Shown here: in pieces, positions 1-64,000 of the stretch
Numbering within the stretch: position 1 is the first letter of the stretch
How the letters are laid out: every line of letters begins with the position of its first letter
NCBI RefSeq assembly: GCF_001942305.1
Contig: NZ_MKKE01000007.1
Span: 52,320-116,319, forward strand
Direction: 5' to 3'
DNA length: 64,000 nt
Origin: Saccharomonospora sp. CUA-673
GTDB taxonomy: Bacteria; Actinomycetota; Actinomycetes; Mycobacteriales; Pseudonocardiaceae
The notes under the pieces: generated by a model
Told to the model about the DNA's origin: nothing
Databases searched by the model: none
Seen by the model: only the letters and a program-made list of their open reading frames with translations
Position numbers and translations under genes: made by a program

Positions 1-386
1 ACGCCAGCGGGTCGGCGCTGGTGCGCGACCTGCGGGCGGTGGGCGTCCGGTCGATGGACGACGTGGTGCGGCGGGTCGCCGACGGCCGCGGCGACGCCGT
101 GCGCGCCGCCGCCGAGGCCGGACATCTCGTCGGGACCGTGCTGGCCACCGTCGTGACGATCATCAATCCGCGGTTCGTGCGCGTCGGCGGCGCCGTGGGC
201 ATTCTGCCGCCGTTCCTCGAAGCCGTCCGCAAGGCTGTCGAGGAGTACGCGCACGCCAGCGCATTGCGCGGCCTGGAGGTGTCCGGATCCGAACTCGGGG
301 AGGACGGCGCGTTCGTCGGGCTGGCCGGCCTGGTCGCCGACGCCACCCTCAGCCCCGCCGCAGTCGACGCCACCCTCGCCCCCTGA
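1..386 (+). CDS. ROK family protein, C-terminal part (partial at window edge)
   Basis: The reading frame is open from the first bases and ends with TGA at 384-386, so only the last ~127 residues are present. They show the C-terminal ROK pattern: a glycine-rich helix (AGHLVGTVLATVV), then INPRFVRVGGAVG (the usual NPxxVvlGG strand-turn), and an end resembling LGEDGAFVGLAGL, where ROK proteins have the lGxdAgliGAa motif. ROK proteins are sugar kinases or sugar-responsive repressors. The N-terminal half that would decide between them (ATP site or winged helix) lies outside the window. The gene is followed at once by a 21-base repeat array and a palindrome. Confidence 0.75.
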   Translation, partial: ASGSALVRDLRAVGVRSMDDVVRRVADGRGDAVRAAAEAGHLVGTVLATVVTIINPRFVRVGGAVGILPPFLEAVRKAVEEYAHASALRGLEVSGSELGEDGAFVGLAGLVADATLSPAAVDATLAP

Positions 387-491
387 GCCGTGTCAGCACC
401 CCACGACGCCGTGTCAGCACCTCACGACACCGTGTTGGCACCCCACGTCGCCGTGTTGGTGCTCCACGACGCCGTGTTGGCACTCCCAAGG
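387..491 (+). repeat. Array of five 21-bp degenerate direct repeats
   Basis: Five head-to-tail units of 21 bases start right after the ROK stop codon at 387, 408, 429, 450 and 471. Each begins G/ACCGTGT, continues CAGCAC or TGGCAC, and ends near CCACGAC or CCACGTC. There are no spacers, so this is not a CRISPR array. Related arrays occur at 9431-9514 (opposite strand) and 37655-37802. The last unit runs into the palindrome at 483-533. Confidence 0.85.
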
Positions 492-533
492 GCCCTTTGG
501 TTGCGTTCAACGCGACCAAAGGGCCCTCGGGAG
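483..533. terminator. Long GC-rich palindrome between convergent genes
   Basis: A 51-base imperfect palindrome: CTCCC, then AGGGCCCTTTGGT, a GCGTT-C-AACGC centre, ACCAAAGGGCCCT, then GGGAG. It lies between the convergent ROK gene and the hypothetical gene ending at 539. It could form a very stable hairpin on either transcript, so a bidirectional terminator is likely. A close copy at 15530-15582, also between convergent genes, suggests a dispersed repeat family. Confidence 0.7.
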
Positions 534-538
534 CACTT

Positions 539-1318
539 CTAGTCCGGGAGGGCGGTGAAGCGGGGCGTGGGGTCGTCCCCGTACGCCGTCGCGGCGGTGG
601 GGCCCACGCCTCGGCGGGTGCGAAGTGGGCCGAAGAGGTTGTCCGGCAGGTGCTCGTCGACGGCCTCGATGACCAGGTCGTGTCCCTGGCCGGCGGAGCT
701 CCCTCCGAGGTCCTCGGAGTAGACGCACACGCCCGTTTCCGTGTCGAGGCGGACGAGATAGGAGTCGGCGAACACCGTGCCGGGCGCCGGTTCGTGGTTC
801 TCGGCTGCCTCCGACTCCGCCGAGAACAGCAGCGGACAGCAGCCGCAGCGCGGGTCGTACCAGCGGGTCGGGCGCAGGCGCGCCTGCCACGCGGGCCGGC
901 CGTGGTGCTCGACGGCCGCGAGATCGAGGATCTCCGTGCCCACCACGGCTGCGCCGTCGTCGTCGCGGCCGGTGGCGAGCTCGTACGGGTCGAGCATCGC
1001 AACCCACCGGTAGTCCTGGTACATCGGCGGTTCGAAGTCGAACCGGTACACGGGCAGCCGATCCGGATGGTCCGCCAGGAGTCCGTGGTCGTCGAGGGCA
1101 TCGGGATCGACGGCGGGCGGCTCGGCCACGTCCGGGTCGGCGGTGCGGTGCATGACGGTGCCGTCGAAGTCCTCGACCCGCAGCCTGCCCGGCTTCCGGA
1201 CCCATGCGCGCACGGTCGGCTCGCCGGTGCGACGCGGGTCCACCGTGAAGCGCAGGGACCGCCATCGCCACGGCGCCGACCGCGCCAGCGCGTGGAACCG
1301 GTCCTCCGTCAGATCCAT
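539..1318 (-). CDS. Conserved-looking hypothetical protein, 259 aa
   Basis: Family not recognised. The start ATG at 1318 gives MDLTEDRF; an in-frame extension to 1360 would run almost to the divergent gene at 1369. There is no signal peptide or membrane segment. Visible marks are a tryptophan/arginine-rich N-terminus (WRWRSLRF at ~17-24), alternating beta-like stretches (TVRAWVRKPGRLRV; YLVRLDTETGVCVY), an acidic middle, and a compact cysteine cluster DPRCGCCPLL at ~156-164 that could bind a metal or form disulfides. It is divergent from the DUF664 gene and convergent with the ROK gene. Codon usage matches the neighbours, so it is probably a real gene of unknown function. Confidence 0.7.
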   Translation of the reverse strand: MDLTEDRFHALARSAPWRWRSLRFTVDPRRTGEPTVRAWVRKPGRLRVEDFDGTVMHRTADPDVAEPPAVDPDALDDHGLLADHPDRLPVYRFDFEPPMYQDYRWVAMLDPYELATGRDDDGAAVVGTEILDLAAVEHHGRPAWQARLRPTRWYDPRCGCCPLLFSAESEAAENHEPAPGTVFADSYLVRLDTETGVCVYSEDLGGSSAGQGHDLVIEAVDEHLPDNLFGPLRTRRGVGPTAATAYGDDPTPRFTALPD

Positions 1319-1368
1319 GGTTCGTTCGTAGCAGGCGGGCACGGCCCACGGCGAACACAATTACGGCC

Positions 1369-1890
1369 ATGGGAAGTGTTGAGCTGCTGACCGACGCCTT
1401 CGACCGCGTCCAGGAACTCGTGCACGACGTCGTCGACGGACTGGACGCGAACGCGCTGGCCCACCGGCTGGACGCCGACGCCAACTCCATCGGCTGGCTC
1501 GTGTGGCACCTGACCCGCGTGCAGGACGACCACGTCGCCGGTGCCGCCGGGATCGAGCAACGCTGGACGGCGGACGGCTGGACCGACCGGTTCGCGTTGC
1601 CGTTCCCGCCCGGCGACATCGGCTACGGCCATTCCAGCGCCGACGTCGCCGCCGTCGTGGTCAGCGACCCCGCGGTGCTCGTGGACTACCACGACGCCGT
1701 CCACGCGCAGACCGTCGACGTCATCGGCCGCATCACCGACCCCGACCTCGACGTCGTCATCGACGACGCATGGGACCCGCCCGTGACCCTCGGCGTGCGG
1801 CTCGTCAGCGTCATCGGCGACACCATGCAGCACGCCGGTCAGGCCGCGTTCGTCAAAGGGGTCCTGCTCCGGCGCTCGAACCGGCCCTGA
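1369..1890 (+). CDS. DUF664/DinB-type mycothiol-dependent protein
   Basis: A 173-residue four-helix-bundle protein of the DinB/DUF664 superfamily. Probable metal-binding histidines lie in the typical places: WLVWHLTRVQDDH (His47, His55) and GDTMQHAGQ (His155). In actinobacteria this family is often annotated as a mycothiol transferase that couples mycothiol to substrates for detoxification. That role is family knowledge; the substrate is unknown. The length is normal. The start ATG follows 50 bases of divergent spacer shared with the hypothetical gene at 539-1318. It converges on the repair gene at 1911. Confidence 0.8.
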   Translation: MGSVELLTDAFDRVQELVHDVVDGLDANALAHRLDADANSIGWLVWHLTRVQDDHVAGAAGIEQRWTADGWTDRFALPFPPGDIGYGHSSADVAAVVVSDPAVLVDYHDAVHAQTVDVIGRITDPDLDVVIDDAWDPPVTLGVRLVSVIGDTMQHAGQAAFVKGVLLRRSNRP

Positions 1891-1910
1891 AGCCGGCCCT
1901 GGGCCCGGGG

Positions 1911-2483
1911 TTACTTCTTGGCGGCCGCCTTCTGGGCGCGTTTGAAGTCGCGCACCTCGGCGAGCGTGTTCGGGTCGACGACGTCGGCGATGGAGCGGCG
2001 CGCCCCGTCCTCGCCGTACGCGCCGGCGGCCTCGCGCCACCCCTCCGGGGTCACGCCGAGCTGCTTTCCCAGCAGCGCCAGGAAGATCCGCGCCTTCTGG
2101 TCGCCGAAACCGGGCAGCGCCTTGAGGCGTTTGAGGACCTCGCGGCCGTCGGGGTCGCCGAACGTCCAGAGCGCCGTCGTGTCGCCGTCGTAGTGGTCGA
2201 CGACGAACCGGGCCAGTGCGTGCAGCCGCTTGCCCATCGAGCCGCCGTAGCGGTGGATCGCCGGCTTGGCCACGCACAGCTCCACGAACGCGTCGACGTC
2301 GGTCTCGGCGATCTTGTGGACGTCGAAACCGTCCATCCGCTCGTCGAGCTTCTTCGGCCCGGCGAAGGCGACCTCCATCGCCACCTGCTGATCCAGAAGC
2401 ATGCCGCTGAGCAGTGCGAACGGATTCTCGGACAGCAGCGCGTCGGCGGCGGCGTCGCCGGTGAGGTTGAGCTTGGTGGCCAT
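1911..2483 (-). CDS. HhH-GPD-type base excision repair protein
   Basis: A 190-residue protein starting at ATG 2483 (MATKLNLTGD); a longer in-frame start at 2546 adds an unconserved tail. The N-terminal helices contain LLSGMLLDQQVAMEVAF, and a helix-hairpin-helix (LKRLKALPGFGDQKARIFLALL, ~117-138) marks the HhH-GPD DNA glycosylase family, with its conserved LPGFG hairpin. It lacks an iron-sulfur cluster cysteine set and is shorter than Nth or MutY, matching the small actinobacterial HhH-GPD proteins. The lysine-rich tail (KRAQKAAAKK) probably contacts DNA. The damaged base it recognises cannot be read from sequence. Confidence 0.85.
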   Translation of the reverse strand: MATKLNLTGDAAADALLSENPFALLSGMLLDQQVAMEVAFAGPKKLDERMDGFDVHKIAETDVDAFVELCVAKPAIHRYGGSMGKRLHALARFVVDHYDGDTTALWTFGDPDGREVLKRLKALPGFGDQKARIFLALLGKQLGVTPEGWREAAGAYGEDGARRSIADVVDPNTLAEVRDFKRAQKAAAKK

Positions 2484-2840
2484 GTCTCCATCTTGACACG
2501 TCGACACGGGACGCGGTCGCGCGTATGACGTGGTCACGGGCCACACACGGTGCTCGGACCGCCCGGATCGTCACGGAGCGTCGTCACCCGTTGACACCTC
2601 GCGCACCGGCGGCCACGCTCGTTACCGTGGCCGCGTCGCTGGACGCGGTGCCGGTCATGCGGCCTGTCACCGCGGCAGGGAACCGCCAGGCAACGCTGCC
2701 GTAACTAGCACAGGCGGTGTCAAGATCGGTAGCTCGCTGTCGCCATCGTCACCCGGGTTTCTGTGTTGTTGCAGGTTGATCGGGTGATCGTGACCGCGTC
2801 GAGCTGAATCGGAAACCGTGACCTGTTATGTTGCTTGAAT
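2484..2840 (+). promoter_or_regulatory. Structured 357-base region upstream of ectA
   Basis: No gene is seen here. There are two nested structures. A hairpin GCGGCCACG/CGTGGCCGC spans 2609-2634. A two-tier stem has outer arms CACCGC (2668-2673) and GCGGTG (2714-2719) around inner arms GGCAG (2674-2678) and CTGCC (2696-2700). The loop between the inner arms holds GGAACCGCC and an AGGCAAC stretch. Such nested pairing upstream of an osmolyte operon could be a regulatory RNA or operator region. I cannot match it to a known riboswitch class by eye. Confidence 0.4.
2827..2832 (+). promoter_or_regulatory. Candidate -10 element of ectA (leaderless transcript)
   Basis: TATGTT lies 8 bases before the ectA ATG at 2841, which would place the transcription start at or next to the start codon. 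No Shine-Dalgarno sequence precedes ectA, which agrees with a leaderless mRNA, a common arrangement in actinobacteria. No convincing -35 hexamer is seen. This would exclude the upstream structure from the mRNA unless a second promoter lies further upstream. Confidence 0.35.
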
Positions 2841-3383
2841 ATGTCCGGAAAGCACACAAAGCGTGCCAACGGCGATAATGATTCGGCGGGCAACGTGGTC
2901 ATCGAACCCCCTGCGGCGGATGACGGCGGGGCCCTCTGGCGAATAGCGCGTGATTCACAAAAGCTGGACCTGAACTCGTCCTACGCCTACTTGCTGTGGT
3001 GCCGTGATTTCGCCGACACATCTGTCGTCGCCCGCGTCGACGGGAGCCCCGTAGGATTCGTGATCGGCTATCGAAGGCCGGCCACGCCCGATTCGTTGCT
3101 GGTGTGGCAGGTCGCGGTCGACGACTCCCAGCGCGGCCGCGGTCTCGCAGGGAAGATGCTGGACGCCCTGTTCGAGCGAGCGGTCGCCGACGGTGTCCGG
3201 TACCTCGACACCACCATCACCCCGGACAACGAGGCGTCCATCGGGTTGTTCGCCTCCTTCGCCAAGCGGTGGGACGCGACGCTGGAACGGTCCGAGTTCC
3301 TGGCGGCCGACGAATTCCCGGACCCGCCGCACGAACCGGAAGACCTCTTCCGCGTCGGTCCGCTGAACGTCCCCGCCGGCTGA
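2841..3383 (+). CDS. ectA: L-2,4-diaminobutyrate N-gamma-acetyltransferase EctA
   Basis: A GNAT-fold enzyme that acetylates L-2,4-diaminobutyrate to N-gamma-acetyl-diaminobutyrate, the second step of ectoine synthesis (cytoplasmic). The acetyl-CoA pyrophosphate loop is clear in WQVAVDDSQRGRGLAGKML (QRGRGLAG), followed by the usual TTITPDNEAS and LF stretch. The substrate-side motif LDLNSSYAYLLWCRDFADTS is typical of EctA. The protein has 180 residues from ATG 2841; a TTG at 2835 would add only two. Gene order ectA-ectB-ectC-ectD in one direction confirms the role. Expression is expected to rise with osmotic stress (family knowledge). Confidence 0.95.
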   Translation: MSGKHTKRANGDNDSAGNVVIEPPAADDGGALWRIARDSQKLDLNSSYAYLLWCRDFADTSVVARVDGSPVGFVIGYRRPATPDSLLVWQVAVDDSQRGRGLAGKMLDALFERAVADGVRYLDTTITPDNEASIGLFASFAKRWDATLERSEFLAADEFPDPPHEPEDLFRVGPLNVPAG

Positions 3384-3454
3384 ACCGCGCCCGCGCGACG
3401 TCCGCCCCCCACACAATCATCAGATTTGCCTCCAATAGCAGGAGCTGAAAACAC

Positions 3455-4707
3455 GTGAGCATCTTCGAAAAGCTCGAGTCCGAGGTGCGCAGCTACAGCC
3501 GTGGCTGGCCCGTCGTCTTCGACAAGGCGCAGGGCAGCTGGCTCTACACCGAGACGGCAAGCCGTACCTCGACTTCTTCGCCGGCGCGGGTGCCCTGAAC
3601 TACGGGCACAACAACCCCGTGCTGAAGCAGGCCCTCATCGACTACATCTCCCGCGACGGCGTGACGCACTCGCTGGACATGTACACCGTCGCCAAGCGCG
3701 ACTTCCTCCAGTCGCTCGACGACACGATCCTGACGCCCCGCAACATGGAGTACAAGGTCATCTTCCCCGGTCCCGGCGGTGCGAACGCCGTCGAGGCCGC
3801 GCTGAAGCTGGCCCGCAAGGTCACCGGTCGTGAGTCGGTCATCAACTTCACCAACGCCTTCCACGGCATGACCCTCGGCGCGCTGTCGGTCACCGGTAAC
3901 TCCATGAAGCGCGGCGCCGCGGGCATCCCGCTCGTGCACGCCACGCCGATGCCGTTCGACAAGTACTTCGACGGCGAGTTCCCCGACTTCTTCTACTTCG
4001 AGCGCCTCCTCGAGGACTCCGGATCGGGCCTCAACGAGCCGGCCGCAGTGATCGTCGAGTCGGTGCAGGGCGAGGGCGGCATCAACGCCGCGCGCCTCGA
4101 CTGGCTCAAGGGCCTGTCCGACCTGTGCAAGAAGCACGGCATCCTGCTCATCCTCGACGACGTGCAGATGGGCTGCGGCCGCACCGGGCCGTTCTTCAGC
4201 TTCGAGGACGCCGGCATCGAGCCCGACATGATCTGCCTGTCCAAGTCGATCGGCGGCTACGGCCTGCCGATGGCGATCACGCTCGTGCGCCCGGACCTCG
4301 ACGTCTGGTCGCCCGGTGAGCACAACGGCACGTTCCGCGGCATCAGCCCCGCGTTCGTCACGGCCTCCGCCGCGCTACGCGCCTACTGGTCCGACGACGA
4401 GCTCCAGAAGTCGACCAAGGCCAAGGGCGAGCGCATCGCCACCGAGTTCGGCAAGCTCGTCGACGCCTACCCGAACGCCGAGCTGATCGCCAAGGGCCGC
4501 GGCCTGGCGCGCGGTCTGGAGTTCGGCAACGCCGAGGCCGCAGGCAAGGTCGCCGCGGCGGCCTTCGACCGCGGCCTGCTGCTCGAGACGTCCGGCCCGA
4601 GCGACGAGGTCGTCAAGCTGCTGCCGCCGCTGACGCTCACCGACGACGACCTCACCAAGGGACTGGAGATCATCGCCGACGCCGTCGAGTCGGTGCTGGC
4701 CCGCTGA
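3455..4707 (+). CDS. ectB: Diaminobutyrate-2-oxoglutarate transaminase EctB (frameshifted in this sequence)
   Basis: A PLP-dependent class III aminotransferase making L-2,4-diaminobutyrate from aspartate semialdehyde, the first ectoine step. The start is GTG 3455 with AGGAG ten bases upstream, giving [16 protein letters not shown]. The frame breaks near 3554: CTCTACACCGAGACGGCAAG lacks one G of an expected GAGGACGGCAAG. The rest reads on from [17 protein letters not shown] to the stop at 4707. Downstream motifs are intact: [16 protein letters not shown], the [16 protein letters not shown] loop, [12 protein letters not shown] and the PLP lysine in CLSKSIGG. The restored length of ~417 residues is normal. 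The break is most likely a sequencing error, because the operon is otherwise complete. Confidence 0.9.
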
Positions 4708-4737
4708 CGCGGCCACGACACTGGAGCTGACCTGCTG

Positions 4738-4786
4738 GAGCCACCGCCCGGCCCTGTGCTCGAATAACGGGGCCGGGCGGTGGCTC
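4738..4786 (+). promoter_or_regulatory. Perfect 17-bp hairpin between ectB and ectC
   Basis: Arms 4738-4754 (GAGCCACCGCCCGGCCC) and 4770-4786 are perfect reverse complements around a 15-base A/T-containing loop. No T-run follows, so it resembles a non-U-tract terminator, an mRNA-stabilising hairpin or a processing site. It lies in the 117-base spacer of an otherwise co-directional operon and could set ectAB and ectC levels apart. Confidence 0.75.
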
Positions 4787-4824
4787 GCGCGCCCCCAGAA
4801 CACCTCACGACCTAAGGAGTCGCC

Positions 4825-5217
4825 TTGTTCGTCCGCACCATCGACGAGATCACGGACACCGAAGCCGACATCAAGACCGAGAACTGGCGCAGCAAGCGCA
4901 TCGTCCTGGCCAAGGACAAGCTCGGTTTCTCCGTGCACGAGACCACGCTGTATGCGGGCACCGTCAACGACTTCTGGTACGCCAACCACATCGAGGCGGT
5001 GTTCATCACCGAGGGCGAGGGTGAGGTCGAGGACAAGGCGACCGGCGAGGTGCACCAGCTCAAGCCCGGTTCCATCTACGTGCTGAACAACGCCGACAAG
5101 CACCAGGTGCGCCCGCGCACGCAGATGAAGACCGTGTGCGTGTTCAACCCGCCCGTCACGGGCCGCGAGGTGCACGACGAGGACGGCGTCTACCCCCTCA
5201 TCGTCGAGGAGGACTGA
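4825..5217 (+). CDS. ectC: L-ectoine synthase EctC
   Basis: A cupin-fold enzyme that cyclises N-gamma-acetyl-diaminobutyrate to ectoine. It has 130 residues, the usual length. The start is TTG 4825, justified by AAGGAG eight bases upstream and by alignment of the N-terminus MFVRTIDEI with the family. The known iron ligands of EctC are present as Glu57 (NHIEAVF), Tyr85 (GSIYVLN) and His93 (NADKHQVR). The surrounding signature NDFWYANHIEAV and the C-terminal FNPPVTGREVHDEDGVYPL are typical. Hairpins on both sides of the gene (4738-4786 and 5281-5345) suggest its transcript level is set independently. Confidence 0.97.
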   Translation: MFVRTIDEITDTEADIKTENWRSKRIVLAKDKLGFSVHETTLYAGTVNDFWYANHIEAVFITEGEGEVEDKATGEVHQLKPGSIYVLNNADKHQVRPRTQMKTVCVFNPPVTGREVHDEDGVYPLIVEED

Positions 5218-5280
5218 GCCCGGGCCGGCACCGCCGGCCGATCGAAACCGTTGCCGTGGGCGACGTTTCACTCCTGATTC

Positions 5281-5345
5281 GCGGGTACCCGGTCAGTGTG
5301 GCCGCGTCGTCGCCGACGGCGCCCACCGGCCGGGTACCCGCTTTT
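5281..5345 (+). terminator. Terminator-like hairpin between ectC and ectD
   Basis: GCGGGTACCCGG (5281-5292) is the exact reverse complement of CCGGGTACCCGC (5330-5341), and the second arm is followed directly by TTTT. The 37-base loop is long. This looks like an intrinsic or attenuating terminator downstream of ectABC, leaving ectD to read-through or its own promoter in the remaining ~100 bases. Confidence 0.65.
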
Positions 5346-5441
5346 GCACGGCCTGCCGCAGGACGGCCGCACCTCGCGGTCCTGCTCCTGCGACGGATAC
5401 GACCGAAAAGGACAGAGTGGAGAAAATTGTAGGAGGCGAAC

Positions 5442-6362
5442 GTGACTCTCGCGTACGAGACCGCGACCGAATCCCGCATTTCCGACGCCTATCCGACGCG
5501 ACTGCGCGGCGGCGAGGCGCGGCTGCTCGACCGGGGTGACCCGACCGTCTGGGGAACGGCAGGTGACGGCCCCTTCGGCAGCGCCGACCTCGCGGCGCAC
5601 GACGAGAACGGCTACACGATCGTCGAGGGCCTCATCTCGCCGGCCGAGGTCCAGGAGTACTGGGCCGAGCTCGGGCGGCTGTCGTCGGACGAGCAGCTCA
5701 AATCCGACGAACGTGTCGTCACCGAGCCCTCCTCGGGCGAGGTTCGTTCCGTTTTCGAGGTGCACCGGATCAGCGAGCTGATCGACCGACTGGCCCGTGA
5801 TCCGCGCATCCTCTACCGCGTGCGGCAACTTCTGGGATCCGACGTCTATCTGCACCAGAGTCGCGTGAACTACATGCCGGGATTCCGCGGAAACGGTTTC
5901 TACTGGCATTCCGACTTCGAGACGTGGCACGCCGAGGACGGCATGCCGAGGCCGCGCGCCGTGAGCTGCTCGATCGCGCTCACCGACAACTACCCCTTCA
6001 ACGGCGGGTTGATGGTGATGCCGGGCTCGCACCGCACGTTCGTGCAGTGCCTCGGCGAGACGCCGGACGAGCACTACCGGACGTCGCTGCAGCAGCAGGA
6101 GATCGGCGTGCCGAGCGAACGCGACATCACCGCGCTCGCCGCCGAGCACGGCATCGACCAGTTCACCGGCCCCGCAGGGTCGGCGTTGCTGTTCGACGCG
6201 AACATGATGCACGGCTCGGGCAACAACATCACCCCGTATCCGCGGTCGAACATCTTCCTCGTGTTCAACAGCGTCGAGAACACGCTGGTCGAACCGTTCG
6301 CCGCGAACAGCAGGCGGCCGGAGTTCATCGCCTCGCGCGAGGTCGGGCCCCTCGGCCGCTGA
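5442..6362 (+). CDS. ectD: Ectoine hydroxylase EctD
   Basis: A non-heme Fe(II)/2-oxoglutarate dioxygenase converting ectoine to 5-hydroxyectoine. It has 306 residues, slightly above the ~300 usual. The start is GTG 5442 behind TAGGAGG. The iron triad is His156 and Asp158 in the signature FYWHSDFETWHAEDGMPR, plus His257 in NMMHGSGNN. The 2-oxoglutarate-binding arginine is probably Arg268 (YPRSNIFLVFN). It is the last gene of the ectoine cluster, separated from ectC by 224 bases containing a terminator-like hairpin, so production of the hydroxylated solute may be controlled apart from ectoine. Confidence 0.97.
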   Translation: MTLAYETATESRISDAYPTRLRGGEARLLDRGDPTVWGTAGDGPFGSADLAAHDENGYTIVEGLISPAEVQEYWAELGRLSSDEQLKSDERVVTEPSSGEVRSVFEVHRISELIDRLARDPRILYRVRQLLGSDVYLHQSRVNYMPGFRGNGFYWHSDFETWHAEDGMPRPRAVSCSIALTDNYPFNGGLMVMPGSHRTFVQCLGETPDEHYRTSLQQQEIGVPSERDITALAAEHGIDQFTGPAGSALLFDANMMHGSGNNITPYPRSNIFLVFNSVENTLVEPFAANSRRPEFIASREVGPLGR

Positions 6363-6684
6363 CACGGGACGCCGCTGGGCCCGCTGACGGCGATTCGGCC
6401 GATCGGGTAGGGCAGGCTCACGCAGGGTTGATTACTCCGGGGGCGGGTGTAGTCGACCTTGCGCAGCCTGTTACCGTGTCGCCACCTCATCGCGGAAGTG
6501 ATGAGGCAGTCGCCCTCAGCGGCCTGGTGACTCCTTTGCTCGGGGTGGGCACTGCATACCGCGGCAGAGGCGGCGAAAGCACGACGAGTACGGCCCCGCG
6601 CCATCAGATCGGGACTGATGGCACGGGGCCGTATTCTGTTTCATGCCAAGGGAATGCGGCCTGCGGTCGCGTCGGTCGACGAGG
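6363..6684 (+). ncRNA. Gene-free spacer with a possible small structured RNA
   Basis: A 322-base region with no open frame of note. From ~6475 to 6583 it shows nested pairing. An outer stem CGTG-T-CGCC (6475-6483) pairs with GGCG...CACG (6569-6583). Inside are a hairpin CCTCATC/GATGAGG (6485-6506) and a second one CAGT-C-GCCC/GGGCACTG (6507-6554). A strong terminator follows at 6589-6640 on the same strand. Since ectD ends 110 bases upstream, this could be an independent small RNA or just a long ectD 3' UTR. No known RNA family is recognised by eye. Confidence 0.4.
6589..6640 (+). terminator. Intrinsic terminator
   Basis: TACGGCCCCG-C-GCCATCAG pairs with CTGATGGC-A-CGGGGCCGTA (18 pairs with one bulged mismatch) around ATCGGGA, followed by TTCTGTTT. 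It lies between convergent transcripts (ectD or the putative small RNA on the plus strand, the 292-residue gene on the minus strand) and could serve both. Confidence 0.85.
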
Positions 6685-7563
6685 TCAGTCGAAGAGGCTC
6701 GTCTCGCCGTGGTGGATGTCGAGCAGCTCGTACACGGGCCGGCCGCGGCGGCCGTCGATGGTCGTGGTTCGAACCACGCGCAGCCGCGCGGTGACCGGCC
6801 GATCGAGGTTCACCTTGATCTGGTCGAGCAGGTCGGGCACGACGGCGCCCTGGATGGTGCTGCCGGTGTCGCGCTCGAGGTAGAAGATCCGGCGGCGGGT
6901 GCGCACCCCGTCGAGCCGCCCGGTGACGGTCTCGTACCCGACGTCCTCCCGCGATTCCCGCAGGCTGCTGCCGAGGACGCGAGCCTGATCGGTCGTCATG
7001 CTGCGCGTGACCTCCTCGCCGGTGGTCGGCATGAGCGTCAGGCCCAGGCTCGAGGTCTTCGTGACCGCGCTGACGATGTCGCTGACGGCGTTGCGGATCG
7101 TGTCGCGCTGCAGCAGCACCGCGTCCAACGCGCCGTCGTCGGAGCCGTTGATCGGCAGGAAGTCGCACAGTTCCTTCACCGCGCGTTCGGACAGCGTCTC
7201 GATGCCGTCGTTGATCAACGCGTCCGGATCCGAGGTCTCCGGGAAGCCGAAGAACAGCGCGTTGCCGGCCTGGCCGCGCTGCAACAACGGCGCCTTCTCG
7301 CGGTCGGCGGGCTGGACGTAGGTGATCTCGGTCTGCGGATTGCGGACGATGTGGCCGACCTTGGCCGTCGCGTCCTGGAACGCCCTGCTGATGTCCGAGA
7401 AGGCGTAGGCGTCCATGCGCGGCGAGTCGAGCATCGACACCCGCAGCAGCGCCGAACGTCCCGTGCGCTCGAACTTCGCGTGCGCCGCGCGGGCGCTCGC
7501 GCGCGCGAGGTCGTCCAGCCAGGTGCCACCGGGAATCGCGTCGGCGACGTCCTCGAAACTCAC
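6685..7563 (-). CDS. Hypothetical protein paired with a DUF6932 gene, 292 aa
   Basis: Family not recognised. The GTG start at 7563 overlaps the upstream gene's stop in a GTGA junction, so the two are translationally coupled. No signal peptide or membrane helix. The N-terminal half is helical and charged (ASARAAHAKFERTGRSALLR). The middle carries ELCDFLPINGSDDGALDAVLL and a serine/threonine-rich stretch. The C-terminal part looks beta-rich and nucleic-acid-binding-like (KVNLDRPVTARLRVVRTTTI). A fixed partnership with a nucleotidyltransferase-like protein suggests a two-protein system. Any toxin-antitoxin or defence role is speculation. Confidence 0.7.
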   Translation of the reverse strand: MSFEDVADAIPGGTWLDDLARASARAAHAKFERTGRSALLRVSMLDSPRMDAYAFSDISRAFQDATAKVGHIVRNPQTEITYVQPADREKAPLLQRGQAGNALFFGFPETSDPDALINDGIETLSERAVKELCDFLPINGSDDGALDAVLLQRDTIRNAVSDIVSAVTKTSSLGLTLMPTTGEEVTRSMTTDQARVLGSSLRESREDVGYETVTGRLDGVRTRRRIFYLERDTGSTIQGAVVPDLLDQIKVNLDRPVTARLRVVRTTTIDGRRGRPVYELLDIHHGETSLFD

Positions 7564-8051
7564 CACGTCACCTCCGCGAAGCCCTTCACCACACCGTGTC
7601 GCGGGCCGCGTGCCCACGTCGGTTCCCACGCCTCCTCGTCACCGGGGCGACACAGGAATCCGTCGAGCAGTCCGCTCATCGGCCTTACCCGATCGAGGTA
7701 CATCGCGGGTTGTTCGGCGATGACGCCGTTGAGCGTGAGCATGCCGTACAACGCCTCGCGTGCCGGTCCGCCGAGTCGCTTCAGGCTGCCCCATTCGTCC
7801 GGGATGAGCAGGACGTCCACATCGCGCGGCACGTTCTCCGAGCGCACCGCGAGCTCCCCGGACACCCATGCCCTGCCCGACGGGATCAACCCGCCGACGA
7901 CGCCGAGATAGCCGGACAACGCGCTGAACAGCACCTCGCGCTCGTTGCGGTGCGGACAGTCCCAGACGAAACGTTCGTACAGGTCGGACAAATCGGCGGG
8001 GTGGCGACCGGGCGGCAGAACGTTGTGCGGAGTCCAGTAGGGGAGCGGCAT
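7560..8051 (-). CDS. DUF6932 family protein, nucleotidyltransferase-like
   Basis: A 163-residue protein starting at ATG 8051. The N-terminus HNVLPPGRHPADLSDLYERFVWD has the LPPGxHP plus helix pattern I associate with DUF6932. It is followed by REVLFSALSGYL and a strand-turn WVSGELAVRSENVPRDVDVLLIPD (~62-85), which resembles the GS...DxD active site of minimal nucleotidyltransferases (Asp77, Asp79). The usual GS serine is replaced by GE, so catalysis is uncertain. It is the first gene of a coupled pair with the gene at 6685-7563. A separate operon member of the ArfA-like pair lies 73 bases upstream. Confidence 0.65.
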   Translation of the reverse strand: MPLPYWTPHNVLPPGRHPADLSDLYERFVWDCPHRNEREVLFSALSGYLGVVGGLIPSGRAWVSGELAVRSENVPRDVDVLLIPDEWGSLKRLGGPAREALYGMLTLNGVIAEQPAMYLDRVRPMSGLLDGFLCRPGDEEAWEPTWARGPRHGVVKGFAEVTW

Positions 8052-8124
8052 CCACGTTCCTTACATCGCCGACGGAGCGCCGCAAGCGGCGGAGCGAACT
8101 TATCAGCCGCTACGCAGCGCGTCC

Positions 8125-8673
8125 TCAGCCGCCTGAACGGGGGATATCGTGCTCACTGGCGTGTGCATCGGCCTCGTCGGGCCACTCGTTGCGTGCATGC
8201 CAGGCGCGTCGCGGCGGCAGCGTGCCGGACGTGCGTCCGGTGCCCGCCCCCTCGTCGAGTGCCCCCAACACGGTGCCGTCCCTACCCTCGACGGGCTGTT
8301 CGACGTCGGGGGTGCGCGGCGTGCGCGCGCGGGTCGAGCGGTGGTTCGCGCGGGCGCCGGGGTGCCGGGTGTGGGCCGTGGCGTCCGTCGGGTCGGTGGT
8401 CGGGTCCGGTTCGTCGTCGAGCGTGCCCGTGGCGGGCAACATCCCGGTCTGCTCCTCCGCCCGCTCCCCCGCGGGGATCGGCGGCAACGCCGTCCAGGTG
8501 CGTTCGCGGCGGTATCGGTTCGCCCGCGGGGCGGCATCGTCAGGGTCGTCGTCTCGGTTGTCGTATCGGTCGTCGCGGAGCTGCGTCGCGCGCTGTACGA
8601 GCGCCATGGACAGCGCGCCGAGCGCGAACGCGATCAACAGCCACAGCCACATCTGTCCGAACAGCCACAGCAT
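8125..8673 (-). CDS. Single-pass membrane protein downstream of ArfA-like protein
   Basis: 182 residues from ATG 8673. One N-terminal membrane helix (~4-24, FGQMWLWLLIAFALGALSMAL) is followed by an arginine/aspartate-rich, proline-rich region without predicted fold. It lies 32 bases downstream of the OmpA/BON gene and on the same strand. In mycobacteria the OmpA/BON porin-like gene arfA (Rv0899) is followed by small membrane proteins arfB and arfC, and this gene is in the ArfB-like position. Sequence homology to ArfB is not evident, so the link is positional only. Confidence 0.7.
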   Translation of the reverse strand: MLWLFGQMWLWLLIAFALGALSMALVQRATQLRDDRYDNRDDDPDDAAPRANRYRRERTWTALPPIPAGERAEEQTGMLPATGTLDDEPDPTTDPTDATAHTRHPGARANHRSTRARTPRTPDVEQPVEGRDGTVLGALDEGAGTGRTSGTLPPRRAWHARNEWPDEADAHASEHDIPRSGG

Positions 8674-8705
8674 CGCGGTTCCCCTTCGTGATCGCTCGTG
8701 TCCGC

Positions 8706-9359
8706 CTACAGCACCGTGATCTCGACGCGCCGGTTCTGTCTCTTCTCGTTCTCGCTGGCCGGCTGGGTGTCGCTGTGTGCGACGGTCATCAGCCTGCGGT
8801 GGTCCACACCCGCCTCGACGAGCGCCGTCGCGACGGCCTCGGCGCGCTCGCGCGACAGCTCCCGCGCCTCCCGCTGGGTCAGCTCCTGGGACTGTGCGGC
8901 GTGCCCGCCGATCCGGAACCGCAGCTCCGGCGGTGTGGACCGCAGCACGTCGGCGAGCTGCTCCACGGCCCGTTCGCTCGCCGGCGTCAGCGTGGCGCGG
9001 TGGGCCGCGAAACGAATCGGGGCGCGCTGCAGCACGTGGTCCACCGACGTCTGCGCGGCACGTTGGGCCTCCGTCATCTCCCGCTCACGGACCTCGACCG
9101 CGCGGACGCCCTCGACACCGCCGACGACGGCCCGCACCCGGTCGGCCCGTCCCTCGGGCACGCCCGACACGATCGCGTCCCTGCCGTCCATCGTCACGTC
9201 GGCCGACTGCATGCCCGCCTCGTCGACGGCGCCGCGAACGTGGGGATGCAGGGCGTTCTCGATGCGGTCGGCCGACGCCCACGTCGCGGCGAAGGCCAGG
9301 ACTCCCGACACAGCGAGCGCGAGCGGAATCAGCCAGAACCGGACGTTGTCCCTGGCCAT
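8706..9359 (-). CDS. BON and OmpA domain protein, ArfA-like
   Basis: 217 residues from ATG 9359. A membrane anchor at ~7-27 (FWLIPLALAVSGVLAFAATWA) is followed by a BON-like segment (~30-95, with DGRDAIVSGVPEGRADRVRAVV). A C-terminal OmpA/MotB domain (~105-217) has IRFAAHRATLTPASERAVEQLA, the peptidoglycan-site helix TQREARELSRERAEAVATAL and the closing NEKRQNRRVEI. This order matches mycobacterial ArfA (Rv0899), which contributes to acid adaptation. It should sit in the cell envelope with the OmpA domain contacting peptidoglycan. The function here is inferred from architecture. Confidence 0.85.
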   Translation of the reverse strand: MARDNVRFWLIPLALAVSGVLAFAATWASADRIENALHPHVRGAVDEAGMQSADVTMDGRDAIVSGVPEGRADRVRAVVGGVEGVRAVEVREREMTEAQRAAQTSVDHVLQRAPIRFAAHRATLTPASERAVEQLADVLRSTPPELRFRIGGHAAQSQELTQREARELSRERAEAVATALVEAGVDHRRLMTVAHSDTQPASENEKRQNRRVEITVL

Positions 9360-9430
9360 GTCTCGACGATAGGCGCAGCCGACCGCGTTCGCGAACGGTG
9401 CGAACGCTGGTGCGCATGTGGGTGCACCAC

Positions 9431-9514
9431 GCCGCCGGATGCCAACACGGCGCCGCCAAACGCTGACACGGCGACGCGAAGTGCTGACACGGCGACGTGG
9501 GGTGCTGACACGGT
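9431..9514 (-). repeat. Array of four 21-bp degenerate repeats, minus orientation
   Basis: Read on the minus strand, four contiguous units carry CCGTGTCAGCAC or CCGTGTTGGCAT, with ends drifting from CCACGTC to GGCGGC. It starts 3 bases after the stop codon of the SGNH hydrolase (minus strand) and so again follows a gene's 3' end in that gene's direction. It is the same family as 387-491 and 37655-37802. Confidence 0.8.
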
Positions 9515-9516
9515 TG

Positions 9517-10293
9517 TCAGTCGACCAGTTCCTGCAGGGGGGTCAGGCGGGGGCGCTTGGGGGTGACGCCGTCGCCCATGGACTCGCCGCGCAGGTGGCG
9601 GCGGATCCACGGCAGCAGGTGGATGCGCGTCCATTCCAGGTCGCTGCGGCGCAGGGTGAGCCAGTTGTGGTGGTCCTCGGTCTCGGGCCACGGCTCGCGC
9701 CAGTCCGCGGAGGTGGGCACGCCCAGCACCTCGGCCGCGCGCAGCGCGATCCGGCGGTGCCCCTCGGCGGTGAAGTGCAGGCGGTCGTCACTCCACGCAC
9801 GGACGTCGTGCAGCGCGTCCATCGCCCACAGGTCGACGACCTCGGCGCCGTGCCGATCGGCGATCGCGCGCAGGTTCACGTTGTAGATCGCGACCTTGCC
9901 GCGCAGCACGCCCATCAGCGAGAGGCCCTTGGTGTCCGGACCGGTGAAGATCAGCACCTCGATGCCCTCGGCGCGCAGCGCGGCGACGCCCTCCTCGAAC
10001 TCGGCCGCCTTCTCGTCGGGGTCGGCGCCCGGCACGATGATGTCGTTGCCGCCCGCGCACAGCGTCACCAGGTCGGGTTTGGTCTCGAGCGCGACGGGGA
10101 GCTGTTCGGTGAGGATCTCGGAGAGCATCTTGCCGCGCACCGCGAGGTTCGCGTAGGCGAAGTCCTCGGACCCGCCGGCGAGGATCCCGGCCAGCCGGTC
10201 TGCCCAGCCGCGGTAGGTGCCGTCCGGACGCTCGTCGTTCAACCCCTCGGTGAAGCTGTCGCCGATGGCGACGAAACTGCGATATCCCGTCAC
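9517..10293 (-). CDS. SGNH/GDSL-family hydrolase
   Basis: 258 residues; GTG 10293 is chosen because GGAGGGAG lies just upstream and the product begins at the family motif (VTGYRSFVAIGDSFTEGLND). Block I has the nucleophile Ser13 in GDSFTEG, block III is LCAGGNDII with its Asn, and block V is the Asp-x-x-His pair in DDRLHFTAEGH. There is no signal peptide, so it is likely a cytoplasmic esterase or lipase-like enzyme. The C-terminal ~60 residues (tryptophan/arginine-rich, LEWTRIHLLPWIRRHLRG) are an extension typical of actinobacterial members. The substrate is unknown. Confidence 0.88.
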   Translation of the reverse strand: MTGYRSFVAIGDSFTEGLNDERPDGTYRGWADRLAGILAGGSEDFAYANLAVRGKMLSEILTEQLPVALETKPDLVTLCAGGNDIIVPGADPDEKAAEFEEGVAALRAEGIEVLIFTGPDTKGLSLMGVLRGKVAIYNVNLRAIADRHGAEVVDLWAMDALHDVRAWSDDRLHFTAEGHRRIALRAAEVLGVPTSADWREPWPETEDHHNWLTLRRSDLEWTRIHLLPWIRRHLRGESMGDGVTPKRPRLTPLQELVD

Positions 10294-10554
10294 GACGTCT
10301 CCCTCCGCCTGGTTGCGCGCATCCCCACGGCCGCCGATGCCGCTTCTCGTGCCCTCCGTCTCCTGATCAACGTCCGGCGGTGAGCGCATAGTCCCCGCAG
10401 CGCGCTCGCCCGAGAATCTCCGGTCGGATCGAGGAACCCACAGTCTCCTCCTTCGAGGTCGACCTACGCAGCCGTAATCCGTCCGCCGGCCGGGTGGTTG
10501 TGGCGTAACTAACGACGACCGGCCGGGGCCGGCGGCCACGGGGGATCAGGCAAG

Positions 10555-11357
10555 GTGGAGAGCGTGAACGAGACCCCGTCCGAGAACCCCCGGCCGCCGG
10601 TCGCCCGTCGTGAGTCGCTGGCGAGTCTGCTCGGCGGCCGCAAGGGCGCCCTCGACGCGAGCCTGCCGCCCGTCGCGTTCGTCGTCGGCTGGTTGGTGTC
10701 GGGCTCGTCGATCGGCTGGGGCGCGGCCGCGGCGATCGTGTTGAGCGTGGTCGTGGGCGTCGTCCGGCTCGTGCGGGGCGACAAGATCAGGGCGGTGTTG
10801 ATCAGCCTCGCCGCGGTGGTCGTGGCGGCGCTGATCGCGTTGCGGACCGGGCGCGCCGAGGACTTCTTCCTGATCCAACTGCTGTCCAACGTGGCCAGTG
10901 CGCTCGCCTGGGCGGTGAGCATCGTGATCCGCTGGCCGCTGCTGGGCGTGGTGGTCGGCACCGTGCTCGGGCAGAAGACGCGCTGGCGGAAGGACCCCGA
11001 TCTGCTGCGCGCCTACTCGCTGGCCAGCTGGGTGTGGGTGTTCGGCCAGTACACGGTGCGGGTCGTGGTGTTCGGCGCCCTGTGGTGGGCGGGCGAGGTC
11101 GTCGCCCTCGGTATCGCGCGCACCGCGCTGTCGTGGCCGTTGGTCGCCCTGACCGTCGCCGTCAGTGGCTGGGTGCTGCACAAGGCCCTGCCGGAGCGAC
11201 ACCCCGGCCTCCGGCATCCCGTGCTGCCGGGCGCGCGGACGAGACCGCGGGGGACGCCGGAACCGAGCGCGCCGCCACCGAGGACGCTGCGGACGAGGCG
11301 GCCGTGGACCCGGGCGGCGACACGGGGGCCGAGACCGGAGGAGGTCCGGAAAAGTAG
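10555..11357 (+). CDS. DUF3159 family membrane protein (frameshifted near 11236)
   Basis: An integral membrane protein with about six hydrophobic helices between residues ~40 and 210 (for example LPPVAFVVGWLVSG; AVLISLAAVVVAALIAL; VTVAVSGWVLHKAL) and the family-like stretch WPLLGVVVGTVLGQKTRWRKDPDLLRAY. Read without correction, the frame runs on to 11739 across the terminator and into the antisense kinase. A lost base in GGCGCGCGGAC near 11236 would restore an acidic tail (ADETAGDAG...GGGPEK) ending at TAG 11355-11357, just before the terminator. A second possible start is GTG 10564. The function of the DUF is unknown. Confidence 0.75.
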
Positions 11358-11359
11358 GT

Positions 11360-11390
11360 GGCCCCCGGCGAGGGGGGAGGTCCGGGGGCC
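11360..11390. terminator. Bidirectional hairpin between convergent genes
   Basis: GGCCCCCGG (11360-11368) pairs perfectly with CCGGGGGCC (11382-11390). It lies exactly between the restored stop of the DUF3159 gene (11357) and the stop of the antisense kinase (11396), which supports both gene ends. Confidence 0.75.
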
Positions 11391-11395
11391 GGTGC

Positions 11396-12399
11396 TCATC
11401 TTACTCTGTTCGGGTGAGTCGTGTGGGGGCCGAACCCCTGTAATGCGGCCAGCCACGCGGCTCCCATTACACCGTCCTTGCTTTCGCGCACGTCATGGCC
11501 CTGGAGCCGTCGGTGCACCCGACGACGCACCGGACTGTCGGCCCCGAGGACGCTTCCCACCAGAACGATGGGGGTCGTTTCGTCCGATTCGCGCGCTGCC
11601 AGCGCCGTGTCGGAGAGCCACGCCGCCGCGTCGTCGGCGATGCGCGTGGCCACCGGATCGGCCCCGGCCTGCCCGTCCGTCGTCCCGTCCGTCGTCCCGT
11701 CCGTGGTCTCGTCCGCCCGGTCGCTCGCGGCGGCGCTGACGAGTGGTGCGAACCGGGCGAGCCGGACGGGCGGATCCTGGTTGACGACCGTGATGAGCCG
11801 ATGGAACGCGCGCGGTTCGTGCGCCTCGACGCCGGCCTCGGCGAGCACGGCGGTGGCCAGCCTGCCGAGCGGTGCACGCCCGGACAGCGCGTCCAGGGTG
11901 GCCCGGACCGCCTCGCGGCCGATCCAGTACCCCGAGCCCTCGTCGCCCAGCAGCCAGCCGTAGCCGCCCGCCACCGACACCATGCGGTGCTCGCGGATGC
12001 GGCCGGCGATCGATCCGGTGCCCGACACCAGCACCGTGCCGTCGGCGGCGTCGGTGGCCGAGGCGAACGCTGTCTCGCGTCCGACACGATGTGCGGCGAC
12101 ACCGTCAGCCCCGCCTCGCGCCAGGTGTGCTCGAACAGCTCCGCGATCGCCGGATCGGTCAACTTGCTCGCGCCCGCCATGCCGACGACGCAGCCGACGA
12201 GTGCGGCCGGGTCGAGTTCGGCCGTGGCGGCCCGGACGGCGTCGGCGATGGCGGCGGCCGCCTTCTCCGGCGGGTGCGAGTTCGGGTTGGCCCCGCCCGC
12301 GCGGCCGGTGCCCAGCACCCGGACATCGGCGTCGACGGCGCACGCCCGCGTGCTGGTGCCGCCGGCGTCCACGCCGACGACGTACGTCCGGCCGGTCAC
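11396..12399 (-). CDS. BadF/BadG/BcrA/BcrD-type kinase, probable N-acetylglucosamine kinase (frameshifted)
   Basis: An ASKHA-fold sugar kinase of ~334 residues. The start GTG 12399 overlaps the SIS gene stop (GTGA), giving VTGRTYVVGVDAGGTSTRACAVD (phosphate-1 loop). Further motifs are VVGMAGASKLTD, then after a lost base near 12077 (expected SDAET, GCGGAG read as GCGAG) VSGTGSIAGR and GYGWLLGDEGSGYWIGREAVRATL. The DTDG-rich insert (DGTTDGTTDG) is low-complexity. Members in this family phosphorylate GlcNAc or glucosamine in bacteria and eukaryotes. The partnership with an SIS isomerase-like protein and a dre operator makes amino-sugar catabolism likely. Confidence 0.82.
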
Positions 12400-13412
12400 C
12401 GTGTCTTCGTCACTTTGCGCAGGCCACGCGGGTTGTCCGGGTTGCCGCCCCTGGCCAGCGACAGCTGGAGCGCGAGCCGTTGCAGCGGCAGGATCTCCAG
12501 GACCGGGGCGATCTCCTCGGCCGTCTCGGGGACGTCGATGCGCAGCGCGGACGGCATGCGCGCCGCCGCGGAGCCGACGGCGAGGACGTCCGCACCACGG
12601 TCGCCGACGGCCGCGAGCACGTCGCCCATGACGTCGCCGCCCTTGCCCGTGCTGGTCACGCCCACCACGGCGGTCTCCTCGTCGACCGCGGCGACGGGGC
12701 CGTGCAGCAGGTCCGCACCGCTGTAGGCGCGCGTCTGCAGGTAACTGGTCTCGGCGAGTTTGAGCGACGACTCCAGCGCCGTGGCGTACGAGTAGCCGCG
12801 GGCGGCGGCCACGACGCGGGTCGCGAACCGGTAGCGGTCGACGGCCCTGGCGACCTGGTCGGCCGACCCGCGCAGGGTCGCGTCGGCGCGTTCGCCGATG
12901 TCGGCTGCGGCCTCGCCCTTCCCGCCGCGAATGGCGTCGACCAGCAGGTACAGGCTCAGCAGGGTTGCCGTGTAGGTCTTCGTGGCGGCGACGGCGTCCT
13001 CCTGGCCCGCGCCGATGTCGACGGCGAGGTCGGCGGCGGTGAACAGCTGGGACGACGGGGTGTTGCTGACCGCCACCGTGCGCGCGCCCGCCTCGCGCGC
13101 GGCCTGGGTGACCTCGAGCAGGTCGGGCGAGCCTCCGCTCTGACTCACCGACACCAGCAGCACGTCCCGCAGGTCCGGACGTGCGCCGTACAGCGTCGTG
13201 GTGGACGGGGACACCAGGCCGACCGGCAGGCCGAGGAGCACCTCGATCAGGTACTTGGCGTAGATCGCCGCGTGGTCGCTCGAACCACGGGCCGCCAGCA
13301 GGGCGAACCGCGGCGGACGGGCCGCGATGTCGGCCGCGACGGCCGCGATGTCGGCGCGATTGCGGGCGATCGTGGCCAGCATGTCCGGCTGCTGGTCGAT
13401 CTCCGCGGTCAT
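12396..13412 (-). CDS. SIS-domain amino-sugar isomerase/deaminase-like protein
   Basis: 338 residues, intact. Two sugar isomerase (SIS) domains without the GlmS glutaminase domain. The first has LLAARGSSDHAAIYAKYLIE, SVSQSGGSPDLLEV and ATKTYTATLLSLYLLV; the second has YSYATALESSLKLAETSYLQTRAYSGADLLHGPVA. This is the layout of NagB-II/AgaS-type enzymes that deaminate glucosamine-6-phosphate to fructose-6-phosphate. It is coupled to the kinase by a GTGA overlap and divergent from the GntR regulator, with a dre-like operator 64 bases upstream of its ATG. Together the genes would phosphorylate and deaminate imported amino sugars. Confidence 0.85.
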   Translation of the reverse strand: MTAEIDQQPDMLATIARNRADIAAVAADIAARPPRFALLAARGSSDHAAIYAKYLIEVLLGLPVGLVSPSTTTLYGARPDLRDVLLVSVSQSGGSPDLLEVTQAAREAGARTVAVSNTPSSQLFTAADLAVDIGAGQEDAVAATKTYTATLLSLYLLVDAIRGGKGEAAADIGERADATLRGSADQVARAVDRYRFATRVVAAARGYSYATALESSLKLAETSYLQTRAYSGADLLHGPVAAVDEETAVVGVTSTGKGGDVMGDVLAAVGDRGADVLAVGSAAARMPSALRIDVPETAEEIAPVLEILPLQRLALQLSLARGGNPDNPRGLRKVTKTR

Positions 13413-13474
13413 CAGGCGCCGGGCTCGGCATCTGTCACGATGTTCCTCTCATTGCGCCTCGTTCCTCTCGCATT

Positions 13475-13488
13475 AAGGTCTAGACCAA
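13475..13488. promoter_or_regulatory. DasR-type operator (dre site)
   Basis: AAGGTCTAGACCAAT around the perfect palindrome GGTCTAGACC (13477-13486) matches the dre consensus (TGGTCTAGACCA) bound by the GlcNAc regulator DasR in Streptomyces. It lies in the divergent spacer between the SIS-kinase operon and the GntR gene, so one site could repress both. Confidence 0.85.
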
Positions 13489-13566
13489 TAGTAAACCGGT
13501 TGAAACTGGCGCGCGAAGGGTAGATTTGTGGGGAGGCGTTCGGGGCGCTTGAGTGGAGGGCTTGCC

Positions 13567-14321
13567 ATGTTGGAGGTTTTGGGGGCCAAGGGCGGTACCG
13601 CTACCGTCGCGAGGCCGGGACGTGAGCCGAAGTACTGGGCTCTCAAACAGCATCTGCTGGATCAGCTGGATTCGCTACCCGCGGGGGCGCGATCCCCACC
13701 GAGCGGGCGTTGGCCGGGGAGTTCCACGTCTCCCGCACCACGGTGCGGCAGGCGTTGGCCGACCTGACCGCCGAGGGCAGGCTGCACCGCGTGCAGGGCA
13801 AGGGCACGTTCGCCGCGGAGCCCAAGGTGGCCCAGCGGCTGCAGCTGTCGTCCTACACCGAGGACATGCGGGCGCAGGGTCTGGAACCCTCGTCGCAGCT
13901 GCTCGAGGTGGACGAGGTGTTCGCGGAGGGTGACCTGCCGAAGCTCCTCGGTGTCCGCACCGGGGCGAAGGTGCTGCTGCTGCGGAGGCTGCGGCTCGCC
14001 GACGGCGAGCCGATGGCGCTCGAGACGACCCACCTGCCGCTGGCCCGGTTCCGCGGGATCCGTAGGCACGTCGTCGAGGGTGGGTCGCTGTACGAGGCGC
14101 TCGCCGAGCGGTACGGCGTCGAGATGGACAAGGCCGAGGAGACGATCGAGACCTCGCTCGCCGGGCCGGAGGAGGCCGAACTCCTCGGTGCCGACGTCGG
14201 CGTGCCGGTGTTGCTGTTGAACCGACAGACGTTCGGTTCCGACGGCAAACCGGTGGAGTTCGTGCGCTCGATCTACCGCGGCGACCGCTACAAGTTCGTC
14301 ACCACCTTGACGCGTCCTTGA
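13567..14321 (+). CDS. GntR/HutC-family regulator, DasR-like (frameshifted)
   Basis: The start is ATG 13567 with GGAGG eight bases upstream. The N-terminal winged helix ([19 protein letters not shown]...[40 protein letters not shown]) is split by a lost base near 13689, between PAGA and PTERALAGE. The C-terminal UTRA sensor domain (~85-250) is intact ([22 protein letters not shown]; ending [13 protein letters not shown]). This architecture and the adjacent dre palindrome fit DasR, which senses glucosamine-6-phosphate or GlcNAc-6-phosphate and represses amino-sugar and chitin genes. It is divergent from the SIS-kinase operon and probably autoregulated. Confidence 0.88.
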
Positions 14322-14328
14322 CACCGAC

Positions 14329-14361
14329 CGTCCCGGCTGTCCGAAATGGACAGTCGGGACG
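14329..14361 (+). terminator. Intrinsic-type terminator after the GntR gene
   Basis: CGTCCCGGCTGTCC pairs with GGACAGTCGGGACG (one mismatch) around GAAAT, 8 bases after the stop codon at 14321. It has no strong T-run, as is usual in high-GC actinobacteria. Confidence 0.8.
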
Positions 14362-14463
14362 TGTTCGCGCTCACGCCGAGTAATCCGGATTTCCGGAAAC
14401 GCCCGGAACATCAACAGCGATGGTTCTGGTGAGAGCGGGAGCGGGGAGTGCGGACAGCGGACC

Positions 14464-15527
14464 ATGGACGACAGAAGACGAATCGACAGGACACCCGGCG
14501 GTGCCGGTCCCGGCGAGCAGCGTGCCGGTGACGGCCCGGGGGACAAGAGTGCAGGGGACGGCTCCGGGGAGAAGGAGAAGTCCGGTCTGCGGCCGGCCCA
14601 ACTCGCGGCCGGTGGGATCGCCGCGACGACGGCGGCGTTCCTGTGCTCGTTCTTCGGCGTGTACGGCACGGTGATCGGCACCGGGCTGATCAGCGTGCTG
14701 AGCACCGTGGGCAGCGAGTTCTACCTGCGTTCGGCGCGCAAGTCGAAGGAGGCGGCGCGCAAGGCCAAGGTGAAGGCCTCGGAGCTGGCCTCGACCAAGA
14801 CGGGCCGGACGGCGGTCCTGCCCGTCACCGGGGCCGGTCCGCAGCGCACGCTCCGGCCGGAGGGGCCGGGTCGTACGGAGGGCACGGTGCGGCCGGAGGG
14901 GCCGGGTCGTGCGGAAAGGCCGGAGGGGCCGGACCTGCCGACGCAGCGCATGTCCTACGCCGACCAGCCGACGGTCTACCTGAACGCCGATCAGCCCACG
15001 GACTACCTGGGCGTGCCCGCCGCGGCGGACACGTCGGGTGGCGACTCCGCGAGGGGGAGTCGGCTGAGGCGGCGGTGGCCGATCCTGGCGGCGACGAGCG
15101 CGGTCGTGTTCGCGATCGGCCTGTTCCTCGTCACCGGTTTCGAGCTGGCGACCGGGCAGTCGCTGAGTGGTCAGGGCCGCAGCACGGTCAGCGAGATCGT
15201 CGGCAACACCGGACAGGAGTCCGGGACCGACCGGGGCGGGCAGCAGGGCGGCTCCGGCGAGGGTGACGGCGGTTCCGGGGACGGTTCCGGCGGCTCGGAC
15301 GGTTCGGACGGCTCCGTGGACGGCGAGCGCAGGGACGTCGAGACCGGTGGTTCCGACGACGGTGCCCCGGCGACGACGACCCGTCCGGCCCCGGCCGATG
15401 GCACCGACGGCGAGCAGGACGGACGTCCGGCGCGACGGAGGCCCCGGCGGACACCCCACCGGCGGAGCAACCGGCCCCGACCGAACCCCCGGCGGACCCC
15501 CAACCCCCGGCCGAGCCGGCCCCGTAA
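14464..15527 (+). CDS. Membrane protein with disordered extracellular tail (frameshifted near its end)
   Basis: Not a recognised family. From ATG 14464: a charged glycine-rich cytoplasmic head (1-45), a hydrophobic hairpin at ~47-85 ([31 protein letters not shown]), a basic stretch ([18 protein letters not shown]), and a linker with repeats of RPEGPGR and of [16 protein letters not shown] second membrane helix follows at ~202-224 ([22 protein letters not shown]), then a Gly/Ser/Asp-rich tail. Near 15432 a lost base shifts the frame. The other frame gives a proline-rich [15 protein letters not shown]...PAEPAP tail ending at TAA 15525-15527, just before the palindrome, so I take that end. Confidence 0.72.
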
Positions 15528-15529
15528 AA

Positions 15530-15582
15530 GCTCCCGAGGGCCCTATGGTCGCGTTGAACGCGACTATGGGGCCCTCGGGAGC
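15530..15582. terminator. Long palindrome, second copy of the element at 483-533
   Basis: GCTCCCGAGGGCCC, TATGGTCGCGTT, a central G, then AACGCGACTATG and GGGCCCTCGGGAGC: a 53-base palindrome with one internal T/T mismatch. It shares the CTCCC, GGGCCC, TGGT and GCGTTNAACGC segments with 483-533. It lies between the convergent membrane-protein gene and thiE, three bases from the thiE stop. A bidirectional terminator is the simplest role. Confidence 0.75.
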
Positions 15583-15584
15583 AG

Positions 15585-16282
15585 TCAGGGGAGGGCGGCG
15601 CGGAGGGTGCTTGCCGCTGCCGTCGGGTCGTCGCGTCGGTGATGGCTCGGACCACGACGGCTCGGGTCGCTCCCGCCTCGACGACCTCCGGCATACGCTC
15701 CGCGTCGATCCCGCCGATCGCGAACCACGGCCGCGCCTCCGCACCGCCGGCCACCATGGCCCCGCCGTCCACGGCGCCGCCGACCACACCGGAGCCCGAC
15801 GCGACTCGACGGACCAGCTCGAGGCCAGGGGCGGAGCGGCCCGGTTTGGTGGGCGTGGGCCAGCAGGGACCGACGCAGAAGTAGTCGACGCCGGGCTCGA
15901 CGGCCGCGGCGGCGGCCTGGTCGGCCGAATGCGTCGACCGGCCGATGACGACGTCGTCGCCGACGACGCGGCGCGCCACCGGCACGGGCAGATCGTCCTG
16001 GCCGAGGTGCAGCACGTCGGCGCCGGAGGCCAGCGCGATGTCGGCCCGGTCGTTCACGGCCAGCAGCGCGCCGCGGGCGGCGCAGACCTCGGCGAGGCGC
16101 TCCAGCGCGGCCAGTTCGTCGCGCGCCTCGAGCGCCGGTTTCTCCCGCAGCTGGACGATGTCCACGCCGCCGGCGAGCGCCGCGTCGACGAACTCCACCA
16201 GGTCCGGTCGCATCGGCGTGCACAGGTACAACCGTGCGTCGGCGAGACGTGTGCGAATCTGATCACCGCTGAGGCCGGGCAT
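15585..16282 (-). CDS. thiE: Thiamine phosphate synthase ThiE (frameshifted near its C-terminus)
   Basis: A TIM-barrel enzyme joining HMP-PP and the thiazole phosphate to thiamine phosphate. From ATG 16282 ([21 protein letters not shown]). Motifs: [34 protein letters not shown] (diphosphate/Mg site), [20 protein letters not shown] and WFAIGGI. Near 15634 a lost G turns [19 protein letters not shown] into another frame; with the base restored the gene stops at 15585-15587, next to the palindrome. The restored length of ~232 residues is slightly above the family norm. It is divergent from thiOSG, whose leader carries the TPP riboswitch. Confidence 0.93.
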
Positions 16283-16321
16283 GGCGTCACCGTAACGCGT
16301 CGGGGTACGTTGGTGGTGTCC

Positions 16322-16420
16322 GCACGGGAGCCTGGTGGGCTGAGAGGGAGCACCGGCCGCGACGTCCGCGGCCCGACTCCGACCGTGGAACCTGATCCGG
16401 ATCATGCCGGCGCAGGGAGC
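16322..16420 (+). promoter_or_regulatory. TPP riboswitch upstream of thiOSG
   Basis: The THI-box core is clear: GGGCTGAGAGGGAGCACC at 16337-16354, then after a variable stem CCGTGGAACCTGATCCGGAT and CATGCCGGCGCAGGGAG. The closing GGGAG segment can act as the ribosome binding site region for thiO, so thiamine pyrophosphate would repress translation or transcription of thiOSG. A TACGTT at 16306-16311 could be the -10 element. Confidence 0.95.
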
Positions 16421-16429
16421 GTGAATCGT

Positions 16430-17554
16430 ATGCATGAACTCGCCGTCGTCGGTGGCGGCGTCATCGGCCTGGCCGTCGCGTGGAGGGCCGCGGCCGCGGG
16501 TCATCGCGTCACCGTGTTCGACCCCTCCCCGGAACGGGCCGCGTCGCGCGTCGCGGGCGGCATGCTCGCCCCGGTCACCGAGGCGTGGCCCGGTGAGGAG
16601 GACGTCCTCGCTCTCGGCGAGGAGTCGCTGCGCCGCTGGCCCGAGTTCGCGACCCGGCTCGCGTCGGACGGCTACGACCCGGCCCTGTCGACGGCGGGCA
16701 CCGTGGTCGCCGCGTTCGACCGCGCCGACGCCGACACCCTCCGCACGGTCGCGTCGTACCTGCACGACCTCGGTCGCGACGCCGACTACGTCCAGGCCCG
16801 GCAGTTGCGGCGGCACGAACCGGGCCTGTCGAACGCCGTCACGGGCGGGCTCGTCGTGCCGGGCGACCTCGCCGTCGACACCCGCCTGCTGCTCGACTCG
16901 CTGCGGATGGCGGCGCTGCAGAGGGGCGCGGCGTTGCTGTCCGAAGAGGTCACCGCCGTCGAGCCGGGCGAGGGCGACCGGATCGAGGTCCGGACCCTGG
17001 CCACGACCCGTCGGTTCGACCGCGTCGTCGTGGCGGCGGGCGCGTGGAGCGGCCGACTGCTGCCCGACCTCGCCCAGCACATCCGCCCCCTCAAGGGGGA
17101 GATCCTGCGGCTGCGCGCCCGGCCGACGACGTTGCCCCCGCCGGCCAGGACCGTGCGCGCGATGGTCGAGGGCGAACCCGTGTATCTCGTGCCGCGCGCC
17201 GGCGGGCACGACGGCGACATCGTCCTCGGCGCGACCCAGTACGAGGCCGGGTTCGACACGGCCGTCACCGCACGCGGCGTGCGCAGGCTCCTCGACGCCG
17301 CCGAGCGCGTGTTCCCCGGCATCGCCGAGTACGAGGTCGTCGAGACCGCGGCGGGTTTGCGTGCGGGCAGCGCCGACAACCTGCCGCTGCTGGGCGAGGT
17401 CGGCGGCGGCGTGTACGCCGCGACTGGACATCACCGCGGCGGGTTGTTGCTGGCCCCCGTCACCGCCGACGCGATCGCCGCGTGGCTCGCTGGCGAACCG
17501 GTGCCGCCCGCCGTCGACGCCGCCCACCCGAACCGCGTGAAGGAGCGAGTCTGA
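16430..17554 (+). CDS. thiO: Glycine oxidase ThiO
   Basis: An FAD-dependent glycine oxidase that makes dehydroglycine (iminoacetate) for thiazole synthesis. The dinucleotide fold opens the protein: [21 protein letters not shown] (GxGxxG) then VTVFDPS. The D-amino-acid-oxidase-like motifs are [17 protein letters not shown] and the C-terminal FAD-binding stretch [16 protein letters not shown]...[19 protein letters not shown] 16430 is preferred because the riboswitch's GGGAG lies ten bases upstream; GTG 16421 would be too close. It ends in a 1-base overlap with thiS (TGATG), so thiO, thiS and thiG form one riboswitch-controlled operon. Confidence 0.94.
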
Positions 17555-17753
17555 TGCGCCTGCACGTCAACGACGAACCCCGCGAGTTGCCGGACGGGTC
17601 GACCGTCGCCGACCTGCTGGCCGCACTCGACGTGCCGCAGCGCGGTGTGGCCGTGGCGCTCGACGCGCCGTGGTCCGCAGGGCGGAATGGGACGAGGTCG
17701 TCGTCGCCGACGGCGCCCGCGTCGAGATCCTCACCGCGGTGCAGGGCGGCTGA
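17554..17753 (+). CDS. thiS: Sulfur carrier protein ThiS (frameshifted)
   Basis: A ubiquitin-like sulfur carrier of ~66 residues that donates sulfur to ThiG. The N-terminal part is [39 protein letters not shown] is missing near 17665 (GACGCGCCGTGG for GACGGCGCCGTGG). After restoring it the protein continues [20 protein letters not shown] and closes EILTAVQGG with the essential C-terminal Gly-Gly and TGA at 17751-17753. Without correction the frame would run past the thiS stop into nonsense. The Gly-Gly end and the position between thiO and thiG make the call firm. Confidence 0.92.
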
Positions 17754-17774
17754 CCCGCGCGTGCGAAGAGCTGA

Positions 17775-18560
<786 letters not shown>

Positions 18561-18671
18561 CCGGTGTCCCATTCAGTCGTCGAGCTGTTGCGTTGTCGAG
18601 CCACCGTGGCCGGCCCGGGAACGTATGGTGAACGTTCCACGCAGGCAGGTGTGAGAAGTGAAGGAGCGTAG

Positions 18672-19094
18672 GTGGCCACGCCGAACGACATCCCGCACAG
18701 GCTGTTCCTGACCATCGGCCGGCTGTCACGGGCGCTCCGACAGGCCGGGGCCCCGGGCCCCGGGCACGGCGCGATCTCCGCCATGGCCACGCTCGCCACG
18801 CACGGAGAGCTGCGGCTGGGGGACCTCGCGCTCAAGGAAGGCGTTGCGGCGGCGACGATGTCGCGCATCGTCGCCACGCTCGTCGAGGCGGGGTACGTGA
18901 CGCGCCAACCCGACCCCGTCGACCGCCGCGCCTGGCTGGCCGCCATCACCGACGAGGGGCAGCGCATCCTCGGCGACGTCCGGTCGGTACGGATCCGCGA
19001 ACTGTGCACCCGCATCGAACGGCTCCCCGACGATCAGCGCAACGCCCTCGAAGCGGCCCTCCCCGCCCTGGAAGCCCTCCTCGACGACGAGTGA
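18672..19094 (+). CDS. MarR-family transcriptional regulator
   Basis: 140 residues from GTG 18672 (AAGGAG eight bases upstream). A winged helix-turn-helix is visible: GELRLGDLALKEGVAAATMSRIVATLVEAGYVTRQPDPVDRRAWLAAITDEG, flanked by the dimerisation helices RLFLTIGRLSRALRQA and a C-terminal LEAALPALEALLDDE. This is the MarR arrangement. The ligand and targets are unknown. It ends directly against thiD on the other strand (TGATCA shared by the two stops) and is not obviously part of the thiamine operons. Confidence 0.88.
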   Translation: MATPNDIPHRLFLTIGRLSRALRQAGAPGPGHGAISAMATLATHGELRLGDLALKEGVAAATMSRIVATLVEAGYVTRQPDPVDRRAWLAAITDEGQRILGDVRSVRIRELCTRIERLPDDQRNALEAALPALEALLDDE

Positions 19095-19928
19095 TCAGGC
19101 GTCGAAGTCTTCCGGGGCGAGGCGCCAGAAGGCGGACACCGGGCCGATCTTGGCGCCCATCGGGTAGGAGTGGGCGACCGCGCCGGCGACGAACCACTTC
19201 GCGAACCGTGCCGCATCGACCATCGACATCCCACGCGCCAGGCCCGCGGTGAGCGCCGAGGCCATCGCATCGCCCGCGCCGTGCGTGTGCGGGGTGTCCA
19301 GTCGCGGTCCCGGCAGCTCGACGAAGTCGGAGCCGTCGTAGAGGACGTCGACGCATTCGCTGTCGTGCACCAGGTGGCCGCTCTTGACCAGCACGTACTC
19401 GGGGCCCAGGTCGTAGAGGGCCCGTGCCGCGTCGCGCATGTCCTCGCGGCGGGTGACCTCGATGCCCGTCAGCAGCCGCACCTCGTCGAGGTTCGGCGTG
19501 ACGACGGTGGCGCGGGGCAGCAGCCGGTCGCGCAGCGCGGTCAGCCCGCCGTCGTCGAACAGCGGATGCCCGGTCATCGACGCCGCCACCGGGTCGACCA
19601 CGAACGGCACCGCGGCGCCGCGGCCGATGCCCGCGTCGTCGACGGCGCCGGCGACCTCGTCGATGATCTCTCCGGACGCGAGCATGCCGGTCTTGGCCGC
19701 GTCGACGCCCATGTCGGCGGCGACCGCCTCGATCTGCCCGGCCACGATCCGCGCCGGGATGTCGGCCCGGTCGTGCACGCCGAGGGTGTTCTGCACCGTC
19801 ACGGCGGTGACGGCGACGAGGCCGTGCACGCCGCAGGTCAGGAACGTCCGCAGGTCGGCCTGCAGACCCGCGGCCCCGCCGGAGTCGGAACCGGCGATCG
19901 TCAGTGCGGCAGGAGGTCGGGTGCTCAT
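19095..19928 (-). CDS. thiD: Hydroxymethylpyrimidine/phosphomethylpyrimidine kinase ThiD, copy 1
   Basis: A ribokinase-like enzyme phosphorylating HMP and HMP-P to HMP-PP. 277 residues from ATG 19928. Motifs: ALTIAGSDSGGAAGLQADLRTF, VTAVTVQNTLGVH, AAKTGMLASGE, PFVVDPVAASMTG and the anion hole DTPHTHGAGDAMASAL. It is not adjacent to other thi genes on its strand and has no riboswitch ahead. A second thiD lies 2 kb away after thiC, with GGGD in place of GAGD. This copy may serve salvage, or the two may be redundant. Confidence 0.93.
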   Translation of the reverse strand: MSTRPPAALTIAGSDSGGAAGLQADLRTFLTCGVHGLVAVTAVTVQNTLGVHDRADIPARIVAGQIEAVAADMGVDAAKTGMLASGEIIDEVAGAVDDAGIGRGAAVPFVVDPVAASMTGHPLFDDGGLTALRDRLLPRATVVTPNLDEVRLLTGIEVTRREDMRDAARALYDLGPEYVLVKSGHLVHDSECVDVLYDGSDFVELPGPRLDTPHTHGAGDAMASALTAGLARGMSMVDAARFAKWFVAGAVAHSYPMGAKIGPVSAFWRLAPEDFDA

Positions 19929-20080
19929 CCCTCCAGTGTCGCCCCCGCGATGCGCACGCGACCAGCGGGCACCGGGATACCGGGCAGCACCGGCCCGAAC
20001 GAACCACGCGTGAACACACCGTGAACGGTCGATTCTCGGCGGTCATGAATGTCGGTCGCCGCTCCTAGGCTTCGACCACT

Positions 20081-21801
20081 ATGAAAATCGCGGAGACGCT
20101 GCAGGTGTTCGCCTCGGTGCTGGGATCGGGCCAGGGCATGGTGGCCGTCCTGGTCCTCTCGGTGCTGGCGATCGCGGCGCCGTTCGCGGACCGCTATCTG
20201 GTTCGCCGCAAACGGTTGACGTACCGGGTTCTGTACAACTCGAAGCTCGGCATCAACCCCGACGTGGACGACGAGGACGTCACCGCGGGCGTGCCGCCCG
20301 GTGCCGACCCGGCCATGCGCCGGTTGGCCGACGAGATGAGCCGGATGACGAGCGTCGTCGTCCGCCTGCGCAACGCCGGCATCGAGGACATCCGCCCCGA
20401 CGATCTGCAGGACCACCCGTTGACGCTCGAGTTCGGCGGTCGCGTCATCTGGAACGCGCGGATCTCCGATCCCAGCGTCGAGACCCACCGCGGCGCACAC
20501 AAGCGGAGCCTGAGGTTCCTGCCCGCCGACGGTGCCGAGGCCACGAGGCCGGACGCGCCGTCGGCCGAGCTCGACGAGGTGCGCAAGACGTCGCGGCGCA
20601 CGTTCCCGTGGACACGCAAGGCGGCGGCCGTGGCCGAGAGCGTGCCTGTCCCGGACGTTCCACAGTGGACCCGGCTGCAGTTGCGGGACTTCTCCTTGCA
20701 GCGCAAGGAAAGCCTCAAGATCGCCATCGTGCTCCGTGAACCGCGCGCCGCCGCCCGGATTCCGCGCACACCAAGGACATCAGCATCCAGGGCCGGCTCG
20801 CGGGTGGCCGGATCGTCGACGAGAAGGAGCAGACGGGGGTGACGTGGCCGCGCGTCGTGACGACGCTCGGGGTGCTGCTCGTCGGCGTGCTGCTCGCCAC
20901 GCTGCTCGCCAACGCCTCCCGTCCGGCCGCCGATCCCGCGCTCGCCTGCGGTGACGGCGAACTGCGGGTCGTGGGCTCGAGCGCGTTCGCCTCGGCGATG
21001 GAGAACATCGCCGAGTCCTACGGCCGGGCGTGCCCGGGCGCCGAGGTCGTGGTCACGCCGACCGGCAGTAACGCGGGGGTGCGGGAACTGACGAGCGACG
21101 CCGTGGAGCCCGGCAGCGCGGTCGCGTTGTCCGACGGCCCCGCCCGCGCCGACAGCGACGAGCTGCACGCGACCCCGCTCGCCGTGATCGTCTACACCGT
21201 GGTCGTCCACGAATCCGTCGGCATCGACGATCTGTCGACCGACGAGATCCGCGGCATCTACTCCGGCCGCTACACCGACTGGGCCGAGGTCCGCGACGGG
21301 CCGTCGTTGCCGATCCGCATCGTGGGCCGTGGCGCCGAATCCGGTTCGCGGACGACGTTCGAGGAGACCGTGCTCGGCCGCTCGGAGGGGGCGCTGACGT
21401 CCGACTCGTGCGACGGCGCCGACCGGGTCTCGGACGCCGATGTCGTCCGGTGCGAACGCGGCAGCGAACCCCAGGTCGTCGACGAGGTGTCCGGCACCCG
21501 CGGCGCGATCGGCTACGTCGACGTCCCCTCGGCCAACGACGCGCGCTCCGACGGGCGCGAGCTCACCGTCGTCGAACTGGACGGCAACTATCCCGACGCG
21601 GGCACCGTCCAGGACGGCTACCCGTTCTGGACGATCGAGTACCTGTACAGCAAGGGCGACCCCGAGTCGGACGCCGTCCCGGTGCAGTCCGGGTTCCTCG
21701 AGTACCTCGGCGGCGGCACCGCGCGCGACGAGCTGCACAGCGCCGGGTACCTGCCGTGCCTGCGGCACGACGGCCAACTGCACGAACTCTGCCGCTGGTG
21801 A
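20081..21801 (+). CDS. Membrane-anchored PstS-like substrate-binding protein (frameshifted, two parts joined)
   Basis: The first part, from ATG 20081, has a membrane helix (~14-36, GSGQGMVAVLVLSVLAIAAPFADRYLV) and a cytoplasmic-looking beta domain (RKRLTYRVLYNSKLG...VVVRLRNAGIEDIRPDDL). A lost base near 20760 hides the join ISAHTKDISIQGRLAGGRIVDEKEQTG. The second part has another helix (VTTLGVLLVGVLLATLLANA) and then a PstS/phosphate-binding-like domain (LRVVGSSAFASAMENIAESYGRACPGAEVVVTPTGSNAG; GAESGSRTTFEETVLG; GAIGYVD). The restored product is ~573 residues. It probably senses or binds a ligand outside the cell. A GTG at 20839 would give the second part alone. Confidence 0.7.
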
Positions 21802-21839
21802 GCCGGGCCGCTGGTGAGTCGGGCCGCTGGTGAGCCCGG
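21792..21839 (+). repeat. Three tandem 16-bp repeats over a stop codon
   Basis: CCGCTGGTGAGCCGGG at 21792, CCGCTGGTGAGTCGGG at 21808 and CCGCTGGTGAGCCCGG at 21824. The first unit contains the stop codon of the PstS-like gene, so the gene end has been copied twice downstream. Each copy carries a TGA in some frame. The spacer before the antisense thiD is almost entirely this repeat. Confidence 0.8.
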
Positions 21840-21842
21840 CGG

Positions 21843-24310
<2,468 letters not shown>

Positions 24311-24415
24311 TCACTCCCTACGCTGGCATTACCCAGTCAGGTTCGTGCGGTCGGCGACGCCGGGACCCGGTCGTCCAGTCGCCCTCTCAGCCCGCCATGG
24401 CGCGAGCTCCCGCGT
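24311..24415 (-). promoter_or_regulatory. TPP riboswitch upstream of thiC
   Basis: On the minus strand: CGCGGGAGCTCG, GGCGGGCTGAGAGGGCGACT, then after the variable arm ACGAACCTGACTGGGTAATG and CCAGCGTAGGGAG. These are the standard THI-box blocks (CTGAGAG; ACCTGA...GGTAATGCCAGCGtAGGGA). The last block overlaps the thiC ribosome-binding region, so translational control by TPP is likely. Confidence 0.96.
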
Positions 24416-24512
24416 TGGATGTAGTTGTTCCGATCTCCGACCCTGCCATCTACGGCAGGCCCAGGCAACCGCCGTCACGGCGACGCGGTGCCGGGCGAGC
24501 GTTCGGGATCGG

Positions 24513-25070
24513 TCAGAGCTGCTTGGGCGGCATCCAGGTGTTGCCCGCCACGGCCCACTCGTTCTTCTTGATCATCTTCTTCGCGGCGCGCGCGTACCGG
24601 CCGATCAGGCGGTCGAGGTAGAGGTAGCCGTCGAGGTGATCGGTCTCGTGCTGCAGGCACCGCGCGAAGTAGCCGGTGCCCTCGACCTCGATCGGCTCAC
24701 CGTCGACGTCGAAGCCGGTGACCTTCGCCCACGGCGCGCGACCCGTCGGGTACGCCTCTCCGGGCACCGACAGGCAGCCCTCCCAGTCGTCGTCCGGGTC
24801 CGGCATCGTCTCCGGGACCTCGGACGTCTCCAGCTTCGGGTTCACCACGACACCCTTGTGGCGCACGCGCTCGTCGTCGGGGCAGTCGTAGACGAACAGC
24901 CGGAGGTCGAGGCCGATCTGGTTCGCGGCCAGCCCCACGCCCTCGGCCGCGTACATCGTCTCGAACATGTCATCGACCAGGGTGCGGAGCTTGTCGTCGA
25001 ACTCCGTCACCTCGCGGGTGGGGTTGTGCAACACGGGGTCACCGGCGATGACGATGGGATGAATGCTCAC
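24513..25070 (-). CDS. def: Peptide deformylase
   Basis: A metalloenzyme removing the N-formyl group from nascent proteins. ~185 residues from GTG 25070 ([18 protein letters not shown]); a TTG at 25082 would add four residues. The three signature motifs are present: [18 protein letters not shown] (metal Cys) and HETDHLDG (two metal His and catalytic Glu). The basic C-terminal extension ([19 protein letters not shown]) occurs in actinobacterial enzymes. It is divergent from the DUF3263 gene, the same arrangement as Rv0429c-Rv0430. Confidence 0.96.
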
Positions 25071-25248
25071 CCGGCTATTCAAACAACCGGCGGTCCCGGT
25101 GACCTCCGGAGGGTCGGGACTGACCCGGTCGGACTACCGGTGCGGCGCGCCGGGCCGGGTTCCACCACTCGAGGTGGTCCTGCGTGATCTAATGGCGCCC
25201 GCGGAAACCACACGCGTGTTATTCGCCGAGAACGTTGCGAGGAGTCAC

Positions 25249-25608
25249 ATGGACGCCGCGGAGTCGATGGCGGGCGCATCCACGCCTGAAGCGGCCGGCA
25301 CGCGTGGCGGGTCGAGCGCGCCGACGCCCACCGAACTGCCCGGCGACGACGTGAGCGGACTGTCCGAACGCGAGCGGGAGGTGCTCGCGTTCGAACGGCA
25401 GTGGTGGAAGTACGCCGGCGCGAAGGAACAGGCCGTCCGCGAACTGTTCGCGATGTCGCCGACCCGCTACTACCAGATTCTGAACCGGCTGATCGACAAG
25501 CAGGACGCCATGCGCGCCGACCCCATGCTGGTCAAGCGGTTGCGGAAGGCCCGGGCGTCGCGGCAGCGGGTGCGTGCCGCGCGGCGGTTGGGGATTGAGC
25601 TGACATGA
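25249..25608 (+). CDS. DUF3263 family protein
   Basis: 119 residues from ATG 25249, with GAGGAG seven bases upstream. A disordered N-terminus is followed by the conserved helical domain LSEREREVLAFERQWWKYAGAKEQAVRELFAMSPTRYYQILNRLID, which resembles a helix-turn-helix (the segment FAMSPTRYYQILNRL), then a basic tail (KRLRKARASRQRVRAARRL). It is the orthologue by position and family of Rv0430, widespread in actinobacteria and of unknown function, possibly DNA-binding. It overlaps the LytR_C gene by 4 bases (ATGA). Confidence 0.9.
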   Translation: MDAAESMAGASTPEAAGTRGGSSAPTPTELPGDDVSGLSEREREVLAFERQWWKYAGAKEQAVRELFAMSPTRYYQILNRLIDKQDAMRADPMLVKRLRKARASRQRVRAARRLGIELT

Positions 25609-26345
25609 GCATCTTCGAGGGCCTGTCCAGGCCGATGCGCGCCGCGGGACTGGGTCTGCTCGCGGTCGCGGTGATCGCCGCGGTCATCGGCGGCGTCACC
25701 GTCGTCACCGGCGGCGACGACACCGAACCCGCCGCGCACGAGACCACACAGCCCGCCGACCCCGACGGCAACGGCAATGGCGACGGCAACGGCAACGGTG
25801 ACGGTGACGGCGGGAACGGCGGGAACGGCGACACCGACGAGCAGTCGCCGACCGCCGGCAACGGCCAGGACGGCAACGGTGCCGACGGTCAGAACGGTGA
25901 CGGCGCCGGCGAGGACGGCCGCGACGACAACGGCAACGGCGGCAACGGCGCCGACGGCCAGAACGGCAACGGCAACGGCACGGGCAACGGCGAGTCGGCC
26001 GACGACGGCAACGGCGGTGCGGGCGTCGACGACGGCGGCAGCAAGCAGGTCGGTGCCGGTGCCGTGGGCGTGCGCGTCTACAACAACAGCACCGTGTCCG
26101 GCCTGGCCCACGAAGCCGCGAACGACCTGCGCGACCAGGGCTGGAACGTCATCGAGGTCGGGAACTACGCGCAGGGCACGATCCCGGTGAGCACCGTGTA
26201 CTACCGGCCCGGTACCGACGAACAGGGCGTCGCCCGCGAACTCGGCGAGCGCACCGGCATGCGCGTCGAGGAACGGTTCGACGGCATCAAGGACTCCAGC
26301 CCGGGCGTCATCGTGATAGTGACCAGGGATTACGCCGACAACTGA
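25605..26345 (+). CDS. LytR C-terminal domain protein with one membrane helix
   Basis: 246 residues from ATG 25605. A short cytoplasmic head, a membrane helix at ~13-35 (AAGLGLLAVAVIAAVIGGVTVV), a ~100-residue Asn/Gly/Asp repeat linker (NGNGDGNGNGDGDGGNGGNG and similar), then a LytR_C domain (~150-246, GVRVYNNSTVSGLAHEAANDLRDQGWNVIEVGNYAQ...STVYYRPG). The linker should span the cell wall. This is the Rv0431-type gene paired with DUF3263. Its role in cell-envelope biology is not defined. The linker DNA is built from GGCAACGG-like repeats. Confidence 0.9.
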   Translation: MSIFEGLSRPMRAAGLGLLAVAVIAAVIGGVTVVTGGDDTEPAAHETTQPADPDGNGNGDGNGNGDGDGGNGGNGDTDEQSPTAGNGQDGNGADGQNGDGAGEDGRDDNGNGGNGADGQNGNGNGTGNGESADDGNGGAGVDDGGSKQVGAGAVGVRVYNNSTVSGLAHEAANDLRDQGWNVIEVGNYAQGTIPVSTVYYRPGTDEQGVARELGERTGMRVEERFDGIKDSSPGVIVIVTRDYADN

Positions 26346-26393
26346 CCCCGGCAACCGACGCCGGTGCCCGGTGCGCTCCCGGCTCCGCCGGGG

Positions 26394-28703
26394 TCACCGG
26401 TTCCGGGCGTACTCCTCCAGCGCGGCCAGCTGGGCCGGGTCCAGCGACGGTTTGACGACCGCGCGGGCCGTGTCCAGATGCGCCGCGGTGACCTCGGTGG
26501 CCTCCAGCGACTCCCGCATCGCCGTGAGCGCGGCCTCGCGGATCAACGCCGAGCAGTCCGCCGCCGAATAGCGCTCCAGCGACGTCGCCAGCTCGTCCAG
26601 GTCGACGTCGTCGGCCAGCGGCGTGTTCCTCGCCGCCGAGCGCAGGATGTCGGCGCGGGCCTCCACCGCGGGCGGCGGGACGTACACCTGCCGTTCGAGG
26701 CGGCCCGGCCGCAACAGCGCCGGGTCGACGAGCTCGGGCCGGTTCGTGGCACCCAGCACGACGACGTCGCGCAGCGGTTCGACGCCGTCCAACTCGGTGA
26801 GCAGGGCCGCGACGACCCGATCGGACACACCCGAGTCGCTCGACGCCCCGCGCCGCGGCGCGAGCGCGTCCACCTCGTCGAGGAAGATCAGCGCCGGCGC
26901 CGCCTCGGCCGCACGGTGGAACAGCTCCCGCACCGCGCGTTCGGACTCGCCGACGAACTTGTCCATCAGCTCGGCACCCTTGACGGCGAACACGTTCAGC
27001 GCGCCCTCACCCGCGAGCGCGCGCACCAGGAACGTCTTGCCGTTGCCGGGCGGCCCGTACAGCAGGACCCCGCGCGGAGGTGCGACGCCGAGCCGCGCGA
27101 ACGAATCCGGGTAGCGCAGCGGCCACAGCACGGCCTCGGTGAGCGACTGCTTGATGTCGGCCATGCCGCCGACGTCCTCGAGCGTGAGACCACCCGTGGC
27201 GAGCGTGTCCGATTCGGACATCGACAGTGGACGCACGGACGTCACCGCGTCGAGCAGGTCCTGGTGCGAGATCCGGGGCTCCTTGTCGGCGGTGTCGCTG
27301 TCGGCGACGTCGCTGTTGCGCTGGCGCAGCGCCGCGCGGACGGCGGCGTCGCGGCGCAGGGCGAGCAGGTCGGCGGCGACCCAGCCGGGCGTGCGCTCGG
27401 CGATCTCGCCGAAGTCCACATCGGAGCGCACCGGCACGTCCCGCAGCAGGATTCGCAGCAGTTCGGTACGGACCCCCGCATCCGGCTGGGACAGGGTGAG
27501 CTCGCGATCCAGCAGGTCACCCGTCGTCAGCCGCGGGTCGACCGACTCCGGGTGCGCCGTGGTGGCCACGAGCGCGAAGCCCGGCTCTGCCAGTGCGGCG
27601 CGGAGCCGGTCGAGCAGGATCGTCGCGACGGGCGGCTGGTTGTGCGCCGGCAGCAGGGCATCGACGTCGGTCAGCAGCAGGGCACCCGGGTCGTCGCCGG
27701 ACGTCGCCGATTCGATGGCCTGCGCCAGCCTGCTCACCGCGGCGTCGGGTTCGAGGACGGCGATCGTGGGCGCGGCGAGCGTGACCAGCCGGACCCGTTC
27801 GGCGCGGGCGACCGAACGCACCAGCGTCGCCTTGCCGACACCCTCCGGCCCGGCGAGCAGCACGCCGAGCCGCGCGGACGTGCCGAGCCTCGCCAACAGC
27901 TCGGGACGGTGGAACGCGAGGTCGAACCACTCGGACAGGGTCCGTGCGGGGCCCGCGTGCCCGGCCAGTTCGGACATCGGAGGGGCGTCGGACTCGGCGA
28001 TCGGCTCGGTGACCGTCATCTCCGCGACGTCGGGCTCGGCCTGCGGCTTCGGCTGCGCGGCGGGTGCGGACGTCGCGGTGCGGGTCGGCCCGCTGCCGAC
28101 GGGCTCGGTGGCCGGCGCCGGTTCGACGGTCTCGGTGCCGCGCCAACGGACCACTGTGGACGACCCGACGACGACCGGCCCCTCGGCGGGTTCGACGGCC
28201 GTGACGGTGAGCAGCTCGGTGGTCCACGTCGCGCCGATCGCACGGGACAGGGTGCCGCGGACGGCGGCGACGTCGGCGCCCGGTGGCGGCGCCAGATCCT
28301 GCGGGAGCAGCGACACGGAGTCGCCGACGGTCAGCACCTTGCCGGCCAGTGCCTGGCGCAGGGTCGGAGCCGTCAGCGACATCGTCGCGAGCCGGGAACC
28401 CGACACGGTGACCGTGCGCGCGACCGGCGCCTCGCACGGAGCGACGACCACGTCGGCGCCCTCGGTGACACCCAGGTTCGACAGGGTGATCTCATCGGCG
28501 AGCAGCACACCCGGCGCACCGCCCGCGGTGTCCGGCGCGGCGAGCGCGGCGCTGACCCGCGCCCCGGTGAGCCGCACGGCGTCCCACTCGCGCAGGCCGA
28601 GCGCGTCGAGAACCTCTGGATGGAGCCGGACGACCCCGCGCCGCGAATCGAGCGCGGACGGCGCGTGGCGGACGGTGAGCGTGATCTGGGCAGAGGACGT
28701 CAC
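26394..28703 (-). CDS. Cdc48/p97-like double AAA+ ATPase
   Basis: 769 residues from GTG 28703, orthologous by position to Rv0435c. The N-terminal Cdc48 double-psi-barrel-like domain (1-~180) is followed by a degenerate first AAA module (GPEGVGKATLVRSVARAE; its Walker B region ALLLTDVDALLP has Asp but not DE) and a canonical second module (GPPGNGKTFLVRALAGEGA; ALIFLDEVDALAPRRG; sensor GATNRPELVDPALLRPGRLERQVYVPPP). It probably unfolds or remodels protein complexes in an ATP-driven ring. It is the first of four genes on this strand whose order is kept in mycobacteria (pssA, psd, moeA). Confidence 0.93.
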   Translation of the reverse strand: MTSSAQITLTVRHAPSALDSRRGVVRLHPEVLDALGLREWDAVRLTGARVSAALAAPDTAGGAPGVLLADEITLSNLGVTEGADVVVAPCEAPVARTVTVSGSRLATMSLTAPTLRQALAGKVLTVGDSVSLLPQDLAPPPGADVAAVRGTLSRAIGATWTTELLTVTAVEPAEGPVVVGSSTVVRWRGTETVEPAPATEPVGSGPTRTATSAPAAQPKPQAEPDVAEMTVTEPIAESDAPPMSELAGHAGPARTLSEWFDLAFHRPELLARLGTSARLGVLLAGPEGVGKATLVRSVARAERVRLVTLAAPTIAVLEPDAAVSRLAQAIESATSGDDPGALLLTDVDALLPAHNQPPVATILLDRLRAALAEPGFALVATTAHPESVDPRLTTGDLLDRELTLSQPDAGVRTELLRILLRDVPVRSDVDFGEIAERTPGWVAADLLALRRDAAVRAALRQRNSDVADSDTADKEPRISHQDLLDAVTSVRPLSMSESDTLATGGLTLEDVGGMADIKQSLTEAVLWPLRYPDSFARLGVAPPRGVLLYGPPGNGKTFLVRALAGEGALNVFAVKGAELMDKFVGESERAVRELFHRAAEAAPALIFLDEVDALAPRRGASSDSGVSDRVVAALLTELDGVEPLRDVVVLGATNRPELVDPALLRPGRLERQVYVPPPAVEARADILRSAARNTPLADDVDLDELATSLERYSAADCSALIREAALTAMRESLEATEVTAAHLDTARAVVKPSLDPAQLAALEEYARNR

Positions 28704-28726
28704 ACCGCCACCCTATGGGCAGAGCG

Positions 28727-29704
28727 TCAGCGGCCGCGTTGGCGGAGGCCGATTCGGCGCCAGTCTCGTTTGCGGGTCGTCGGCCGGGACGTGGTGTCCG
28801 CCGGCGGGTAGACCCGGGAGACGTGGCCGCCGCCTGCACTCGGGTCCGTGTCGCCTCGTTGGACGGCTCGGCGGGCGGCGCCGGCCACCCGGCGGAGGCG
28901 GGGCTTGCGCAGGCCCAGCCTGCGGCCGCGGCTGCTGCGGCGGATGGCCCTGCGTTCGTGGCCGGGCACGCCCCACGCCTCGGGGTGCGCGGCGAGCCAC
29001 TGGTAGCGCCGCACCGCGTAGGGGATGTGCGCCAGGTACAGCACGAGGGCCGTGGCCAGCGAGATCAGCGGGTACTGGATCACGGCGGCCGCCAGCAGGC
29101 CGACACCGACGAGCAGCGGTGCGACCGCCTTGGCCGGGGCGTTCAGCTTCTTCAGCGACAACGTCGGGATGCGGCTGATCAACAGGGCCGCGGTCGCGAT
29201 CGTCCACACCACGACGACCACCTGCGACGACCACCAGCCCTCGCCGAACTGCAGCGTCAGCATCACCGGCAGCAGCGCCACGAGACCGCCGGCCGGTGCG
29301 GGCACGCCGACGAAGAACTCCCCGGCGAACGGGGGCTGGTCCTCGTCGAGCAGCGTGTTGAACCGCGCCAGGCGCAGGACCATGCACACCGCGAAGATCA
29401 GCGTGACGAGCCAGCCGAACCGGTCGTCGCCCGGCATCCACACGTACAGCACCAGCGCGGGAGCCACGCCGAAGGAGATCGCGTCGGACAGCGAGTCCAG
29501 TTCGGCGCCCATCTTCGACGACGCGTCCAGCAGCCGTGCGATGCGGCCGTCGAGGCTGTCGAGGATCGCCGCGATGCCGATCGCGCCGATCGAGAGCAGG
29601 TAGTCGCCCGTCAGCGCGAACTGGACGGCCGAGAGGCCCGCGCACAGCGCGAGAACCGTGATGGCGTTCGGCAGCAGCCGGACGCCCGCCGTGGCCCGGG
29701 ACAT
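28727..29704 (-). CDS. pssA: CDP-diacylglycerol-serine O-phosphatidyltransferase PssA
   Basis: An integral membrane enzyme making phosphatidylserine from CDP-diacylglycerol and serine. 325 residues from ATG 29704. The CDP-alcohol phosphotransferase motif is complete: DSLDGRIARLLDASSKMGAELDSLSD (DxxDGxxAR...GxxxDxxxD). About seven hydrophobic helices follow. The C-terminal ~80 residues form a basic, arginine-rich cytoplasmic tail longer than in many homologues. It lies 6 bases downstream of psd, and the two together make phosphatidylethanolamine. Confidence 0.95.
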   Translation of the reverse strand: MSRATAGVRLLPNAITVLALCAGLSAVQFALTGDYLLSIGAIGIAAILDSLDGRIARLLDASSKMGAELDSLSDAISFGVAPALVLYVWMPGDDRFGWLVTLIFAVCMVLRLARFNTLLDEDQPPFAGEFFVGVPAPAGGLVALLPVMLTLQFGEGWWSSQVVVVVWTIATAALLISRIPTLSLKKLNAPAKAVAPLLVGVGLLAAAVIQYPLISLATALVLYLAHIPYAVRRYQWLAAHPEAWGVPGHERRAIRRSSRGRRLGLRKPRLRRVAGAARRAVQRGDTDPSAGGGHVSRVYPPADTTSRPTTRKRDWRRIGLRQRGR

Positions 29705-29710
29705 AGCTCG

Positions 29711-30406
29711 TCAGCCCTTCGCGGCCGGTTCGGCGATGACGGTCTCGCCGCCGACGGTGCGCTGTCCCTCCCGCACGAGCACGCGGCTGCCGCGCGGAAG
29801 GTACGTGTCGACGCGCGAACCGAACCGGATGAGCCCGTAGGTGTCGCCGGCGTCGAGGCGTTGGCCCTCGCCGACCTCGCACACGATGCGGCGGGCCACC
29901 AGGCCCGCGATCTGCGTGACGACCAGCTGCCTGCCGTCGTCGGCGCGCACGAGCAGGGAGTTGCGTTCGTTGTCCTCGCTGGCCTTGTCGAGGTCGGCGG
30001 ACAGGAACTTGCCCGGCCGGTACACGGCGCGTTCGACGACGCCGGTGACGGGCATGCGTTGCACGTGGACGTCGAACACCGACAGGAACACGCTCACCCG
30101 GGTGAGCGGTTCGGCGGGCAGTCCCAGCTCGATCGGCGGGACGGCCTCCTCGATGAGCGACACGAGCCCGTCGGCGGCGGCGACCACCACGTCGGTGCGC
30201 ACCGGCGGCACGCGTACCGGCTCGCGGAAGAACGCGGCCGTGGCGAGCGTGCCCAGGCCGGCGAGGACGCCGAGCGGCTTGGAGACCTTGCGCAGCGCCA
30301 GTGTGGCGGCGATCCCGCCGAGCACGAACGGCCTGCCCGCCGGATGCATCGGCGGCAGTGTCTCCTTGGTGATCGACGCGGCGTGGCCGAGCGGGGTGGA
30401 ACCCAT
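29711..30406 (-). CDS. psd: Phosphatidylserine decarboxylase
   Basis: 231 residues from ATG 30406, of the short archaeal/actinobacterial type. One or two N-terminal hydrophobic helices (RPFVLGGIAATLALRK; LGVLAGLGTLATAAFF) anchor it. The core has FLSVFDVHVQRMPVTG (catalytic His), NERNSLLV and the self-cleavage site LIRFGSRVDTYLP: cleavage before the serine of GS makes the pyruvoyl group. It converts phosphatidylserine from PssA to phosphatidylethanolamine. Same order as Rv0437c-Rv0436c. Confidence 0.95.
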   Translation of the reverse strand: MGSTPLGHAASITKETLPPMHPAGRPFVLGGIAATLALRKVSKPLGVLAGLGTLATAAFFREPVRVPPVRTDVVVAAADGLVSLIEEAVPPIELGLPAEPLTRVSVFLSVFDVHVQRMPVTGVVERAVYRPGKFLSADLDKASEDNERNSLLVRADDGRQLVVTQIAGLVARRIVCEVGEGQRLDAGDTYGLIRFGSRVDTYLPRGSRVLVREGQRTVGGETVIAEPAAKG

Positions 30407-30498
30407 CGGTGTCGTATCCCGTTCGCGTAGGTGGCTCCTCGAACGTGCACACGCTACTCGGCGCGGGTAACGGCCCGGCCGCCCGCCCGTGCCTGCGC

Positions 30499-31713
30499 TC
30501 ACAGCAGCAGGACGTCGACCTCGGATCCCTCGGGCGCCTCGGTGACGTCCTCGCCGAGCACGATCAGGCAGTTGGCCTGGGTGAAGGCGGCGAGCAGATG
30601 CGAGCCCGGTCCGCCGCGCGGGCCGACGACACCGGTGACCTCGCCGTCGGTGCGGCTGTGGAAGCCGCGCCGGAACTGCCGTTTGCCCGCGGGCACGTGC
30701 AGTGTCTCGAGCAGGCGCGCGCGCACGCGCGTGCGCTCGACGTCGGTGTGGCCCAGCGACGTCAGCAGCGCCGGCCGCAGGAACGCCTCGAACGACACCA
30801 GCACGCTCACCGGGTTGCCGGGCAGGGTGACGACGGGGACGCCCTCCCACGTGCCGTGTCCCTGCGGCCCTCCCGGCTGCATCGCGACCTTCGTGAACGT
30901 GACGCCCGCGCCGGTGAGGGTGTCCTTGACGACCTCGTAGGCGCCCGCGCTGACCCCGCCGGAGGTGACGACGAGGTCGACCGGCGTCGTGCCGCCGAGC
31001 CACGGCTCGATGGCGCCCCGGAAGCTGTCGACGTCGTCGGCGACGCTGCGCACCGTCGTCACCTCGCAGCCGAGCGAGCGCAACGCCGCGGCCAGCATGA
31101 TGCTGTTCGACTCGTAGATCTGCCCGTGCGCGAGCGGTTCAGGCGGCAGGACGAGCTCGGTGCCCGTGGACACGACGAGTACCCGCGGCGGGGTGTGCAC
31201 GGCGAGCGTGTCCCTGCCGACGGCCGAGGCCAGGCCCAGCTGCGCCGGTCCGCACACGGTGCCCGCGGTCAGCGCCACCGTGCCGCGGGCGACGTCCTCG
31301 CCCGCGCGACGTACGTGCGTGCCCGGGGCCGACTCGGCGAACACGCGCACGGTCTGCACGCCGCCGTCGGTGCGTTCGACCATGACCACGGCGTCGGCGC
31401 CGTCCGGCATGGGCGCCCCGGTCATGATCCGGTGGGCGGTCCCGGCGGGCAGGGCGGGCACGTCGACGCGGCCCGCGGGGATGTCCTCGCCGACCCGCAG
31501 CTCGACGGGGCTGTCCTCGCTCGCCCCCGCGACGTCGGCCGAGCGCACCGCGTAGCCGTCCATGGCCGAGTTGTCGAAGGGCGGCAGGGACACCGGCGCC
31601 GCGACGTCCTCGGCCAGGACGAGGCCGGCGCAGTCCGGTACGGGCCTGCTCACCGCGGGCCTGCGGCCCAGCAGCTCGGTCACCTGCGCGCGATAGTCGT
31701 CGACGGAGATCAT
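30499..31713 (-). CDS. moeA: Molybdopterin molybdenumtransferase MoeA
   Basis: 404 residues from ATG 31713. It inserts molybdate into adenylylated molybdopterin. Motifs: PPFDNSAMDGYAVRSAD (domain I), IMTGAPMPDGADAVVMVE, VSTGTEL, YESNSIMLAAAL, VTSGGVSAGAYEVVKD (MoCF_biosynth signature) and LPGNPVSVLVSFEAFLRP. The C-terminal domain IV is present. It corresponds to Rv0438c (moeA2). Its product could serve the molybdenum hydroxylase large subunit at 38393-40774, the only molybdoenzyme in the window. Confidence 0.95.
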   Translation of the reverse strand: MISVDDYRAQVTELLGRRPAVSRPVPDCAGLVLAEDVAAPVSLPPFDNSAMDGYAVRSADVAGASEDSPVELRVGEDIPAGRVDVPALPAGTAHRIMTGAPMPDGADAVVMVERTDGGVQTVRVFAESAPGTHVRRAGEDVARGTVALTAGTVCGPAQLGLASAVGRDTLAVHTPPRVLVVSTGTELVLPPEPLAHGQIYESNSIMLAAALRSLGCEVTTVRSVADDVDSFRGAIEPWLGGTTPVDLVVTSGGVSAGAYEVVKDTLTGAGVTFTKVAMQPGGPQGHGTWEGVPVVTLPGNPVSVLVSFEAFLRPALLTSLGHTDVERTRVRARLLETLHVPAGKRQFRRGFHSRTDGEVTGVVGPRGGPGSHLLAAFTQANCLIVLGEDVTEAPEGSEVDVLLL

Positions 31714-31744
31714 GTCGCGCCACCCCTTCGGTGTCGGTCGGGTT

Positions 31745-31773
31745 CGCCGCGCTCGAGCAACTCGAGCGCGGCG
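31745..31773. promoter_or_regulatory. Perfect 13-bp hairpin in the moeA/AIM24 divergent spacer
   Basis: CGCCGCGCTCGAG (31745-31757) and CTCGAGCGCGGCG (31761-31773) are exact reverse complements with a 3-base CAA loop. It lies between divergent start codons (31713 and 31849), where a terminator would not be expected, so an operator or an attenuating leader hairpin is possible. Confidence 0.6.
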
Positions 31774-31848
31774 CTGTGTCAGACTCTCCCCGCCCGGCGC
31801 CCGTGGGAGAAGGCCCGGCACCGCACTGGGGAGATGGGGAGATTCTGT

Positions 31849-32439
31849 ATGGAGGTCCACACCCGGCACACTCCGACGTTCGGGGTCGCACGGATCGTGC
31901 TGGCCGACGGCGAGTCGGTGCAGGCGCCGGACGAGGCGGTGATGGCCAACGGCTTCGGCGTGTCGGTCAGTCATCCGCGCGGCGACCTCCCCGTGTACAC
32001 GGCGCCCTCCGGCGGCGGCTGGGTCGACCTCGCGCCGCAGACGCCGGGTGATGTCTACCCGCTCGCGTTCGACGGTCGCAGCGGTTGGTGCGTGTCCACG
32101 ATTCCCGAGCCCCGGGTGCTGGCCAGGCCCGCCTCGATCCACCGCGACGCCGAATGGCCCGCGCTGCGATCGCTGTTCGGCGGCACCGTGGGGTTCCTCG
32201 AGCACTACAGCGGTTCCGGTTCGTTGGTGATCAGCGCCAGGGGCGCGGTGGACCTGCTCAACCTCGACGCCGGCGAGATGATCACCGTGCGTCCCGCGTT
32301 CCTGGTCGCCTATCCGGACACGATCCAGGTCCGGCTGCGGGCGATCGACCCGTCGGCGCCGCAGTCCGTGCGCACCGGCGAGGGGCTGGTGTTGGACTTC
32401 GCCGGGCCGGGCACCGTGCTGCTCCAGGCCAGGCGCTGA
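31849..32439 (+). CDS. AIM24 family protein
   Basis: 196 residues from ATG 31849 with GGGGAG eight bases upstream. An all-beta protein with the AIM24/TIGR00266 pattern: FGVARIVLADGESVQAPDEAVMAN at the N-terminus, GGTVGFLEHYSGSGSLVISARGAVDLLNLDAGEMITVRPAFLVAYPDT in the middle and GEGLVLDFAGPGTVLLQAR at the end. The family forms trimers, has a mitochondrial member in yeast, and has no agreed bacterial function. No signal or membrane segment. It is not present between moeA and groEL in the mycobacterial order, so it belongs to an insertion at this point. Confidence 0.88.
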   Translation: MEVHTRHTPTFGVARIVLADGESVQAPDEAVMANGFGVSVSHPRGDLPVYTAPSGGGWVDLAPQTPGDVYPLAFDGRSGWCVSTIPEPRVLARPASIHRDAEWPALRSLFGGTVGFLEHYSGSGSLVISARGAVDLLNLDAGEMITVRPAFLVAYPDTIQVRLRAIDPSAPQSVRTGEGLVLDFAGPGTVLLQARR

Positions 32440-32608
32440 GCGGTTCGGGGCCTTCGCGTCGTTCGTGGTTTTCCGAATAGGCGCACGTGTGGTTGATCCT
32501 TGATGGCGAATGGCGTGGGCTGTGTGGGTGACGCGCATTCCGCGGAAACTACGCAGCGCGCAGGTCGCGCCGCCGCGCGACCAAGATCCGGTTACCGCAA
32601 ATTGACCA

Positions 32609-32636
32609 TTGCTGAGCCGTGTGATTCCGGTAGCGT
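32609..32636 (+). promoter_or_regulatory. Candidate promoter of the cold-shock gene
   Basis: TTGCTG (32609-32614), 16 bases, then TAGCGT (32631-32636), which fits the actinobacterial housekeeping pattern (TTGnnn, TAnnnT). It would give a leader of about 60 bases before the cspA start codon. The rest of the 265-base spacer holds no other recognised signal. Confidence 0.45.
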
Positions 32637-32704
32637 GATCGTCGCTTGGAGCGCGGACAGGCTCGGTCTGGAGGCGCTTTTCGGTTTGGCACAAGGAGGA
32701 CGCC

Positions 32705-32911
32705 GTGGCAGTCGGCACGGTCAAGTGGTTCAACGCGGAAAAGGGCTACGGCTTCATCGAGTCCCCTGAGGGGCCCGACGTTTTCGTGCATTACTCCGCC
32801 ATTCAGGCAGAAGGATTCCGCACCCTCGACGAGGGCGATCGCGTGGAGTTCGAGATCACGTCGGGACGTGACGGCCGCAGCCAGGCCGCCGACGTCAAGA
32901 AGGTCTCCTGA
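32705..32911 (+). CDS. cspA: Cold-shock protein, CspA family
   Basis: 68 residues from GTG 32705 with AAGGAGG eight bases upstream. A single OB-fold cold-shock domain: [20 protein letters not shown] holds RNP-1 (KGYGFIES), and [10 protein letters not shown] is RNP-2. It binds single-stranded RNA or DNA and acts as an RNA chaperone. The sequence resembles the constitutively expressed actinobacterial Csp proteins. The gene symbol is by family; paralogues elsewhere in the genome cannot be excluded. Confidence 0.95.
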
Positions 32912-33013
32912 CCTCACGACCGGAGTTCCCCCGCGCATCTGGTTCGTCGAACCTTCGGCGGACGTTCGGGCACGTGACGTTCGACCTGCGGTCCGGCCGC
33001 TAGGCTCCACGCT

Positions 33014-34680
33014 GTGTCAGGCGATGTGTCGGGGGACCTCACCGGTCGGCAGCTGGGCAATTACCGCATCGACGGTGCGCTCGGCCGCGGCGGCATGAGT
33101 GTGCTGTACGAGGCCACGGACGTGCGTCTCGGGCGCAAGGTCGCCCTGAAGGTCATCGGTGAGCATCTGGGCGCCGACGACGAGTTCCGCAGGCGGTTCG
33201 TCGAGGAGGCGCGCAACACCTCGGCCGTCGACCACGCCAACATCGTGCCGCTGTACGACTTCGGCGAACTCGACGGCCTGCTCTACATCGCGATGCGCTA
33301 CGTCGAGGGCGCGACCTCGCGGGCCTCGGCGCGGAAGGGCCGATGGAGCCCGCGCGCGTCACGGGCCTGCTCGACCAGGTCGCCGACGCCCTCGACTCGC
33401 TGCACCGCGACGGGCTCGTGCACCTCGACGTCAAACCCGCCAACGTGCTCGTCTCGAGCCGCAGGCGCACCCGCGACGACGTCGAGCACGTCTACCTGGC
33501 CGACTTCGGCCTCACCGAGCGCGACGCCGCGACGAAGGGCTCCCGCAAGGGCGACTTCCTCGGGTCGCCGACGTACGCGGCCCCCGAACACCTGCGCGGC
33601 GAGCCGCTCGACGGGCGCACCGACCAGTACGCCCTCGCGTGCATGCTCTACGCCTGCCTCGCGGGCAGGCCACCGTTCACCGGCGACGTCCAGACGGTGA
33701 TCGCCGGCCACCTCAATCGCGAACCGCCCACGCTGTCCGGCGTCGTCCCCCGGTTGCCGGACGGAATCGACACCGTGGTGCGCAAGGGGATGGCGAAGCG
33801 GCCCGAAGAACGGTATGCCTCGTGTGTCGAACTGGTCGGCGCGGCGAGGAACGCCCTCGGCCCGAACTCGGGAGCGACGTCCGTGGTGGGGTCGACGAAC
33901 GGGCACGCCCGAGCCGCAGGGGTCGTCGCCGCGGCCGGCGACCAGGTGGACGCCGGTCAGGCGGCTACGCCACCATCCGGTACGGACCAGGCGGCGGTCC
34001 GCGAGGCCGTCTCGCACGCAGGGGTCTCGCAAACAGGAGTCGCGCAAGCAGGAGAGGCAGGGCCGGTGCACCCCCAACACCCCGATCCCCAGCAGCCGGG
34101 ATGGCAGGGGCCGTACGGCCAGCAGGGCGGTCCACCGTCCGGCCACGGCGGTCAGCCCGGTCAGCCCGGTCAGTCCGGACCCGGTCAGCCGGGTCAGCCG
34201 GGTCAGCCCGGTCCGGGTGGTTCGCCGTACGGAACGCCGCCCCCGGGCACGCCCGTCCCGCCCGGCACCCCTCCGCCCGGGTTCGGCCAGCAGCCCGGGA
34301 TGCCTCCCGGGACACCGCCGCCGGGGATGCAGCAGCCCGGGATGCCACCGGGACAGCCTCCGGGCATGCAACCGGGGATGCCTCCCGGGATGCAGCCGGG
34401 CGGCTATCCGGGTGGGCCGTCCGGCCCCGACTCGGGCACGAAGGGCAAGGGCTGGCTCTGGGCCGTCATCGGTGCGGTTGTCGTCATCGCCGCCGTCGTC
34501 GGGGCGATCCTGCTGTTCGGTGGCGGCGACGAGGAGGGCGGTGGCGGCTCCGGCGGGGAACCGTCGAGCAGCGTGCCGCACATCCCCGTCGGCCCCGACG
34601 GTTCGCAGCCGGCCGAGACGGGGACCGAAACCGACGACAACGCGCCGCCGACCCACATCCCGGTCGAACCCGGCGACTGA
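33014..34680 (+). CDS. Transmembrane serine/threonine protein kinase (frameshifted)
   Basis: A Hanks-type kinase of ~556 residues. From GTG 33014: glycine loop LGRGGMSVLYEA, VALKV lysine, EEARNTSAVDHANIVPLYD. A lost G near 33314 (GCGGAC read as GCGAC) splits MRYVEGA from DLAGLGAEGPMEPARV. Then the catalytic loop GLVHLDVKPANVL, DFGLTE and GSPTYAAPEHL. The HRD motif is HLD: the catalytic Asp is kept but the Arg is lost, so it is a non-RD kinase. A Pro/Gly-rich juxtamembrane region (PPGTPPPG, GQPGQPGQ), one membrane helix (WLWAVIGAVVVIAAVVGAILLF) and a ~60-residue outer tail follow. TAGGCT at 33001-33006 suggests a leaderless transcript. Confidence 0.9.
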
Positions 34681-34718
34681 GCACCCGAAGGTCGAGTAGC
34701 CGGGTCCGGCCGGGGCCG

Positions 34719-35710
34719 TTACGTCGTGTAGACCCCGGTCGGCTCGGAGTGGTAGCCCTTCGCGCCGACGACGGTGGCCAGCGGGCTGCGCACCGCGCCC
34801 GTGGTGCGGGCGAGTTCGAGGGCCGCGCGGATGTCGTAAGCCGGCTCCCAGCCGAGCACCGTGCGGGCGCGTTCGTTGGAGTAGACGCGGTCGAGCGCGG
34901 GCAGCATGCGCCAGCCGCGTCGCCGGTACTCCGCGGCCACGTCGGGCAGCACCCGGTCGAGCACCGCGGGGGCGTCGACGGCGAGCTCGGCGGCGTCGTC
35001 GCGGGTGAACGGGGGTGTGGCGGTGATGACGAACCGGTCGAAGCGGTGGTCGGGGCTGCCCAGCCGCGGGGCGCGTTCGGCGGCCAGCAGGTGCGCCTCG
35101 ACGACGTCGGTGAGGTCGACCCTGCGGTAGGCGAACTCGCTGACCTTCAGGTTGGTGTCGTCGAAGGCGGCGCGGACGTCGTCGCGGTCGTCGGCCTCGG
35201 GGAAGAACCGCGAGGTGCGCAGCACGACCGTCGCAGTCCCAGGTCGCGCGCGAGCAGTTCGCACAGCTCCTCGGCCGCGATCTTCGTGGCGCCGTAGATG
35301 TTGCGCACCACCGGGCGGACGTCCTCGGTGATCCACGCGGCCGGTTCGCCCGGCGCCGGCGTGAGCGCGCGGCCGAACGCACTCGTGCTGCTGGTGAACA
35401 CCACGCCGGCCACGCCCGCGGCCGCCGCCTCCTCGAGGATCGTCAGTGTTCCGGTGACGTTCACGTCGACGAAGTCCTGCCGCGCGTGCGAGCCGACGTG
35501 CGGCTTGTGCAGGGTCGCGGTGTGCAGGACGTGGGTGACCCCGTCTAGGGCGTTGCGGACGACGTCGCGGTCGGCGACCGATCCGACCACGGTCGTGAAC
35601 GGGGAGTCGAGGATGTCGAGTCCGACCACGTCGGTACCGCGTTCGCGCAGCGTACGGACCAGGGCCTCGCCGAGATGGCCCGCACTGCCGGTGACGAGAT
35701 AGCGCTCCAT
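34719..35710 (-). CDS. NAD-dependent epimerase/dehydratase, extended SDR (frameshifted)
   Basis: ~330 residues from ATG 35710 (MERYLVTGSAGHLGEALVRTL, the TGxxGxxG cofactor motif), then HTATLHKPHVG, VNVTGTLTILEEAA, FTSSTSAFG and the active-site pair YGATKIAAE (Tyr and Lys). A lost base near 35232 separates ELLARDLG from TVVLRTSRFFPEADDRDD. The C-terminal part (VSEFAYRRVDLTDVVEAHLLAAER; LGWEPAYDIRAALELA) is normal for the family. The sugar-nucleotide or other substrate is unknown. It is divergent from groEL. Confidence 0.85.
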
Positions 35711-35767
35711 GGGCGCTATCGAAGCCGTTCTGGTACGGCCGTGTCAATCCGTTTCGGGGACCCCTTT

Positions 35768-35794
35768 CTTGCACTCTCCCCCGGAGAGTGCTAA
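35768..35794 (+). promoter_or_regulatory. CIRCE operator 1 upstream of groEL
   Basis: TTGCACTC, nine bases, GAGTGCTAA matches the CIRCE inverted repeat (TTAGCACTC-N9-GAGTGCTAA) bound by the HrcA repressor. The right arm is perfect. Confidence 0.9.
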
Positions 35795-35802
35795 ACACGA
35801 GA

Positions 35803-35829
35803 TTGGCACTCGGCACCGTCGAGTGCTAG
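35803..35829 (+). promoter_or_regulatory. CIRCE operator 2 upstream of groEL
   Basis: TTGGCACTC-N9-GAGTGCTAG: a second CIRCE copy 35 bases downstream of the first. Paired CIRCE elements ahead of a groEL gene indicate HrcA-dependent heat-shock control. About 130 bases of leader follow before the start codon. Confidence 0.9.
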
Positions 35830-35930
35830 GCCGCCGGTCGCCGACCGGCGCCTGAAGGTCGGGACGGTGAGGCCACGTTCGGGAGATCCCGGACTGGTCG
35901 TCCGTCGCGGGCACCGAGCCTGGCCTGTGA

Positions 35931-37594
<1,664 letters not shown>

Positions 37595-37605
37595 TCCACG
37601 CCTGA

Positions 37606-37652
37606 ACGAAACGGGCCCCGGGTGCTGTGTGCACCCGGGGCCCGTTCCGTTT
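37606..37652 (+). terminator. Strong terminator after groEL
   Basis: ACGGGCCCCGGGTGC (37611-37625) and GCACCCGGGGCCCGT (37631-37645) are perfect complements with a TGTGT loop, and the flanking AACGAA/CCGTTT can extend the stem. It lies 16 bases after the groEL stop and directly before the 21-base repeat array. Confidence 0.9.
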
Positions 37653-37654
37653 CC

Positions 37655-37802
37655 GCCGTGTCGGCATCCCACGTCGCCGTGTCAGCAACCCACGTCGCCG
37701 TGTTGGCATCCCGCGTCGGGCGTGTCAGCAACCCACGCGGGCGTGTCAGCACCTCAGGTCGCCGTGTCAGCAGTTGGCGTCGCCGTGTTGGCGCTTCGCG
37801 TA
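37655..37802 (+). repeat. Array of seven 21-bp degenerate repeats
   Basis: Units start at 37655, 37676, 37697, 37718, 37739 (22 bases), 37761 and 37782. Each contains CGTGTCAGCA, CGTGTCGGCA or CGTGTTGGC, and most end with CCACGTC or a close variant. It fills the whole space between the groEL terminator and the NUDIX stop at 37816. It is the largest of three arrays (others at 387-491 and 9431-9514). Confidence 0.88.
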
Positions 37803-37815
37803 CGGGTGCGCCTGG

Positions 37816-38223
37816 TCAGCGGGCGTTCATCTCGAACCAGGTCGTAATCGAGCGCTTGTATCCGTCCGGCATCCGAAGGGTCGCGACGTCGGTGGGGCTG
37901 AAGAGCTCGGCGGCGTCGTGCTCCGGCGATACGACAGGCGCTCCGTCCTCTACGAGCGTGCAGCCGTAGGTGACGATGAAGACGCTCCTCCCGACCGCAT
38001 CGATGTGGTACGTCCAGGCGTCGAGTAGCTCGTTCGCGCGCACGAGCAGTCGTGTTTCCTCGGCGATCTCGCGTACGACGCATTCCTCAGGGGACTCGCC
38101 CGGTTCGATGCGCCCTCCTGGAAGCTCCCACTCGTCGCGCTCGTTGTGCAGCAGCAGGACGCGCCCGTCGTGGATGACAACGCCCTTGACGGAGACGGGG
38201 TAGGTGGTCGCTTCTCCGGTCAC
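37816..38223 (-). CDS. NUDIX hydrolase
   Basis: ~135 residues. GTG 38223 is preferred because GGAGG lies about nine bases upstream; ATG 38238 or 38250 are alternatives that would place that site inside the gene. The Nudix box is present as GGRIEPGESPEECVVREIAEETRL (Gx5Ex7REUxEE), preceded by WELPGG. It hydrolyses nucleoside diphosphates linked to another moiety; the substrate is unknown. The preceding strand VSVKGVVIHDGRVLLLHNE is typical. Its 3' end abuts the repeat array after groEL. Confidence 0.88.
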   Translation of the reverse strand: MTGEATTYPVSVKGVVIHDGRVLLLHNERDEWELPGGRIEPGESPEECVVREIAEETRLLVRANELLDAWTYHIDAVGRSVFIVTYGCTLVEDGAPVVSPEHDAAELFSPTDVATLRMPDGYKRSITTWFEMNAR

Positions 38224-38271
38224 CGATCCATCCTCCATGCCGTTGTGCACGGAGGCACGAAGCTATTCCAT

Positions 38272-38299
38272 CGCTGTGTTGGCGCCTCGGGGGGGGGGG
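38272..38299 (+). repeat. Stray 21-mer-like unit ending in an 11-base G run
   Basis: GCTGTGTTGGCGCCTC resembles a single unit of the 21-base repeat family. It is followed by eleven consecutive G residues (38289-38299), the longest homopolymer in the window. The length of such a run is unreliable in draft sequence and prone to slippage in vivo. Confidence 0.6.
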
Positions 38300-38392
38300 C
38301 AGCCGTCCGGTTTGGGCTGTTCGGGGGAGGCGACGGCCGTGACGGTGGGTCATACCTAGCATGATCAACGTCACGGGGTTAGTGTCGATCAC

Positions 38393-40774
38393 ATGGCCGG
38401 ATCTGTGCTGGGAACCGAAGTCCGCCGGGTCGAGGACCCCGAACTGCTCCGCGGCGAAGCCACCTACGTCGACAACCTGCCGATCCCCGACGCGGCGCAC
38501 ATCGCGTTCGTCCGCTCGCCGTTCGCCCACGCCGAGATCACGGGCATCGACACGGCCGAGGCGCTGCAGGCCGACGGGGTGCTCGCCGTCTACACCGCCA
38601 AGGATCTCGACCTCGCCCCGGTGCGTCCGTTCATGGTCGTCAACGCCGCCTGCGAACGGCCCCCGCTGGCGATCGACCGGGTGCGCTTCGTCGGCGACCC
38701 GGTCGCCGTGATCGTCGCCGAGACCCGCGCCGCCGCGGTCGACGCCGTCGAACTCGTCGACGTCGACTACGAACCGCTGCCCGTGGTCGCCGACCCCGAG
38801 GCGGCCCTCGCCGACGATGCACCGCTGCAGTTCCCCGACCTCGGCACCAACATCGCCGCCGGCGAACGCGACGAGGACGGCGCCGAGATCCTCGCCGACG
38901 CCGACGTCGTCGCCCGCGCGCGCATCGAGAACCAACGGGTCGCCGTCGTACCGCTCGAGGGCAACGCCATCGCCGTCGAACCCGGCGGCGGACATCTCGG
39001 CGGCGACTACGACCTGACGATCCACGTGTCGACCCAGATGCCGCACGTGGTGTGGAAGCGTGCCGCCAAACAGCTCGGCCTCGACGCCGACCGGCTCCAC
39101 CTCGTCACCCCGCACGTCGCGGCGCGTTCGGCGGCAAGATCGGCATCATCGCCGAGCACCACGTGGTGATCGGCGTGGTGCAACGACTCGGCCGGGCCGC
39201 CAAGTGGGTGGAGACCCGGTCGGAGAACATGCAGGTGATGCCGCAGAGCCGCGCCCAGGTGCAGTACGCCGAGCTGGGCCTGAAGGCCGACGGCACGATC
39301 ACCGGGCTGCACTGCAACGTGCTCGGCGACTGCGGCGCCTACGCCGGGTTCGGCGGCGGGTTCGCGCTCAGCTCGACGCGGCTGATGGCGCAGGGCGTGT
39401 ACCGGATCCCGCGGATCAGCTTCGGCTCGATCGCCGTGCTGACCAACACGACGCCCACCGGTGCGTTCCGCGGGGCGGGCAGGCCCGAGGCGGCCGCGAT
39501 GCTCGAGCGGATCATCGACGTCGGCGCGGCCGAACTCGGCATGGACCCGGTCGAACTGCGGCGGAAGAATTTCCTGCCGCCCGACGCGTTCCCGTACACG
39601 ACGCTGCTCGGCGCCACCTACGACTCCGGCGACTACGACCTGCCGCTGCGCGAGGCGTTGCGGATCGCCGACTACGACGAGCTGCGCACGGAACAACAGC
39701 GGCGCATCGACGCCGGCCAGACGCGGCTGCTCGGCATCGGCGTCAGCACGTACGTCGAGATCACCGGCGGTGGTGGCGCCGAATTCGGTGCCGTCGAGGT
39801 CGGTGCCGACGGGCGCGCGACGGTCAAGGTCGGCACCTCCGGACACGGCCAGGGCCATGCGACGTCGTTCGCGATGCTCGCCTCCGACGCTTGGGCATCC
39901 CGCTGGACCGGATCGACTTCGTCCAGTCCGACACGGCGCAGGTTCCGCGCGGCGGCGGCACCGGCGGGTCCCGGTCGTTGCAGATCGGCGGCAGCGCGGT
40001 GCGCGAGGCGAGCGAACTGCTGCTCGCCAAGGCCAAGGAGCTGGCGGCGGCCAAGTTCGAGGCCGGCGTCGAGGACATCGAGGTCGACGCGAACGGACAC
40101 GGCGGACTGGGCGTGGCCGGCGTTCCCGGTGCGTCGGTGAGCTGGGCGGAACTGGCCGAGTACGCCACCCAGAACGGAATCCCGCTGGCCGTCGACACGA
40201 ACTTCACCCCGGGCGGTGCGACGTTCCCGTTCGGCGCGCACGTGTCCGTCGTCGAGGTCGACACCGAGACGGGCCGGGTGGAACCGGTGCGGCACATCGC
40301 CGTCGACGACTGCGGCCGGGTGCTCAACCCGCTGCTCGTGCGCGGACAGCAGCACGGTGGCGCGGTGCAGGGCATCTCGCAGGCGTTGTGGGAGCACTTC
40401 ACCTACGACGAGGACGGCAACCCGTCCACCGGAACGCTCGCCGACTACCTCGTCCCGTCGGCCGTGGAGGTGCCGCCGCTCGAGGTGTCGAACACGGAGA
40501 CCGATTCGCCGCTGAATCCGCTGGGTGCCAAGGGCATCGGCGAATCGGCCACGATCGGTTCGACGCCCGCGGTGCAGAACGCGGTCGTCGACGCGGTGAA
40601 GCATCTCGCGTGCGCCACATCGACATGCCGCTCACCCCGCAGCGCGTGTGGAAGGCGATCCGCGCGGCGCAGGGCGGTCGGCCCGACGACCCGTGGACCG
40701 AGCCGCCCGCCGCGTTCTCGACACTGCCGTTGCGCGACGGACCGGACCCGCACGCCGACGAAGCCGTCGCCTGA
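38393..40774 (+). CDS. Molybdenum hydroxylase large subunit, xanthine dehydrogenase/CoxL family (three frameshifts)
   Basis: ~794 residues after restoring three lost bases near 39119 (PHVGGAFGGKIG), 39891 (ASDALGIPLD) and 40608 (KHLGVRHIDMP). From ATG 38393: VLGTEVRRVEDPELLRGEATYVDNLP (Ald_Xan_dh_C hammerhead domain), then the molybdopterin-binding domains with GAFGGKIG, LTNTTPTGAFRGAGRPEAA, GTSGHGQGHATSFA, GGGTGGSRSLQIGG and GAKGIGESATIGSTPAVQNAVVDAV. No FAD or 2Fe-2S subunit genes adjoin, so it is an orphan large subunit here; partners may be elsewhere. The substrate (CO, aldehyde, purine) cannot be assigned; the CoxL loop AYRCSFR is absent (AFRGAGR instead), arguing against form-I CO dehydrogenase. 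Confidence 0.87.
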
Positions 40775-40801
40775 GCGAGCGGCGGTCAGGGGCGGCGCCG
40801 G

Positions 40802-41782
40802 TCAGCCGCCGGCGAGGGCGGTGACGCGGTCGAGGCGGTCGTGCCACCACCGGGTGGTGTCGTCGTCCGCGGCGTGCTCGGTGATCAGGTCGGGTTCCGG
40901 GGCGGTGCGCGGCACGGAGAGTCGTCCGTCCACAGGGGATAGTGGCGTGCTCGTGACGTCGGCGGTCAGCAGGCTCGCCGTGCCGAGGCCGCAGGCGAAC
41001 TCGGCCGTCGGCAGGGCTCCGGCGAGGGCCAGTCCGGCGGCGAGTCCGACGCTGCTGTCCACGGCGGACGACACGACGCACGGCAATCCGCACGCCTCCG
41101 CGACGTCGAGGGCCCTGCGCACCCCGCCGAGCGGCGCGACCTTCAGCACGGCGACGTCGGCGGCGCCGGCGACGGCCACGCGGAGCGGGTCCTCGGCCCT
41201 GCGGATCGACTCGTCAGCGGCGATCCGGACGGCGACGCGGCGGCGTACGGCCGCGAGCTCGTCGACGGTCGGGCACGGCTGTTCGGCGTACTCCAGTCCC
41301 TGCGCGGCGCGGTCGAGCTCGCGCAGCGCCGCGACGGCGTCGTCGACGTCCCAGGCCGCGTTCGCGTCGACGCGGATCGCGCCGTGTGGTCCGAGTGCGT
41401 CGCGTACGGCCTCGACGCGCCGGCAGTCGTCGGCGAGCGACGACCGCGGGTCGGCGACCTTCACCTTCGCGGTGCGACAGCCCGATGCCGCGACCATCGC
41501 GTGCGCCCGCTCCGGTGTCACGACGGGCACGGTCGTGTTGACCTCGACGGTGTCGCGCAGCGGCTCGGGCCAGCCGTCGTCGCTCGCCTCGCGCGCGGCC
41601 GCGAGCCAGGGCGCGGCTTCGGCGTCGGTGTAGTCGCGGAACGGGTTGAACTCACCCCATCCCGCAGGTCCGCGCAGCAGCACGCCCTCCCGCACGGTGA
41701 TCCCCCGGAAGCGGTTGTGCAGCGGCAACGCGAACACGGCCGGCCGGCGGCGCACGGGAACGGTGGACGTCACGTCGCTCAT
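40802..41782 (-). CDS. menC: o-Succinylbenzoate synthase MenC
   Basis: An enolase-superfamily enzyme of menaquinone synthesis that dehydrates SHCHC to o-succinylbenzoate. 326 residues from ATG 41782; the upstream extension has no support. Catalytic residues are in place: Lys in TAKVKVADPRSS, the metal ligands Asp (IRVDANAAW), Glu (YAEQPC) and Asp (IAADESIR), and Lys in VLKVAPLGGVRRAL. The N-terminal capping domain begins with RRPAVFALPLHNRFRGITVREGVLL and GPAGWGEFNPF. It is divergent from the PfpI gene. No other men genes are in the window. Confidence 0.9.
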   Translation of the reverse strand: MSDVTSTVPVRRRPAVFALPLHNRFRGITVREGVLLRGPAGWGEFNPFRDYTDAEAAPWLAAAREASDDGWPEPLRDTVEVNTTVPVVTPERAHAMVAASGCRTAKVKVADPRSSLADDCRRVEAVRDALGPHGAIRVDANAAWDVDDAVAALRELDRAAQGLEYAEQPCPTVDELAAVRRRVAVRIAADESIRRAEDPLRVAVAGAADVAVLKVAPLGGVRRALDVAEACGLPCVVSSAVDSSVGLAAGLALAGALPTAEFACGLGTASLLTADVTSTPLSPVDGRLSVPRTAPEPDLITEHAADDDTTRWWHDRLDRVTALAGG

Positions 41783-41858
41783 TGTCGCCGCTGCGGCTCG
41801 GCGTTTCGGCACCGGCCGGGCCCGGGTATGCGCGGGACGACGCGATAGGAGAGGAGTG

Positions 41859-42437
41859 ATGACCGTGACCGACAGCCTCAGCGGCCGTCGAGTGGCCTTC
41901 CTGGTGGCACCGGAGGGAACCGAGCAGGTCGAGCTGACACAGCCGTGGAAGGCGGTGCAGGACGTCGAGGGTCTGCCCGAGCTCGTCTCCTTCGGGCCCG
42001 GCGACATCCAGGCCTTCAACCACCTGGACAAGGCCGACGTCTTCGCCGTCGACAAACCGGTGTCCGAGGCGTCCGTGGACGACTACGTCGGCCTCGTGCT
42101 GCCCGGCGGAGTGGCGAATCCGGACCTGCTGCGGACCGACCGGCGTTCGGTGGAGTTCGTGGCCGAGTTCTTCCGCGCGGGCAAACCCGTCGCGGCGATC
42201 TGTCACGCCCCGTGGATGCTGATCGAGGCCGATGTCGTCCGCGGCAAGCGGCTGACCTCGTACCCCAGCTTGCAGACCGATCTGCGCAACGCGGGCGCCG
42301 AGTGGGTGGACTCCGAGGTCGTCGTCGACGGCACCCTGGTGACGAGCCGAAATCCCGACGACCTGCCCGCCTTCTGCCGGGCGATGATCGAGGCGATGTC
42401 CCAACGGGCCGAGGAGGCCAGGGCCGCCCGCGCCTGA
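41859..42437 (+). CDS. DJ-1/PfpI family protein
   Basis: 192 residues from ATG 41859 with AGGAGAGGAG upstream. A class I glutamine-amidotransferase-like fold: VAFLVAPEGTEQVELTQPWKAV (the conserved Glu on the first helix), VLPGGVANPDLLR and the nucleophile elbow AICHAPWMLIEADVVRGKRLTSY with Cys. This is the PfpI subgroup, associated with stress protection, deglycase or protease-like activity. The true reaction is unsettled even for characterised members. It is divergent from menC and convergent with the DUF4253 gene. Confidence 0.92.
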   Translation: MTVTDSLSGRRVAFLVAPEGTEQVELTQPWKAVQDVEGLPELVSFGPGDIQAFNHLDKADVFAVDKPVSEASVDDYVGLVLPGGVANPDLLRTDRRSVEFVAEFFRAGKPVAAICHAPWMLIEADVVRGKRLTSYPSLQTDLRNAGAEWVDSEVVVDGTLVTSRNPDDLPAFCRAMIEAMSQRAEEARAARA

Positions 42438-42478
42438 CCGGGCGCCGGCCGTCGGCACCGCCGTCGTCAGCGCCGACG

Positions 42479-43240
42479 TCACTGCCATCGGAACGTCCAC
42501 ATCCGCGCACCGACGAGGTCGGCGCCGACGTCGGCCAGCGTTCCCGCCTGCGTGGTGAAGTCCTCGAGGCAGAACGCCCGGTGCTCGGCGGCCAGGAGCT
42601 CGGCGCGCCTGCGGGACTTGGGCGGGGCGGCGACGGACAGGCTCAGCGCGTCGAAGCCGAGGCTGAGCAGCACCGCGCCGAAGCGGTCCTCCCAGCTGCG
42701 CAGCACCGCCGACACGAGTTCGGCGCGACCGGACATGGGCAGCATGCCCTGCCAGCCGAGCGCCGCCGGCACGTCGGCGGGGCGGTCGACCTCGACGATG
42801 CCCAGGCGATTGCGCCCGTTCGCGACGAGCTGGGAACCCGTGTTGCCCGCCTCGGCGAGCGGGTCCGACTTCACCGGCGACTTGCGGGCCAGGCCAGGGA
42901 ACTCGGCGCCGAACGGGGTCAGACAGGTGCCGTCGCAGCACGGGCCGAGCCACCAGGACTCGAGCACGTCGGCCGCGTCGTAGGCAGCGACGTCGCCGAC
43001 GGTGGGGCGGTCCCACGGGCGGTCGTCGATCCAGTCCTGTCCCGCGGCGGTAAACCGCGGGTCGTGCGGGATGAGGATCGGCCACCGTCCGGTGCGGGGG
43101 AAGGCCGCGACGCAGGCCAGGTACAGGGACGGGTCGGTCAGGGGACCGTTCGACACCCACATCCCGTGGTGCATGCGGCCGGGCGGGAGGGTGAGCGAGG
43201 TCGACGTGGACGGCTGGGGTGCAGTGGTCGGTGTGTTCAT
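42479..43240 (-). CDS. DUF4253 family protein
   Basis: 253 residues from ATG 43240 (MNTPTTAPQPSTS). A proline/threonine-rich start is followed by GPLTDPSLYLACVAAFPRTGRWPILIPHD, a cysteine pair in WWLGPCCDGTCLTPFG, and a C-terminal domain GIVEVDRPADVPAALGWQGMLP...RWEDRFGAVLLSLGFDALSLSVAAPP...LEDFTTQAGTLADVGADLVGARMWTFRW. The closing pattern (aeLvgArxWtFwW) is the DUF4253 hallmark. Function unknown; members occur near polymorphic toxin immunity genes, but no toxin is visible here. Confidence 0.78.
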   Translation of the reverse strand: MNTPTTAPQPSTSTSLTLPPGRMHHGMWVSNGPLTDPSLYLACVAAFPRTGRWPILIPHDPRFTAAGQDWIDDRPWDRPTVGDVAAYDAADVLESWWLGPCCDGTCLTPFGAEFPGLARKSPVKSDPLAEAGNTGSQLVANGRNRLGIVEVDRPADVPAALGWQGMLPMSGRAELVSAVLRSWEDRFGAVLLSLGFDALSLSVAAPPKSRRRAELLAAEHRAFCLEDFTTQAGTLADVGADLVGARMWTFRWQ

Positions 43241-43304
43241 GGGTCGAACGCTAGTTCGACCCTCCGACAGTTTCCCGGCCCTCGACAGGCGGCCGTCCAC
43301 AACG

Positions 43305-44981
43305 TCACTCGAACGGGTGGTCGAGCGGGCGAGCTTCAGAGGGGGCGGAGGAGGTCGTCGCGTCGATGATGCGGTAGGCGTAGCCCTGTTCGGCGAGGAA
43401 GCGCTGGCGGTGGGCGGCGTAGTCGGTGTCGACGGTGTCGCGGGAGACCACCGAGTAGAAGTGGGCCTGGCGGCCGTCCTCCTTCGGACGCAGGAGGCGG
43501 CCGAGGCGCTGGGCCTCCTCCTGGCGGGAGCCGAACGTACCCGACACCTGGATCGCCACGGACGCCTCGGGCAGGTCGATCGAGAAGTTCGCGACCTTCG
43601 ACACGACCAGTTTGTCGATCTCCCCGCGGCGGAACCGGTCGAACAGCGCCTCCCGTTCGCGGTTCTTCGTCGAACCCTGGATGACGGGCGCGTCGAGTGC
43701 CTCGCCGAGCTCCTCGAGCTGGTCGAGATAGGCGCCGATGACGAGCGTCGGCTGGCCTTCGTGCTGCTTGACGATGTTGTTGATCACCGCGGTCTTCGTG
43801 TGCGCGGTCGCGGCGAGCCGGTAGCGCTCCTCGGCGTCGGCCGTGGCGTAGGCGAGCCGTTCGCCCTCGGTGAGGGTCACGCGCACCTCGATGCAGTCGG
43901 CGGGCGCGATCCAGCCCTGGGCCTCGATGTCGCGCCACGGCACGTCGAACCGCTTCGGCCCGATCAGGGAGAACACGTCGCCCTCGCGGCCGTCCTCGCG
44001 CACGAGCGTCGCCGTGAGCCCGAGCCGGCGCCGCGACTGCAGGTCGGCGGTCATCCGGAACACGGGCGCGGGCAGCAGGTGCACCTCGTCGTAGATCACC
44101 AGGCCCCAGTCGCGCGAGTCGAACAGGTCGAGGTGCTTGTACTCGCCCTTCGACTTGCGTGTCACCACCTGGTACGTGGCGATCGTGACCGGCCGGATCT
44201 CCTTCTTCTCGCCGGAGTACTCGCCGATCTCGTCCTCGGTCAGCGACGTGCGCGCGACGAGCTCGCGCTTCCACTGCCGGCCCGCGACGGTGTTGGTGAC
44301 CAGGATCAGCGTCGTGGCCTGGGCCTGCGCCATCGCCGCGGCGCCCACGAGCGTCTTGCCCGCGCCGCACGGCAGGACGACCACACCGGAGCCGCCCGCC
44401 CAGAACGACTCGGACGCCTGCCGTTGGTACTCGCGCAGCGACCAGTCCTGCTCGTCGAGGGCCATCGGGTGCGCCTCGCCGTCGACGTAACCCGCGAGGT
44501 CCTCGGCCGGCCAGCCGACCTTCAGCAGCGCCTGCTTGAGCCGACCCCGTTCGGACGGGTGCACCGCGACGGTGTCCTCGTCGACGGTCGCGCCGAGCAT
44601 CGGCTTGATCTTCTTGTTGCGCTGCACCTCGGCCAGCACCGCCCGGTCGGTGGTCGTCATGACCAGGCCGTGGGCGGGATGGTTGTGGATCTGCAGCCGG
44701 CCGAAACGGCCCATCGTGTCGACGATGTCGATCAGCAGCGGCTGTGGGACCGGGAACCGGGAGTACGTCGTGAGCGCGTCCACGACCTGTTCGGCGTCGT
44801 GTCCGGCCGCGCGTGCGTTCCACAGCGCGAGCGGCGTGACCCGGTAGGTGTGCACGTGCTCGGGGGCGCGTTCCAGCTCGGCGAACGGTGCGATCGCGAT
44901 CCGGGCGTCGTCGGCTCGGTCGTGGTCGACCTCGAGCAGGACGGTCTTGTCGGACTGGACGATCAGGGGGCCATCACTCAC
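43305..44981 (-). CDS. DNA repair helicase XPB homologue
   Basis: 558 residues from GTG 44981; AAGGAGGGC just upstream decides this start over an in-frame extension to 45074. A superfamily-2 helicase like mycobacterial XPB. The N-terminal damage-recognition region is followed by Q/Walker A VVVLPCGAGKTLVGAAAM, DEVH box VIYDEVHLLP, LGLTATLVRED (motif III), RED motif within LVREDGREGDV, and the second RecA domain with VIQGSTKNREREALFDRFRRGEID and QRLGRLLRPKEDGRQAHFY (motif VI). It unwinds DNA 3'-5' in nucleotide excision repair. It stands alone, divergent from the histidine kinase. Confidence 0.95.
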   Translation of the reverse strand: MSDGPLIVQSDKTVLLEVDHDRADDARIAIAPFAELERAPEHVHTYRVTPLALWNARAAGHDAEQVVDALTTYSRFPVPQPLLIDIVDTMGRFGRLQIHNHPAHGLVMTTTDRAVLAEVQRNKKIKPMLGATVDEDTVAVHPSERGRLKQALLKVGWPAEDLAGYVDGEAHPMALDEQDWSLREYQRQASESFWAGGSGVVVLPCGAGKTLVGAAAMAQAQATTLILVTNTVAGRQWKRELVARTSLTEDEIGEYSGEKKEIRPVTIATYQVVTRKSKGEYKHLDLFDSRDWGLVIYDEVHLLPAPVFRMTADLQSRRRLGLTATLVREDGREGDVFSLIGPKRFDVPWRDIEAQGWIAPADCIEVRVTLTEGERLAYATADAEERYRLAATAHTKTAVINNIVKQHEGQPTLVIGAYLDQLEELGEALDAPVIQGSTKNREREALFDRFRRGEIDKLVVSKVANFSIDLPEASVAIQVSGTFGSRQEEAQRLGRLLRPKEDGRQAHFYSVVSRDTVDTDYAAHRQRFLAEQGYAYRIIDATTSSAPSEARPLDHPFE

Positions 44982-45171
44982 GCCCTCCTTTATACGTTCC
45001 CCCTCCGACAGGTTGCGCCGTCCGGTGAGAGGGTGGCGGACATACTGGAGCTTGACCGGCCGGCGCAATACCATCGCCCGGCGTAATGTGCGCCACCGGA
45101 CGGTGTGGATCTTGGTCCCCCGGTCGTGGCTACCATCCGAGTGTCTTTCGCGTTGACATGAAGGAAGTCAG

Positions 45172-48100
45172 TTGCCCCGTCGCAGCCAGGCCCCCCGGGA
45201 TGAGGCGGCGGACATCGAGCGGTCCGGCGGACGCTGGCGACTGCGCAACTGGCGGCTGAGGACCCGGCTGCTGGTCGCCCTGCTGGTGCCCGTGGTCGCG
45301 ATGCTCGCGTTCGCCGGCTTCCGCGTCGAGGCCAACCTCTCGAGCGCCCGCGAGTACGCCAGGGCCGCCGAGCGCGTCCAGGTCGACGACCGGGTGGCCG
45401 CCACGGTGCACGAGCTGCAGCGTGAACGCGACCTCACGGTGCGGTACGTCGCGGGCGGCAGGCAGGGGCCCGCCGAGGACGTCATGGGCCAACGCCAGGC
45501 CGTCGACGACGCGCGCGGCGCCTTCAACAGGGCGTTCACCGCCGCGCGCTCCGAGCTGTCGCCGGAGGCGGTCGCGTCGTTCCGGCAGTGGGACCAGCGG
45601 TTCGGCGACCTCACCGACGCCCGGTACGCCGGGGAGCACACACAGCAGCCGACGGGGCAGATCCTCGCGGCGTACGACGAGCTGATCGCGGGCCTGCTGG
45701 ACATCGGCGACCAGGCGGCCGTCGACACCGCCGACCGCGAACTCGCGCGCACGTACCTGGCCGCCGGTGCGGTCGCGCGCGTGAAGGACGCCCTGTCGAT
45801 CCGCAGGGCCCTCGTTGCCGAGGCGCTCGCCGCGCCGGGGCCGAACGAGGAGCGCACGCGGGCGATCGCCGGGGTCGACGTGCAGGTCGACGACTCGCGC
45901 CGCGAGTACGCCAAGTTCGCCACCGAGGGGCAGCGGCGGCTGCTCGAGGACACCCTCGCCCCGCGGGTCGAGGAGACGAACCCGACGGCGAGCGCCGTGC
46001 TCGACGGCAACCAGGGCGCCGATCCGCAGGCGTGGGACGAGCAGGCGACCGGCGCCGTCGACGCCGCGAAGGACGTCGAGGACTCCCTCCGCGGCGAGAT
46101 CGGCGAGCGGTCGGAGGAGCTGGCCTCCTCGACGCGCACGCACGCCCTCATCGACGGCGCCGTGATCCTCGGCGTGCTGCTGCTCGCCGGACTGTTGGCC
46201 GCGGCCATCGCGCGTTCGCTCGTGCGGCCGTTGCGGACCCTGCGCACCAGCGCTCTCGACGTCGCCCACTACCGGCTGCCCGAGGCGGTCAAGGGCATCC
46301 TGGCCGACCCGGATCCGAAGCCGGAGGACACGCACCGCCGTTCGATCGAGCCCGTGCCGGTGTACAGCAGGGAGGAGCTCGGCCAGGTCGCGCGCGCCTT
46401 CGACGCCGTGCACGGCCAGGCGGTGCGGCTGGCAGGCGAACAGGCCATGCTGCGGGAGAACGTCAACTCGATGTTCGTGAACCTGTCGCGGCGCAGCCAG
46501 GACCTCGTCGAGCGCCAGCTCACCGTGCTCGACCGGATGGAGGAGCACGAACAGGACCCCGACGTGCTGGGCGGGCTGTTCGAACTCGACCACCTGGCCA
46601 CCCGCATGCGGCGCAACAGCGAGAACCTGCTCGTGCTCGCCGGGCAGGACGTCGGACGTCCGCTGCCGGGCGCCGTGGCCGCCGAGGAGATCGTCGGAGC
46701 GGCCCTGTCGGAGGTCGAGCACTACCAGCGCATCAACGTCGCCGCGACGCCGCAGATCGGGGTGCGCGGCGACATCGTCGGCGACCTCGTGCACGTGATC
46801 TCGGAGCTGTTCGAGAACGCCACCGACTACTCGCCCGCGGACGCCCCCGTGTCGGTCGTCAGCGCCGTCACCCAGGACGGCGAGTGGCGCATCGACATCA
46901 CCGACCGCGGCGCCGGCATGCCCGAGACCGAGATCCGCAGGGCCAACGCGCGCCTGGCCGAGGTGCCCGACGTCGACGTCGAGGTCTCGCGCCGGATGGG
47001 CCTGTACGTGGTCGCGCGGCTGGCCCGCCAGCACGACATCCGGGTGTGGCTGTCGTCGGCCGAACTGGTGGGGCTGACCGCGACCGTCGTCGTGCCCGCC
47101 GCGTTGATCGCCCGCGCCGACGAGCTGTCGAGCGAGTCGCCGGTGGCGCTCGAGGACGCCGGTGACCAGCGGCAACAGGCGCAGCCGGTGGTGTTCGGCC
47201 CGGCGGAGGTCGCCCGCGCGCGGACCGCGCTGCCGTCGGAACCCGAGCAGTCCGAACCCCTCGCCCCCGCCGACGAGCCCGAACCGTCGGAGCCGTTGCC
47301 CGGGCCCGTCCGGGCGCAGCCGGCACCCGCACCCGCACCGGAGCCCGAACCGGAACCGGCGCCGATTCGCGCGGAGCCGGAATCCGAGCCGGAACCCGAG
47401 CACGAGCACGAGCACGAACCGATGTTGTCCGAGGTCGAGGAGACACCCATGGGGCCGCCGGTCCGCACCGAATCGGACGAGCGGGCGACCGAGGAGATCC
47501 CGCTGCCGACGCGGCGTCCGCCGCGGTTGCGCCCCGCCCTGCCGCAACAGGACGAGCCGCGGACCGAGGAACTGCCGCGCATCGTCGGCGCCCAGCACGA
47601 GCTGCCTCCCGAACCGGAGCCCGCGGACCCCGAACCGGAGCCCGAACCGGAACCCGTGGTCGACGACGCCGCACCGGCCGAGCAGCGGCCGTCCGGCGGC
47701 GTGCGACTCGACCTCGAACCCGTGCGCCCGCGCCCGACCCGCGAGCCGGAACCGGACCCGGCCGAGCAGACCGACGTCTCCGGGTGGGGGCCGGGCCCCA
47801 CCTGGCCGATGCGCGACGACGACGAACGTTCCCGCTCGGCGGCGCCGCCACCGCCGGCGACACCGTCGGCCCCGCCACCGCCGGCAGCGACACCGCCCCA
47901 GGCTCCGCCGCCCGCCACTCGACCGCAGCAGCCCGTCGCCCAGGCACACCAGCAGCGGCCGGAGCCCGGACACGAACCCGACCACGGCGTGGACCGGGAC
48001 GGCGAGGTCGACGCGGAGGCGCCGACGCGCCGCACCGAGGCGTACGAGGAACTCGTCAGCCGCTGGTTCGACCCCGACACGAACGGACGCGGCGACCCCG

Positions 48101-48375
48101 GTGGACGCAACGATTCGAGCGGACGCACCGATATGGGCGCATGGAACGGCACGCCCCAGCCCGCACCCGCGAACGGCGCCGCACCCCCGAACAGCGCGTC
48201 CGCGAACACCCCGCCCCCGAACAGCGCCGCACCGGCGGACAGCGCCCCGGACGGGGCGGGGCGCGGCGGTCCGAACGGGGACCCGACGTCGATCGACCGC
48301 TCACCGGAGGCCATCCGCCGGCGGATGGCGGGCCTGCAGCAGGGAACGCACGAGGGCAGGCACGCCCGCCGGTGA
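45172..48375 (+). CDS. Nitrate/nitrite-sensor (NIT) domain histidine kinase 1
   Basis: 1067 residues from TTG 45172 (GGAAG eight bases upstream). Membrane helix 1 at ~32-50 (LLVALLVPVVAMLAFAGF), an extracellular NIT domain (~55-325, with VHELQRERDLTVRYVAGG), helix 2 at ~325-347 (IDGAVILGVLLLAGLLAAAIA), HAMP-like linker, a dimerisation helix pair (NLSRRSQDLVERQLTVLDRMEEHEQDPDVLGGLFELDHLATRMRRNSENLL) and HATPase (VISELFENATDYSPADAPV; DITDRGAGMPE; GLYVVARLA). The last ~400 residues are Pro/Glu-rich and disordered but contain YEELVSRWF and end in RRRMAGLQQG-THEGRHARR. No roadblock, DUF742 or GTPase genes follow, unlike its paralogue at 52605. Confidence 0.92.
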   Translation: MPRRSQAPRDEAADIERSGGRWRLRNWRLRTRLLVALLVPVVAMLAFAGFRVEANLSSAREYARAAERVQVDDRVAATVHELQRERDLTVRYVAGGRQGPAEDVMGQRQAVDDARGAFNRAFTAARSELSPEAVASFRQWDQRFGDLTDARYAGEHTQQPTGQILAAYDELIAGLLDIGDQAAVDTADRELARTYLAAGAVARVKDALSIRRALVAEALAAPGPNEERTRAIAGVDVQVDDSRREYAKFATEGQRRLLEDTLAPRVEETNPTASAVLDGNQGADPQAWDEQATGAVDAAKDVEDSLRGEIGERSEELASSTRTHALIDGAVILGVLLLAGLLAAAIARSLVRPLRTLRTSALDVAHYRLPEAVKGILADPDPKPEDTHRRSIEPVPVYSREELGQVARAFDAVHGQAVRLAGEQAMLRENVNSMFVNLSRRSQDLVERQLTVLDRMEEHEQDPDVLGGLFELDHLATRMRRNSENLLVLAGQDVGRPLPGAVAAEEIVGAALSEVEHYQRINVAATPQIGVRGDIVGDLVHVISELFENATDYSPADAPVSVVSAVTQDGEWRIDITDRGAGMPETEIRRANARLAEVPDVDVEVSRRMGLYVVARLARQHDIRVWLSSAELVGLTATVVVPAALIARADELSSESPVALEDAGDQRQQAQPVVFGPAEVARARTALPSEPEQSEPLAPADEPEPSEPLPGPVRAQPAPAPAPEPEPEPAPIRAEPESEPEPEHEHEHEPMLSEVEETPMGPPVRTESDERATEEIPLPTRRPPRLRPALPQQDEPRTEELPRIVGAQHELPPEPEPADPEPEPEPEPVVDDAAPAEQRPSGGVRLDLEPVRPRPTREPEPDPAEQTDVSGWGPGPTWPMRDDDERSRSAAPPPPATPSAPPPPAATPPQAPPPATRPQQPVAQAHQQRPEPGHEPDHGVDRDGEVDAEAPTRRTEAYEELVSRWFDPDTNGRGDPGGRNDSSGRTDMGAWNGTPQPAPANGAAPPNSASANTPPPNSAAPADSAPDGAGRGGPNGDPTSIDRSPEAIRRRMAGLQQGTHEGRHARR

Positions 48376-48415
48376 CGTGAGCACCCGCCGGCAGGGACCA
48401 CCCGCCCGCCGGCGA

Positions 48416-49255
48416 TCACCGGTCGGCGGTCGTCAACTCCGATTCGACCGACACGGCCAGGCCCGACGTGGGCGTGGTGCGCTGCACCTGCGGGCTCTGC
48501 AGCAGGCGGGCGACCTCGCCGCGCAGGGCGACGAACCGCTCCGACTCGCGCGTGGTGATCTGATCACGGTCGGCGGGCAGGTCGATCGTCAGGTCGGCGA
48601 CGATCGACGCGGGCGACTTGGACAGCACCAGCACGCGGTCGGCGAGGTAGACGCTCTCGTCGATGTCGTGGGTGACCAGCAGGATCGTGCTGCCGAGGTC
48701 GCGCTGCACGGTACGGGTGAGGTCCTCGAGCTCGCCGCGGGTCTGTGCGTCGACGGACGCGAACGGCTCGTCCATCAGCAGCAGCGACGGCCTGCCCACG
48801 AGCGCCCGCGCGATCGACACGCGCTGCTGCATACCGCCCGAGAGCTGCCACGGGTACTTCTTGCCGACGCCGGACAGGCCGACGGCCTCGAGCACCTCGG
48901 CGCTGCGCCGGGCGCGCTGCGCCCGCGACACGTTCTGCCAGCGCAGCGGGAACTCGACGTTCTTGGCGACGGTCAGCCAGGGGAACAGCGACCGGCTGTA
49001 GTCCTGGAACACGACGGCGAGGTCGTCGGGCACGCCGTCGACCTCGCCGCCGTGCAGGCGGACCGAACCGCCGGAGGCGGGGATGAGGCCCGAGATGCAC
49101 CGCAGCAGGGTCGACTTGCCGCAGCCGGACGGGCCGACGATGCACGCCAGCTGACCGGCCTCGATGGAGAACGTCAGGTTCTGCACGGCGACGTGCGCGT
49201 GCTCGCCCTTGCCGTACTGGTGGGTGAGCCCGGAAACGTCGAGCATGGTCGACAC
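48416..49255 (-). CDS. ABC transporter ATP-binding protein, nitrate/sulfonate/taurine-type
   Basis: 279 residues from GTG 49255 with TAGGAGG seven bases upstream. Walker A IVGPSGCGKSTLLRC, Q-loop FQDYSRSLFPWLTVAKNVEF, signature LSGGMQQRVSIARAL, Walker B LLLMDEPFASVD and H-loop LVTHDIDESVYLADRVLVLS are all present. The FPWLTVxxNVEFPL and DIDEAVYLADR-like segments are those of the SsuB/TauB/NrtD group. Last gene of a four-gene importer transcribed as binding protein, permease, permease, ATPase. The substrate is not determined. Confidence 0.93.
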   Translation of the reverse strand: MSTMLDVSGLTHQYGKGEHAHVAVQNLTFSIEAGQLACIVGPSGCGKSTLLRCISGLIPASGGSVRLHGGEVDGVPDDLAVVFQDYSRSLFPWLTVAKNVEFPLRWQNVSRAQRARRSAEVLEAVGLSGVGKKYPWQLSGGMQQRVSIARALVGRPSLLLMDEPFASVDAQTRGELEDLTRTVQRDLGSTILLVTHDIDESVYLADRVLVLSKSPASIVADLTIDLPADRDQITTRESERFVALRGEVARLLQSPQVQRTTPTSGLAVSVESELTTADR

Positions 49256-49285
49256 GGTCAGCCTCCTACAGGATGTGTCGATCGG

Positions 49286-50149
49286 TCAGACATCGTCGCC
49301 GCGGCCGGGTTGCCAGCCGAGGACCAGGCGCTCGACTGCGAGCAGCGCCGTGTTGAGCGTGTAGCCGATGGCGCCGAGCATCAACACCCAGGCCCACATC
49401 AGGGGGTAGTCGGAGCCCAGTTGGGCCGTCAACAGCTCCCGGCCGATGCCGCTGCTGCTGACCATCTCGGCGACGACCATCAGCAGGATCGCGATGGACA
49501 GGCTCAGCCGCAGGCCCGCGAAGACCTTCGGCATGGCCGCGGGCAACACGATCATGCCGATCCAGTAGCGGCGCGGGGTGCCGAGCGAGCGGGCCGTGTC
49601 GATCTTCACCGAGTCGACCGAGCGCACCCCGTCGACGGTGTTGAGCACGATCGGCCACAGCGTCGAGAACACGATCGCCGCGACCCGCATGTCCGTGCCG
49701 AGGCCGAACAGGATGAGGAACACCGGCATCAACGTCACCGGCGGGATGGACCGGAAGAACGAGATCAGCGCCCCGAAGTAGTCCATCGCCCACGGCGAGC
49801 GGCCCAGCGCGGTGCCGATGATCACGCCGGCCAGCGCGGCCAGCAGCCACGCGCCCAGCGCCAGCCCGAGGCTCGGCACGAGCACGCCGAACACGGCCTC
49901 GCCGAGGAACAGGTGCGACGCGGGACCCGAGAACAGCACCTCGGTGGCGGCCGCGTCGAGGATCTCGGTCATCCGCGGGAAGTAGAAGCTGTCGGCGGCG
50001 AGCGCGATCAACTCCCACGCGACGAGCGCGGTGAGGAACACCAGCCACGTCATCAGCGACGAGCCGAGGAACGACCGTGCCCGGTCCTTGAGACCGCGCG
50101 AGCCGTCCGAGCTCCCTGCGACGGCTGCGGTGCGGGTCTGCACGGCCAT
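49286..50149 (-). CDS. ABC transporter permease, SsuC/TauC-type (second of two)
   Basis: 287 residues from ATG 50149, which overlaps the stop of the first permease (ATGA). About six membrane helices: LMTWLVFLTALVAWELIALA, FGVLVPSLGLALGAWLLAALAGVIIGTALG, ALISFFRSIPPVTLMPVFLILFG, IVFSTLWPIVLNTVDG and others. The EAA-like cytoplasmic loop is DTARSLGTPRRYWIGMIVLPAAMPKVFAGLR. The N-terminus is a ~30-residue soluble extension. It forms the channel with the first permease. Confidence 0.93.
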   Translation of the reverse strand: MAVQTRTAAVAGSSDGSRGLKDRARSFLGSSLMTWLVFLTALVAWELIALAADSFYFPRMTEILDAAATEVLFSGPASHLFLGEAVFGVLVPSLGLALGAWLLAALAGVIIGTALGRSPWAMDYFGALISFFRSIPPVTLMPVFLILFGLGTDMRVAAIVFSTLWPIVLNTVDGVRSVDSVKIDTARSLGTPRRYWIGMIVLPAAMPKVFAGLRLSLSIAILLMVVAEMVSSSGIGRELLTAQLGSDYPLMWAWVLMLGAIGYTLNTALLAVERLVLGWQPGRGDDV

Positions 50150-50915
50150 CACGCGGCCCTCTCCTCTGCCTCGGCCCAGCGGAACAGGCGTTTGCCGGAC
50201 GCCTCGAGCGCGGCGTTGATGCCCCACCCGGCGAGCCCGGCGAGCACGGTGCCCGCCATGACCTGGTCGAGATGTCCGCCGCTCTGGCCCATCATCAGGA
50301 TGAACCGGCCGAGCCCGATCTCCGAGCCCGCGATGTACTCGACGCTGATCACGGCGATCAACGCGATCGAGGCGGACACGCGGATGCCGGTGAAGATGAA
50401 CGGCGCGGCGTGGGGCAGCGCGACCCAGGTCAGCATCTGCCTGCGGTTCGTGCCCGACGCGCGGGCCGAGTCGAGCAGGACGCGGTCGATCTCGCCGAAC
50501 GCGTAGACGGTGTTGAACAGGATCGGCCACACCGCCGCGTACACGGCGAGGGTGATCTTGGCGTCCGGTCCGCTGCCGATCGTCACCATGACCAGCGGGA
50601 TCAGGGCGACCGCGGGGATCGGACGGAGGAACTCGATGAGTGCCCGGCTCGCCGACTGCAGCATCGGGACGTTGCCGAGCACGAGTCCGAGCGGCACGCC
50701 GATGGCGACGGCCACGCCGAGCGCCAGCAACCAGGCCAGCAGCGTCGCGATCACGTCACGCAGGAAGCCCTCGTCGCCGAGGAGCATGCCCAGCGCGAGC
50801 ACGACGTCGCTGGCAGGGGGGATCCGGCGCACCGGCAGCAGGTCGCCTGCACGACGATCTCCCAGACGAGGAAGAAGGCGAGCAGGCCGACCAGGCTTTT
50901 TGCAAATTTGCTCAC
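50149..50915 (-). CDS. ABC transporter permease, SsuC/TauC-type (first of two, frameshifted)
   Basis: ~255 residues after correction. GTG 50915 gives VSKFAKSLVGLLAFFLVWEIVVQA; then a lost G near 50845 (GCGGACCTG read as GCGACCTG) must be restored to reach DLLPVRRIPPASDVVLALGMLLGD. Without it the gene would lack its first membrane helix. The EAA-like loop is DSARASGTNRRQMLTWVALPHAAPFIFTGIR, and PAVALIPLVMVTIG with IVPLLW-like WPILFNTVYAF are normal for the family. It overlaps the next permease by ATGA. Confidence 0.88.
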
Positions 50916-50933
50916 GGCGGTACCCGAACTCCG

Positions 50934-51962
50934 TTACTTGGAGTCGGTGGCGTCATCCGCGCGCTCCGGCGGGATGATCATGTCGTTCACGTCGATCGGG
51001 TCGTCGATGGCGCCGCGCTCGAGCATCAGGTCGGGCACGCGCTGGATGCGCTCCGGCTCGAGGCTGCTCTCGAAGGTCAGCAGCGTCGTCATCGGCGCCA
51101 GTTCCTCGGGGATCTTGGCGTGCTCGACCAGCAGCGGGTCGATGACCTCGGTGCGGTCGGCGGTCTCGGCCTCGTCGCTGGCCTTGGCGATCGCGCGCTG
51201 GAAGGCGGCGACCGTCTTCGGGTTCTCCTCGGCGAACTCGGCGCTCGTGCCGTAGCCGGCCATCGGCAGGTCCTTGAGCGGGCCCGTCATCGGGTCCCAG
51301 CGCGCCTCGGCGCCGAAGTCCTGCTGGTTCATGGCGATGAACGGGTCGGGCATGAAGGCCGCGTCCAGGTCACCACGCTCCAGCATGGCGCCCATGTCGC
51401 CGAAGCCGATGGCCTGCCAGTCGACCTTCTCGAGGTCGACGTCGTTGGCGTGCGCCCATGCCTTGGTGAGGATGTCGGCGAGAGTGTTCGGCGGCGTCAC
51501 GCCGACCGTCTTGCCCTCGAGGTCCTTCGGGTCCTCGAGCGGCGAGTTCTTCGGGACCATGATCGCGTTGGACTTCGGCGCCGCCGACGAGGCGTCGGCG
51601 ATAAGCTTGATGTCCTGCGCGCCCGCGTCCTGCTCGGAGAAGAAGCCCGTGTAACCCGAGTAGATGATCTCGGACTCGCCGCTGTTGAGCCTGGCGAAGC
51701 CCTTGTCGGCGCTGTCCACGAGGACCGGGTTCACCTTGAGTCCCTCGTCGGCGAAGTAGCCCTTCTCATTGGCCAGGTGGAAGGCCGCGAGGTCGATCGT
51801 GCCCTGGATGGACACGTTGATCTCGGCCTGCTCGACCTGCTCGTTGCCGGTGTCTTCGTCGTCGGAGCCGCCGAGGAGGCCGCAGCCACTGATCGATGCG
51901 AAGACGGCGAGGCCGGCGGCAACTGCGGTCAGGCGCCGGCCGCGGCGTAATGATGGGCGCAA
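50934..51962 (-). CDS. ABC transporter substrate-binding lipoprotein, NMT1/SsuA-like
   Basis: 342 residues from TTG 51962, supported by GAGGAG seven bases upstream. A lipoprotein signal: MRPSLRRGRRLTAVAAGLAVFASISGC with Cys27 in the lipobox ISGC. The mature part is a type II periplasmic-binding fold of the NMT1/SsuA class: INVSIQGTIDLAAFHLANEKGYFADEGLKV, SGESEIIYSGYTGFF, LIADASSAAPKSNAIMV, DLEGKTVGVTPPNTLADIL and FMPDPFIAMNQQDFGA. First gene of the importer operon. Possible ligands are nitrate, taurine/sulfonates or pyrimidines; no riboswitch or pathway gene decides among them. Confidence 0.92.
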   Translation of the reverse strand: MRPSLRRGRRLTAVAAGLAVFASISGCGLLGGSDDEDTGNEQVEQAEINVSIQGTIDLAAFHLANEKGYFADEGLKVNPVLVDSADKGFARLNSGESEIIYSGYTGFFSEQDAGAQDIKLIADASSAAPKSNAIMVPKNSPLEDPKDLEGKTVGVTPPNTLADILTKAWAHANDVDLEKVDWQAIGFGDMGAMLERGDLDAAFMPDPFIAMNQQDFGAEARWDPMTGPLKDLPMAGYGTSAEFAEENPKTVAAFQRAIAKASDEAETADRTEVIDPLLVEHAKIPEELAPMTTLLTFESSLEPERIQRVPDLMLERGAIDDPIDVNDMIIPPERADDATDSK

Positions 51963-52604
51963 GGCAACTCCTCGTGGGACTTCAGCGTATGCGTGATGGG
52001 TGGGTGTCGGCCGTGGCAGGTGGCAACGTCACTGGTCCGGACCTGACACGCCACCGGGTGGCGGTCCCACTGTATTAACCGCGCAAAGCGATCACAACGG
52101 GTACTCACTACCAAAGGATGCGTGGTGGAACTCACCCTCCCGGCAGTCAGATGGATTATGAAACACTACGGACGGTATCGCCGCTACTCGAGCTTGACGA
52201 GCTAAAAGTGAACGCTCAGTAACCTGTGGGTTGGTTTCGCCCCCTTCTGACCTAAGAGGGTTACGTCTTCACATGACGTTCGCTACTCTCTGCCTCTGTC
52301 GACTCGAGGTGCGGGGAGGAGTGGTCGCTGAACCGAGTGGCTCAGCCCATGTCGAGGGCCGACTCCCGCGACGTGGGTGATGTCCGGCCATGTCCGTTGT
52401 GTCCCGGCGGTTGCCGCCGAGGCGGGCCGGAGGCGAACTCGGTCGGTGAGGTGTGCCACTCGGCGCGCGGTGCCGGAGGCAGTCGACGTTCGACCGCCAC
52501 CGGTGTCGTTGGTGGTCCGACCTCGGGGTCGGTGGAACAGGTCCCGGTCGGGACGGCAAATCGGTAGGAGTCGCAGGGCTCGAACTTTTGGGAGTGTGCT
52601 CGTA
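51963..52604. promoter_or_regulatory. 642-base divergent spacer between importer and conservon
   Basis: No gene is seen. The stretch 52070-52280 is distinctly richer in A and T than its surroundings, as expected for promoters. On the minus strand TAATAC (complement of 52071-52076) could be the importer's -10. On the plus strand TTGACG at 52193 followed by TAACCT could serve the conservon, though the spacing (20) is long. The first ~320 bases upstream of the kinase start remain a long untranslated leader or contain promoters I cannot pick out. Confidence 0.4.
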
Positions 52605-55600
52605 GTGCGCGACGAGAAGGCGGAGGAAGGGCAGGTCGGCGGCGACGGCCCCCAAGGCCTGGCCGCCGAGGCGGCGTCCTCCCCGTCGGCCCGCGAAGGG
52701 GCCACAGGCGGTGACTCCGGCAGCGGCTCCGGCGGCCTGCGGAACTGGCGGATCCGGTCGAAGCTCGCCCTGATCATCATCATTCCGACCATCACCGCGC
52801 TGGTTCTCGGCGGTCTGCGCATGTGGGAGTCCCTCGACCGCGCCGACCAGCTCGCGCAGACGGCCGACCAGGTTCAGCTCGCCGACCAGATCAGCAACGT
52901 CGCCCACCATCTGCAGTCCGAACGGGAACTGGCCGTGCTCAAGCTCGGCGCGCCCGCCGACGGGAGCCGCGGCCCCGTCTTCGACGCCCAGGTGGAGCAG
53001 ACCGACCGCGCCGTCGACCGGCTCAACACCATGGCCTCCGACCTCACCGTCGACGACCCCGAGATGCAGGCCCGCTACCAGGCCGGCGTCTCCCGGCTCG
53101 CGGCGCTCAGCTCGATGCGCACCGCGGTCTCCGACAACCAGATGACCCCGCGGACGCTGCTCGACCAGTACTCGCTGCTCATCACCATGCTGGTGCAGCT
53201 CGACCGCGAGGTCACGACCGCCATCTCCGACCAGGAGCTGCTCAGGGACAGCAACGCGATCCACGCGCTGTCCGAGAGCAAGGAGTACATCTCCCTCGAA
53301 GGCGCGATCGTCGCGCTCGCCGCCCAGTCGAACGAGTTCCCGCAGTACCTGCTCGACGACGCCCGCAACGCCATGGCCAGCGGCGAGTCCGCGCTGGACG
53401 ACTTCAACGCCTTCGCCTCGCTGGAGCAGCGGCAGTTCTACACCGACACCGTCGCGGGCGTGGAGCTCGACCGGTGGCAGACCCAGCGTGACCTCGCGTA
53501 CGCGCGCGTCCAGCACGACGCCCCGCCGCAGCTGAACGAGGAGTCGTTCACCAACGACATCGCCGCCTCTCGCGACATGTACCGCCAGGCGGAATCGGGC
53601 CTGCTCGACCGGCTGGAGGCCGAATCGGCCGGTCTCGCCGACGACGCGACGTTCGCCGCCTGGCGCGACGCCGCCATCGTCGCCGCGGCCCTCATCGCCG
53701 CGCTGGCCCTGATGCTGCTGGTCTCCCGCACGCTGCTCGCGCCGCTGCGCACGCTGCGGGAGAACGCGCTCGAGGTGGCCTACGTCCGGCTGCCGGAGAC
53801 GGTGCGCCGCATCCTGGCCGACCCGGACCCGATGGAGGCCTCGCGCAAGGCCATCACCCCGGTGCCGGTGAACACCAAGGAGGAGATCGGCGAGGTCGCC
53901 CGGTCGTTCGACGTGGTGCACGAACGCGCCGTCCGCATGGCCGCCGAACAGGCGCTGCTGCGCGAGAACGTCAACGGCATCTTCGTCAACCTCTCGCGGC
54001 GCAGCCAGCGGCTGGTGGAACGCCAGCTGTCGGTCATCGACAGCCTCGAGTCCGACGAGCAGGACCCCGACCAGCTGGCGCATCTGTTCGAGCTCGACCA
54101 CCTCGCCACGCGACTGCGCCGCAACGGCGAGAGCCTGCTGGTGCTCTCGGGCGCCGGGCTGTCGAAGTCGATGACCAAGCCGGTGCCCGCGGGCGACGTC
54201 GTCGGCGCGTCGTCTCGGAGATCGAGCAGTACGCGCGGGTCGAGGTCGGCGGCGTGCCGGACATCGCCGTGCACGGCCGGGCCGTCAACGACCTCGTCCA
54301 CCTGCTGGCCGAGCTGCTCGACAACGCGACCTACTTCTCCGAGCCCGACACCAGGATCAGCGTGCGCGCCGCCGTGACCCGCAAGCGGTCGCTGGCCATC
54401 CAGATCACCGACCGCGGTGTGGGCATGACCGAGCAGCAGCTCGGCGAGGCCAACGAGCGCCTGGCCGACCCGCCGGACCTGGACGTGTCGGTGACCAGGC
54501 GGATGGGTCTGTACGTGGTCGCGCGGCTGGCCCAGCGCCACGGCATCGACGTCCGCCTGCGTGAGAACGAGGACATCGAGGGTGGCGTCGTGGCCCGCGT
54601 GGTCGTGCCGCGCGAGCTGCTCACCGACGTCCAGACCCCGGGCGACGGCGGCGTGGAGCCCGCCCGGCCCTCGCAGCACAACGGCTCGTACGCCGGCGTG
54701 CCCGCCGCGGCCGAACTGCCCATGCGCAGGCTCGACGGCGCCGACGCCGCGGTCGACAGCCCTGCGGACGGCTACGCGCAGCCCGCGGGCGGCGGGCCGA
54801 GCGCCGAGGACGCCCGCTGGCCGGGTGCCGAGGACGTCCCGGAGGACGCGTCCGCGCTCGACTACATGGCGGGTTCGTCCGGCCGCGACCAGGCCACGAC
54901 CGTCATGCCGGCCGCGGGCGGGCAGCCGGGCCAGGACGACGACGGACAGCCCGAGCTGGTGCCGCTCGACCAGCCGATCAGCCTCGACGACCTCGTCGGC
55001 GGCGGCAGCAAGGCGGCGGGGCCGTTCGTCAGCCCCGCCCCGGCCGAGGAGCCCGAGCTGCCCAAGCGCACCCCCGGTGCGTCGACCGGGCAGGCCGCGG
55101 GATCGTCGACGTCGGCATGGCCGACCCGCTCCGACGTGTCCGAGCCGCCGCAGCCGGTGAACCCGGGCAACGGCACCGGGCCCGGCCACCACGGCGCGGG
55201 CGACGGAACGGGGTCCGGCGACAACCCGCTGGCCCTGCCGAACCGTCAGCCCCGCTACGTCGCGCCGGAGACGGCACAGGGAGCACACGGAGCAGGCGCC
55301 GGGACCGACACGTCGCAGGGGGCGACCGGCCCGGCCCAGGGTGGGGCACCCACCGGAACCGACGGCGCCGCCCTCGAGGAAGAGGCTCCGACGAAGCGGC
55401 TGCCGATCTACCAGTCGGTCCTGTCGCGCTGGTTCAGCGAGGAAGAGGATGCGCCGGAGGCAGGGGCCGGCGACGAGTCCGGCGAGACGGCGGTCGCGAC
55501 CGCCCGCGCCGGCGCTTCCTCCGGTGGCGCCTCCGCCGGGGGAGTACAGGAGGACTGGCGGAGCGTGTCGGACACCGGTTGGGAAGCAGCACAGTCGCTG

Positions 55601-55963
55601 CTCGAGCCGAAGGGCGAGGAGATCACGACGGCGGGTCTGCCGAAGCGTGTCCCCAATGCCTACCTCGTGCCGGGCTCGGTCACCGAAGCCGGTGCAGGCG
55701 CCGGCGGCGGTGGCGATACCTTCACGGACAGTGGTGCGAGCGCCGCGGACACGTCCGCGCCGCCGACCGCGCCTGCAGCCGTCGAGAAGCCGGCCGTGTC
55801 CCGGTCGGCCGAGGCGGCCAGGAACCGCATGGCCGCGTTCCAGCGCGGCTTCACCAGCGGCCGGCACGCATTGCGGGAACAACCGGAAGATGGCACACAA
55901 CAGGCTGAGTCGGGCGGATCGGCCGACTCGGGCGTCCAAGGCGTTCACGGGGCGAAGGAGTAA
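52605..55963 (+). CDS. NIT-domain histidine kinase 2, conservon component CvnA (frameshifted)
   Basis: ~1119 residues after correction. GTG 52605 follows GGGAG at a good distance; GTG 52596 is too close to it. Helix 1 at ~46-64 (KLALIIIIPTITALVLGGL), NIT domain (HHLQSERELAVLKLGAPADG), helix 2 (AAIVAAALIAALALMLLVS), HAMP-like region, dimerisation helices (NLSRRSQRLVERQLSVIDSLESDEQDPDQLAHLFELDHLATRLRRNGESL). A lost G near 54209 precedes VVSEIEQYARVEVGGVPD; then HATPase (HLLAELLDNATYFSEPDT; QITDRGVGMTE; GLYVVARLAQRHG). The disordered tail carries IYQSVLSRWF, GLPKRVPNAYLVPGS and RNRMAAFQRGFTSGRHA. Followed by roadblock, DUF742 and GTPase genes, the conservon order. Confidence 0.93.
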
Positions 55964-55966
55964 GAG

Positions 55967-56425
55967 TTGACACGCGCTGGTTCGATGCAGCCGGGTACGC
56001 CCCGGCCGAGCAATTCCGGCCCGGCCGGGAGCTTCTCCTGGCTCATCACGGACTTCGTGCACCGGGTGCCGGGCGTCGCGCACGCGGTGGTCGTCTCCGC
56101 GGACGGCCTGCTGCTCGCCTCGTCGAAGGGGCTGCCCAAGGACCGGGCCGACCAGCTGGCGGCGGTGGCGTCGGGGCTGACGTCGCTGGCCCGCGGTGCG
56201 GCGCAGGTCTTCGAGGGCGGGCCGGTGGCCCAGACCGTCGTGGAGATGGGGAACGGGTTCCTGTTCCTCATGTCGGTGTCCGACGGGTCCTGTCTCGCCG
56301 TGCTCGGAGCGCCGGACAGTGATATCGGTTTGGTCGTGTACGAAATGACCCTCCTCGTGGACCGAGTCGGCCAGCAGATGACGCCCGAGCTGCGCGCCCA
56401 GCTCCAAGGCGCCACGCGCCGGTGA
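55967..56425 (+). CDS. Roadblock/LC7 domain protein, conservon component CvnB
   Basis: 152 residues from TTG 55967, three bases after the kinase stop. The Roadblock/LC7 fold is evident: [91 protein letters not shown]. In bacteria these small proteins regulate or dock Ras-like GTPases (MglB-like). Here it should interact with the GTPase CvnD and the kinase. Its paralogue lies at 58177-58644. Confidence 0.94.
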
Positions 56426-56504
56426 GCTCACCGCTGAGAACGCATGAGACAGAGCCAGTCGATGACGTATCCGCCGACAGTGAGCACACACCGAGGAGAC
56501 CGCC

Positions 56505-57466
56505 GTGGATTCCGGGCACTCACCAGGTGATCGTCGGCCGGGCCGGGGTCAAGCCCCCGGCGGGCCGGACGGGCAGGACGACCGCGTGGGCGAACGCGCC
56601 GACGAGGCGTGGCGGCCGATCCGTCCCAGCAAACGGGTAGACCGCGGCGGGGACTGGTTGTACCAGTCCGACGAGGCGGGCGACCCGGCTGCGTTCAGCG
56701 TGTCCGAGTACCGGGAGCGGCTGCTCGGCGGCCCCGGTTCCGAACTGTACGGCTCGCACGGCGCGGCCGAGCCGAGCGACGCGCCGTACCGCGAATCCCC
56801 CGATTTCAGCAGCGGCTACCACGTGCCGTACTCCGAACAGTCGCTGAGCGGCCGGAACGACCTGGCGCGCGACGTGGACGGCTACGACACCGGCGGCCGG
56901 TACGACGACCCCTACGACAGCGGCTACCGTGAGCGGCGCAGCGGTTACGACACGGGCGAGTTCCACACCGGAGGCTTCGGGACGGGACAGTTCCGGTCGG
57001 TCACCGACACGGGCAGCTTCACGCCCTCGCCGGTGCCGCGGCAGTCGTCGAACGATTCGTACGGTGCCGAGCGGATCAACCTCGGCGGCTCGGGTGCCAC
57101 GTACGACGAGCGCCCGCGGAGAGCTCGGGGCTCGTGCGGCCCTACTTCCGTACGAAGGGCCGGACCCGGCCGAGCCAGGACCTCGCCATCGAGACGCTGA
57201 TCTCGACGTCGGAGCGGGGCAGGAGGCTCGACGGCGTCCGCGTCCCCGAGCACAGGTCCATCTGCGGGTTGTGCCTCGACACCCGCTCGGTCGCCGAGGT
57301 GGCCGCCCTGCTGAAGATGCCGCTCGGCGTGGTGCGGGTTCTTGTTGGTGACGTAGCCGGTCTCGGGTTGGTGCTGGTGCACTCCCCGAACACGAATGCC
57401 ATGGTGGGCGACCGGCCCAGTATCGAATTCATGGAAAGGGTTCTCAGTGGCCTTCGGCGAATTTGA
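56505..57466 (+). CDS. DUF742 protein, conservon component CvnC (frameshifted)
   Basis: ~320 residues from GTG 56505, with GAGGAG six bases upstream. A long disordered, Tyr/Gly/Asp-rich N-terminal region has repeats of the RYDD/GYDTG kind (GYDTGGRYDDPYDSGYRERRSGYDTGEFHTGGFGTG). A lost G near 57119 joins it to the DUF742 domain: SGLVRPYFRTKGRTRPSQDLAIETLISTSE, ICGLCLDTRSVAEVAALLKMPLGVVRVLVGDVAGLGLVLVH. The DUF742 part looks like a winged helix. It overlaps the GTPase gene by 20 bases. Conservons form G-protein-coupled-receptor-like membrane complexes in Streptomyces. Confidence 0.9.
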
Positions 57467-58055
57467 CTCCGACCCGTCCACGCCTGCCGCTGCGGGACCC
57501 ACGTCCTCGACGAAGATCGTGGTCGCAGGCGGTTTCGGGGTCGGGAAGACGACGTTGGTCGGAGCGGTGTCGGAGATCGACCCGCTGACGACCGAGGCGT
57601 CGATGACCGAGGCGAGCGTCTCGGTCGACGATCTGAGCGCGACGCCGCAGAAGGCGACGACCACGGTCGCGATGGACTTCGGCCGGATCTCCCTCGACTC
57701 GGACCTCGTGCTGTACGTGTTCGGCACGCCCGGTCAGCACCGGTTCTGGTTCATGTGGGACGACCTGGCCAAGGGCGCCATCGGCGCGGTCGTGCTGGTC
57801 GACACCCGGCGGCTCGCCGACGCGTTCCCCTCCATCGACTTCTTCGAGAACCGCAAGCTGCCTTACATCGTCGCGATCAACTGCTTCGACCGGCTGCTGC
57901 ACCATTCCATCGAGGACGTCCGGCACGCGCTGACGATCTCGCCGTCCGTGCCGATCATGGCGTGCGACGCGCGGGACAAGGAGTCGGCCAAGCAGGTGCT
58001 GATCTCGGTCGTCCAGCACGCGATCGCGCACGACTCCGCCCTGCAGGCCGGCTGA
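57447..58055 (+). CDS. Ras-like GTPase, conservon component CvnD
   Basis: 202 residues from GTG 57447 (GGAAAGG upstream, within the end of the DUF742 gene). P-loop GGFGVGKTTLVGAVSEIDPL, switch region TTTVAMDFGRISL, G3-like FGTPGQHRFWFMWDDLAKGAIGAVVLVDTRRL (TPGQ rather than DxxGQ), then YIVAINCFDR and a C-terminal MACDARDKESAKQVL (SAK-like motif). The NKxD motif is replaced by NCFD. This MglA-related family is the G-protein output of the conservon, cycling with the roadblock protein and probably membrane-associated. Confidence 0.94.
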   Translation: MAFGEFDSDPSTPAAAGPTSSTKIVVAGGFGVGKTTLVGAVSEIDPLTTEASMTEASVSVDDLSATPQKATTTVAMDFGRISLDSDLVLYVFGTPGQHRFWFMWDDLAKGAIGAVVLVDTRRLADAFPSIDFFENRKLPYIVAINCFDRLLHHSIEDVRHALTISPSVPIMACDARDKESAKQVLISVVQHAIAHDSALQAG

Positions 58056-58176
58056 GCGCGCGCGCCCGGTTGCGGCCGGTCGCGTGAACCCGGGCGTGGG
58101 AAGGGGTACGAGGTCGAACCGGTGCGGTGCGGCCTAATACTCTGTCCGGTACGTGTGCGCGTGCGAAGGAGGGATC

Positions 58177-58644
58177 GTGACGGAACCGGGGCAGCAGGGT
58201 GACTTCGGCTGGCTGCTCACCGATTTCGTTCGCAGGGTCCGCGGGGCCGCGCACGCGGTGGCCGTGTCCGCCGACGGGTTGGTGCTGTCGGCCTCGGAAG
58301 GGTTGCCCCGGGATCGGGCCGAGCAGCTCTCGGCCGTGGCCTCCGGCCTGGTTTCCCTCACCGACGGCGCGGCGCGCTCGTTCAACGGCGGTCACGTGAA
58401 TCAGACTGTGGTCGAGATGGACCGTGGCTATCTGTTCCTCATGGCCATCGGGGACGGCTCGTGCCTGGCCACGCTCGCGGCTCCGTCGACCGACATCGGC
58501 GCCCTGGCCTACGAGATGGCGTTGCTCGTCGACCGCGTCGGCCGCGAGCTGACCCCCGAGCTCCGCAGTGCTCCGGGGTCCAGGGTTCCGGTCCGCAGGG
58601 TTCCGATGTCCAGGGTGGTGGTGCGCCGTGACGCCGATGCGTGA
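58177..58644 (+). CDS. Second roadblock/LC7 protein (CvnB-like)
   Basis: 155 residues from GTG 58177 with GAAGGAGG four to six bases upstream. Same fold and pattern as the protein at 55967: [92 protein letters not shown] 120-base spacer with TAATAC at 58134 separates it from the GTPase gene, so it may be a separate transcript. It overlaps the next DUF742 gene. The C-terminal tail is rich in Val, Arg and Pro ([16 protein letters not shown]). Confidence 0.92.
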
Positions 58645-59347
58645 CTGGGACGCCGCCGACTGGGATGCCGCCGACTGGGACGTCCTGCACGAGGGCGACG
58701 AGCGTTCCCACGACGCCCCCGACCGCTTCGACCTGGGCAGCCTGCCGCGCCAACTGCCGCGCGCCGAACCCGCCCCGGTCCCGCCAACCCGGCCCGCCCC
58801 GGCGGCACCGCAATTCCCGACACAGGACCAGTTCCCGACGCAGGACCAGTTCCCGACGCAGGACCAGTTCCCGACGCAGGACCAGTTCCCGACGCAGGAC
58901 CAGTTCCCGACGCACGAGCAGTTCCCGACGCACGAGCCGCCGACGCCGCCGGTGCCCGGGGTCCTGCCGCAGCAACCCCAGGAGCCGCCGCAGCGCCGCC
59001 GCACCCATCGCTCGCTCGTGCGCCCGTACGCGCGCACGGGCGGACGGGTGCGACCTGCGACGGATCTGCAGCTCGAATCGCTGGTCTCGACCTACGACGT
59101 CGCGGGCGCGACGGCCGCCGGGGCGGTGGCCACCACCGTGCAACGCTTCATCTGCGACCTGTGCGTCGAGATCAAGTCCGTCGCCGAGATCGCGGCGTAC
59201 GCCCGGCTGCCGCTGGGCGTCGTGAAGGTCATGGTCTCCGACCTCGCCGACGCAGGCGCGCTCACGATCCACCAGCGCCCCGGCATGACGGGCGACCGCT
59301 CCCAGGCCTTCATGGAACGCATCCTCGACGGCCTCAAGGCCCTCTGA
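58628..59347 (+). CDS. Second DUF742 protein (CvnC-like) with hexapeptide repeats
   Basis: 239 residues from GTG 58628 ([18 protein letters not shown]), overlapping the roadblock gene by 17 bases; ATG 58637 is an alternative. The N-terminal region has seven tandem hexapeptides (five FPTQDQ, then FPTHEQ and FPTHEP) encoded by 18-base DNA repeats. The DUF742 domain follows (~125-239: [74 protein letters not shown]). No GTPase follows this pair, so it must share CvnD at 57447 or one elsewhere. Confidence 0.9.
58814..58939 (+). repeat. Seven tandem 18-bp repeats inside a DUF742 gene
   Basis: Units of 18 bases start at 58814, 58832, 58850, 58868, 58886, 58904 and 58922. Units 2-5 are identical (TTCCCGACGCAGGACCAG). 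The first differs by one base, and the last two change CAGGAC to CACGAG. The frame is kept, giving [12 protein letters not shown] peptides. Near-identity at the DNA level indicates recent expansion by slippage or unequal crossing over. Confidence 0.95.
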
Positions 59348-59382
59348 GCCCGCCGATCCGGCTGTGGGGGAGGCTTGATCCA

Positions 59383-60030
59383 GTGAAGCAGTCGTTGAAG
59401 GCCGTGGCGGTCGGTGCCGTCGGCTTGCTGGTCGTGGGCTGCGGTGGCGAGACCGACGGAGAGGCGGAGCCAGGTCCCGGTCGGCAAGCCTCGCCGCCGA
59501 CTTCGGCCGACGCACCGTCGTCACCTGCAGCCCAGGACGAGCTGCCACACAGCGGAGCGCCCGCGGTCTCGAATCCGCTGCCGGAATCTGTGCTGTCCGG
59601 CGACCCGTGCATTGATCCGCTGACCGACGAGCAAGCCACAGAGTTGCTTGGGGACGGCGTGCAGACCGCGCCCGACAACCTCGACGCGCTCGGACCGGGA
59701 TGCCGATGGTCGAACCTCGATACGGGCGCGTCCTTCTCCCTGTCCTACGACACCGTTACTCGACAGGGTCTGAGTTCTGCGTATGCCAACGCCCAATCTC
59801 AGCGCGCGGTTTTCAACGAGATTGGGCAGATCGAGGGCTTTCCCGCGGTTGAGTACAAGAACGCCGAAGACGACGTCATGTGCACGACTGTCCTGGGCCT
59901 TGCCGATGAGTACGGCCTTGTCCTGAGCCTCACGGTCGGAGATCGAGGCGAGGAGCAGGGCGACGACCCGTGCGAGGGCGGTCGGATCGTGATGGGCCAA
60001 GTGGTGACCAATTTGAAGGCGAAGGCCTGA
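59383..60030 (+). CDS. DUF3558 family lipoprotein, copy 1
   Basis: 215 residues from GTG 59383. A lipoprotein signal MKQSLKAVAVGAVGLLVVGCGGETD (lipobox VVGC, Cys20), a Pro/Ser/Ala-rich spacer, then the DUF3558 core SGDPCIDPLTDEQATELLGDGVQTAPDN...GPGCRWSNLDTGASFSLSYDT and FPAVEYKNAEDDVMCTTVLGLADEYGLVLSLTVGDRGEEQGDDPCEGGRIV. It should be anchored on the outer face of the membrane. It shares HSGAPAV-NPLPESVLSG and the C-terminal block with copy 2 at 60597. Part of a type VII secretion-linked cassette. Confidence 0.88.
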   Translation: MKQSLKAVAVGAVGLLVVGCGGETDGEAEPGPGRQASPPTSADAPSSPAAQDELPHSGAPAVSNPLPESVLSGDPCIDPLTDEQATELLGDGVQTAPDNLDALGPGCRWSNLDTGASFSLSYDTVTRQGLSSAYANAQSQRAVFNEIGQIEGFPAVEYKNAEDDVMCTTVLGLADEYGLVLSLTVGDRGEEQGDDPCEGGRIVMGQVVTNLKAKA

Positions 60031-60162
60031 TCCGAGGGCTGGATCTCGTAGCGGGCCATGCTGCTCCCGGGTTTGCCGTTTTTGCCCGCGGATGGTGGTT
60101 GAACCGTTACGCTAGGCTCCGGCACACGTGTGGGCGGAGACTGATCGGGGGAGGTCAGCACC

Positions 60163-60600
60163 ATGACTGAGGCTTCTGGTGGCTTCTTCAACAACTTGAC
60201 GTTTGCAGTCAAGGGCGAGAAGGGCATCGCGACCGGAGACGGCTGGGTGAAGGGCGTAACGAGCGTCGGGACTGCTGTTGGCGGACGGTTCGAGCTTGAT
60301 CCGGAGAGCGCCCAGTCGATGGTTGAAACGGCCGACTGGGTGGCCTCGACCATGCGAGACCAGATGATGAAGGCGCGGTCGCTGATTTCGGCGCGGCCGC
60401 CGGCCGAGGACCCGGCGAGTCTGAGCTTCCAGAAGGTCGCAGCAGCGTCGTTCACGACGGGGGCTGGGTATGTGGAAGAGTCGTATAACTACCACCGTGA
60501 GCTTGCAGAGAAGCTCAAGAAGGCCCTTGACGTCTACAAGGGATCTGACGAACAAGCGGGCCAGGACGTGAATGACTCTGGTGGAGGCGTAATCCGGTGA
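60163..60600 (+). CDS. Small Esx/WXG-like helical protein, 145 aa
   Basis: From ATG 60163, overlapping copy 2 of the DUF3558 gene by 4 bases (GTGA). No signal peptide or membrane helix. After GGFFNNLTFAVKGEKGIATGDGWVKG it is mainly alpha-helical (FELDPESAQSMVETADWVASTMRDQMMKARSLI; FTTGAGYVEESYNYHRELAEKLKKALDVYKG), with a hydrophobic-repeat pattern like Esx or PE-type secreted proteins. A strict WxG turn is not seen (only W...DW). Its position beside PPE and EspG genes supports a secreted type VII substrate or partner. Medium certainty. Confidence 0.75.
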   Translation: MTEASGGFFNNLTFAVKGEKGIATGDGWVKGVTSVGTAVGGRFELDPESAQSMVETADWVASTMRDQMMKARSLISARPPAEDPASLSFQKVAAASFTTGAGYVEESYNYHRELAEKLKKALDVYKGSDEQAGQDVNDSGGGVIR

Positions 60601-61229
60601 GGCGGTCGTTGAAGCTCCTGGCCGTGGGTGGCGTTGCCCTGCTGGCCGTCGGTTGTGGCGGGGAGACGGACGGACAGCCCGCTCCGGCACCAGCGTCGCC
60701 GGAGACATCGGCCAGTGCGCCGGCGTCGGGTGACGACGGTCTGCCGCACAGCGGGGCGCCCGCGGTGACGAATCCGTTGCCGGAGTCGGTGTTGTCCGGC
60801 CATCCCTGTGACGAGGCACTGACGGAGGACCAGGCCAAGGAACTGCTTGGCGACGCAGTGCAGAGCAAACATGAGGATATGCCGGAGATCGGCCCCGGTT
60901 GCAATTGGTCGAGCCCGGATAGTGGCGCCGCCTTCCTGCTGAACTACGACACGGCGAGCCACGAAGGGCTCAGTGACAGCTACAAGAACGCTCAGTCGCA
61001 GGTGGAGATCTTCAACGAGATCGAGCCAGTAGGGGGATTCCCGGCGATCGAGTACAAGAGATCTCAGGACGACCACACCTGCACCACGATCGTCGGGTTG
61101 GCCGATGAGTACGGACTTGTATTGACCCTCACGATCGGGACACAGGGTGAGGAGCAGGGCGACGATCCGTGTGATGGTGGTCGGATCGTGCTGGAAGAGG
61201 TCGTCGACAACTTGAAGGCGAAGGCCTGA
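60597..61229 (+). CDS. DUF3558 family lipoprotein, copy 2
   Basis: 210 residues from GTG 60597, coupled to the preceding gene. Signal MRRSLKLLAVGGVALLAVGCGGETD with lipobox AVGC. The mature region matches copy 1 closely (HSGAPAVTNPLPESVLSGHPC; GPGCNWSSPDSGAAFLLNYDTASHEGLSDSYKNAQSQ; TCTTIVGLADEYGLVLTLTIGTQGEEQGDDPCDGGRIV), so the pair arose by tandem duplication around the Esx-like gene. DUF3558 proteins are actinobacterial cell-surface lipoproteins of unknown function. Confidence 0.9.
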   Translation: MRRSLKLLAVGGVALLAVGCGGETDGQPAPAPASPETSASAPASGDDGLPHSGAPAVTNPLPESVLSGHPCDEALTEDQAKELLGDAVQSKHEDMPEIGPGCNWSSPDSGAAFLLNYDTASHEGLSDSYKNAQSQVEIFNEIEPVGGFPAIEYKRSQDDHTCTTIVGLADEYGLVLTLTIGTQGEEQGDDPCDGGRIVLEEVVDNLKAKA

Positions 61230-61244
61230 TTCGAGGGGGACGCG

Positions 61245-62687
61245 ATGGGGAGCATGTTCGATGGCGGCAGCCAGGAGCTGAACGCGGCCAAAGCCGAGGC
61301 CCTGATGAGGCAGTACATGGCACAGCTCGGGGCGCAGACGATGCCCATGCATGAGCTGGTTCGTCGCGTGCGCGAGGGCAACCCCGGCGAGTGGGACCGG
61401 ACCGCGAACGAGATGAATGCGGTCGCCCGAATCCACAACGATGCCGCCGAGTCCAGCCGGCAGATGCAGCAGGCCCTGGAAGCGTCCTGGTCCGGTGAAG
61501 GCGCGCAGTCGGCGGCGAAGGCGATCAGCGCCGGGCAGAAAGCCAACGAAGCAGCCAGCGAGGTGTACGGGCGGAACGCGGAGCACTTCACCTCGAACGC
61601 CGGTTCGTTCGAACGCATCAAGAACTCGCTGCCCGATGTGCCGGCCGAGGTGCCCCAGCCCGGGTTCACGGATGCGATGTGGCCGTGGGAGACCGACGTC
61701 GAGGCCCAGCATCGCGAAGCGATGGCCGCGACCGAAGCCGCTCGGGAGATCTACTCGGGCCACGAGAGTGGCGTGCACAAGTCGGCCTACTCGGTGGACG
61801 GTGATTTCGGGCAGATCCGCTCCCTCGGTGGTGACTTCGGTGGCATCGAGCGTGGCGGTGGTTCCGGTGACGGTTCCGGGGTGATCAGCATCAACGAGCC
61901 CGGTGGCGGCGGTGCGAACGGTGACCCCGGTGGCGGTGGTCCTGTCGGCGGCGGTGGTCCCGTGGGCGGTGGCGGCCCGGTGGGCGGCGGTTCGGTCAAC
62001 AGCGGCTCCTACCCCGGTGGCCCGTCGACGGGTGCGGGCTGGTCGCCGTCGACCTCGCCGAACGACTCGACCGGCTCCTCGGGCTTCACGTCTCCGCAGA
62101 CCGGTCAACCGCCGGCGGCCAACTATCCGGGCGGCAACATCCCCGGCGGCGGAGTGAACACCCCGGGCACGAACACGCCGGGCGCACCCGGTTCAAACGC
62201 GACTGGTTTCGGTCCGCTCGGTGCGCCTCGCGCTGGTGGCGGCGGGTTCGGTTCGACCGGGTCCCCCACCGGTGGTGGCGCCGGTAGCGGCAGTGGTGCT
62301 GTCGGCGGACGGCTGCCCGGCGGTGCAGGTGCCGGTGGTGGCGCCGCGGGCGGTGCCGGCTCTGGTTCTGGTGCGGGTGCCGGTGGGCAGGGCGGTGCGG
62401 GTCGGATGACCGGTGCCGGTCCAGGCATGGGCCCGACCGGCGGTGGCGGTGCTGGTGCCGGTGGTGCGGCTGCTGGTGGCGCTGCGGCTGGTGGTCGTGG
62501 CGGCATGATGGGCGGCGGCATGATGGGTGGCGGTGCCGGTCGTGGTGGTCAGGGTTCGGAGGACGAGGACCACCAGCGCAAGTACGTCGTGGAGACCGAC
62601 GAGCACTTCGCCCTGACCGAGGGCGGCGAGGTCCTGCGCGACCCGGTCACCGGCAATGTCGTTGTACCGCCGACGATCGGCGAGTGA
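61245..62687 (+). CDS. PPE-domain protein with glycine-rich C-terminal region
   Basis: 480 residues from ATG 61245. The N-terminal ~180 residues form the helical PPE/WXG-like domain (NAAKAEALMRQYMAQLGAQTMPMHELVRRVREGNPGEW; ASSRQMQQALEASWSGEGAQSAAKAI, with the WxG turn in SWSGEG). From ~200 to 440 it is almost pure Gly/Ala/Pro/Ser (GGGPVGGG repeats, GGGMMGGG). It closes with a conserved ~40-residue end, DHQRKYVVETDEHFALTEGGEVL and VTGNVVVPPTIGE. Likely secreted by an ESX-type (type VII) system; EspG, encoded next, is the PPE-specific chaperone. Confidence 0.9.
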   Translation: MGSMFDGGSQELNAAKAEALMRQYMAQLGAQTMPMHELVRRVREGNPGEWDRTANEMNAVARIHNDAAESSRQMQQALEASWSGEGAQSAAKAISAGQKANEAASEVYGRNAEHFTSNAGSFERIKNSLPDVPAEVPQPGFTDAMWPWETDVEAQHREAMAATEAAREIYSGHESGVHKSAYSVDGDFGQIRSLGGDFGGIERGGGSGDGSGVISINEPGGGGANGDPGGGGPVGGGGPVGGGGPVGGGSVNSGSYPGGPSTGAGWSPSTSPNDSTGSSGFTSPQTGQPPAANYPGGNIPGGGVNTPGTNTPGAPGSNATGFGPLGAPRAGGGGFGSTGSPTGGGAGSGSGAVGGRLPGGAGAGGGAAGGAGSGSGAGAGGQGGAGRMTGAGPGMGPTGGGGAGAGGAAAGGAAAGGRGGMMGGGMMGGGAGRGGQGSEDEDHQRKYVVETDEHFALTEGGEVLRDPVTGNVVVPPTIGE

Positions 62688-62693
62688 CGCTGC

Positions 62694-63422
62694 ATGGCCG
62701 TACTGACGACACCGGTCACAGTGCCGCGCACGGTGTTGTTGAAAGTGTGGGAACGGGAAGGGCTCGGCGAGCCACCCCCGGTCCTCGGTGCCGACGATGT
62801 GTACGTGCCGCTGACCGTCCAGCGCGACTACGACCAGGCCTGCATGCAGGTGCTCGCGGGACTCGGCCTGGCCGAGGGCGAGACGTTGACCCGCGAGTTC
62901 CGCGTGGCGCTGCGGGTGATCGCGGCACCGAGTCGGGAGCTGTACTGCTGGAGCGGGAACGGGCGGCGGTTCTCGATGTCCACGGCCGGCGGCGAGGCCG
63001 TCGCGATGCAGGTGCAGGGCGACCTGGTGGTCCTCGTCGGGTTCGACGAACGGCACCTGATGCGTGACTTCGTCGCCGAGCTGCCGCAGTACCGCCCCGC
63101 GCGGGGGCCGGCGTTGCACGTGACCCGTGCGGAGTTCGAGCAGCGTGACGAGGCACGCGAGTCGATCGCAGTCGGCGGGCAGGACGCGATGACCCAGCTC
63201 GCCCGGCTCATGAAGGCCGAGCGGGAGGACTCCCACCAGGTCTACGTCGGGGCGATGAACGGCGACCGCTACCAGCGCAGCAAACCGTTCACCGTGTACG
63301 ACCTGCGCGACCACGGCCGGGTCGTCACCTTCACCGACGGACGTGGCGACATCCACTGCCTACCTGGCACGACCGACAACCTCGCCAGCAGCTTCGCGGC
63401 CACGTGGCAGGCCATGCGGTAA
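62694..63422 (+). CDS. ESX secretion-associated protein EspG
   Basis: 242 residues from ATG 62694, six bases after the PPE stop. EspG proteins bind the tip of the PPE domain and deliver PE-PPE substrates to the ESX machinery; they are cytoplasmic. Visible features match the family: VTVPRTVLLKVWEREGLGEPPPVLG at the start, REFRVALRVIAAPSRELYCWSG, AVAMQVQGDLVVLVGFDERHLMRDFVAELPQ and LHVTRAEFEQRDEARES, ending DGRGDIHCLPGTTDNLASSFAATW. Together with PPE it marks a type VII cargo module. No EccA-EccE machinery genes are in the window. Confidence 0.92.
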   Translation: MAVLTTPVTVPRTVLLKVWEREGLGEPPPVLGADDVYVPLTVQRDYDQACMQVLAGLGLAEGETLTREFRVALRVIAAPSRELYCWSGNGRRFSMSTAGGEAVAMQVQGDLVVLVGFDERHLMRDFVAELPQYRPARGPALHVTRAEFEQRDEARESIAVGGQDAMTQLARLMKAEREDSHQVYVGAMNGDRYQRSKPFTVYDLRDHGRVVTFTDGRGDIHCLPGTTDNLASSFAATWQAMR

Positions 63423-63564
63423 CCAGCGTCGGGCTGGCATTAACCGGGTTAACGGCGTTCCGGGCGAAATCGGGCGGTCCGGCCGACTTTCAGTGCCACT
63501 TGGTTCCCGTTGGTGACAGTTGTTTGTCTGACCTGATCCCCGGGTGGTGGTCCGGTTGTTGTGA

Positions 63565-63599
63565 GAGTCCGATGCCCGATGATGGGCGCAGGAGGACTC
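63565..63599 (+). promoter_or_regulatory. Hairpin covering the ribosome binding site of the IS3 transposase
   Basis: GAGTCC (63565-63570) pairs with GGACTC (63594-63599), and the inner GCCC pairs with GGGC. The ribosome binding site AGGAGG (63590-63595) overlaps the right arm and the ATG at 63607 follows. In an mRNA entering from outside the element the site would be masked, a known protection strategy of insertion sequences. Confidence 0.5.
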
Positions 63600-63606
63600 G
63601 ACGACG

Positions 63607-63891
63607 ATGAGTGAGCGACGCCGGCGGCACACGCCGGAGCAGATCATCCGCAAGCTGCGTGAAGGTGAGCGCCAGCTCGGCGCGGGAGCCGAACTGGCGG
63701 CGGTGTGCAAGCACCTGGAGATCACCGAAGCGACCTGGTACCGGTGGCGCAACCAGTACGGCGGGATGAAGGCCGATGATGCCAAACGGCTCAAGGAACT
63801 CGAGCGGGAGAACGCGCGGCTGAAGAAGATGGTCGCCGACCAGGCTCTGGACATCGACATGCTCAAGGATCTGAACCGGGGAAACTGGTGA
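63607..63891 (+). CDS. IS3-family transposase OrfA (helix-turn-helix part)
   Basis: 94 residues from ATG 63607 (AGGAGG eleven bases upstream). The helix-turn-helix region (HTPEQIIRKLREGERQLGAGAELAAVCKHLEITEATWYRWRNQYGG) is followed by a leucine-zipper-like helix (RLKELERENARLKKMVADQALDIDMLKDL), the standard OrfA layout. It ends NRGNW with TGA at 63889-63891, overlapping the start of OrfB. Confidence 0.93.
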   Translation: MSERRRRHTPEQIIRKLREGERQLGAGAELAAVCKHLEITEATWYRWRNQYGGMKADDAKRLKELERENARLKKMVADQALDIDMLKDLNRGNW

Positions 63892-64000
63892 GCCCCGAAC
63901 GTCGTCGCCGCGCCGTCGGGGTGCTGCAGCAGCGTTTCGGGGTGTCCCAGCGGCGGGCGTGCCGTGTGGTCGGGCAGCACCGCTCGACCCAGCGCACCCC
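63888..64000 (+). CDS. IS3-family transposase OrfB (DDE part), truncated by window end
   Basis: Begins with GTG 63888 inside the OrfA stop (GTGA overlap, -1 frame relative to OrfA). Only the first ~37 residues are present: VSPERRRRAVGVLQQRFGVSQRRACRVVGQHRSTQRTP. The QQRFGVSQRRACRVVGQHRSTQR stretch is the typical N-terminus of IS3 OrfB before the rve integrase core. Full transposase is probably made as an OrfAB fusion by frameshifting. Confidence 0.92.
   Translation, partial: MSPERRRRAVGVLQQRFGVSQRRACRVVGQHRSTQRT

Follow-up and report, generated by a model that had tools for sequence, protein, structure and literature searches.

MIRU are tandem repeats that lie between the genes of an actinobacterium, in which they resemble the arrays described here, and they are oriented with those genes; their units are longer and their loci fewer, and we know of no genome-wide dialects among them. 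REP elements, as treated in the part of PMC3733652 used here, are high-copy, extragenic and palindromic sequences that usually occur singly or as inverted dimers, with head-to-tail dimers absent or rare in most genomes; in two genomes they flank convergent genes on the 3′ side (<20 bp away), and in tandem gene pairs they sit close behind the upstream gene. For DUS, the corresponding part of PMC3630211 describes dialects that related species use around a constant core, with copies at gene ends and terminators. In the Beggiatoaceae, about 169 sets of short, intergenic TAACTGA direct repeats have been proposed as binding sites; going by the sections of that paper used here, they differ from the present arrays in having a 7-base unit, in lying mostly just before start codons and in being thought to act post-transcriptionally (PMC4679880). 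Prokaryotic satellites are tandem and dispersed, and some families have moved within their genome; the sections of the survey used here report 23 satellites for Amycolatopsis mediterranei and contain no description of a gene-end family or of dialects (PMC6749651).

The arrays analyzed here belong to a large family of tandem DNA arrays with a period of 21 or 22 bp, which lie mostly at gene ends where gene placement was sampled. They were followed from a 64,000-nucleotide stretch of Saccharomonospora sp. CUA-673 (the window) into related genomes, and we tentatively propose that they are rows of sites to which a DNA-binding protein would attach, marking or insulating the ends of transcription units. 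The arrays share with REP/BIME elements accompanied by RAYT (GTAG- and CGTC-tagged palindromes) the high copy number, the extragenic position and the nearness to 3′ ends, but they are head-to-tail, consist of 3–11 units and lack a conserved stem. No palindromic stem kept by covariation was found in the array units of four unit sets, and PF01797, the Y1, RAYT-type transposase, had 0 matches in the CUA-673 genome (a draft that is 91.6% complete), with the control search positive in 5 of 14 genomes. An identity with REP/RAYT was rejected on these two grounds. No description of these arrays was found in the literature searched, the coverage of which is incomplete.

The array downstream of groEL

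The focal array occupies positions 37657–37804 of the window on the + strand, and its seven units begin at 37657, 37678, 37699, 37721, 37742, 37763 and 37784. Every unit starts with CGTGT[CT][AG]GC and the spacing is 21 bp, with one step of 22 bp that makes the third unit 22 bp long; the array appears in three rows of the TRF output, with scores of 77, 138 and 161. The seven-unit array reported in the initial annotation is therefore real, and the CGTGT and the GGC/AGC center are constant across its units, as had been stated. The array also fills the space between the groEL hairpin and the convergent NUDIX gene. The hairpin (37610–37646, + strand), which was read from the sequence, has a 16-bp stem and a TGTGT loop and ends 10 nt before the first unit, while 11 nt remain between the last unit and the stop codon of the NUDIX-domain gene (37816–38250, − strand; Pfam NUDIX, E 2.4e-19). 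This hairpin was recovered in a search for hairpins between stop codons and arrays, as the case 62 nt 3′ of the stop, and was absent from the output of a T-run terminator scan. Across 37300–38500, no intrinsic terminator (a G+C-rich hairpin followed by a T-run) was found inside the array, and the sole site of that scan, 38028–38047, lies outside it. The groEL gene itself (35961–37594, + strand) is split between two frames, 35961–36437 and 36530–37594, both with Pfam Cpn60_TCP1 matches, and this represents a frameshift caused either by mutation or by an error in the draft.

A lone unit-like remnant, TGTGTTGGC, is located on the far side of the NUDIX gene (38275–38283, + strand), although its assignment is uncertain. 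The NUDIX gene, in the interval 37805–38314, is missing downstream of groEL in the other stretches from the genus, and the right flank of the array aligns with those stretches only from about 38315 onward. The remnant beyond the gene suggests that the NUDIX gene landed in or beside an array.

Two further arrays are present in the window. The first (389–493, + strand, five units) begins 2 nt 3′ of the stop codon of a gene ending at 386 and precedes an inverted repeat, and the other (9429–9512, − strand, four units) lies 4 nt 3′ of the stop codon of the minus-strand ORF 9517–10539. Since the groEL array lies behind a hairpin and the array at 389 lies before an inverted repeat, the arrays have no fixed place relative to terminators. 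In the Rfam search of the window, no family matched the arrays at the gathering score. Two TPP riboswitches were recorded in the same search, at 16314–16435 (+) and 24298–24423 (−).

Size and distribution of the family

The CUA-673 genome (G000; a 5.42-Mb draft in 85 contigs) was searched with a pair pattern in which CGTGT[CT][AG]GC occurs twice with 11–13 nt between (CGTGTYRGC-N11-13-CGTGTYRGC). This resulted in 484 adjacent unit pairs, with 0 for the reversed-pattern control. With these many copies, mostly at gene ends where sampled, the dispersed 3′-end repeat family that had been suspected is borne out.

A looser pattern, three CGTGT spaced by 21–22 bp, was used for the scan of the family and makes CGTGT a requirement. 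Matches were obtained in 155 of 390 Pseudonocardiaceae genomes (141 of the 338 good genomes, and 25 of 46 genera) and none in the remaining 235. Many of the positive genomes had just 1–2 matches and approximately 60, counted by eye, had at least 20, while the seven same-genus genomes, CUA-673 included, had 146–375 each. The reversed control gave mostly 0–2 matches, yet 52 in one genome (G325). In a sample of the order (397 genomes, including some family members), no genome outside the Pseudonocardiaceae exceeded 6 matches, and in a sample of the phylum (396 genomes) none outside the family exceeded 3. Among the matches listed, the array pattern is also found in contig 5.1 of Prauserella rugosa NRRL B-2295. 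When intergenic tandem repeats with a period of 17–26 were collected by a search blind to CGTGT, this motif was present in 31 of 36 arrays in G000 and 28 of 34 in G003, another member of the genus, as well as in 7 of 7 and 13 of 14 arrays in G310 and G221, which belong to other genera. In one further genome, G022, all 26 pairs listed for contig C1 (478549–1846346) are on the + strand, with 114 forward and 121 reverse in the genome as a whole, and array orientation in that genome may follow the replication arm.

The patchy presence in 155 of 390 genomes is consistent with an explanation that is a serious contender, namely that the arrays are selfish DNA, tandem repeats which spread in the genome and persist where they do the least harm, that the host gains nothing from them, and that dialects of the unit would be successive waves of overwriting. 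Such a repeat is harder to reconcile with the lack of a Y1 transposase in the CUA-673 genome and with the absence of the array pattern from records of plasmids and phages and from viral contigs; a plasmid, phage or viral origin was rejected because there was no match.

The combination of a constant core, dialects and a gene-end location resembles DUS, as far as these are described in the part of PMC3630211 used here, and could indicate that the arrays tag DNA of the species for uptake or recombination. In contrast to DUS, which are short copies that are single or paired in inverted orientation, the present units are 21–22 bp long and in tandem. Abundant single copies were not found: in 451 kb, 37 of 161 exact cores were outside arrays compared to about 27 expected by our own base-composition estimate, so that lone cores are few and not clearly above chance. 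We consider an uptake tag to be very improbable.

Placement relative to genes

Placement was analyzed in contiguous samples of 839 kb from G000, 456 kb from G003, and 400 kb each from G310 and G221, which contained 40, 30, 8 and 14 arrays with at least three CGTGT, respectively. Genes were called by a simple codon-usage script for which stops are exact, and starts and small genes are not. Gap types were compared for 87 arrays, after the exclusion of four edge cases and one array inside a gene. Convergent gaps held 48 of the 87, even though only 336 of the 1,890 gaps are convergent (p = 5e-15, tested per gap and not per base), and divergent gaps held 7 (p = 0.016).

Arrays were also found close to stop codons. 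A position no more than 20 nt past a stop on the same strand was observed for 20 of 40 arrays in G000, 10 of 30 in G003 and 6 of 14 in G221, while G310 breaks this rule with 0 of 8 arrays (also given as 0 of 5). In G000, 27 arrays begin no more than 150 nt past a stop on their own strand. Of these, 20 begin 1–18 nt behind it, and in 5 of the other 7 (31–90 nt behind the stop) a hairpin lies between the stop and the array. Similarly, 12 of 20 arrays in G003 begin within 30 nt of the stop, and a hairpin intervenes in 5 of the other 8. Positions of this kind, behind stops or hairpins and between convergent genes, tolerate insertion and would therefore also suit a selfish repeat.

In gaps between tandem genes, 22 arrays were sense and 10 antisense (p = 0.050). 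The arrays are tandem and intergenic as MIRU are, and this count is the corresponding measure of their orientation. Taken genome by genome, the sense bias had p values of 0.039 (G000), 0.34 (G003), 0.63 (G310) and 0.69 (G221), and 3 of the 4 tandem-gene arrays in G310 were antisense. The start of many arrays just 3′ of a stop codon, together with the 22 sense arrays among 32 in tandem gaps, raises the possibility that the arrays act as RNA, in the form of transcribed 3′ tails that serve Rho-dependent termination or protect transcript ends. Rho loads on untranslated RNA. The groEL array, which sits behind a hairpin, argues against such a role, and the properties of the unit bear further on it.

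Conservation within the unit

The unit profile was built from 128 full units of G000. Positions 8, 9, 16, 17 and 20 were near-invariant although they were not used for detection, and positions 11–15 were free. The doublet at positions 6–7 was CA in 100 of the 128 units, TG in 22, CG in 3 and TA in 2. Variation was unequal among positions in all four unit sets (chi-square p from 2e-8 to 5e-78), with a p value of approximately 1e-48 for positions 6–21 of the 128 units. The initial annotation had named a lack of further copies, or equal divergence at all positions, as outcomes that would speak against it; given the 484 pairs and the uneven divergence, neither was found. The period was also strict: a step of 21 bp accounted for 128 of 132 cases in G000 and for 196 of 206 cases in the other six genomes of the genus, and in G221, 53 of the 54 steps were 22 bp. 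Such a strict period and such near-invariant positions argue against a selfish repeat, and they are compatible with the proposed selection on a bound motif, which they do not prove. A mid-unit YYC skeleton beyond CGTGT fits the same-genus dialects, but it was dropped as position 14 is nearly random in G221.

Units also differ according to their place in the array. In G000, the gene-proximal unit had 2.25 mismatches to the consensus and units further on had 3.0–4.25, and TTGGC was more common in the last unit (18 of 40 compared to 19 of 132, p = 1e-4). With the proximal unit nearest to the consensus and the last unit rich in TTGGC, the arrays have a direction. In G221, C13 4–360 and C10 166244–166490 each contain a run of roughly twelve nearly identical 22-bp units, and one of these runs starts at a contig end. 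These near-identical runs show that some arrays undergo local expansion, which is also in keeping with a selfish repeat.

The covariance that an RNA element would be expected to display was not found. In the four unit sets, the strongest mutual information was between neighbors or near neighbors and not between helix partners. The mean folding z was −0.57 in G000 and −1.39 in G003, and z values below −2 were obtained for 3 of 40 and 12 of 30 arrays, respectively, so that the arrays of G000 fold hardly better than shuffled sequences. The only recurring stems were 4-bp wobble stems (GTGT-RCGY in G000, another register in G221), which we judged to be no more than conserved columns would produce by chance. 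In addition, the unit is C-rich in G000 and G-rich in the TGCG dialect. Conserved RNA structure was rejected on the basis of the weak z-scores and the missing helix covariation, and a function of the arrays as RNA is on the whole unlikely.

Open antisense frames do traverse the 21-bp arrays, and the strings of repeated peptides that had been pointed out on the opposite strand do occur in mechanical ORFs. The peptide reading nevertheless fails, because the 22-bp period in relatives breaks the 7-codon frame and because no three-base rhythm was found at the variable positions of the 128 G000 units; peptide coding was rejected for these reasons. The long near-identical runs in G221 would suit plain local slippage, but slippage cannot place one unit at scattered sites. 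We regard coding or slippage as an even poorer explanation than uptake tags.

Dialects at shared sites

An array is present behind groEL in 6 of the 7 same-genus genomes and absent in G005. The spelling at this site is YRGC in CUA-673, of the TGCG type in G001, G002 and G003, and of the CTGC type in G004 and G006, which have two units each. Syntenic stretches of 116–181 kb from the seven genomes were compared, and after one spurious row was dropped and two duplicates were merged, 20 distinct array sites were obtained. Eleven sites were common to at least two genomes, in no case with opposite orientation, and more than one dialect was seen at 7 of them. CUA-673 has arrays at six shared sites and uses mainly YRGC at all six. 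The preservation of strand and place at the 11 shared sites is unfavorable to a selfish repeat, while the mixed-dialect arrays and the empty orthologous sites that were also observed are favorable to it. The arrays are not essential, since they are absent from most genomes of the family and from some orthologous sites.

Unit identity was computed over positions 6–21. For pairs that include a G000 unit, it was 0.725 between sites of G000 itself (248 pairs), 0.263 where one site was compared across genomes (193) and 0.270 for the rest (2,855), and thus G000 units are no closer to the orthologous arrays of other species than background. High identity within the genome and background identity across genomes indicate that the units of CUA-673 were replaced wholesale. 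When G000 was left out, identity was 0.628 between sites in one genome (1,438 pairs), 0.673 at the same site across genomes (368) and 0.607 for the remaining pairs (6,008). As same-site identity somewhat exceeds within-genome identity in these six genomes, common descent at the site is still visible there, and genome-wide replacement is clear only for CUA-673. A replaced spelling at sites that were kept implies that units are copied across the genome.

Other genera have additional dialects, with units of 21 or 22 bp, and G293 contains dialects of both lengths; two dialects side by side in one genome are in keeping with overwriting by a selfish repeat. The same genome contains back-to-back array pairs (minus, then plus) approximately 10 bp apart, at C3 109053–109313, C9 409906–410121 and C9 839941–840091.

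The constant 5-mer adjoins a stretch that changes wholesale between dialects, an arrangement that would be expected if CGTGT were a tag read by a protein and the changing 16–17 nt were read by an RNA guide. A search of the CUA-673 genome for one such filler (VCAGCANYYYRCGTCGC) resulted in 2 places, both of which were degenerate units within arrays, and no guide-RNA locus was found for this filler. The coupled change between CA and TG is also unlike single wobble pairs, and an RNA guide is the least credible of the explanations considered.

Two longer sequences accompany some arrays. One (CTCGCCGGCGGGCAGGTCTC...) follows five G000 arrays, at C1 171470, C2 156086, C3 49554, C4 52723 and C6 105788; two of these five arrays are near contig ends, and the flank may be the border of a multicopy element. 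The other (CACCCGTCGCCCGACCGCC...), a dispersed stretch of about 50–60 bp, is often located directly behind the last unit or beside the array, at G002 5129, G003 206594 and 441984, G004 7539, G005 68701 and 73128, and G000 C6 99582 (script coordinates).

Discussion

The constraint on scattered positions, the period of two helical turns, and the absence of an RNA helix and of a reading frame together point to an element that acts at the DNA level and is read sequence-specifically. The placement at gene ends and in convergent gaps suggests that it could function as a boundary or a roadblock. In the binding-site model that we tentatively prefer, one protein is predicted to bind each unit, and because 21–22 bp correspond to about two helical turns, the proteins would share one face of the helix. 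The resulting row of proteins could serve as a boundary or roadblock, chiefly where two genes converge. If the reading protein changed, new units might be copied into the old sites by gene conversion or by unit-wise insertion, and mosaic arrays would then be leftovers of an ongoing replacement.

This model is consistent with the fixed period, the near-invariant positions, the same-strand shared sites, the distinct spelling in CUA-673, and the preference for proximity to stop codons in three of the four sampled genomes. The exception of G310, the weak sense bias in individual genomes, the patchy presence and the lack of a fixed relation to terminators speak against it. Unequal variation among positions could equally reflect what a selfish repeat needs for its own spreading, and the mosaic arrays are open to that explanation as well. 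We rate the two readings, one in which the arrays serve the host and the other in which they serve the repeat, as almost equal, with the bound array slightly ahead. A more far-reaching version of the binding-site model, in which the arrays form a code that punctuates gene ends across the whole family, is doubtful. In such a code, rows of units behind stops and terminators would be read by a protein, the word would be rewritten at hundreds of fixed sites as that protein changes, and sister species would keep the places and differ in dialect.

If the arrays do mark gene ends, then transcription in the Pseudonocardiaceae, which include antibiotic producers, has a layer of punctuation that has gone unrecognized. 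Selfish arrays would instead represent an unusual dispersed repeat that is not palindromic and has no RAYT in the CUA-673 genome. In both cases, the persistence of places whose sequence is replaced in concert amounts to a natural experiment on changing many recognition sites at once, a type of concerted change that is usually studied in eukaryotic satellites.
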